A DNA stretch of 33,226 nt from Thomasclavelia sp. (GTDB lineage Bacteria > Bacillota_I > Bacilli_A > Erysipelotrichales > Coprobacillaceae), in contig JAQVWN010000020.1 in NCBI GenBank assembly GCA_028749475.1, positions 1 through 33,226 of the forward strand, in the 5' to 3' direction. Both the position numbers and the translations under genes were made by a program. This document shows, one piece after another, positions 1 to 33,226 of this stretch. The notes below the pieces were generated by a model. That model did not search any database. It had not been told where the DNA came from and was given only the letters and a program-made list of their open reading frames with translations. Numbering within the stretch: the first letter of the stretch is position 1; the number at the start of each line of letters is the position of its first letter.

Positions 1-121
1 AGTATATATATTATTACAATAATAAACGTCCTGCTTGTGCATTAAATTATAAAACCCCTGTGCAATATAGAATTGAACAAGGGTTCTATTGATTCTTTTT
101 TGTGTCTACTTTGAGTTGACA
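1..121 (+). mobile_element. IS3-family insertion sequence, right end
   Basis: The window opens inside an insertion sequence. The 3' end of its transposase is read to a stop at 90-92. It is followed by a terminal inverted repeat whose outer edge I place at 121, because IS3-family elements end in CA. The last 20 bases (102-121, GTGTCTACTTTGAGTTGACA) are the reverse complement of the left-end repeat at 33107-33126 except for one base. The element enters a TetR gene directly. A target duplication cannot be tested because the other end lies outside the window. Confidence 0.85.
3..92 (+). CDS. IS3-family transposase (OrfB/integrase core), C-terminal end only
   Basis: Twenty-nine codons remain, cut by the window edge. 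The frame reads YYYNNKRPACALNYKTPVQY and then ends in a short tail and TGA. The YNxxRPxxALxxxTPxxY pattern is the hallmark C-terminus of IS3/IS150-type DDE integrase cores, which cut and join the element ends. It is the only complete stop codon in the window that is TGA, unlike all intact host genes. The catalytic DDE residues lie upstream, outside the window. The family is confident; the exact IS is not identified. Confidence 0.85.
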   Translation, partial: YIYYYNNKRPACALNYKTPVQYRIEQGFY

Positions 122-143
122 ACTGCATAAAAGAAAATATAGC
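116..143 (+). promoter_or_regulatory. Outward -35 box in IS right end with a possible hybrid -10
   Basis: A perfect TTGACA (116-121) is formed by the very end of the IS and points into the flanking DNA. Sixteen bases downstream, 138-143 reads TATAGC, a partial -10. Outward -35 boxes in IS3-family ends are known to make hybrid promoters. Whether this one fires is inference. Confidence 0.4.
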
Positions 144-636
144 GACATCTTTATTATATTTACTTAGTGATACCTCTATAAATAATATTTCTATTAAAGC
201 TTTAATGGAACGTGCTAACTACTCAAGAACTCTATTTTATAAATATTACGAAAATATAAATGAAGTTTTGCCTGATTATTTAAAAATATTAACTCATGAA
301 TATAACAAAGCTTTTATAAATGATAGTATAGGCCAAAGTGATTATTTTGAGTATTGTTTTGATTTTGTATACTCCCATAAAGAATTTATGGTGCAACTAT
401 GCAATCAAAATATGCATTATACATTATTAAATATTATGAATCAAAACGCCTCTTACATTTCAGATTCACCCGAATGGAGTTTTTATGTTGGCGGTATTTA
501 CAATGTCATAATCAAGTGGATTGAAAATAACTTTAATCCATCTTCTAGAGAATTATCTTGTATATGCAAAAAAGCAATTAATCCAAGTATACTATCTGAT
601 GATGTAAATAAGTTTCATATCTCTTTTCCAAAATAA
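122..636 (+). pseudogene. TetR-family regulator, N-terminus removed by IS insertion
   Basis: The frame is open upstream of the first ATG (205). Translated from the IS edge it reads IKENIATSLLYLLSDTS, then ISIKALMERANYSRTLFYKY. That is the TetR DNA-binding domain: helix 1, then a helix-turn-helix with the SRxxFYxYY recognition helix. No start codon or ribosome site remains before it, and the frame runs back into the IS terminal repeat. The insertion therefore removed roughly the first 5-15 residues. Starting at ATG 205 would delete most of the HTH. The ligand domain (about residues 60-170) is short and unassigned. No partner transporter is intact nearby. I call it a disrupted gene; IS-driven translation from an unusual start is possible but unsupported. 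Confidence 0.75.
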
Positions 637-672
637 AAGCAATTCGTTTATTTTCGAATTGCTTTTATTTTA
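635..672 (+). terminator. Intrinsic terminator after tetR remnant
   Basis: A 12-bp perfect stem (AAAAGCAATTCG, 635-646, with its complement at 655-666) has an 8-base loop and is followed by a T-rich run (ATTTTATT). It starts at the tetR stop codon, so the regulator was once a normal transcription unit. Confidence 0.85.
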
Positions 673-1251
673 TTCAATTATTTAGTTGCTTCAGGTTCAT
701 TCTTAAACAAACGATTTATCCTTAGCCTAACTCCACTATCTCTATCAGTTTATTTCAAGGTATAGAATCCTGATCTATACTTCTTACTTACTACTTATAA
801 AATACAATTGTTATTCAACACGAAATTTTTATATAATTTATTACCTTCATATTATTTTTTTGATTATCACTAACTTCCAAACAGCTAAATTTTCTAATAA
901 AAAAAGACCATTTTGGCCGATGATATCTACGGTAAATGGCTATTTTAAGAATTGGACATAATTTCAAATAATCTTTGTTACTAAGGACTTATCTATTGAA
1001 TCCATCAATTCAATCATTGATACTTTAGATAAATAATTAATATTTTTAAAAGTTTGGTGTCTTCTTTTTTCCTTTTTGCATCTTCAATTGGATGCCCAAT
1101 TCCAAATGGTTCTTTAAATAAAGTTTCTAGAGTATATCTCAGGTTCAACTCTCCTGACCATCCATACATAATTCAAGCCATGAGAAATGCATACAGCATT
1201 TCCATCATTTATCCTCCCATATTTGTTAAGGTCTTGCATTTATAAAAACTT
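673..1251. other. Gene-poor AT-rich stretch with possible gene debris
   Basis: No convincing intact gene lies here. On the minus strand, 678-752 encodes a tail-like peptide (RLRINRLFKNEPEATK, then TAA) that is closed by an in-frame stop just upstream, as expected of a remnant. A 51-codon minus-strand frame at 1014-1169 (MYGWSGELNLRYTLETLFKE...) is preceded, beyond an in-frame TGA, by a short start (MMEMLYAFLMA) with a GGGAGG site. I do not recognise either. The stretch looks like eroded accessory DNA plus the trailer of the minus-strand module to its right. Confidence 0.4.
898..944 (-). terminator. Possible intrinsic terminator of the PHP-ATPase unit (minus strand)
   Basis: Read on the minus strand, AGCCATTTACCG and CGGCCAAAATGGTC form an imperfect stem (CCATTT/AAATGG plus CCG/CGG). 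TTTTTTATT follows. It is the first terminator-like structure downstream of the minus-strand genes ending at 1252. The stem is imperfect, so confidence is moderate. Confidence 0.45.
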
Positions 1252-1566
1252 TTACTGTACATCTTCTTTTTTTAATTCTTCTGGAATTTCACTTAATATT
1301 CTCTTCAACTCCGTATCTAATTGTTTAATATATTCCTTTGCAATTTCAATATACAAATTCTTTCTATAACCATCAGTAATCTTTAACTCTAATTCAAACG
1401 GCTCCTCAATAGCATATTTTATTATTTCATAGAATAATTTTCTTAATTGCGATTGATCTTTATCATTAAAATCAATCGATACAGAAGATCCTTCTCCCAA
1501 ATGAAACTCAAGTATATCTTTCTTCTCTACCTCTTTCAATTCAACTTCGACTTTTTTATTTTCCAT
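1252..1566 (-). CDS. Small acidic protein encoded with the PHP-ATPase; function unknown
   Basis: This 104-residue protein is rich in Glu, Lys and Ile, with no membrane segment, signal peptide or cysteine. Charged helices at about 1-20 and 65-104 flank a middle that reads like beta strands (LEFHLGEGSSVSIDFND). I do not recognise a family. Its ATG lies inside the last codons of the upstream PHP-ATPase (11-base overlap), with a modest AAAGGGG site about 8 bases before it. The two are therefore almost certainly translationally coupled and co-regulated. Such small coupled partners are often regulators, adaptors or immunity-like factors of the larger enzyme, but that is inference. The gene is intact and ends in TAA. 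Confidence 0.7.
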   Translation of the reverse strand: MENKKVEVELKEVEKKDILEFHLGEGSSVSIDFNDKDQSQLRKLFYEIIKYAIEEPFELELKITDGYRKNLYIEIAKEYIKQLDTELKRILSEIPEELKKEDVQ

Positions 1567-3697
1567 ATATTTCGCCCCTTTCTATAAATGCGTATTCTCC
1601 ACCTTCTAATGTTGACACACTTTTTTCTGTCCAGTCACAAATATCATTCTTATCCTCTGGATTTATTAATGTATTTGTAAATGGATTTCCTATATATGTC
1701 GTATATTCATCATTTCCTTTATATTCTCGATACACAGATAATAATGGTAATGTCCTTACAGCTATATTTGCATCATGTGTAGAGATTATTACAGTCTTAT
1801 TCAACTTAGACAACTCTATTAATCTAGGAACAATAATATCATTAATATATTTATGGCCAACACTCAATTCTGGCTCATCAAGGATAAAAATATTTTTAGT
1901 ATCATCTACAATTGCATTATTCAATAGCAACATAGATTGCTCTCCATTAGATGGTTTATAAGATTCTCCATTTTCTCTAATGATTCTGCCTTTTACACAT
2001 ACATAATCTCTTAATGATTTTATCCCCTTACTATCCATTAAATAATTCAATTTTGAGATGTATCCTCCTTTATCTTCTGTAAAAGATAAAGAATTAATTT
2101 TCTGTAAATAATCAATAGAATCTCGCAGATCCGTTATATTAAAAGAAGCTGATTTTTTTAAAATTAAATCTGTTGATTCGTTAGGGTTTATATAAATATC
2201 TTTTTCTAAATAAATGCTACCCTTTTCCTGTAGTTCACCAATTACTCTTTTTTTCGTCTTAAATGGTGTATTAATTTCTTTTACAATAGAAAAAGATAAA
2301 TCATACAAGTTTTTGCAATTTAAATATGTATCTAGTAACCCCGTAGAAGACGGTAATTGGCTTACACCCGATTTAGTCTGACATAGTATCTTCATCTTAT
2401 CAATGGTTGTTTTTTCTAGTAAAACACTTCTATATTCTATCCACTTTGTTAGTGCGATATTCTTAGATTTTTTTACCATTTTGTTCAATAAAACATTTAA
2501 AGTTAATAAATCTGATTTATTCAAATATTCATCAATATGATTTACGTCATCAATTTTTGATTTTAAAGATAACAATTCTTTATAATCATCAATATAATCT
2601 TGATATGAATTTTCACTGACAGTTTCATTAAACACAGCATTTCTAAAGCCAAATTGCTCGCTAAGTTTGTTTACATCTTTAGTATTATACCAATCAATAT
2701 ATTTAGTTATTGGTGTAACAGATACATCTTTCCACTCATTAATCTTTATAAATTCTTCTTCGGAATCATTTATATTTAAAAATTCAAAGTCTTCTAATTC
2801 ATTTGTAATTTTAACCATTTTATTATATTCTGTTTCTTTTGTTTGCCCATCATAATATGAGACATCAGCATTTCCATATGAGTCAAAATGATTTTTTATT
2901 TTTGATAAAAATGTACTTTTTCCTGTACCTTTTCCCCCAAAGAATATGTTTATGTCATTATATATTGGTATTTCAATTTTACAATCTTCAAATGGTTCGA
3001 TATAAATCTTCTCATTTATTTTTTGATTAATAAATGTATCTAGTATTTCAGGATCTTTTTTTACCAACAAATTAAAATGATCATAATCTTTAATTGGCAT
3101 TTTTAAATCTGGTAAACAACATTCTGAATATTTATCCCAATCTTGTATATCTGAACCAATAAACGAGGTTAGGTTGTGTGCGTATAGAATTCCTGCACTT
3201 CTTAATTGTGGAACTTCTAAAAATAAAGTCTTCTCATTACCTAATTGACTTGTCATTATATCTAAATCTTTTTGATTCAAACTAGGCTTTTTCCATCCAT
3301 AGTGTGCTATAACAGTCACATCCATTTCTTCAAAACAACTGACCATGTCATATATACTTATTTTAAAATCATCACAAGATTGTTCACCAATTATACTTTG
3401 ACATCTTGTATCAAACTCTTTTTCATATGATGGATTGGATATAACTATACAATGCCCTTCACTTGTCTCACCTTTCACATCAAATTCTATACCTGGCCAA
3501 ACTTGAATTTTCTTTTCCAATCCTTTATTCTTAAACTCCTTATATTGTCTATAATCAAAATGGTTATGATTAGTTATTGCAACAATTGATACTTGAGAAT
3601 TCTCTAATTCAGAAATAAATTTACCACATGTTACATTACGAGTAATTGCCTCTCCCTCTTTAGTTTTTTTTGTATGACAATGCAAGTCTATTTTCAT
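1556..3697 (-). CDS. PHP phosphoesterase domain fused to ABC/SMC-type ATPase
   Basis: The protein has 713 residues. The N-terminal PHP domain (about 1-200) shows DLHCHT (His6, His8), TNHNH (42-46), PGIEF (Glu71), GHC (His82), IAHYG (His132) and SDIQD (Asp183). These are metal ligands in the order expected for PHP phosphoesterases, except that the last His of the usual SDxH is Gln. The ATPase follows: Walker A GGKGTGKS (254-261), a long helical insert (about 290-560), a signature-like SNGEQS (583-588), Walker B IFILDEPE (603-610), an H-loop STHD (640-642) and a C-terminal LEGGEYAF. This is the OLD/RecF/SMC-like class seen in many genome-island and defence proteins; it resembles PHP-ATPases of the TrlF type. 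A strong AGGAGGA site precedes ATG 3697. It overlaps the 104-residue gene downstream. Likely substrates are nucleic acid or nucleotide phosphates. A defence role is inferred from architecture and from its place beside a decayed recombinase. Confidence 0.8.
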   Translation of the reverse strand: MKIDLHCHTKKTKEGEAITRNVTCGKFISELENSQVSIVAITNHNHFDYRQYKEFKNKGLEKKIQVWPGIEFDVKGETSEGHCIVISNPSYEKEFDTRCQSIIGEQSCDDFKISIYDMVSCFEEMDVTVIAHYGWKKPSLNQKDLDIMTSQLGNEKTLFLEVPQLRSAGILYAHNLTSFIGSDIQDWDKYSECCLPDLKMPIKDYDHFNLLVKKDPEILDTFINQKINEKIYIEPFEDCKIEIPIYNDINIFFGGKGTGKSTFLSKIKNHFDSYGNADVSYYDGQTKETEYNKMVKITNELEDFEFLNINDSEEEFIKINEWKDVSVTPITKYIDWYNTKDVNKLSEQFGFRNAVFNETVSENSYQDYIDDYKELLSLKSKIDDVNHIDEYLNKSDLLTLNVLLNKMVKKSKNIALTKWIEYRSVLLEKTTIDKMKILCQTKSGVSQLPSSTGLLDTYLNCKNLYDLSFSIVKEINTPFKTKKRVIGELQEKGSIYLEKDIYINPNESTDLILKKSASFNITDLRDSIDYLQKINSLSFTEDKGGYISKLNYLMDSKGIKSLRDYVCVKGRIIRENGESYKPSNGEQSMLLLNNAIVDDTKNIFILDEPELSVGHKYINDIIVPRLIELSKLNKTVIISTHDANIAVRTLPLLSVYREYKGNDEYTTYIGNPFTNTLINPEDKNDICDWTEKSVSTLEGGEYAFIERGEIYGK

Positions 3698-3812
3698 AAT
3701 TCTCCTCCTAACTATGATAATTTATTTAAATATTTACTATATTATATGTAATTATAACATTATAAAGTTAGGTTAAAACACAAAACATTCAACTTAGTTA
3801 ACTTAATTTTGT

Positions 3813-5019
3813 TTACTTATTTATTTTGATATAACCATCTTTAGTTATATCAATCTTACCTATGTGTTTATTAATCACATACACAATTTTATTATTGTAG
3901 AAATATTTCTTATCTCTTATGCAATTAAAGTTAACATTAAATTGTTCCATAATTGTTTGTAAAAGTATTTCTTCCTTAATGGCCCTTGAACCTGGATATT
4001 TAGTTTTTCCTCCATCACTCGCTTTACTACATTTCCATTCAATTGATCTTATTGTCTTGTCTCTGTTCATATAGATTTCTCTTCTATATGTGCTTCCACA
4101 TTCACCACAGAAGACTTTTCTTGATAATGCCGTTTCCATTTTTATTTTTCTTACCCCATAAGTTAATGGTTTACTTCCATATTGTTGAACTGCGTTAAAT
4201 TGTTCCTTAGTTATAAAATAGCTTGGTGATTGTCTTCAGCGTAATACTGATCAAGAACATAATCATTTTTGTATCTTTTTTTATTTACTAGACTTTTACT
4301 GTAACTTTTCGGTCCCACACTATCCCCGATGTATTTAAAATTTGTAAGCATATCCCTAATTCGACCATAACTCCAGTCAACAATTCCTGATTTATTGAGG
4401 TAGTTGCGCTTAACAAATTCATTTTCAATATCCATTTCAAAATATCCTTTAAGATATAAGCTATATGCTTCTCTTACTACCATAGCTTCATAATCGATTA
4501 CTGTAATTTCACTTCTACTACTTCTATAACCATATGATTTTGTCATATATATTCTTACCTTTCAAACCCTCTTTTGTAGCCCCATTTAATGGATTAACTT
4601 TTTGCTTCTGACTCGTATTGGTACATAATAGCTTGTATTTCATAATACATTCTCTTTTCTTTTATATCAGTTAACAACCTGCCATTTTCATTTATTAATT
4701 CATCTTTTTCTTCTGTCAATATCACAAACTTTATTAACTCTAAAGAATCTCTACATATTCTTGATAATGATTTACAAAATAATATCAATTTTTTCCCTTT
4801 TTATAAGATCAGCAACTTTCAAATATCTTGGTCTATTTTCCTTTTGTAACCCACTTTTTATATCGTTGAAAACTCCAATAAATTCATATTCATAATTATT
4901 TTGTAATAAATCTAGATAGTATCCAATTTGTAATTGGATACTTGATTTTTATTCATCTAATTTGCTACTTACTCTACAATATGCTGCAACTCTCTTTTTT
5001 CCTTATTTGTTTTCTCCAT
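3813..5019 (-). pseudogene. Large serine recombinase, decayed by several frameshifts and stops
   Basis: All domains of a large serine recombinase are present in order but broken. From ATG 5019 the frame is lost after MEKTNKEKR. In another frame the catalytic domain reads RVAAYCRVSSKLDE (active-site Ser in RVS), hits TAA, and continues IQLQIGYYLDLLQNNYEYEF to IDIIL before a second stop. CKSLSRICRDSLE (4594-4788) continues it in a new frame. The recombinase domain (4211-4546; GYRSSRSEITVIDYEAMVVR...WSYGRIRDMLTNFKYIGD) breaks at NHQAI. The zinc-ribbon part (FCGECGSTYRR...WKCSK) runs to TAA at 3813. I count at least five lesions. Such enzymes integrate phages and conjugative elements, so this marks an old integrated element. 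It cannot make an active protein. Confidence 0.85.
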
Positions 5020-5053
5020 AAAAAAATACAATGATTATAATAATCATTGTATT
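5018..5053 (-). terminator. ssrA: Intrinsic terminator of ssrA
   Basis: A perfect 13-bp stem (5025-5037 with 5041-5053) and 3-base loop is followed on the minus strand by seven T. The T tract runs straight into the ATG region of the recombinase remnant at 5019. A second short hairpin (5072-5077 with 5091-5096, CTGTGA/TCACAG) lies between it and the mature tmRNA end. Confidence 0.85.
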
Positions 5054-5108
5054 CAATATAATATATATCAACTGTGATTTCTATTGCGAGTCACAGCCTA
5101 TGATTTAT

Positions 5109-5455
5109 TGGTGGAGGTGAGGGGAATCGAACCCCTGTCCAAAAACAATCTCTCCAAAGCATCTACAGTTTATCTTATTGAATGGATTTAACCTAGTTAC
5201 AATCAATAAGCAATTTTACGCTAGGCGATTCTGTAAAGTTTTAGTGTTAGTCATCCAGACTCTAACTAACCTTATCCTATGAGTATGTTACCTAGTTACT
5301 AGTTATAGGCACCCTAGTAGTAGGCACTTTCAAGTCTATGTCGACTATGCGAAAGAATAGTTTGTTCTGTTTCCAGATATTTGTTTGTGAGTTTAACGTA
5401 CTCCTACGACTGCAGCTAAGGTCAGACATGTCCCTGTCGAAGCCAAGACACCCCC
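5109..5455 (-). ncRNA. ssrA: tmRNA (ssrA)
   Basis: This 347-nt RNA rescues stalled ribosomes and tags their products for degradation. The 5' end GGGGGTGTCTTGGCTTCGAC and the 3' end CACCTCCACCA pair as a 7-bp alanine-type acceptor with a G.U at position 3, the alanyl-tRNA synthetase identity element. The T arm (GGGGTTCGATTCCCC) and CCA are encoded. The likely tag frame is 5392-5345: THKQISGNRTNYSFA then TAG, with the hydrophobic Phe-Ala end typical of proteolysis tags; the exact resume codon is inferred. The 5' end starts one base after the smpB stop codon, so it is probably processed out of the rnr-smpB-ssrA transcript or driven by a promoter within smpB. Confidence 0.95.
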
Positions 5456-5456
5456 A

Positions 5457-5903
5457 TTAATAATTCTTGAGAGATTTTTCAATCTCTCTTTTTGTATCAC
5501 GATTTTTAATATCTTGTCGTTTATCGTATAGTTTTTTCCCTTTAGCAATTCCAATTTCTAGTTTTATTTTTGAACCATGATTGAAATATAACTTAGTAGG
5601 AACAACTGTAAGTCCTCCTTCTTTAAGTTTATTACTTATCTTAAGAAGTTCTTTCCTGTGAAGAAGTAACTTACGATTACGATATGGATCGACATTAAAG
5701 ATGTTTCCTTCTTTATAAGGAGATATATGCATGTTTTCAACATACAGCTCATCATTCTTAAATCGAACAAAACTATCTTTTAGATTTACATTACCTTGTC
5801 TAATTGATTTTATCTCTGTTCCTTTAAGTTCGATACCTGCTTCATAAGTATCTAAGATAAAATATTCGTGATATGCTTTTTTATTGTTAGATACTATTTT
5901 CAT
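5457..5903 (-). CDS. smpB: SsrA-binding protein SmpB
   Basis: The protein has 148 residues, the usual family length. It delivers tmRNA to the ribosomal A site. The sequence carries the conserved OB-fold core ([20 protein letters not shown], then [18 protein letters not shown] at about 28-45) and NMHISPY. The basic C-terminal tail ([20 protein letters not shown]) inserts into the decoding region. Its AAGGAGA site overlaps the rnr stop codon 12 bases upstream, so translation is coupled to rnr. Its RNA partner ssrA begins immediately after the stop. This is a complete trans-translation pair. Confidence 0.97.
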
Positions 5904-5915
5904 ACATCTATCTCC

Positions 5916-8192
5916 TTATCTTTTATGTTTGTGGTATTTAGATTTATGTTTATATTTATCTTTACCACCATTGCGTCTTTTATAATCATCATGATGATGT
6001 TTATTAAAGTCATAACTTTCTTTCCTTGAATGATTCTTGGAAGAATGTCGATTGTTTAATTTGATTTCTTTACCAGGTTTACGATTAGATTTAATGCCAA
6101 CTACTTCAAAGTCAACTGATCTATTAGCTTTACTAGCTGAAAGGACTCTTACTTTAATTTTATCAGACATCTTAAATCTTTTACCAGTTCTTTGACCTCT
6201 TAAAGTAAGAGTCTTTTCATCAAAGAAATAGTAATCATCAGTTAAATCTTCCATTCGAACTAAACCTTCAATAGTATTAGGTAGTTCAACAAAGATTCCA
6301 AAATTAGTAACTGAAGAAATAATACCTTCATACTCATCACCAATATGTTTTTCCATATATTCAGCAATCTTCATATCATCAACTGCTCGTTCAATGTCAA
6401 TTGCTCTTCGTTCACAAGTTGATGTTTGCATGGCAATTTCTGGCATTATTTTAGCATAATGTTTGATAGTAGTATTATCAATATGCTTTTCAAATAAATA
6501 TTTTCTAATTAGACGATGAACCATTAAATCAGGATAACGTCTAATTGGACTTGTAAAGTGTGTATAGAACTCATCAGCTAAACCAAAGTGACCTAAACAT
6601 TCAGCATCATAACGAGCTTTTTGCATACATCTAAGTAGTAAAGTTGAAATAATTGTATGTTCTGGTCTTCCTTTACTAGCATCAATTATGGCACATACTT
6701 CTTTAGGATGAATATCATCTAAAGAACCTTTAATAGTATAACCAAAACTTCGAGCTATTACTGAGAATTGTTGAAGTTTCTTTTCTTTTGGATATTCATG
6801 AACACGGTAGATAAATGGTAAATCTAACCATTTAAAGTGTTCAGCAATAGTTTCATTAGCTAAAAGCATAAACTCTTCAATAATATGATCAGATGCTCCT
6901 CTTTCTCTTACCTTAACATCTATTGGTTTTCCTTTATCATCAACTATTACTTTAGCTTCTTCAACATCAAAATCAATAGCTCCTCTTCGAGCTTTTTTCT
7001 TAGCTAAGATATTAGCTAATTCTTGCATTAAAAAGAATAAATCTAAAACATGAGAATACTTTGTTTGCATAACGTTATCGCCTTTTAAAATGGCGTTAAC
7101 GTTACTGTAAGTCATTCTTTCCGTTGAATTAATAATTGTTGGTAAGATGTCATGATTGACGACTACTCCTTGTTCATCAACTTCCATCATACAAGAGATA
7201 GCAAATCGATCAACATGAGGATTTAAAGAACATATCCCGTTAGATAACTTATGTGGTAACATCGGAATAACTCTATCTACTAAATAAATCGATGTTGATC
7301 TATTTAAAGCTTCTTTGTCTAAGACACTACCTTCTTTAACATAATAACTAACATCAGCAATATGGACTCCTAACTTATAATGACCATTATCCATTCTAGT
7401 AAGTGATATTCCATCATCTAAGTCTTTAGCATCATCACCATCAATAGTTACAACTGTTTCACTACGCATATCAACCCGATTTTTAAAATCTGACTCATCA
7501 ACTGTATCAGCGATACCTTCAATATAATCATATATTTCCTTTTCAAAATCGATTGGTGCTTGGTATTCATGAACTACCGATGCAATGTCTACACCAGGAT
7601 CTAATTTATGTCCAATGATTGTTTCGATATCACCTTTAATAAAGGGTTTATATGATTTAATAGCGACAACTACTTTATGACCAGGCATCGCTCCATGAGC
7701 GTGTGCCTTATCAACAACAATCATTTTCTTGAATTTGGGATCATCAGGAATTACTAATAAATCTCTTTTCCCTTTAGTAACTTCCCCAACTATCTTTGTT
7801 TGTCCTCGTTTAATTACTCTAACTATTGTACCTTCATCATTTTTTCCTTCTTGTTTATTTAAAAGTTCAACTAAGACTTCATCAGAGTTGAAAGCATCTT
7901 TTAAATTCCGATTGGAAATAAAGACATCATTTTCTCTACCTTCCACAGACACAAATCCAAATCCTTTTTTATTGATTGATAAAGTACCAACCACCATATT
8001 ATTTTGACTTGGTAAGAAATAATGATTATGTTTACTTCGAACTATAATTCCTTCTGATTCTAAAGAATTTAGTTCTTTAACTAAACCGACAAAACCACCT
8101 GATTTAGTAATATTTAATTGTTTAGCAATACCATCAACTGTTCGATCAGTTAACTCTTCATTCTTTAATAATTCTATTATCCTCTGGTCCAC
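5916..8192 (-). CDS. rnr: Ribonuclease R (3'-5' exoribonuclease)
   Basis: The protein has 758 residues. Order: winged-helix-like N-terminus (about 1-60), cold-shock domains (about 67-200), RNB catalytic domain (about 240-570), S1 domain (about 615-690; GDEYEGIISSVTNFGIFVEL) and a basic tail rich in His, Lys and Arg (about 700-758). The RNB active site is visible as TIDGDDAKDLDDGI (249-262), which binds the metal ions, and LPHKLSNGICSLNP follows at 313-326. It degrades structured RNA processively and works with tmRNA-SmpB in clearing faulty mRNA, matching its neighbours. The start is GTG at 8192, chosen for a near-perfect GGGAGGTGAT site at 8196-8205. The His-rich tail probably binds RNA. Confidence 0.96.
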   Translation of the reverse strand: MDQRIIELLKNEELTDRTVDGIAKQLNITKSGGFVGLVKELNSLESEGIIVRSKHNHYFLPSQNNMVVGTLSINKKGFGFVSVEGRENDVFISNRNLKDAFNSDEVLVELLNKQEGKNDEGTIVRVIKRGQTKIVGEVTKGKRDLLVIPDDPKFKKMIVVDKAHAHGAMPGHKVVVAIKSYKPFIKGDIETIIGHKLDPGVDIASVVHEYQAPIDFEKEIYDYIEGIADTVDESDFKNRVDMRSETVVTIDGDDAKDLDDGISLTRMDNGHYKLGVHIADVSYYVKEGSVLDKEALNRSTSIYLVDRVIPMLPHKLSNGICSLNPHVDRFAISCMMEVDEQGVVVNHDILPTIINSTERMTYSNVNAILKGDNVMQTKYSHVLDLFFLMQELANILAKKKARRGAIDFDVEEAKVIVDDKGKPIDVKVRERGASDHIIEEFMLLANETIAEHFKWLDLPFIYRVHEYPKEKKLQQFSVIARSFGYTIKGSLDDIHPKEVCAIIDASKGRPEHTIISTLLLRCMQKARYDAECLGHFGLADEFYTHFTSPIRRYPDLMVHRLIRKYLFEKHIDNTTIKHYAKIMPEIAMQTSTCERRAIDIERAVDDMKIAEYMEKHIGDEYEGIISSVTNFGIFVELPNTIEGLVRMEDLTDDYYFFDEKTLTLRGQRTGKRFKMSDKIKVRVLSASKANRSVDFEVVGIKSNRKPGKEIKLNNRHSSKNHSRKESYDFNKHHHDDYKRRNGGKDKYKHKSKYHKHKR

Positions 8193-8210
8193 GTAATCAC
8201 CTCCCTAAAT

Positions 8211-8241
8211 ACAAATAAAAATAGGACTTAGCGTCCTATTT
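8211..8241 (-). terminator. Terminator or attenuator between secG and rnr
   Basis: Minus strand: a stem of about 9 bp (8219-8227 with 8233-8241, core ATAGGAC/GTCCTAT) followed by TTTTATTT, just after the secG stop. It precedes the rnr ribosome site with no clear separate promoter, so partial read-through to rnr is likely. Confidence 0.75.
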
Positions 8242-8242
8242 A

Positions 8243-8470
8243 TTAACTCATTCGAAGGATGATTGCGATAACGAAAAATGCAACTCCTAACACAGCAGTA
8301 GTTCTAGACATTATAAGATCTACCCCACGTTCTTTTTGTTGAGCAAATAAAGAACTACTTTGCCCAGTTAATGCATTAACGATACCATCTGATTTACCAC
8401 TTTGTAATAAGCATAATATAATAAGAGCTATTGAAATAATAACTAATAATCCATTTAATATATTTCCCAT
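8243..8470 (-). CDS. secG: Preprotein translocase subunit SecG
   Basis: This 75-residue membrane protein has two hydrophobic helices (about 4-22 and 55-73) separated by a polar loop holding the family signature (CLLQSGKSDGIVNALTGQSS). SecG assists the SecYE channel. An AGGAGG site lies upstream of ATG 8470. Gene order secG-rnr-smpB-ssrA is the arrangement common in Bacillota, which supports the call. Confidence 0.95.
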   Translation of the reverse strand: MGNILNGLLVIISIALIILCLLQSGKSDGIVNALTGQSSSLFAQQKERGVDLIMSRTTAVLGVAFFVIAIILRMS

Positions 8471-8504
8471 ATTTTTTTACCTCCTATGAGTTGTTTGCCT
8501 TAGT

Positions 8505-8533
8505 ATAATATCATAATCACTTATCAATATCAA
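8505..8533 (-). promoter_or_regulatory. Sigma-A type promoter of secG
   Basis: Minus strand: -35 TTGATA (8528-8533), 17-base spacer, -10 TATTAT (8505-8510). It lies 35 bases upstream of the secG start, with nothing else in the gap. Confidence 0.7.
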
Positions 8534-8592
8534 TAGGCTTTATATTGATTAAAAGCGAATATTTTTGACTTTGTAAACTTATAAAATACTGT

Positions 8593-10281
8593 TTAGGCGT
8601 TATCAACGCCTACTACATAATACCTTCCATCTATTTTTATTAATGTAACATTTGTACTTGTTTGCACATTAGGAATATCAGTTTTAAAAGTATAACTTAT
8701 TAAAACATTATAATAATCATAGTCTTCTAATCCACTTAAAGTAACTTTACTAGGTGAATATGAGACTATATTATAATCAGTAACTTGATTTTTAGAATAA
8801 TCCTTTTGATATTGATAGAATGATGTTTTAGCATAATTACTAAATGAATCTCTTACAGAGGGATATAAATAATCTAAAGAAGTTATTTGATTAGTTTCTT
8901 TCCCTTTAAAACTAAAGTAGTCTACTACAAAGTAAGCAGCTACTAGCTGACATTCATCTTTTCTTTGTTTAGATTGATATGCTGAATCTAAACGCTCATA
9001 GATATTATCTAGTAAATCATTATTTCCCGTTTTTTGATATGGAGTTTTCTTTGTTTGGGTTGAAGAGATGATTTCTGGTTTATTTTGTTGAACATAATAG
9101 ATACATCCACCAACTAGTAAGAACACTACACATAGTTCAATAATATGTTCATTTCTTTTTTGAGTTGGAGTTCTTCTAAGACGATATCTTTCAATCATTT
9201 TTATTTTTGGTAGTTTATCAGAACGAATGAAGATATTAGCGATAGTTAGTAATGGTTTATATTTACGAGAAATCATATTCGTTACTTCGACAAAGATTTC
9301 AAATATGATCATCAAAAAGATAAATAAGAGAATCCCAATAGTACTATTGTAATAGTAAATATAGGAAGTAAGTGAAAATAAGAAAGTTACTGCATATAAC
9401 ACTAAAACACTTTTAACTTGTCCTAGTTGAAGTTTAAACATTAAATTATGATGTAAGTGTCCTCTATCCGCTTCTGAAAAAGACTTATGATGAACTTTTC
9501 TTCTTATAATCGCAATCAAAGTATCCATGATAGGAACCATTAATACTATGATTGGGGCTCCTAAAGTAAAGAAAGCCGAAGCTGAATAACCAAATCCAAG
9601 TAGAGAAATAACTGAGATCATAAATCCAACGTACAAGGCTCCACAATCTCCAAGGAATATCTTTGCTGGATGAAAGTTAAATATTAAAAATCCTCCTAAT
9701 GCTCCAGCAAGAACCAAAGCTAAAGCAGCGATATCGTTTCTTCCTGAAAGAATAGATGTCATTGATATTGTAAATAAAACAATTATTGATATTCCAGCTG
9801 ATAGTCCATCTAGTCCATCAATTAAATTTATGGCATTAGTAACTCCAATAATCCAAAGGATAGTAATAATTATTGAAAGAGGAATTTGCCAGTTACCTGG
9901 TAAAACATCAAAACCTTTTAAATATACCCCGCCCCAAAAGATTACTATACAAGCAGCGATAAGTTCGACTAAGACTTTTATTTTAGGGCTTAAATCATGC
10001 ACGTCATCAATAAGTCCAACCATAAAGACTAAAAATCCAGCTATTAAAATACTATTAATCTGATTATCAGTTTTTAAAAAGATAACTGCCCCTATCATTG
10101 TGGCAATAAAAACTCCATAACCACCAATTCTTACTATTTCATGTTTATGAACAGTTCTTTTGTTCATATGAGCAACAATATCTAAGTCTTTACCAACTTT
10201 AATAAGTATAGGCATTATACAAGCAGAAATAGCTAAAGTAACTATAAAGCTAAGTAAAACATTTAAAGTCAATATTATCAC
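8593..10281 (-). CDS. tagO: TagO/WecA-type undecaprenyl-phosphate GlcNAc-1-phosphate transferase with C-terminal extension
   Basis: The protein has 562 residues, against about 350 for most family members. The N-terminal 340 residues are polytopic and carry the family motifs: GLIDDVHDLSPK (89-100), TNAINLIDGLDGLSAG (148-163, with the catalytic Asp region), FLGDCGALYVGF (209-220) and the RGHLHH loop (273-278). The enzyme loads a sugar phosphate onto undecaprenyl phosphate to begin wall polymer synthesis. After a cytoplasmic linker there is an additional membrane helix (about 381-398) and a soluble domain (about 400-562), probably outside the membrane. It ends in strand-rich sequence (VTLIKIDGRYYVVGV) reminiscent of small alpha+beta folds; I do not recognise it. 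No frameshift is seen. The symbol is by family; the sugar substrate could differ. Confidence 0.85.
   Translation of the reverse strand: MIILTLNVLLSFIVTLAISACIMPILIKVGKDLDIVAHMNKRTVHKHEIVRIGGYGVFIATMIGAVIFLKTDNQINSILIAGFLVFMVGLIDDVHDLSPKIKVLVELIAACIVIFWGGVYLKGFDVLPGNWQIPLSIIITILWIIGVTNAINLIDGLDGLSAGISIIVLFTISMTSILSGRNDIAALALVLAGALGGFLIFNFHPAKIFLGDCGALYVGFMISVISLLGFGYSASAFFTLGAPIIVLMVPIMDTLIAIIRRKVHHKSFSEADRGHLHHNLMFKLQLGQVKSVLVLYAVTFLFSLTSYIYYYNSTIGILLFIFLMIIFEIFVEVTNMISRKYKPLLTIANIFIRSDKLPKIKMIERYRLRRTPTQKRNEHIIELCVVFLLVGGCIYYVQQNKPEIISSTQTKKTPYQKTGNNDLLDNIYERLDSAYQSKQRKDECQLVAAYFVVDYFSFKGKETNQITSLDYLYPSVRDSFSNYAKTSFYQYQKDYSKNQVTDYNIVSYSPSKVTLSGLEDYDYYNVLISYTFKTDIPNVQTSTNVTLIKIDGRYYVVGVDNA
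8594..8612 (-). terminator. Terminator-like hairpin overlapping the tagO stop
   Basis: Minus strand: an 8-bp perfect stem (TAGGCGTT/AACGCCTA, loop of 3) includes the last codons and the TAA. The following T tract is weak (TATTTTAT), so it may terminate poorly or protect the mRNA 3' end. Confidence 0.5.
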
Positions 10282-10300
10282 TCCTATCTTTGTCTATTAT

Positions 10301-10351
10301 CTTGTATTTGAAGACAAAATACAAGAATTAATAAAATGTCTTTATTAATTC
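10301..10351. promoter_or_regulatory. Two adjacent inverted repeats between tagO and mupG
   Basis: A 9-bp repeat (CTTGTATTT, 10301-10309, with 10317-10325) abuts an 11-bp repeat (10325-10335 with 10341-10351). They lie between divergent starts. They may be operators or transcript hairpins; no known regulator motif is recognised. Confidence 0.4.
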
Positions 10352-10363
10352 ATTTTACTTGTA

Positions 10364-10369
10364 TATACT
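10364..10369 (+). promoter_or_regulatory. Probable -10 box for mupG
   Basis: TATACT lies 23 bases before the mupG start. The region 16-18 bases upstream holds only a weak -35 (TTTATT), and the second inverted repeat overlaps it. That layout would allow an operator or activator to act here. Confidence 0.4.
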
Positions 10370-10391
10370 AGATTTATAAGGAGGAATTATT

Positions 10392-11486
10392 ATGCATAAT
10401 TTAGGTATTTCAGTTTATCCAGATAAATGTGATAAAAAAGAAATGTATGATTATATGGAAAGGGCTAGTAAGTATGGTTTTAGTAGAATCTTTACTTGTT
10501 TTCTAAGTATTCCAGAAGATAAAAGAGAATCATATATTGGTGAATTTAAAGAATTTATGAATAAGGCTCATGAACTTGGTTTTATAGTTGCAGCTGACAC
10601 TAATCCAGAAGTATTTAAGGTTATGGGGGCTACTCCATCTAACTTAAAACCTTTTGCTGATTTAGGTTTAGATATTATAAGACTTGATGGTAATTTTGGT
10701 ACTCAAGGTGATATTGAAATTACTCGTAATCCTTACAACATTAAAATCGAATTTAATGCTTCAATGGATATGGGAGTTGAATTATTAATTAAACAAGGTG
10801 GAAATAAAGATCAAATAACTATGTGTCATAATTTCTTTCCAGAAAGATATACTGGTTTAGATTTTGATTTATTCTTAGATTTAAATGCTTATTGGAAAGA
10901 ATTAAATCTTCATACAGCGGCTTTTGTTTCAAGTCATAATGAAGATACAATTGGACCATGGGAAGTATTCTGTGGTTTACCTACTGTTGAAGACTACCGT
11001 AATTTACCGATTGATCTTCAAGCTAGAAATATGTTAGCTACTGGTGATATTGATGATGTTATTATTGGTAACTATCCAGCAACTGATAAAGAATTAAGTG
11101 ATCTAGCAAATATCGATTATCAAAATGTTTGCTTTAGAGTTAAACCAGAAGAAGGTATTTGTAAATTAGAAGAAGAAATTATGTATGATTATAAACCTCA
11201 TTGGGGAAGATATGATTATTCTTCTTATATGATTCGTTCTTCAATGCCAAGAGTTAAATATAAAGGACAATCTATTCCTTATAGAAAATGTGATAAACCT
11301 TTCTTTGAAATTGGTGATGTCTTAATAGTTAATGATAATCTTGCTCACTATCGAGGAGAACTTGAAATCGTAACTCAAGAAATTCCTAATGATGGAGAAA
11401 GAAACTTAGTGGGAACAATTCTACCAGAAGAAATGATAATGTTAGAATTTGTTGATCCTGGTAAACATTTTAAACTTCTTAAATAA
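10392..11486 (+). CDS. mupG: MupG/DUF871-family TIM-barrel protein (putative 6-phospho-N-acetylmuramidase)
   Basis: The protein has 364 residues, full length for the family. Features: N-terminal beta strand with GISVYPDK, FTCFLSIPEDK, DIIRLDGNFG, TMCHNFFPERYTGLD, AFVSSHNEDTIGPWEVFCGLPT. These match the DUF871 TIM barrel followed by a small C-terminal domain (about 245-364; FEIGDVLIVNDNLAHYRGELE). MupG cleaves MurNAc-6-phosphate-GlcNAc from recycled cell wall. A strong AAGGAGG site precedes the ATG. It stands alone: no MurNAc PTS transporter, MurQ or regulator lies beside it, so the exact disaccharide substrate is less certain than the fold. It converges with the HAD gene through a shared terminator. 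Confidence 0.8.
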   Translation: MHNLGISVYPDKCDKKEMYDYMERASKYGFSRIFTCFLSIPEDKRESYIGEFKEFMNKAHELGFIVAADTNPEVFKVMGATPSNLKPFADLGLDIIRLDGNFGTQGDIEITRNPYNIKIEFNASMDMGVELLIKQGGNKDQITMCHNFFPERYTGLDFDLFLDLNAYWKELNLHTAAFVSSHNEDTIGPWEVFCGLPTVEDYRNLPIDLQARNMLATGDIDDVIIGNYPATDKELSDLANIDYQNVCFRVKPEEGICKLEEEIMYDYKPHWGRYDYSSYMIRSSMPRVKYKGQSIPYRKCDKPFFEIGDVLIVNDNLAHYRGELEIVTQEIPNDGERNLVGTILPEEMIMLEFVDPGKHFKLLK

Positions 11487-11526
11487 AAAAACGGTTTGTA
11501 TATTTAATATACAAACCATTTTTTAT
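11482..11526. terminator. Bidirectional terminator between mupG and HAD gene
   Basis: An 11-bp perfect stem (GGTTTGTATAT, 11493-11503, with 11507-11517) and 3-base loop has A-rich sequence before it and T-rich sequence after it. It therefore serves both converging genes; the HAD stop codon lies in its T tract. Confidence 0.9.
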
Positions 11527-12308
11527 TTAATCGTTTGAAGATATTTTGCAAGTCCATCATTTTTAATTGAATCACAAACTTCATTAGCTGCTTCTTTAAC
11601 TTCTTCTAAAGCATTTCCCATAGCTATACCATGATGAGCTTCAGTAAGCATTTCAATATCATTAGTACCATCGCCAAACGCATAAGTATCATCCATACTG
11701 ATATTTAAATAATCACATACTGATTTAATTCCACTAGCTTTATTTATATAGTTAGAATATATTTCTAAAGAATTAGCTGTTCCATGAGAATCATAATCGA
11801 AATCATTAGCAATGAAGTCAACTAATGCTGGTACTTCATCATCTTTAGAATTTACTTCTATTTTTAAAGCTTTTCTTTTAATCTTTTCTTTATCAAACTC
11901 ATAGACCATATAGTTTTCATCAATATGACATTCTTTAAAGAATTCATCTAAAACAGTATACTTTGGATTTAAATAAGAATAGTTTTCTGTTTCAATTACA
12001 TATTCCCAATTATTCATTTCAAGATAGTTTATTAATCGATCAACTTTTTCATGTTCTAGAGTACGATGATAGATTATTTCATCATGAAATAATACGTGTG
12101 CTCCATTACATAAGACATAACCATCAAAACCAGCTTCTTTTATTTCTTTAGAAAGAAAAGCATATGGTCTTCCACTCGCAATAAATAAATAATTATTATC
12201 ATCTTGTAATCTTTTCATTTCTTTTTTTACACTACTAGGTATTTCATTAATGCCATTAGCGTGATCTAGAAGTGTTCCATCAATATCAAAAAATAATGCT
12301 TTGCTCAT
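11523..12308 (-). CDS. Cof-type HAD-IIB family phosphatase
   Basis: The protein has 261 residues from the chosen start. It shows the four HAD motifs: FFDIDGTLLD near the N-terminus (nucleophile Asp8, acid Asp10), IASGRPY (Ser/Thr motif II), the Lys of motif III in the cap-to-core return, and AFGDGTNDIEML (motif IV). The large alpha/beta cap between motifs II and III makes it subclass IIB, which dephosphorylates sugar phosphates or cofactors. The substrate is not readable from sequence. I chose ATG 12308 over the upstream ATG at 12329 because GGAGG sits just before it and because the longer frame would cover that site. A TATAAT (12328-12333) lies just upstream. It is a single gene with its own terminator. 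Confidence 0.88.
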   Translation of the reverse strand: MSKALFFDIDGTLLDHANGINEIPSSVKKEMKRLQDDNNYLFIASGRPYAFLSKEIKEAGFDGYVLCNGAHVLFHDEIIYHRTLEHEKVDRLINYLEMNNWEYVIETENYSYLNPKYTVLDEFFKECHIDENYMVYEFDKEKIKRKALKIEVNSKDDEVPALVDFIANDFDYDSHGTANSLEIYSNYINKASGIKSVCDYLNISMDDTYAFGDGTNDIEMLTEAHHGIAMGNALEEVKEAANEVCDSIKNDGLAKYLQTIK

Positions 12309-12327
12309 AATATCCTCCACTAAAGTC

Positions 12328-12333
12328 ATTATA
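12328..12333 (-). promoter_or_regulatory. -10 box of the HAD gene
   Basis: Consensus TATAAT on the minus strand, 20 bases before the chosen ATG. The -35 region is AT-rich without a clear hexamer. Its position also argues against the upstream ATG at 12329, which falls inside it. Confidence 0.5.
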
Positions 12334-12363
12334 ACATGTTATTTAAAAACATAATTTCTATAT

Positions 12364-12398
12364 TTGAAAAAAATAACTGCATCCAGGATGCAGTTATT
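12364..12398 (-). terminator. Intrinsic terminator of mbl
   Basis: Minus strand: an 11-13-bp GC-containing stem (ATAACTGCATC/GATGCAGTTAT) followed by seven T. It lies directly after the mbl stop. Confidence 0.9.
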
Positions 12399-12404
12399 AA
12401 TATT

Positions 12405-13394
12405 TTATTTTACGTAATGTAAATTATCTAACATAATTCCACATCCGTTAGCTACACAGTTAAGTGCATCTTCAGCAACGAATACAGGAACACTTAATTC
12501 TTTTTCAAGTAATTTATCTAAACCTTGAAGTAATGCTCCACCACCTGTAAGGAAGATACCTTTTGAAACGATATCAGCAGCAAGTTCTGGAGGTGTTTGT
12601 TCAAGAACATGTTTAGTTTCTTTTACAATTGTATTGCAAGTTTCTCTAAGTGCAAGTTCTGTTTCATCAGCAGTAATTGTGATTGTTTGAGGTAAACCAG
12701 TTACAAGGTCACGTCCTCTAACATCCATAGTTTCTTCTGAAATACCTTTCATAGCACATCCGATAGTACATTTGATTTCTTCAGCAGTACGATCACCGAT
12801 TAATAATTTATATTTATCTTTAACGTATTTGATAATATCTTCATCCATAACGTCACCAGCAATCTTAAGTGATGAACTTGTAACGATATCTCCAAGTGAT
12901 AAAACAGCAATATCAGTAGTTCCTCCACCGATATCGATAATCATATTACCAGATGGTTTAGAAATATCTAATCCAGCTCCAATTGCGGCTACTTTTGGTT
13001 CTTCTTCGATGAATACTTTTTTAGCACCACATCTTTCAGCTACATCTTTGATAGCTGATTTTTCAATTGAAGTAATATTTGATGGACAACAAATTAAAAT
13101 TGTTGGTCTAGCAAATACTCCTTTTAAGTTTAATTTATTGATGAAATGAGTAATCATTATTTCAGTTACTCTAAAGTCAGCAATAACACCATCTTTAAGT
13201 GGACGAATTGCTTTTACTTTACCAGGTGTTTTACCTAGCATATCTTTAGCTTCTTGACCAACAGCTAAAGGTTTCTTTGTTTCATCATCTATTGATACAA
13301 CAGAAGGTTCATTAACTACGATACCTTCTCCTTTGACATATATTAAAATATTTGCAGTACCTAAATCGATACCAATTTCCTTTGATAAAGCCAT
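12405..13394 (-). CDS. mbl: MreB-family actin-like rod-shape protein, closest to Mbl
   Basis: The protein has 329 residues, full length. Actin-fold ATPase motifs are intact: phosphate-1 IGIDLGTANILIYVKG (about 7-22), phosphate-2 MIIDIGGGTTDIAVLSLGD and adenosine motif LTGGGALLQGLD. The blocks AIRPLKDGVIADF, EEEPKVAAIGAG and RGRDLVTGLPQTITI follow the Mbl pattern. The N-terminus (MALSKEIGIDLG) has a short hydrophobic-poor tip. The filaments guide peptidoglycan synthesis along the side wall. Its neighbour encodes a DUF1146 protein, and Mbl with the DUF1146 protein YwzB are also near each other in Bacillus. The organism is therefore walled and probably elongated. MreB versus Mbl assignment is moderate; the family is certain. 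Confidence 0.92.
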   Translation of the reverse strand: MALSKEIGIDLGTANILIYVKGEGIVVNEPSVVSIDDETKKPLAVGQEAKDMLGKTPGKVKAIRPLKDGVIADFRVTEIMITHFINKLNLKGVFARPTILICCPSNITSIEKSAIKDVAERCGAKKVFIEEEPKVAAIGAGLDISKPSGNMIIDIGGGTTDIAVLSLGDIVTSSSLKIAGDVMDEDIIKYVKDKYKLLIGDRTAEEIKCTIGCAMKGISEETMDVRGRDLVTGLPQTITITADETELALRETCNTIVKETKHVLEQTPPELAADIVSKGIFLTGGGALLQGLDKLLEKELSVPVFVAEDALNCVANGCGIMLDNLHYVK

Positions 13395-13420
13395 ACCTTA
13401 CCTCCTATAGTTGCTAATAC

Positions 13421-13448
13421 ATTGTAACATCTTTTTTTCTTATTTCAA
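13421..13448 (-). promoter_or_regulatory. Promoter of mbl
   Basis: Minus strand: -35 TTGAAA (13443-13448), 16-base spacer, -10 TACAAT (13421-13426). A GGAGG ribosome site lies about 20 bases further downstream. Confidence 0.65.
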
Positions 13449-13498
13449 GATTAAAAACAAGAATAATAAATTTGCAAAAACATTGATAAAATCATTAT

Positions 13499-13699
13499 TT
13501 ATAAATGAATAGTTACGAACTCTAAAATGAAACTACCAAAGATATATCCAACCACAATACTTCCTATTAAATAAGCTAGATAAAACTTCTTTATTTGCCC
13601 TTTTAAAACATAATCATCAAACTTAACACTAGTAAAGGCATAAAATGTTAAACAGATACTAAAAACATAAACTATTAACTTAATAAATTGATAATTCAT
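13499..13699 (-). CDS. DUF1146-family small membrane protein (YwzB-like)
   Basis: The protein has 66 residues from the chosen start, with two membrane helices (about 4-22 and 42-62) and a short middle segment (SVKFDDYVLKGQIKKFYLAYL). The pattern of helix, SxKFD, basic loop and a Gly-containing helix ending in a Phe/Leu-rich tail fits DUF1146. Function is unknown; the family is often near mbl, atp or murA genes in Bacillota. I chose ATG 13699, with AAGGA before it. The earlier ATG at 13729 falls inside the terminator of the tRNA operon. It lies between that terminator and mbl. Confidence 0.75.
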   Translation of the reverse strand: MNYQFIKLIVYVFSICLTFYAFTSVKFDDYVLKGQIKKFYLAYLIGSIVVGYIFGSFILEFVTIHL

Positions 13700-13717
13700 A
13701 TTATCCTTCTTTCTATA

Positions 13718-13746
13718 AAAAAACATCACAAAATGTGATGTAATTA
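13718..13746 (-). terminator. Terminator of the tRNA operon
   Basis: Minus strand: stem TACATCACA/TGTGATGT with a short A/T loop, followed by TTTTTTTAT. It lies 9 bases after the last tRNA. Confidence 0.85.
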
Positions 13747-13751
13747 TTAAA

Positions 13752-13828
13752 TGGTGACACGTACGGGATTCGAACCCGTGAATGCATGCGTGAAAGGCAT
13801 GTGAGTTAACCGTTTCTCCAACGTGCCA
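13752..13828 (-). tRNA. tRNA-Glu (UUC)
   Basis: Cloverleaf read on the minus strand: acceptor TGGCACG/CGTGTCA, D arm, anticodon loop CTTTCAC (anticodon TTC), T arm CGGGTTCGAATCCCG, encoded CCA. Last tRNA of the operon. Confidence 0.96.
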
Positions 13829-13829
13829 C

Positions 13830-13905
13830 TGGCGCTTGAAGTAGGATTTGAACCTACGACCGATCGGTTAACAGCCGATTGCTCTACCGCTGAGCTATTC
13901 AAGCA
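13830..13905 (-). tRNA. tRNA-Asn (GUU)
   Basis: Anticodon stem ATCGG/CCGAT with loop CTGTTAA (anticodon GTT), T arm GTAGGTTCAAATCCTAC, acceptor TGCTTGA with its complement, encoded CCA. One base separates it from tRNA-Glu. Confidence 0.96.
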
Positions 13906-13907
13906 GA

Positions 13908-13982
13908 TGGAGCGGGTGATGGGAATCGAACCCACGTAGTCAGCTTGGAAGGCTGAAGTTCTACCATTGAACTACACCCGCA
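13908..13982 (-). tRNA. tRNA-Gly (UCC), copy 2
   Basis: Acceptor TGCGGGT/ACCCGCT, anticodon loop CTTCCAA (anticodon TCC), T arm GTGGGTTCGATTCCCAT, encoded CCA. Identical over all 75 bases to the copy at 14009-14083. Confidence 0.96.
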
Positions 13983-14008
13983 AAATAATGCGTATATTAA
14001 ATTTTAAA

Positions 14009-14083
14009 TGGAGCGGGTGATGGGAATCGAACCCACGTAGTCAGCTTGGAAGGCTGAAGTTCTACCATTGAACTACACCCGCA
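14009..14083 (-). tRNA. tRNA-Gly (UCC), copy 1
   Basis: Same 75-base sequence as 13908-13982, 26 bases upstream of it in the operon. The pair looks like a tandem duplication that doubles the dose of the GGA-reading tRNA. Confidence 0.96.
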
Positions 14084-14087
14084 TTGA

Positions 14088-14177
14088 TGGTGCCCAGGGC
14101 CGGAATCGAACCGGCATGGATTTTGAGGTCCGCAGGATTTTAAGTCCTGTGCGTCTACCAGTTTCGCCACCTGGGCA
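14088..14177 (-). tRNA. tRNA-Leu (UAA)
   Basis: Class II tRNA of 90 nt with a long variable arm. Anticodon stem CAGGA/TCCTG, loop CTTAAAA (anticodon TAA); T arm CCGGTTCGATTCCGG; acceptor TGCCCAG/CTGGGCA; encoded CCA. Confidence 0.96.
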
Positions 14178-14204
14178 TTTAATACGTTTATATTTAATTA
14201 GAAA

Positions 14205-14281
14205 TGGTGACCCGCAGGCGATTCGAACGCCTGACCCTCTGATTAAAAGTCAGATGCTCTACCAGCTGAGCTAGCGGGTCA
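14205..14281 (-). tRNA. tRNA-Lys (UUU)
   Basis: Acceptor TGACCCG/CGGGTCA, anticodon stem TCTGA/TCAGA with loop CTTTTAA (anticodon TTT), T arm AGGCGTTCGAATCGCCT, encoded CCA. Confidence 0.96.
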
Positions 14282-14285
14282 TTAA

Positions 14286-14361
14286 TGGCTGGGATACCTG
14301 GATTCGAACCAGGGAGATGACAGAGTCAAAGTCTGTTGCCTTACCGCTTGGCTATATCCCA
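14286..14361 (-). tRNA. tRNA-Gln (UUG)
   Basis: Acceptor TGGGATA/TATCCCA, anticodon stem ACAGA/TCTGT with loop CTTTGAC (anticodon TTG), T arm CCTGGTTCGAATCCAGG, CCA encoded. Confidence 0.96.
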
Positions 14362-14374
14362 ACAATAAAAAAAA

Positions 14375-14459
14375 TGGTGGAGGAGGATGGATTCGAACCA
14401 CCGAACCGAAAGGAACTGAGTTACAGTCAGCCGCGTTTGGCCACTTCGCTACTCCTCCA
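14375..14459 (-). tRNA. tRNA-Tyr (GUA)
   Basis: Class II tRNA of 85 nt. Acceptor GGAGGAG/CTCCTCC, anticodon loop CTGTAAC (anticodon GTA), long variable arm (CCTTTCGGTTCGG region), T arm TGGTTCGAATCCA, CCA encoded. Confidence 0.95.
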
Positions 14460-14465
14460 TAATAA

Positions 14466-14542
<77 letters not shown>

Positions 14543-14543
14543 A

Positions 14544-14620
14544 TGGTGGAGGTTAACGGGCTCGAACCGCTGACCCTCTGCTTGTAAGGCAGATGCTCTC
14601 CCAACTGAGCTAAACCTCCA
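14544..14620 (-). tRNA. tRNA-Val (UAC), first of the operon
   Basis: Acceptor TGGAGGT/ACCTCCA, anticodon stem TCTGC/GCAGA with loop CTTACAA (anticodon TAC), T arm GCGGTTCGAGCCCGT, CCA encoded. One base separates it from tRNA-Thr. Order of the operon: Val-Thr-Tyr-Gln-Lys-Leu-Gly-Gly-Asn-Glu. Confidence 0.95.
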
Positions 14621-14630
14621 GTGCCATATT

Positions 14631-14659
14631 AGTATAACAAAGCCGTTTCTTAAGGTCAA
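14631..14659 (-). promoter_or_regulatory. Strong promoter of the tRNA operon
   Basis: Minus strand: -35 TTGACC (14654-14659), 17-base spacer, -10 TATACT (14631-14636), ending 10 bases before tRNA-Val. This is the closest match to the sigma-A consensus seen in the window. Confidence 0.85.
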
Positions 14660-14763
14660 CTAAAAATTTAAAGATTTTTTATTTTTTATAGGTAGTATTT
14701 TACTTTAAGAATGTATACAATAGTTATGTATAAAATAATCTGATATATTAATGGAGAAAAACA

Positions 14764-15837
14764 ATGGATATTAAACACTTACTTAGAAATGAAATGAAAG
14801 ATGCAAGAGGTTATACTCCTGGAGGAACTCCTCTTCCACCAATACCTGATGGTATTACAGTTGCTAAACTAAATGCTAATGAAAATCAATTTGGCCCAAG
14901 TAAAAAAGTATGTGAGTATATGAAAAATAACTTAGAAGATATGTATTTATATCCTTTAAGTAAAGTTACAGAAGCTAGAAGAGCTATTGCTGAGTATTAT
15001 GGTTTTAATGAAGATAATATTAGTATAGCAGCTGGTAGTAGTTCTCTTATTTGTGGAATAGCTGATCTATTCCTTAATAAAGGTGATGAAGTATTAATCT
15101 CTTCACCAAGTTATGTAGCTTACTATTTAATGCCTGAAAGATATGGAGCTAAACTAATTGAAGTTGATAATAAAAACTTTGCTAGTGATATCGATGAACT
15201 ATTAAATAATATTAATGATAAAACTAAATTAGTTTGTATCGTTAATCCTAATAATCCAACTGGTGGTATTGTTAGTAATGAAATGATTAAAAAGTATATG
15301 GATAATGTTCCTGATGATGTTATTACGGTCATTGATGAAGCTTACTTTGAATGGATTGATGATGATTCATATGAAAGTGCTATGAAGTATGTAAAAGAAA
15401 ATAAAAATGTAATTGTCTTAAAGACTTTCTCAAAGATTTATGGTTTAGCTGGTCTTAGAGCTGGATTTGCTGTAAGTACTAAAGAAATTGTTGAAGAACT
15501 TCATAAGATTGAATTTAACTATGGTATTAATAGATTAGTTGCTGGAGCTATTCCGGTTGCTTTAGCTGATAAAGAGTATTTAGAAGCTTCTAGAGCTAAT
15601 AATACTACTGGTCGTAATTATATATATAATGAAATGAAAAAGATGGGTATCGAAGTAGAAATGTCTTACACTTCATTCTTATATTTCAAAACTAAAAAGG
15701 ATCCAAAAGAAGTATTATTAGATTTAAATCAAAAAGGTGTTAAGATTAGACCTTTTGGTGATTATTTAAGAGTAAGTATTGGACGTCCAGAACAAAATGA
15801 ACAATTTATAAAAGCTTTAAAAGAAATCTTAGGATAG
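14764..15837 (+). CDS. hisC: Histidinol-phosphate aminotransferase-like PLP enzyme
   Basis: The protein has 357 residues, normal for HisC. Fold-type I aminotransferase motifs: NANENQFGPS (38-46), NPNNPTGG (161-168), DEAYFEW (191-197), FSKIYGLAGLRAG (222-234) with PLP-binding Lys224, and a C-terminal Arg motif (RVSIG). It transfers an amino group between glutamate and histidinol phosphate or aromatic keto acids. No other his gene is nearby, so a broader aromatic or wall-related role cannot be excluded. Start ATG 14764 has GGAG 8 bases before it; a TACAAT (14716-14721) upstream may be the -10. Its TAG stop lies in the terminator stem. Confidence 0.82.
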   Translation: MDIKHLLRNEMKDARGYTPGGTPLPPIPDGITVAKLNANENQFGPSKKVCEYMKNNLEDMYLYPLSKVTEARRAIAEYYGFNEDNISIAAGSSSLICGIADLFLNKGDEVLISSPSYVAYYLMPERYGAKLIEVDNKNFASDIDELLNNINDKTKLVCIVNPNNPTGGIVSNEMIKKYMDNVPDDVITVIDEAYFEWIDDDSYESAMKYVKENKNVIVLKTFSKIYGLAGLRAGFAVSTKEIVEELHKIEFNYGINRLVAGAIPVALADKEYLEASRANNTTGRNYIYNEMKKMGIEVEMSYTSFLYFKTKKDPKEVLLDLNQKGVKIRPFGDYLRVSIGRPEQNEQFIKALKEILG

Positions 15838-15858
15838 ACTAACGTCTATCCTTTATTT
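15831..15858 (+). terminator. Terminator of hisC, overlapping its stop
   Basis: An 8-bp stem GGATAGAC/GTCTATCC (15832-15839 with 15844-15851) and 4-base loop is followed by TTTATTTAT. The hisC TAG is part of the stem. Confidence 0.8.
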
Positions 15859-15889
15859 ATGTTAATATATCTAATAAGAGGTGATTTAA

Positions 15890-16888
15890 ATGAATGTATT
15901 AATTGCAGGTGGAAATGGATATATCGGTTCACATATAACCGTTGAACTATTAAATAAAGGACATAACGTTATTGTAATAGATAACTTAGCTAATTCTAGA
16001 TTAGAAGTTCAAGATTACGTTGAGAAGATTACTGGTAAAAGAGCTAAGTTTTATCAATTCGATGTATTAGATGAAGATAAACTAGATCAAGTATTTAAAG
16101 AAAACAAAATTGATTCAATTATTCATGCTTGTGCATTTAAAGCTGTTGGTGAATCAGTAGAAAAACCAATTGAATATTATACTAATAATATTGGTACTAC
16201 TTTATCAATGGTTAAGATGATGGTTAAATATCATGTTTGTAATCTAGTCTTTTCATCTAGCGCCACAGTTTATGGTGACCCTAAAGAAGTGCCTATTAAA
16301 GAAGATAGTCCATTAGGTGAGACTACTAATCCTTATGGAGCTAGTAAAGCAATGATGGAAAGAATCCTAACTGATGTTTATAATGCTAACAAATGGATGT
16401 CAATTACGCTACTTAGATACTTTAATCCTATTGGAGCTCATGAATCTGGCTTAATTGGGGAAAACCCTAACGGAATACCTAATAACTTAATGCCTTATAT
16501 CATGAAGGTAGCTACTGGTGAACTTAAATGTTTAGGTGTATTTGGAGATGATTATGATACACCTGATGGTACTGGAGTTAGAGATTATATTCATGTCGTT
16601 GATTTAGCTAAGGGTCATCTTCTAGCTATTGAAAAGTATAATAAACCTGGTCTTCATATTACCAATCTAGGAACTGGTAAAGGATATAGTGTTTTAGATT
16701 TAGTTAAGACTTTTGAAAAAGTTAATAATGTAAAAATAAATTATGAAATAAAGGCTAGAAGACCTGGTGACATCGCAACTTGCTATGCTGATGCTAGCAA
16801 AGCTAGAGAAGAACTTGGTTGGATGGCTACTAAAACTATTGAAGATATGTGCCGTGATACATGGAATTATGCTAAAAAACAAATGTAA
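15890..16888 (+). CDS. galE: UDP-glucose 4-epimerase
   Basis: The protein has 332 residues, full length for the short-chain dehydrogenase family. NAD-binding GGNGYIG (7-13), DNLANS after strand 2, SSSATVYG (122-129) and the catalytic pair Tyr149-x3-Lys153 (NPYGASK) are intact, as are RYFNPIGAH and the sugar-binding RRPGD. It interconverts UDP-glucose and UDP-galactose (and perhaps the GlcNAc forms), supplying wall and capsule sugars. AGAGGTGA lies before the ATG. No gal operon genes adjoin it; the neighbouring units have their own terminator and promoter, so it is probably transcribed alone. Confidence 0.93.
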   Translation: MNVLIAGGNGYIGSHITVELLNKGHNVIVIDNLANSRLEVQDYVEKITGKRAKFYQFDVLDEDKLDQVFKENKIDSIIHACAFKAVGESVEKPIEYYTNNIGTTLSMVKMMVKYHVCNLVFSSSATVYGDPKEVPIKEDSPLGETTNPYGASKAMMERILTDVYNANKWMSITLLRYFNPIGAHESGLIGENPNGIPNNLMPYIMKVATGELKCLGVFGDDYDTPDGTGVRDYIHVVDLAKGHLLAIEKYNKPGLHITNLGTGKGYSVLDLVKTFEKVNNVKINYEIKARRPGDIATCYADASKAREELGWMATKTIEDMCRDTWNYAKKQM

Positions 16889-16890
16889 TG

Positions 16891-16919
16891 TTGTATTAAA
16901 ATCGATAATTTGATATTAT
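16891..16919 (+). promoter_or_regulatory. Promoter of the thioredoxin-fold gene
   Basis: -35 TTGTAT (16891-16896), 17-base spacer, -10 TATTAT (16914-16919) preceded by TGA, an extended -10. It starts right after the galE stop, so this gene has its own promoter. Confidence 0.65.
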
Positions 16920-16944
16920 TACGTGGTACTAGGAGGTTTTCGTA

Positions 16945-17376
16945 GTGAAAGAAAAATTTAAAAAGTTTTGGAAAGAAATAAGTGTTTTTGGTTTAGTATT
17001 TGTAGTGTTTATTGCATTATATGCATATAGACAATATGCTTTTCCTGAATATACAACTATTAGTGCATCTAAGTGTGTAGAAAAAATTAAAGACAAAGAT
17101 GATTTTGTTGTGGTAGTTGGTAGTGATAAAGATAATACTACTGTTGATTATCAAACAGTTATGCAAAAGTTTATTGAAAAACATCGTGGTAGTAAATTAT
17201 ATTACTGTAATATTTCATCTAAGAAAGATCAACCAGCTTGGGTTCAAAAAACATTTAATACTGAAAATGGAACAATTCCTCAAACATTCGTTGTAAAGAA
17301 TGGTAAAGTAAAAGTTTCTAAAGCAGGTTCATTATCATTCTCACGTTTAGTTGACTTATATGACAAACTAGATTAA
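16945..17376 (+). CDS. Membrane-anchored thioredoxin-fold protein lacking the CxxC
   Basis: The protein has 143 residues. A basic start and one membrane helix (about 12-28) are followed by a soluble domain outside the cell. The domain reads like thioredoxin: DFVVVVGSDKD strand and turn, helix, KLYYCNISSKK, and the cis-proline strand TIPQTFVVKNGK. At the active-site position there is SDKDNTT instead of CxxC, so it cannot be a dithiol oxidoreductase. Cysteines occur only at SKCVEK and YYCN. It resembles bacteriocin-accessory-like thioredoxin-fold proteins. Function is unknown. The start is GTG 16945, chosen for AGGAGG at 16931-16936. Confidence 0.7.
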   Translation: MKEKFKKFWKEISVFGLVFVVFIALYAYRQYAFPEYTTISASKCVEKIKDKDDFVVVVGSDKDNTTVDYQTVMQKFIEKHRGSKLYYCNISSKKDQPAWVQKTFNTENGTIPQTFVVKNGKVKVSKAGSLSFSRLVDLYDKLD

Positions 17377-17382
17377 GAAATT

Positions 17383-17416
17383 AAAAGATTGTATCAATTG
17401 ATACAATCTTTTTTTA
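17383..17416. terminator. Bidirectional terminator between thioredoxin-fold gene and alr
   Basis: A 14-bp perfect inverted repeat (AAAGATTGTATCAA, 17384-17397, with 17398-17411) has TTTTTT on the plus side and TTTTAATTT on the minus side. It lies between the converging genes. Confidence 0.85.
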
Positions 17417-18487
17417 TTTAAGATATATTCTTTCAACTCGATCAGATATCAAACAAAGAATTTCATATGAGATAGTATTTAAATCTTTAGCCATACTTTC
17501 TAGTGAAATATGATCTCCAAATATTTCAACCTTATCTCCTACTTTAATACTTTCATCTACTCTAACCATCATTTGATCCATACATACCCGACCAACTATT
17601 TCATAATATTTACCATTAATATAAACTTTTCTGCCTTGGTTAGCTCTAATAAAGCCATCAGCATAACCAATTGGTAAAGTAGCGATGAATTCGTCCTCAC
17701 TAGCCTTATAAGTAAGACCATAGCCAATTTTATCACCCTTATGAATTTTCTTTACTAAAACCACTTTAGTATATAAAGACATAACTTGTTTGAAGTCATT
17801 ATTTTCATTACCAGCTGGATCACATCCATACATTGTAATTCCAATTCGACCAAGATTAGATTTATCATCATGATGATAGTGCATAGCTGCGCTATTACAA
17901 CAATGAATATATTTAAACTTATGATCTCCAACAATATCATAAAACTTATTATATTGTTTTTGATATTCCTTTTCATCACCATCAGCTGTCGCAAAATGAG
18001 TAAAGACTCCTTCAACCACAAACTTATTTTTATCAATTGTTTTTAATAGTTCTTCAAATTCTTCTTTACTAGTTAAACCTATTCGATGCATTCCAGTATC
18101 TAATTTAATATGAACTTTTAAAGGTTTATCATCAATTAGTTTTTCTAGAACATGCATATATTCTAAAGAAACCATTGTAAGAGTAATATCATATTTAATT
18201 GCTAAATCTATTTCTTCTTTACTTGTTGGTACTGCTCCAAGTATTAAAATACCTTTATTAATATTATTTTCTCTTAACTTGATAGCTTCTGGTAAGGTTG
18301 CTACAGCGTACATTTTTATATAGTCCAAATCATTTAAATAACTAGCTACTTCTTTATAACCATGCCCATAGGCATTGGCTTTAATAACAGCCATTAATGG
18401 TTTATTAAATTCTGAATGAACTTTTTCAACATTATATTTTAATTTTTTTAAATCAACTACTGCATAAGTATCTCTTTTAAGTGACAT
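17414..18487 (-). CDS. alr: Alanine racemase
   Basis: The protein has 357 residues from the chosen start. PLP Lys36 lies in AVIKANAYGHG, the second catalytic residue is Tyr256 (KIGYGLTY), and RVCMDQMMV (about 300-308) closes the active site. KLDTGMHRIG and the FTHFATAD barrel strand are also intact. It makes D-alanine for peptidoglycan, so the cell has a wall. I chose ATG 18487 because GGAGG lies just before it; the upstream GTG at 18499 overlaps that site. An extended -10 (TGATATAAT) is upstream, so it has its own promoter. Confidence 0.95.
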   Translation of the reverse strand: MSLKRDTYAVVDLKKLKYNVEKVHSEFNKPLMAVIKANAYGHGYKEVASYLNDLDYIKMYAVATLPEAIKLRENNINKGILILGAVPTSKEEIDLAIKYDITLTMVSLEYMHVLEKLIDDKPLKVHIKLDTGMHRIGLTSKEEFEELLKTIDKNKFVVEGVFTHFATADGDEKEYQKQYNKFYDIVGDHKFKYIHCCNSAAMHYHHDDKSNLGRIGITMYGCDPAGNENNDFKQVMSLYTKVVLVKKIHKGDKIGYGLTYKASEDEFIATLPIGYADGFIRANQGRKVYINGKYYEIVGRVCMDQMMVRVDESIKVGDKVEIFGDHISLESMAKDLNTISYEILCLISDRVERIYLK

Positions 18488-18509
18488 GTTTGCCTCCACA
18501 TTCTTAAGT

Positions 18510-18518
18510 ATTATATCA
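18510..18518 (-). promoter_or_regulatory. Extended -10 promoter of alr
   Basis: Minus strand TGATATAAT: consensus TATAAT (18510-18515) with the TGn extension. No good -35 is visible; the T-rich tail of the upstream terminator occupies that space. Confidence 0.6.
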
Positions 18519-18523
18519 CATTA

Positions 18524-18542
18524 AAAAAGATGGGACATCTTA
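18524..18542 (-). terminator. Terminator of the lipoprotein-deoD-HAD operon
   Basis: Minus strand: stem AAGATG/CATCTT with a 3-base loop and a TTTTTT tail. It starts at the stop codon of the HAD gene. Confidence 0.7.
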
Positions 18543-19157
18543 ATATATAAACTTTGACATCTTTCCATCTTTTGTATCTATTCTTATCCGATGTTTAACT
18601 AAATTCAACATTGGAATATCAGATTTAGAATCTGAATAAGCATAAGAATTATTGTAATCAATAGAAATATGGTTATCTAATAATACTTCATTTATCCTTA
18701 TTACTTTTTCATTATCTTTGCAATTTAGACCAATCATTCGACCACTAAGTTTACCATCAATATCTAATGTTCTAGTTCCAATAATCTTATCGACTGGTAA
18801 CTTACAATATTTAAGATATGCTTCTACTGAAGCACTACAAATAATAATATAATAACCTTCTTCATGTAATTCTTTAATTCTTTCTACGACATTATCATAA
18901 TAATGAATAGCTACTTTACTGTCATAAAATTCTTCTATTTCTTCTTCACTCATTTTATCTATTGGAAATAACCATTTTGTTTTAGCAGCATTTATTTTAC
19001 AAAAGTGCAATAAATAACCAATATATAATATTCCCACTTGTAGTAATCTAAAAACTGATAAAGGATGTTTTTTTATATAGTAGCTTAGTAAATAACTACC
19101 ACTATCTCCATGAATAATAGTTCGATCAAAATCAAACAAAGCAACTTTAGTCTTCAA
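18540..19157 (-). CDS. HAD-IB family phosphatase (SerB-like)
   Basis: The protein has 205 residues. HAD motifs: LFDFDRTI (nucleophile Asp9, acid Asp11), IIICSAS (motif II), Lys in the NEKVIRINE region (motif III), and AYSDSKSDIPML (motif IV). The helical cap between motifs I and II makes it subclass IB, relatives of phosphoserine phosphatase; it keeps long aromatic/basic helices (YLLSYYIKKHPLSVFRLLQV) that could touch the membrane. I chose TTG 19157 because GGAGG lies 6 bases before it; the TTG at 19163 abuts the site. It overlaps the end of deoD, so translation is coupled. The substrate is unknown. Confidence 0.8.
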   Translation of the reverse strand: MKTKVALFDFDRTIIHGDSGSYLLSYYIKKHPLSVFRLLQVGILYIGYLLHFCKINAAKTKWLFPIDKMSEEEIEEFYDSKVAIHYYDNVVERIKELHEEGYYIIICSASVEAYLKYCKLPVDKIIGTRTLDIDGKLSGRMIGLNCKDNEKVIRINEVLLDNHISIDYNNSYAYSDSKSDIPMLNLVKHRIRIDTKDGKMSKFIY

Positions 19158-19857
19158 GGGCAACCTCCAAAGCTATTTCCATCATATCAGTGAAGGACTT
19201 TTGTCTTTCTTGTGGAGTTGTAGGTGTTTCCTTAGCTACAACACTATCGGAAACAGTAAATATTCCTAAGGCTTTTTTTCCTAGATAGGCCGCAGTACAA
19301 AATAAAGCATATGATTCCATTTCCACTGCTAAACATCCCATTTTACCCCAGTCTTCATTATGATTAGTAGCACCATAAAAAACATCACTACTAAAAACAT
19401 TTCCAACATAATACTTTAGTTTCATTTCTTTAGCTTTTGTAACAGCTTTTTCTAATAAACTATATGAAGAAATAGCTGAAAAAGTTCCTGGTAATTCATA
19501 TTGGTTAGCCCAATTACTATCAGTACAAGCTCCTTGAGCAATAATAACATCTTTAATATGAATATCTTTTTGCATTGAACCGCAAGTACCAACTCTTATA
19601 ATGTTTTCAACATCATAAAAGTTATATAGTTCATAACAATATATCCCTATTGATGGCATTCCCATTCCAGAGCCCATAACTGATACTTTGTGACCTTTAT
19701 ATTCTCCAGTATAACCAAACATATTTCTTACAGCGTTAAACTGGTGAACATTTTCTAAATAAGTTTCAGCAATAAATTTGGCTCTTAAAGGATCTCCTGG
19801 CATTAATACTGTTTTGGCAATATCTCCTTTAACTGCTTCATTATGTGGTGTAGACAT
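19147..19857 (-). CDS. deoD: Purine-nucleoside phosphorylase DeoD
   Basis: The protein has 236 residues, normal for the hexameric DeoD type. It cleaves purine nucleosides with phosphate. Motifs: PHNEA (His5), LMPGDPLRAKFIAE (phosphate-binding GDP), MGSGMGMPSIGIY, RVGTCGS, VEMES and TVSDSVV with the catalytic Asp204. Its AAGGAGA site follows the lipoprotein stop by a few bases, and its 3' end overlaps the HAD-IB gene. The three form one operon. Confidence 0.96.
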   Translation of the reverse strand: MSTPHNEAVKGDIAKTVLMPGDPLRAKFIAETYLENVHQFNAVRNMFGYTGEYKGHKVSVMGSGMGMPSIGIYCYELYNFYDVENIIRVGTCGSMQKDIHIKDVIIAQGACTDSNWANQYELPGTFSAISSYSLLEKAVTKAKEMKLKYYVGNVFSSDVFYGATNHNEDWGKMGCLAVEMESYALFCTAAYLGKKALGIFTVSDSVVAKETPTTPQERQKSFTDMMEIALEVALED

Positions 19858-19868
19858 ATCTTTCTCCT

Positions 19869-20324
19869 TTATTTGAAGTAATAGACGGTTTCATCATCAG
19901 CCATCTTCTTTACTTTTTTTCCTCTTAAGATTTTAGATAAATTATCAACATAGTCATCTTTATCTCCTACTCCTAAGATTGCAACATAATTATCAACTAC
20001 AACAAATGGACCATAACCATAATCATCATTATCAAAGTTATCGATTTTAGCTATTATTTCATCATAGACGGTTTTAACTTCATTATTATTAGAATCATCA
20101 TCCATATCATAACCTTTATAAGTCATATGGGATTTAAATTCTTTTTTGATTACTGGTAAAACATCTTTTTTAAAGTGTTTGCAGTTGCTACAATCATTAA
20201 GGTAGAAATAAGTCATAGTGTAGTTTTTAGTATATTTATATTTAGGTCTGCTTACTTCATTACTACAGCCTACTAAAGTAATAGTAAGAAGAACTACAGT
20301 AAGTATTGAAATTACTCTTTTCAT
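19869..20324 (-). CDS. Thioredoxin-fold lipoprotein with CxxC
   Basis: The protein has 151 residues. The signal peptide has a basic start (MKR), a hydrophobic core (ISILTVVLLTITLV) and a lipobox LVGC (Cys20), so it is anchored outside the membrane. The mature part has YFYLNDCSNCKHFKKDVLP, a CxxC of thioredoxin type, and a Pro-containing strand GYGPFVVVDN in the cis-Pro position. It could catalyse thiol-disulfide exchange on exported proteins. The link to deoD (gap 11 bases) appears organisational. Upstream, an AT-rich segment holds TATAAT before a GAGG site. The redox partner is unknown. Confidence 0.8.
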   Translation of the reverse strand: MKRVISILTVVLLTITLVGCSNEVSRPKYKYTKNYTMTYFYLNDCSNCKHFKKDVLPVIKKEFKSHMTYKGYDMDDDSNNNEVKTVYDEIIAKIDNFDNDDYGYGPFVVVDNYVAILGVGDKDDYVDNLSKILRGKKVKKMADDETVYYFK

Positions 20325-20359
20325 ATAAACCTCACTTAATCATTATAATATAATAACAT

Positions 20360-20392
20360 TAATAAAAAAGCTATTAATCTTTAATAGCTTTA
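20360..20392 (-). terminator. Terminator of aroD, overlapping its stop
   Basis: Minus strand: an 11-bp stem AAAGCTATTAA/TTAATAGCTTT with a 3-base loop and a TTTATTAAT tail. The aroD TAA lies in the stem-loop. Confidence 0.8.
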
Positions 20393-21138
20393 TGTACTAT
20401 ATTAAGTACTGTTTTTAAATCTTTATAATCTATTTGACCAGGAGCTGAACAGTCACCATCACATCCGAAGGTAATTGCACTTCCAATAGTCTCTCCTAAT
20501 AATCTAGTAGCTATTCCTATCTTAGACATACTTATCGCCACAATTGGCTTTTTGTATTCTTTAGAAGCATAGTCAGATATTTCTAAAACGCTTAAGACAT
20601 CATTTATATTTTCAGGCATCATAGCTATTTTATATATATCAGCTTTATAAGATTCCATTTGATCAAATTTTTGAATTATTGAATCTCTTTGATTGGTCAT
20701 ATCAAAATCATGGAATGAAATTAAAATCTTCATATCATTACTATGACAGGCTTCTTCTAAATCAATCAACATATTAGCCCCTAGATTTAGTTCAATATCG
20801 AAAATATCAAAAGCTTTTGATTCAATAGCTTTTAAGTATAAATCTTTATAAGCCGGTTTTTCGATATCAGCCTTTCCGCCTTCTTTAAGAGTACGGCATG
20901 TGAAAATAATTGGTTTAACTATATTTAAAGACTTTATAGTCTTAAATAAATTATCTATTGAATTTTGATTATTTAATTCTTCAAAATAGTCTATTCTAAA
21001 TTCAATTAAATCAATATCTTTATTATTTAGTTTATTAAATCGATCAATAATATCATAGTGAGTTGCTGAAGTAATTGGTACACATACTTTTGGTAATCCT
21101 TCACCTATTCTAACATTTTTGACTTCACATATTTCCAT
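20374..21138 (-). CDS. aroD: 3-dehydroquinate dehydratase, type I
   Basis: The protein has 254 residues from the chosen start, close to the family norm. Active-site features: EFRID (46-50), FTCRT (79-83), His143 in SFHDFD and Schiff-base Lys170 in YKIAMMP, plus the C-terminal GSAITFGC and SAPGQID. It converts 3-dehydroquinate to 3-dehydroshikimate. The frame could begin at 21174, but a TGCTAGAAT-type extended -10 lies in that extra part. ATG 21138 also starts the typical VKNVRIGEG, so I prefer it despite a weak ribosome site (GGTGA). No other shikimate genes adjoin it. Confidence 0.93.
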   Translation of the reverse strand: MEICEVKNVRIGEGLPKVCVPITSATHYDIIDRFNKLNNKDIDLIEFRIDYFEELNNQNSIDNLFKTIKSLNIVKPIIFTCRTLKEGGKADIEKPAYKDLYLKAIESKAFDIFDIELNLGANMLIDLEEACHSNDMKILISFHDFDMTNQRDSIIQKFDQMESYKADIYKIAMMPENINDVLSVLEISDYASKEYKKPIVAISMSKIGIATRLLGETIGSAITFGCDGDCSAPGQIDYKDLKTVLNIVHKAIKD

Positions 21139-21164
21139 TAATTCATTCACCAACTTTCTTAGAT

Positions 21165-21173
21165 ATTCTAGCA
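21165..21173 (-). promoter_or_regulatory. Extended -10 of aroD
   Basis: Minus strand TGCTAGAAT: TAGAAT (21165-21170) with the TGn extension. It lies 27 bases upstream of the preferred start, and there is no clear -35. Confidence 0.45.
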
Positions 21174-21200
21174 CATTTGTAGTAGAATCTATACCTTTTT

Positions 21201-21233
21201 TTTACGAAAAAGAAGATGCTAAGCATCTTCTTT
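21201..21233 (-). terminator. Terminator of the V-ATPase operon
   Basis: Minus strand: an 11-bp stem AAAGAAGATGC/GCATCTTCTTT (21209-21219 with 21223-21233) and 3-base loop, then TTCG and a run of eight A-rich bases. The TAG of the last gene is in the loop. The direct tail is short (TTT), so efficiency is uncertain. Confidence 0.7.
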
Positions 21234-21854
21234 GTTTAATTCTTTTTGAGCTTTTTGTTCCTTGATTACTTTTTGACGAGAGAATTCTTCTCTTTCTTTT
21301 TCTTCTAAGGAATCTGATATAAATTTAGAAGTAGCTTGTAAGTTAGGAATAGAGATATTTTTTAGAGCATTAGCTCTTTTTTGAGTCTTTCTAATTGAGT
21401 TAGCTAGACGATATACACTATTTTCAACTTGAGCTAATTTGACAGTTAATTCTTTTACATGATAGAAGCATTCATAAGCATAGTCTACTTTAGAATTAGT
21501 AGTTTCCATATTGTAACTACAAACCATAGGAGGTTTAGAGTAATCTATTTTTGGTATTTCAACTCCCATAACTGATCTATAGGCAATACTTAAACCATAA
21601 TCTACTGGTGTATCATTAACAGAGTCTGTAATGATACCCATTGACATATTAGCTTCTTCTAGTGCTTCATAAGCCTTTTGATAAGAATCAGTAATTTGGT
21701 CACGGACTTCTTTTACATCATCTAACAAAGACATCATTTCTTTTATTAGGATATTTCTTTTTTTGTCCATTAAGTCATATCCATTATTTGCAAGTTCTAA
21801 AGACTTTTTGGTAGCCATTAGGTTACCTTTAGTTGGTACGACTTTTATAGCCAT
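21219..21854 (-). CDS. ntpD: V/A-type ATPase subunit D (central rotor stalk)
   Basis: The protein has 211 residues, full length. Two long coiled helices (about 10-70 and 125-200) form the rotor shaft; KVVPTKGNLMATKKSLELA and the C-terminal RRANALKNISIPNL-type segment (here KRANALKNISIPNLQA) are family hallmarks. It turns inside the A3B3 head and passes torque to the K ring. It starts 2 bases after the subunit B stop and is the last gene of the operon. Confidence 0.95.
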   Translation of the reverse strand: MAIKVVPTKGNLMATKKSLELANNGYDLMDKKRNILIKEMMSLLDDVKEVRDQITDSYQKAYEALEEANMSMGIITDSVNDTPVDYGLSIAYRSVMGVEIPKIDYSKPPMVCSYNMETTNSKVDYAYECFYHVKELTVKLAQVENSVYRLANSIRKTQKRANALKNISIPNLQATSKFISDSLEEKEREEFSRQKVIKEQKAQKELNKEDA

Positions 21855-21856
21855 AA

Positions 21857-23296
21857 TTACTCACCCTTTTCTAATTCTTTAATAATCTTTTCTTCTTTAA
21901 TATTAAATCTCATTACTGCTTTTTGATGATCATAATGTTCATCTAATAATTTATCATCAACACGATCTAGAGCATTTCTAGGAAGAGTACTTACTAAGTC
22001 CCATCCAAGATCAAGTGTTTCTTCAATACTTCTATTTTCATCAAAACCTTGATTTAAGAAATATTGTTCAAATAATTTACCAAATTCTAGATAAGAACGA
22101 TCTAAATCAGATAATTCATCTTCTCCAATTACTGATGTTAAAGATTTTACATCTTGAACATAGGCATAACATGCAAATAATTGGTTAGCGATATCTTGGT
22201 GGTCAGCTCTTGTATAACCTTCCCCAATACCATCTTTCATTAAACGAGAAAGTGATGGTAAAACACCAACTGGTGGATAAATACCAGCTGCATCTAATTC
22301 ACTATCTAAAGATATTTGACCTTCAGTAATATAACCAGTTAAGTCAGGTACTGGATGAGTAATGTCGTTATTAGGCATTGTAAGGATTGGTATTTGAGTT
22401 ACTGAACCTTTAGCATCCTTAATGATCCCAGCTCTTTCATATAAACTAGCTAAATCTGAATATAAGTAACCTGGATATCCTTTACGTCCAGGAATTTCTC
22501 CTTTACTTGAAGAGAATTCACGAAGTGCTTCACAGTATGAAGTAATATCAGTATATATTGCAAGTACATGCATATCTTGTTCATAAGCAAGATATTCAGC
22601 AGCTGTAAGTGCACAACGAGGAGTAAGTGTTCTTTCGATAATTGGGTCATTAGAAAGGTTTAAGAACATAACAACTCTTTCCATAACTCCAGCTTCCTTA
22701 AAAGATCTTTTAAAGTAGTTAGCAGTATCGTTAGTAACCCCCATTGCTGCAAAGACAATCGCAAATCCTTTACCATCATCATCAGCAACTTTAGCTTGTT
22801 TAACAATTTGAACTGCAAGTCGATCATGAGGAAGTCCAGATCCTGAGAAGATTGGTAACTTTTGTCCTCTGATTAAAGTTGCAAGACAATCGATAGATGA
22901 TATTCCTGTATTAATATAGTTACGAGGATATACCCTACTTACTGGATTTAATGGTAAACCATTAATATCCATTGTTTTGTTTGCATATATTTCACCTAAA
23001 CCATCAATTGGTTTACCAGCTCCAGAGAATACTCTTCCAAGTATTTCTTTAGAAACTGGAAGTTCCATTGGGTGACCAACTAATCTTGTTTTAGTGTTTT
23101 GAAGAGATAAGTCGTTAGTTCCTTCAAAAACTTGAATTACGGCTTTTTCTCCTTCTATTTGAACGATTCTTCCACTTCTAGTAGAACCGTCTTTCATTTG
23201 TATTTCTACCATTTCATCGTAAGAGGCGTTTTTAACGTGATCTAGAACGACTAATGATCCATTGATTTCATTTAATCCAACATATTGTAATGCCAT
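21857..23296 (-). CDS. ntpB: V/A-type ATPase subunit B
   Basis: The protein has 479 residues. It is the non-catalytic nucleotide-binding subunit: the P-loop is degenerate ([11 protein letters not shown]), as expected for B. Intact blocks include [49 protein letters not shown] and [28 protein letters not shown]. Alternates with subunit A in the hexameric head and supplies the Arg that completes A's sites. The spacing to its neighbours is 2 and 12 bases. Confidence 0.97.
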
Positions 23297-23308
23297 TCTA
23301 TTTCCTCC

Positions 23309-25069
23309 TTACGCAACTTTTCTTAGTGCAGCATCGATATCTGCATAATATGTATCTAACTTAGCGATATTATCATTTGGAATATCGTATTTCATTTTAA
23401 TTAATTTATCAAAGATACCTGTTTCTTCAATTGCTCTAACAACTTTTCCTTGATTTAAAGCTTCAGTACATTTCTTATTTAAATAAATAATAACTTCCAT
23501 CATCTTTAATTGTTTTTCCATTGGAACATAAGTGTCTTCTGGATGGAAAGCGTTTTGTTGAAGATAACCAACTCTAATTACTTTAGCAATACTCATAATT
23601 AGTTTTTGATCTTCAGGTAATACATCTGGTCCCATCAATTTAACGATTTCATTAAGTTTAGCTTCTTCAGCTAAGATATATGAAAGTTGTTGTCTATCAG
23701 CACTAAACTTAGGACTTACGTTTTTAGCATACCACTTATCTAAATCAAGTAAGTATTCACTATAACTTTGAGTCCAGTTAATTGCAAAATAGTGACGAGC
23801 ATACGCTAGAGCTTTATCAAGGGCCCAGAAACAACGAACGAAACGTTTAGTATTTTGGGTTACTGGTTCAGAGAAGTCAGCTCCTTGAGGAGATACAGCT
23901 CCGATAATAGATACTGAACCTTCAGTACCATTTAAGTTTTCCATATAACCAGCTCTTTCATAGAATTGAGATAGTCTTGAAGGTAGATAAGCTGGGAATC
24001 CTTCCTCAGCTGGCATTTCTTCTAGACGACCAGATATTTCTCTTAAGGCTTCGGCCCAACGTGATGTTGAATCGGCCATTATAGCTACGTGATACCCCAT
24101 ATCACGATAATATTCAGCTAGTGTAACTCCAGTATAAATTGATGCTTCACGAGCAGCTACTGGCATGTTAGAAGTATTAGCTATTAAGACTGTACGATCA
24201 GTTAATGGTTTACCTGATTTAGGGTCAATTAATTCACTAAATTCTTCAAGAACTTGAGTCATTTCGTTTCCACGTTCTCCACATCCAATATAAACGATAA
24301 TATCAGCATCACACCATTTAGCGATTTGGTGTTGAGTCATTGTCTTACCAGTACCAAATCCTCCTGGAATTGCAGCTGTACCACCTTTAGCTATTGGGAA
24401 AAGAGTATCGATAACTCTTTGTCCAGTAACTAATGGAATAGATATTGGTAATCTATTTTTAATTGGACGAGCATGTTTGATTGGCCAACGTTGACATAAA
24501 GTAGCTTCATGAATGTTTCCATCTTCATCTTTATATTTCATTACTGTATCATTGATACAATATTTACCATTCTCTTTAACTTCTGTAACTTCTACTTCAC
24601 CTTTAACTAGTGGTTCAATCATACACTTATGTTCAATAAGATCTGTTTCAGGAACGGTAGCATAAACACTACCAGCTTTAAGTTTGTCTCCAACTTTAAC
24701 AGTTAGAGTAACATCCCATTTCTTATCAACATCTAATGAGTTAACATTACTACCAGCTTTGATAAAGGCTCCGTATTCTTTAGCTAAATCACCTAAAGGT
24801 CTTTCAATCCCATCAAAAATATTTTTAAGGATACCTGGGGCTAAAGTAGCACAGATAGGGGCTCCTGTAGCTTTTACAGGTTCTCCTGGTTTTAATCCCG
24901 TAGTTGTTTCATATACTTGGATTGTAGTAAATTGATCATTAATAGAGATTACTTCTCCCATTAATTCAAGATTTCCTACAAAGACCATTTCTAACATTTT
25001 AAATGTTTTAGAGTTTTTAACTTTTACAACGGGTCCGTTAATTGAATATATTACATCATTATTATTCAT
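23309..25069 (-). CDS. ntpA: V/A-type ATPase catalytic subunit A
   Basis: The protein has 586 residues. Walker A GGFGTGKT (236-243, Lys242), GCGERGNEM (263-270) with the catalytic Glu, and Walker [22 protein letters not shown]-type block are intact. The non-homologous insert specific to A subunits (about 110-200) is present, as is [16 protein letters not shown]. It hydrolyses or makes ATP, and so powers or taps ion flow through K and I. It sits in the middle of the co-directional operon with a good GGAGG site upstream. Confidence 0.98.
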
Positions 25070-25085
25070 CTATAAACCTCCCCCT

Positions 25086-25682
25086 TTATTTAATCATTAA
25101 ACCAGATGTTTTATAAAACCAATCCTTCTGATTTTCTAAAGCAAAGTCTAATGATTCATCTACTACCACACTGGCATCTTTACTATTAATAATAAATCCA
25201 CCAATAGTGATATCACCACTATCCTTAACTTCAACTTTTAATTTATATGCTTTAATAACTTCATCTTTTAAAGCTAAATCTTCACTTCTAAGATAGATGA
25301 TTGCATCATCCATTTGATATTCATCACTAGCAGTTTTAATAGCATTAATTAAATAATCATGATATTTATCACTAGCAACAAATTCTTTTAATTTATCTTT
25401 AGCTTTTGAGAATACATTACTAACATATTCATCTCTTTTTGTGACTAATTTCTTAGTTCTTTCTTCTAAACTAGCTGATGCTTCAACACTAGCATTAGAA
25501 GAAATTTCAGACATTTCTTTCTTTAATTGGTTGTCAGCATCAATACTGGCTTCACGCTTAATTTCTTCATATGCCTGTTTTTCTAATTCTTTAGCTTCTT
25601 GAAGATATTTTTCTTCTTCTTTTTTAGCTATTCCTTCTATTTCATCTTTCATATATAGAAAGACTTGTTCTTTTGTTTGCAT
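25086..25682 (-). CDS. ntpE: V/A-type ATPase subunit E (peripheral stalk)
   Basis: The protein has 198 residues. A long charged, Glu/Lys/Ala-rich N-terminal helix (about 1-95) pairs with the H/G subunit to form the stator. The C-terminal globular domain (about 105-198; GGFIINSKDASVVVDESLDFAL) caps subunit B. It is intact and lies between F and A in the operon. Confidence 0.9.
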   Translation of the reverse strand: MQTKEQVFLYMKDEIEGIAKKEEEKYLQEAKELEKQAYEEIKREASIDADNQLKKEMSEISSNASVEASASLEERTKKLVTKRDEYVSNVFSKAKDKLKEFVASDKYHDYLINAIKTASDEYQMDDAIIYLRSEDLALKDEVIKAYKLKVEVKDSGDITIGGFIINSKDASVVVDESLDFALENQKDWFYKTSGLMIK

Positions 25683-25693
25683 AGCGTTGTCTC

Positions 25694-26002
25694 CTATAAT
25701 TTAACACCAATTGCTTCTGAAACATACTTATCGATAGTTTCTCCAATTTTAGAGTTACCATGACGATCAGGTATTTCTACAAGCAATGGTTTTTGCTGTT
25801 TTAGTTTTATCTCTGAAATAACGTCAGGAGCAAGTTCAATTAGATTTGTAGTTATTAAGATAATTCCAATAGATTCATCTTTTAACTTTTCTTCTAATAG
25901 TTCTAAGAATTCTCTTCTTTTATGAACTACTTCTCCTTCGATACCAACAAGTCTTAGACCCATTAAAGTATCAACGTTATCACTAAGTAAATAAAATCTC
26001 AT
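25694..26002 (-). CDS. V/A-type ATPase subunit F (central stalk)
   Basis: The protein has 102 residues, normal length. Rossmann-like fold: MRFYLLSDNVDTLMGLRLVGIEG, then ESIGIILITTNLIELAPDVI and PLLVEIPDRHG. It binds subunit D in the rotor and tunes activity. It starts one base after the K stop and ends in TAG. Enterococcus names this subunit NtpG, so I leave the symbol blank. Confidence 0.92.
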   Translation of the reverse strand: MRFYLLSDNVDTLMGLRLVGIEGEVVHKRREFLELLEEKLKDESIGIILITTNLIELAPDVISEIKLKQQKPLLVEIPDRHGNSKIGETIDKYVSEAIGVKL

Positions 26003-26003
26003 T

Positions 26004-26438
26004 TTATAATTGGTTAATAATTAAAATTGAGATAAGTAAACCATAGATAGCAACCCCTTCACCTAAGGCAACGAAGATTAATGATTTACCAAAGTTCTTT
26101 TCATTTTCAGAGAAAGCTCCAATAGCAGCAGGAGCAGCAGCAGCAACGGCAATACCAGCACCAAGTGCAGATAATCCAGTAGCAAGTGCAGCAGCAACAA
26201 ATCCTAAACCTTGAGCGATTGTTCCAGTAATACTAGCAACTTCACCAGCTGCAAATACACTTGAAGAACTTACTGCAAGCATTAATGCAAGACATACAGA
26301 TCCAAAGAATCCACCTACATGGCATAAGATTCTCATTTTAGCGCTTTTAGCACTTGTTTGTCCTTTAAATACTTTAATTAATGGTAATGATAATAATACT
26401 ACAACTAATAATGGTAAAATAAATGTTAAAACTGTCAT
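26004..26438 (-). CDS. ntpK: V/A-type ATPase subunit K (proteolipid rotor ring)
   Basis: The protein has 144 residues. The C-terminal pair of helices (about 76-104 and 114-143) is the Gly/Ala-rich ion-binding hairpin with Glu127 in VALGEGVAIYG. The N-terminal pair (about 4-22 and 43-60) is not Gly-rich and has no ion-binding acid, so each protomer would carry one ion site. This resembles ATP synthase subunit C/K proteins of clostridia rather than the doubled 16-kDa Enterococcus form. H+ versus Na+ use cannot be decided by eye. Confidence 0.93.
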   Translation of the reverse strand: MTVLTFILPLLVVVLLSLPLIKVFKGQTSAKSAKMRILCHVGGFFGSVCLALMLAVSSSSVFAAGEVASITGTIAQGLGFVAAALATGLSALGAGIAVAAAAPAAIGAFSENEKNFGKSLIFVALGEGVAIYGLLISILIINQL

Positions 26439-26455
26439 AACTAAATCCTCCTAAA

Positions 26456-28345
26456 TTACTCTTCTTTTATAGTTTTAAATGGGGTACCATCCCCTTCGTA
26501 ATATCTTGAGAACATTTCATAGAATTCAAGACGTAAGACTTGGATTCCAACAATTAGTCCTTCTAGACACATTACGAATACGTTACCTAATACGATAACA
26601 ACATATTCACCAATACCTCCAACCATTCCAGCTAGAGTATATACAACAAGCATCATTCCAGCATGGGATAATACGAATCCCCCAACTCTAAGGAATGACA
26701 TTGTGTTAGTGATAAACGATAATACTACTTCAAATAATTCAAAGAAACCTTCCACAAAGAATGCTCCAAATCCATCAGGGAACATCTTTTGGCCATTTAC
26801 TTTTCTAGTAAGTGGTTCCTTTAAGAATATTATAAATAGTGGGAATACAATTAATGCTAGGATATAAAATGTATTTACGGCATTAAATCCAGCAAACATT
26901 CCAACTACAGCAATTAAGATTGATACATAGAATGTAAGTCCCGCAATTCCGTTTTGAGAGAATAAAGCTTCTGGTACATTCTTTTTCTTAATGTTAAGTA
27001 AAATATTGAAACACATTGATATTAATATCAAGACTATTCCAAGAGCAATAGCTGCTCCAAGAAGTGTCATTGTATTATCAGCACTCATGGCATTAAATAC
27101 GGGGACCAAAACATCTTCATTTCCAAAGACTGATCCAAATATTATTCCAAAGAAGGCTGAAGAAATACCAAGTCTTTCTCCAACTGCTCCTAACTTAAAA
27201 TTAAACTTATGATACGCGATAAATCCAACTATCGATAAAATAATACCTTGCCCCAAATCACCAAACATAATACCAAATAATAAGGTATACGATAGAGCAA
27301 CTAACATCGTTGGATCAGCATCGTTGTAGGCCGGAACCCCATACATCTCAACAAACATTCTAAATGGTTTTGAGAACCAATTATTTTTAAGTCTTGTTGG
27401 TGGTGTAAGTCTTACATCACTATTAGCCGGTAGTGTTTCAATCACTACCCCTTCTAAGTCTTTAAAATCATTCTTAAAGTCTTTTATATCTTTAGCAGGG
27501 ACAAAACCAATTACTTGTTGTTTTTCTCCCATTACAACGATATACTTTTGCATTACAAATAATGAACTTAATTCATCAGCAACTGTATAAATCTTTTCTA
27601 ATTCATTTCGATTATCTTCAATTATTTTATTAATTCTTTCTTGAAGATTATTACACTGAGCTTTAGCTCCATCAGCTTCTGTTTGAATTTCATCAATAGC
27701 TAGTTCAGGTTCCCCATGAACAAACTCTGGAATATGAATTCTTTCAAAATATAATGAAGTAAAGATATTATCAACTTCTGGTGCATCATCAGGAGTTGTA
27801 ATATACATAAACCAAGTATACTTATCATCATCAGCAAACTTCTTATACACAAATGGAAGTGATGAATAATACTCTAATTTAGAAATATTACCAAGAGGCA
27901 TTTTTCCAAATCTGATTTGTAAGTATTTACAACTAAATAAATCATCAAAATTAACATCTAAATTCGCAACATGCTTTAATTGAATAATTGCTTCTTCATT
28001 TTCTTTAATCATTATTTCTAATTGTTGCTTAACTGCATAAATACGATCAATATCTAGAAATAAATCATCTAAGAATTCTTTAGCTTTTACGACATTTAAT
28101 GTATTATCTTTTACATCTATTTTATTAAGATTGAAATCATATTTTGTTTTCATATCATTAATACTAACTAATAATTCTTCATAGATGTTTTCTGTATTAT
28201 AGACAGATAATCCAGTTACTGAATCAGTAAACTGACTAGCAAGCTCTGGATTAAAATCATCTCGATTATATAACTTCAATAAGACATCGTTATGACTTCG
28301 TTCATCAAATGTTAGTTCAACTAGATTTAGTTTTTCTATAGCCAT
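26456..28345 (-). CDS. ntpI: V/A-type ATPase subunit I, full length
   Basis: The protein has 629 residues. The N-terminal cytosolic arm (about 1-330) has two alpha/beta lobes and long coiled helices that hold the peripheral stalks. The C-terminal membrane part (about 345-600) has about eight helices. LRVGGFVLSHAGM contains the conserved Arg (about 553) that faces the K-ring Glu. The end, RLEFYEMFSRYYEGDGTPFK, is the family signature. It forms the ion half-channels. It follows a shorter paralogue (28357-29715). Confidence 0.95.
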   Translation of the reverse strand: MAIEKLNLVELTFDERSHNDVLLKLYNRDDFNPELASQFTDSVTGLSVYNTENIYEELLVSINDMKTKYDFNLNKIDVKDNTLNVVKAKEFLDDLFLDIDRIYAVKQQLEIMIKENEEAIIQLKHVANLDVNFDDLFSCKYLQIRFGKMPLGNISKLEYYSSLPFVYKKFADDDKYTWFMYITTPDDAPEVDNIFTSLYFERIHIPEFVHGEPELAIDEIQTEADGAKAQCNNLQERINKIIEDNRNELEKIYTVADELSSLFVMQKYIVVMGEKQQVIGFVPAKDIKDFKNDFKDLEGVVIETLPANSDVRLTPPTRLKNNWFSKPFRMFVEMYGVPAYNDADPTMLVALSYTLLFGIMFGDLGQGIILSIVGFIAYHKFNFKLGAVGERLGISSAFFGIIFGSVFGNEDVLVPVFNAMSADNTMTLLGAAIALGIVLILISMCFNILLNIKKKNVPEALFSQNGIAGLTFYVSILIAVVGMFAGFNAVNTFYILALIVFPLFIIFLKEPLTRKVNGQKMFPDGFGAFFVEGFFELFEVVLSFITNTMSFLRVGGFVLSHAGMMLVVYTLAGMVGGIGEYVVIVLGNVFVMCLEGLIVGIQVLRLEFYEMFSRYYEGDGTPFKTIKEE

Positions 28346-28356
28346 ATGTGTCTCCT

Positions 28357-29715
28357 TTAATCATATTTTTTTCTTGTTATCTTCTTTACTATTATCACTA
28401 AGATAGATCCAATAAGGATTATTCCCATTCCCATCATTATTCTTACAACTACATCATGAGTAAGTTCAAAGATTGGTGAGTATAGTTGTTTTTCATAAAG
28501 AACAGTTCCTGTAAGGAAACCACCAAGTGTAATAGCTACTCCTAGTTCAGTTAGAATTCCAGCAAACTTACTTTTATGCATCATAAGTAGTAATGCACCA
28601 ATTACTAAGATAATTAATCCTACTCCAATATCACCAATTAAAATAAATGAAGTAATTAGAATAATTAAACCAATAATTGTAGCTGGATCAAATCTATCTC
28701 CTGGTTGTGGAGTAAATAACTTCTCAAATGGAGAAAATAATTTATTATTACGAGTTATTACTGGTGCAATAATCTTTTTATTTTCATAGATATCAGTTGG
28801 AAGTTCCATAATTTTAATATCTTTTACATCTTTAAACATTTCCTTAATAGACTCATAAGGAATTGTTGAGAAAGCGTAAACTGCATTCTTACTTGAAAAG
28901 TCCACTACATACTTACATTGATCATATAAGTATTTAAGATTAGATACTTTCTTAAATAAATCATTTAAAGTATCCTCATATTCATTCTTAATTTCATTTA
29001 GTTTATCATTGGTAGTTTGAATGTATTTATCCATCGCTTCTGCTTCTTCTTCAAGTTCTTTCTTAGCTTGAAGAATGCCACCATGAGCAAAGTCTGGAAC
29101 TTTAGTTTCATCAAAATTCATTGAATATAAAACATTATCTATTTCGCTAATGTCTCTTGTTAGTCCACAATAGACAAGCCATACATGGTGCTTAGTTTCT
29201 GATAACTTATGCCAGATAAACTTATAATCTTTATAATATTTAATCTTTTGATAATCAGATATAGGTACTTTACCAAATCTAATAGTTACATATTTTGTAT
29301 TATCTAAATCATCTAATGAAACTTGACTTTCTAGTAAATGATTTAAAACCTTGATACCTTCTTTATTTTCTTCTTGTTCAGTAATAAGGTTTTCTTTTAC
29401 TTCATCTATTTTTTCAATTCTTGTTTCTATATTTTCTAGAACATCTTCAATGTGTTCGATTGATATTTCTTCATATGAAGAATCTCTTTCTACTTTAGTC
29501 ATTTGAAGTTTATCAAAGATATGATATAAACGATCTAAAGAATCATTATATGGATTATTAGAATCCATAGTAGATACCCCTTTGACATTACCAACAATCT
29601 TTTTAGATTCTTGTGGAAAAATATCTTCTTTATGATTATCAATCTTTATTAAGACTTTCATTAAATCATTAGGATTAAATGAAATGTTATATAAATGTGT
29701 TTTTACTATTGCCAT
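28357..29715 (-). CDS. Second V-ATPase I-like subunit, truncated membrane part
   Basis: The protein has 452 residues and is homologous to the subunit I encoded next to it. It keeps the cytosolic arm: TKYVTIRFGKVPIS matches CKYLQIRFGKMPLG, and VPDFAHGG matches IPEFVHGE. Only about four membrane helices follow (about 345-361, 363-378, 390-405, 421-445), ending KKITRKKYD where the full-length protein continues (LNIKKKNVPEA). The helices carrying the ion-path Arg are missing, so it cannot form the channel alone. No frameshift is seen: the gene is intact and in the operon. It is probably a stator or membrane-anchor variant; that role is inference. Confidence 0.85.
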   Translation of the reverse strand: MAIVKTHLYNISFNPNDLMKVLIKIDNHKEDIFPQESKKIVGNVKGVSTMDSNNPYNDSLDRLYHIFDKLQMTKVERDSSYEEISIEHIEDVLENIETRIEKIDEVKENLITEQEENKEGIKVLNHLLESQVSLDDLDNTKYVTIRFGKVPISDYQKIKYYKDYKFIWHKLSETKHHVWLVYCGLTRDISEIDNVLYSMNFDETKVPDFAHGGILQAKKELEEEAEAMDKYIQTTNDKLNEIKNEYEDTLNDLFKKVSNLKYLYDQCKYVVDFSSKNAVYAFSTIPYESIKEMFKDVKDIKIMELPTDIYENKKIIAPVITRNNKLFSPFEKLFTPQPGDRFDPATIIGLIILITSFILIGDIGVGLIILVIGALLLMMHKSKFAGILTELGVAITLGGFLTGTVLYEKQLYSPIFELTHDVVVRIMMGMGIILIGSILVIIVKKITRKKYD

Positions 29716-29727
29716 ATTTTCTCCCCC

Positions 29728-30768
29728 TTATGCATATATTAAAGTGTCCATTATCTCAGTACTGCTTTTAGAATAACGAATACCTTCAATAATGTGATCT
29801 AAATTATACCCTTCAATTTGCTGTAAGATATTGTATGTCATATATACTAGTGGTGCACTAGAAGAGAAACGCATATATCTTTTAGCTAAGTTATATTGAA
29901 TTCTTTCAGTGAAATATTCAATAAAAATATAATTCTTATCATCTGCATAATTAGCGTATATAGAGTTATGAAGAAGAGTTCTTATTTCTTCTACTCCACT
30001 GGCGTTTACTAATTTATCTAAGAAAGCCTTTGGCATTCTTGTATATTTAGGATGAATTGATTTTAATATTTTTTCTGGTTGTTCATGGAAATATTCTTTA
30101 TAACGATAGATAGTTGTTATATTGTCTAGTTCAATTACTGTATAGACTATTTCCATTAATTCTTTTTGGACTGATCCTTTAAAGTTCTTTTTAATGGTAG
30201 AAATATAGTAATCATAATAGTTTTCTGTTAAATCATGTTGAATAGCGTTGATATCTATTTCACCCTCAACATTATAACTAGCTAATATATTATAGTATCT
30301 AGTCTTTTCTAGATATTGAAGTAATCCTTTATAATCTTCAATATTTACTAAACCATAGACATTAAAAGACATTTTACTAACTAAATAATCTGGAATATTT
30401 AAATCAAAAGAACGAGCTTCTTTATTCTTTAAAGAAATTAGTTTTTCAATAATGATTCTATTTTCTACCCGCATTACAGACATAAAATAGAATTCTTGAT
30501 TTTTAGTTGGAGCATATTTAAGAAGTTTTGTTGCTCGATTGTAAAATTCATGCATAATTGCATTTTCGACTTGTCCACGATGGACATTTCTAACATTAAT
30601 ACTTTTAAGACAGTTTGAATAAGAAGTTTGTGATTTTAAGTATGTCACAAGATCAGAGATTGATGTCTTACGACATAAGTCATCATATTCTTCTTCTGTT
30701 AAACGTCCACCATACATTGCTTTTGCCTTAGCACATAAGGCATTTGATGAAAAAGCCATATAACTCAC
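29728..30768 (-). CDS. ntpC: V/A-type ATPase subunit C (AC39-like rotor-to-ring adaptor)
   Basis: The protein has 346 residues, a full-length all-helical subunit. Family pattern: AKAKAMYGGRLTEEEYDDLC near the N-terminus, FYNRATKLLK, FYFMSVMRVENRI and the C-terminal YMTYNILQQIEGYNLDHIIEGIRY. It links the D/F shaft to the K ring. It lies 3 bases after the H/G gene. It comes before the I genes, unlike the I-K-E-C order of Enterococcus. Confidence 0.9.
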   Translation of the reverse strand: MSYMAFSSNALCAKAKAMYGGRLTEEEYDDLCRKTSISDLVTYLKSQTSYSNCLKSINVRNVHRGQVENAIMHEFYNRATKLLKYAPTKNQEFYFMSVMRVENRIIIEKLISLKNKEARSFDLNIPDYLVSKMSFNVYGLVNIEDYKGLLQYLEKTRYYNILASYNVEGEIDINAIQHDLTENYYDYYISTIKKNFKGSVQKELMEIVYTVIELDNITTIYRYKEYFHEQPEKILKSIHPKYTRMPKAFLDKLVNASGVEEIRTLLHNSIYANYADDKNYIFIEYFTERIQYNLAKRYMRFSSSAPLVYMTYNILQQIEGYNLDHIIEGIRYSKSSTEIMDTLIYA

Positions 30769-30771
30769 CTC

Positions 30772-31083
30772 TTATTCTTTAATACATCTTTTTACAATTT
30801 GATCTACCCAATTATCTTTTTCCTTAGAATATAATGCTTCCATATTCTTTAATGATTCATTATAAGCTTCTTCTTGTTTAGAAACTTCTTCTTTATTTTT
30901 ATCTAAAAGAACTTCTTTATGTTCATTAATTGTATCTTGTTGTTTATCAAGATACTCTTTATAGATTTCATCTCTTTTAGTAGATGTACTATTTTGAGCA
31001 TCTAATTTCTTTTCTTTTGCTGTTTCTACTTCTTTAGAACATTTAGCATCTACTTCAATTAATCTTTTAATTACATCATCCAT
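30772..31083 (-). CDS. V/A-type ATPase subunit H/G (peripheral stalk coiled coil)
   Basis: The protein has 103 residues and is almost wholly a charged helix rich in Glu, Lys and Gln (about 5-95), with no membrane segment. It matches the G/H stator subunit that pairs with E. It is the first gene of the ten-gene operon and has an AGGAGG site before ATG 31083. Sequence conservation in this family is low; the call rests on composition plus position. Confidence 0.8.
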   Translation of the reverse strand: MDDVIKRLIEVDAKCSKEVETAKEKKLDAQNSTSTKRDEIYKEYLDKQQDTINEHKEVLLDKNKEEVSKQEEAYNESLKNMEALYSKEKDNWVDQIVKRCIKE

Positions 31084-31113
31084 CCCTGTGTCCTCCTAAT
31101 CATTAGATAGTAT

Positions 31114-31181
31114 AATTCTACTCTCTTTACATTACTTAAACAAACATTATATCTTGTTTATCGTTTGAATTTTACTCTCTT
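31114..31181. repeat. Direct repeats in the leader of the V-ATPase operon
   Basis: AATTCTACTCTCTT (31114-31127) and AATTTTACTCTCTT (31168-31181) differ at one base and start 54 bases apart, about five helical turns. On the minus strand a TATAAT lies between them (31149-31154). They could be binding sites of a regulator of the ATPase operon; no known motif is recognised. Confidence 0.4.
31149..31154 (-). promoter_or_regulatory. -10 box of the V-ATPase operon
   Basis: Consensus TATAAT on the minus strand, 65 bases upstream of the first gene, without a clear -35. A second candidate (TATACT, 31109-31114) lies closer. The 241-base gap to pepP on the other side holds a plus-strand TATAAT for pepP and nothing else recognised. 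Confidence 0.45.
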
Positions 31182-31324
31182 AAAATACATATTTCAACAA
31201 TAAAACATCTAAATTTATCACTTTAATAATTTTCCTTCATTTTATGCGATAAACTTGATAATCAAAATAATATTTTTACTCAATTCATTATTATAATGTT
31301 AGAATAGGAAATGAGGTGAATTTT

Positions 31325-33067
31325 ATGATTAAAGAAAGAATTAAAAAACTCCAAGAATTAATGAAAAGTAATAATATAGATAACTATATTATTCCAACTA
31401 GTGATTTTCATCAAAGTGAATATGTAGGTAATTATTTTCTAGCTAGAGAGTATATGTCCGGATTTACTGGTTCAGCTGGAACCTTAATCGTTACTTTAAA
31501 AGATAGCTACTTATGGGTTGATGGAAGATATCATATTCAAGCTGAAAGTGAACTTGAAGGAACTGGAATCATCTTAATGAAGATGGGAATGGAAGATGTT
31601 GAAAGCATTGAAGAATTCTTAGATAAAAGAAAAGATGAATCTATTGGTTTTGATGGAAGAGTAATGGCTACTAGTTTTGTTGAAAAACTAAAAAATAAAG
31701 TAATAATTTCCAATTTAGATTTAGTAGGAATGATTTGGGATGATCGTCCTAGTTTACAAACTAGTCCAATCTATGATTATTCCACAAAGTATTGTGGGAC
31801 TTCTAGAAAAGATAAATTAAATATTCTAAGATCTAAGTTAGGTGATTTTAATCATCATATCATTACTTCTTTAGATGATATTGCTTATATCCTTAATTTA
31901 CGTGGAAGTGATGTTGCTTGTAATCCTGTGTTTAATAGTTACGCTTTAATTAATAAAGATGATGCTATTTTATATGTTGGTAAAGATACTATTGATCCTT
32001 CTCTTCAAGATAAATTAGCTAAAGATAATATCTATCTTCATGGATATGAAGATATCTATGAAGAAGTAAAAGTATTATTTGGAAGTGTCGTTTTAGATAA
32101 GAATACTGTTAACTATAAAATAGTATCTAACATTAATCCTTCAGCAAAGATAGTTGATATGACTAATCCTTCGCAATTAATGAAAGCAATTAAAAATGAT
32201 GTTGAAATTAATAACACTAAAAAAGCTCACCTATTAGATGGAATAGCTGAAACTAAATTTATGTATTACTTAAAAAACAAGATTAAAAAAGAAGAACTAA
32301 ATGAAATTAGTATTTCAAATATCTTAGAAGATTATCGTAAACTTCATAAAGAATATAAAGAACCATCTTTTGATACTATTTGTGCTGCAAACAAAAATGG
32401 TGCTTTAATGCATTACACTGCCACTAATAATCATAATAGTAAAATCGATTCTGGTTTATTACTGATTGATTCTGGTGGTCAATACTTTGAAGGAACAACC
32501 GATATTACTAGAACATTTGTCATCGATCAAGCTTCTAAAGAAATGAAAAAGGATTTTACTATCGCTTTAAAAGCTTTACTAGGTCTTCAAAATACAGTCT
32601 TTTTAAAAGGAATCCTTCCAAGTAGTTTAGATATTAAAGCTCGAGGTGAAGTCTTTAATTATGGTTTAGATTATCGCTGTGCTACTGGTCATGGAGTTGG
32701 TCATTATTTAAATGTTCATGAAGGTCCTAATATTATGCGTCCAATATATAAAGGTAATTCAAAAGAAATACCTTTACTAGAAGGAATGATTACTACTGAT
32801 GAACCTGGTATCTATAAGGAAGGTAAGTATGGTATCCGTCATGAAAATGAACTTCTTTGTATTCAAAAAGAAAAGAATGAATATGGTACTTATTTAGCTT
32901 TTGAACCTATTACCTATGTACCTTTTGACACTGATGGAATTGATAAAGAATTACTTACTGATGAAGAAATAAAAGAATTTAATGAATATCAAGAATATGT
33001 ATTTGATAAAATAAGTAAGTATTTATCTGATGAAGAAATAAAATGGTATAAAGGATTATATATATAA
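31325..33067 (+). CDS. pepP: Xaa-Pro aminopeptidase (M24 family, aminopeptidase P, long form)
   Basis: The protein has 580 residues from the chosen start. Two creatinase-like N-terminal domains (about 1-300; TSDFHQSEYVGNYF, GFTGSAGTLIV) precede the pita-bread catalytic domain. Metal ligands appear in order: LLIDSGGQY and TTDITRTF (two Asp), GHGVGHYLNVHEGP (His), DEPGIYKEG (Glu) and RHENELL (Glu). The C-terminal extension (PITYVPFDTDGID... to the end) is typical of the long eukaryote-like form. It removes N-terminal residues before proline. I chose ATG 31325 because the upstream GTG (31316) is part of the GAGGTG ribosome site. It is divergent from the V-ATPase operon, with which no functional link is evident. 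Confidence 0.94.
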   Translation: MIKERIKKLQELMKSNNIDNYIIPTSDFHQSEYVGNYFLAREYMSGFTGSAGTLIVTLKDSYLWVDGRYHIQAESELEGTGIILMKMGMEDVESIEEFLDKRKDESIGFDGRVMATSFVEKLKNKVIISNLDLVGMIWDDRPSLQTSPIYDYSTKYCGTSRKDKLNILRSKLGDFNHHIITSLDDIAYILNLRGSDVACNPVFNSYALINKDDAILYVGKDTIDPSLQDKLAKDNIYLHGYEDIYEEVKVLFGSVVLDKNTVNYKIVSNINPSAKIVDMTNPSQLMKAIKNDVEINNTKKAHLLDGIAETKFMYYLKNKIKKEELNEISISNILEDYRKLHKEYKEPSFDTICAANKNGALMHYTATNNHNSKIDSGLLLIDSGGQYFEGTTDITRTFVIDQASKEMKKDFTIALKALLGLQNTVFLKGILPSSLDIKARGEVFNYGLDYRCATGHGVGHYLNVHEGPNIMRPIYKGNSKEIPLLEGMITTDEPGIYKEGKYGIRHENELLCIQKEKNEYGTYLAFEPITYVPFDTDGIDKELLTDEEIKEFNEYQEYVFDKISKYLSDEEIKWYKGLYI

Positions 33068-33080
33068 TTAAAAAGAGGAG

Positions 33081-33100
33081 ATACTAAATCAATTTAGTAT
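33081..33100 (+). terminator. Hairpin after pepP, cut off from its T tract by the IS
   Basis: A 9-bp stem ATACTAAAT/ATTTAGTAT with a 2-base nominal loop lies 13 bases after the pepP stop. The T run expected next is absent and the IS begins 6 bases on, so the insertion may have cut it off. Confidence 0.5.
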
Positions 33101-33116
33101 TGAAGTTGTAAACTCA

Positions 33117-33170
33117 AAGTAGACACAAAAAAAGATATAATAAATATATCTTAGAAGTGTCTACTTTTTT
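33117..33170 (+). terminator. Terminator hairpin inside the IS left end
   Basis: The outer stem AAGTAGACAC/GTGTCTACTT (33117-33126 with 33157-33166) encloses an inner stem AAGATATA/TATATCTT (33132-33139 with 33145-33152), followed by TTTT. One arm is the terminal repeat itself. It would block outside transcription from entering the transposase gene. Confidence 0.75.
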
Positions 33171-33196
33171 CTATGTAGAAATGGAGGATTATACAA

Positions 33197-33226
33197 ATGG
33201 GAAGACATAAAGGTGGAAAGAATCGT
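33197..33226 (+). CDS. IS3-family transposase OrfA, N-terminus only
   Basis: Ten codons (MGRHKGGKNR) are visible before the window ends. The ATG has a GGAGG site 9 bases upstream. The basic start fits the helix-turn-helix OrfA of IS3-family elements, and the position just inside the IS end supports it. No motif beyond that is visible. Confidence 0.7.
   Translation, partial: MGRHKGGKNR

Follow-up and report, generated by a model that had tools for sequence, protein, structure and literature searches.

A contig from a Thomasclavelia draft genome carries two genes, one encoding a PHP domain fused to an ABC/SMC-type ATPase (P0001) and the other a small acidic partner (P0002), that probably serve in anti-phage defense. 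Of the explanations considered below, we lean toward a mobile two-gene anti-phage module in which an ATP-gated PHP nuclease would be paired with a co-translated regulator. The window, meaning the whole stretch of DNA analyzed here (33,226 nucleotides), is one entire contig of a 43-contig assembly, and the module is present as a single copy in the genome.

The PHP-ATPase and its predicted metal site

A preliminary description of this DNA had reported an intact 713-residue reading frame without naming its strand. The frame is indeed intact and lies on the minus strand (Table 1), while the plus strand in this region is full of stops. It is not a chance reading frame, since full-length homologs with 33 to 43% identity are conserved in unrelated phyla. 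These include proteins from Photobacterium (on a plasmid), Thalassotalea, Agarivorans, and Desulfobacterales, as well as two more viral contigs and one prophage. More distant homologs are found in mollicutes, whose genes were read with TGA as Trp.

Table 1. Positions in the window of the module, its predicted domains, and neighboring features
Feature	Position	Strand	Basis
Small acidic partner, 104 aa (P0002), no known family	1252..1566	minus	
Dual-coding overlap of P0001 end and P0002 start	1564..1582	minus	
PHP-ABC/SMC-type ATPase, 713 aa (P0001)	1556..3697	minus	
ABC head C-lobe, residues 567-713	1559..1999	minus	
Helical insertion (mostly), coiled-coil-like, residues 301-566, with low-confidence parts	2000..2797	minus	model
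ABC head N-lobe with Walker A (K260), residues 227-300	2798..3019	minus	
PHP domain, residues 1-225	3023..3697	minus	conservation, model, fold match to RNase AM and BAD_1165
Large serine recombinase remnant, zinc ribbon PF13408	3813..4139	minus	
Large serine recombinase remnant, PF07508 (the genome's only PF07508 match)	4211..4546	minus	
Resolvase-domain remnant of the same recombinase, stop-ridden, ILFCKSLSRICRDSLELIKFV	4594..4900	minus	by eye
tmRNA gene ssrA	5109..5455	minus	

All of the ATPase motifs named at the outset were found, namely, Walker A (GGKGTGKS), SNGEQS, Walker B (FILDEP), the H-loop (STHDAN), and a C-terminal LEGG. The C-lobe holds the signature S583xG585E, Walker B residues D607 and E608, the H-loop residue H641, and a C-terminal LEGG...ERG.IYG. 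Moreover, K260, S583, G585, D607, and H641 are invariant across 22 aligned relatives, TrlF included. Profile searches with both domains recovered PHP and ABC/SMC-like ATPase families; the Pfam matches to these parts were weak and below gathering cut-offs, the best NCBIfam match was TrlF, and the best PADLOC match was PDC-M49A. Among proteins of the PDB, sequence matches of the ATPase were to AriA of PARIS (8v45 and 8v46) and to retron PtuA. Sequence searches also gave weak matches to RecF. An AlphaFold2 model built from nine sequences is of moderate quality (mean pLDDT of 74.9 and pTM of 0.60), being mostly good in the PHP region and poor in stretches within residues 330 to 360 and 436 to 450. 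Its fold matches are BAD_1165, RNase AM, and the PHP amidohydrolase 2yb1 on the PHP side and SMC3, Rad50, PtuA, AriA, and RecF-like heads on the ABC side.

The fold matches to Rad50, SMC3, and RecF-like heads, together with the RecF sequence matches and a helical insertion that separates the two ABC lobes, would also suit a one-chain Rad50-Mre11 (SbcCD)-like machine. Here, the ABC head would clamp invading DNA and the PHP domain would cut it, with no suicide, and the small protein would be a clamp or loading subunit. We consider this rather unlikely: a Rad50 coiled coil would call for longer helices than P0001 has, AriA and PtuA, the best PDB sequence relatives, guard separate effectors, and the nearest fold match of the PHP domain among enzymes of known activity is RNase AM, an exoribonuclease.

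P0001 has every one of the six PHP ligands listed in the preliminary description (H6, H8, E71, H82, H132, and D183), along with a further conserved ligand-like residue missing from that list, H44. None of the 22 aligned relatives, TrlF among them, departs from H6, H8, H44, E71, or D183. H82 is kept in every nonmollicute member of this alignment. The window branch keeps H132, as do PDC-M49 and TrlF if the alignment is shifted by one residue. Mollicute members of the alignment lack H82 (7 of 7) and, with one exception, H132 (6 of 7), and the PHP site is therefore reduced at least there. In these relatives (L023 and L030 to L035), the first-site ligands stay while the second-metal ligands H82 and H132 are gone, which may represent a natural partial inactivation or a change of chemistry.

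After the trinuclear enzyme YcdX, we take H6, H8, E71, and D183, along with H82 and H132, to be the ligands of sites 1 and 2; of the third YcdX-type site, presumably H44 alone is present in P0001, with Q185 and no equivalent of H15. Of the three canonical PHP sites, whose completeness had been questioned, two are predicted to be kept and the third to be incomplete. A Gln does stand in place of the last PHP His, at position 185. This position is occupied by Q, R, H, T, K, or L across relatives, and so Gln185 is not special to P0001; because sites 1 and 2 are predicted to be complete, it would not kill the metal site.

These same substitutions, namely, the loss of H82 and H132 in mollicutes and the replacement of the last canonical His in P0001, might be read as signs that the PHP domain is a structural relic and that the ATPase and partner are the functional parts, for example, by sequestering another effector. 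A relic would not be expected to keep five PHP residues unchanged in 22 proteins, TrlF among them, and we judge this reading improbable.

The embedded partner gene

The partner gene begins inside the ATPase gene. The codon for Tyr711, TAT, together with the G that opens the following codon, forms the partner's ATG, and the region of R707 just before it is a purine-rich, Shine-Dalgarno-like stretch. The conserved ERG.IYG codons thus double as the Shine-Dalgarno-like GAAAGGGG and the partner ATG. This arrangement is general, as evidenced by 20 readable loci that span mollicutes to Gammaproteobacteria: in all 20, the partner ATG is inside the ATPase gene in the +1 phase, 7 to 25 nucleotides ahead of the end of the ATPase stop codon. 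It falls on the Tyr711 codon in 18 loci and one codon later in the other two. Profile searches with the partner recover it at the equivalent place in other loci, and its conservation, together with the overlap shared by 20 of 20 loci, upholds the view of a two-gene module.

A start on the Tyr codon is also found in the true PDC-M49 loci L017, L043, and L044, as well as in the alphaproteobacterial loci L047 and L048, which group with them. The window-type and PDC-M49 partner families have no sequence similarity (hhalign probability of 0.2). The shared start position in both branches suggests that the operon was inherited from one ancestor. Listeria TrlF keeps the R...Y motif, yet it has no overlapping partner, indicating that the motif also matters at the protein level.

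The partner is acidic throughout, with a pI of 4.1 to 5.5 in all 20 loci. A model of P0002 (pLDDT of 86.5) has a predicted beta-beta-beta-alpha-beta-alpha topology, and a fold search of the PDB and BFVD with it gave no significant match (best E values of 0.02 and 0.022). The weak best matches are RNase-H-like folds, which we treat as a lead only. A sequence search of the PDB with P0002 likewise returned no recognizable family.

Tightly overlapping gene pairs on plasmids and prophages, with an acidic partner, are also what a toxin-antitoxin or addiction cassette would look like. In such a cassette, the PHP-ATPase would be toxic, the partner would neutralize it, plasmids and prophages would be stabilized, and phage defense would be incidental. 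HicB antitoxins are said to have an RNase-H-like fold, and the predicted topology of the partner resembles a partial fold of this kind, albeit in a match that is not significant. Nevertheless, the antitoxin gene usually comes first in type II pairs, whereas the partner gene is second here. Considering also the many defense genes among the neighbors and the absence of a significant fold match for the partner, we hold an addiction cassette to be unlikely.

Relatives, known systems, and genomic surroundings

By sequence comparison, we place the module as a divergent sister of PDC-M49 and a relative of TrlF within one PHP-ATPase superfamily, where it forms a separate, well-supported branch outside the strict membership of either family. 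The nearest relative of P0001 is the prophage copy L040 (43% identity), with which it groups in the tree (98/97), while PDC-M49 forms its own clade (100/100) apart from the window branch. The architecture had been put forward as that of a little-described system; given its place beside PADLOC's PDC-M49 and its kinship with the TrlF family, it is not an undescribed one.

The likeness to PDC-M49 extends to an identical gene order (an N-terminal PHP plus ABC ATPase of ~675 aa, followed by a partner of ~95 aa), a partner ATG that uses the homologous Tyr codon in the same phase as in the window branch, and a defense and mobile context. However, the PDC-M49A profile scores 99.7 to 121 bits on window-branch proteins versus 662 to 803 bits on true members, and its matches to P0001 come in split stretches (E values of 1.6e-29 and 2.7e-17, with 101 and 60 bits). 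Strict membership was rejected, as P0002 has no match to PDC-M49B even at an E value of ≤1. Our search of the literature on PDC-M49- and TrlF-type systems in defense found no PDC-M49 paper and no functional test. PDC systems are in general unvalidated (PMC12988326).

Membership in TrlF (NF045780) was rejected too, with 100.9 bits for P0001 and 34 to 83 bits for its relatives against a cut-off of 350. P0001 shares with TrlF a PHP domain and an ATPase, the motifs ITNHN, PG(I/V)E, and GSD, the Walker motifs, and a C-terminal EGG...R...Y. TrlF is longer, however (944 positions in the profile and 867 aa in the Listeria protein), and the Listeria locus has no overlapping small partner. Because TrlF is a named relative, one might view P0001 as a nucleic-acid enzyme for stress or housekeeping, comparable to TrlF of the Photorhabdus temperature-restriction locus. 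The trlF operon of Photorhabdus restricts growth at 36°C, but none of the mutations in that study was located in trlF, and its authors question whether trlF plays a part (PMC7554251). Given also that P0001 scores far under the TrlF cut-off, we regard such an enzyme as very improbable. A housekeeping role is rejected because the distribution is patchy, with recognizable pieces of the gene in only 3 of 43 genomes of the host's family; of these three, one is an evident remnant and one is cut off at a contig end.

Other known systems resemble the module in part. The ABC ATPase of PARIS, AriA, has weak similarity by sequence and fold, and PARIS couples an ATPase sensor to a nuclease effector, as we propose for the window module. 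In contrast, the PARIS effector is a separate Toprim protein, while that of the window would be the fused PHP domain, and the second gene of the window module encodes a small acidic protein without a recognizable fold. Neither P0001 nor P0002 matches Toprim (AriB), excluding PARIS membership, and P0001, with a PHP domain and no Toprim, does not belong to OLD or Gabija. Septu and retron I-A have a PtuA-type ATPase that is similar by sequence and fold; unlike them, the window module has no HNH gene and no retron, and its nuclease-like domain is a fused PHP. P0002 is not an HNH protein (PtuB), and so Septu membership was also rejected. Lastly, RNase AM (YciV/TrpH) and the stand-alone PHP enzymes share the PHP fold and most metal ligands, but unlike P0001 they have no ATPase; the role of RNase AM is housekeeping RNA processing.

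In the Thomasclavelia contig, the island is situated beyond the 3' end of ssrA, with smpB and the RNase R gene following ssrA further upstream of the module. The region past ssrA is wholly different in all six relatives whose contigs are long enough, and it is thus variable ground. A decayed recombinase had been noticed beside the module, and domain searches agree, with PF07508 and PF13408 in separate fragments. Att-like repeats flanking the island were not seen beyond short AT-rich, chance-like ones, and a promoter scan found 35 candidates versus 34 expected by chance. On the plus strand, positions 1 to 100, at the edge of the contig, look by eye like the final part of an IS3-like transposase (YNNKRPACALNYKTPVQYRIEQG), and the assembly probably broke here for that reason. 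Positions 205 to 636 of this strand hold a TetR-type regulator fragment with a weak TetR_C_8 match, which precedes a perfect 17-bp inverted repeat at 630 to 671.

Most homologous loci are beside defense genes, on plasmids, or inside prophages. By a raw count based on HMM or record annotation, 7 of 15 window-type loci adjoin recognized defense genes: TIR (L011); type I R-M, PDC-S11, and SoFic (L012); BsuBI/PstI (type II) R-M (L014); an MmeI-like IIG enzyme, FRG, PDC-S26, and a helicase with GIY-YIG (L026); the PrrC-like ATPase PDC-S06 and DUF2130 (L029); the Schlafen group 3 helicase PDC-S41 (L031); and a type III methylase (L032). No defense or mobile neighbor was seen at L013, L030, L033, L034, L035, or L037, which we counted against defense. 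Bona fide PDC-M49 kin, which are distant, adjoin type I R-M and AbiD; for instance, a true PDC-M49 accompanies type I R-M on contig IMGVR_UViG_3300033565_000054 (L043 and L059). This neighborhood survey revealed no consistent core metabolic context, and the defense or nucleic-acid surveillance role proposed in the preliminary description is the best-supported reading of these surroundings.

The L040 prophage, which has terminase genes, delimits the module. Its segment 5289 to 7793 holds just the ATPase and partner genes and is absent from the close relative L061; homology between the two ends at 5288 and restarts at 7794, with flanks that align at 85 to 87%. Among relatives sharing the L040 terminase (177 in the collection, of which 80 were kept), the slot is filled in some cases by a GmrSD-type gene plus PDC-S54, by PDC-S45, or by PDC-M30/M41. 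The slot appears to be a variable cargo hotspot of related prophages, flanked by a ParB-methylase gene on one side and the small terminase gene on the other (upstream of the latter in L061, L062, L064, L068, L070, L073, L074, and L076), and by eye it also holds an aminoglycoside-phosphotransferase-like gene and a heavy-metal P-type ATPase set. The L043/L059 and L040 terminases are 99% identical, yet each of the two prophages has its own member of the PHP-ATPase superfamily, the window type in L040 and a true PDC-M49 in the other.

Broken copies of the window branch occur on Gram-positive plasmids. On a conjugative Enterococcus faecium plasmid (L015, 4583 to 6722), the copy is split over several frames and its partner is still open. 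The host's family also includes a genome with a decayed copy (L036, 8711 to 9100), beside which are two genes that, by eye, are cytosine methylase-like. Among phage genome records, the window protein matched two Listeria records, with similarity to the PHP part alone, and the Agarivorans relative matched none.

Proposed mechanism and significance

From these observations we infer nuclease activity, ATP gating, a regulator role for the partner, and an anti-phage effect. The specific mechanism is tentative, and the reduced PHP site of the mollicute members, the moderate quality of the full-length model, and the unrecognized fold of the partner weigh against the favored reading. The large protein would be effector and sensor in one chain, with a dimer (or higher oligomer) of its SMC/AriA/PtuA-like ABC ATPase restraining the N-terminal PHP metallo-phosphoesterase domains. 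Upon infection, the ATPase would switch these domains on, and they would cut nucleic acid, with RNA or tRNA, or DNA ends, as the more likely targets; cleavage would then halt either the replication of the phage or the cell itself. The acidic partner, whose translation would be tightly coupled to that of the large protein, may be a dedicated regulator of it, either an inhibitor that is released upon infection or a required activator. There is precedent in PARIS, where AriA holds and then releases a nuclease (PMC11455837). The module would work like a PARIS or Septu system whose ATPase and effector form one chain.

A bolder proposal, which we find doubtful as it stands, is that the module is a mechanistically new defense type, a single-chain ATP-gated PHP ribonuclease with a co-translated acidic partner of new fold. 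Sensor, switch, and effector would then share one polypeptide, and the guard would be made within its C-terminal codons.

If the favored reading of a mobile anti-phage module is true, the locus offers a compact, self-contained two-gene unit for assaying the untested PDC-M49/TrlF superfamily of PHP-ATPases, and the L040 prophage cargo gives this unit natural boundaries. PHP nucleases would join the effectors that are run by AriA/PtuA-like ATPases. Moreover, the shared position of the start codon would tie the window-branch partners to those of PDC-M49 where sequence comparison fails.
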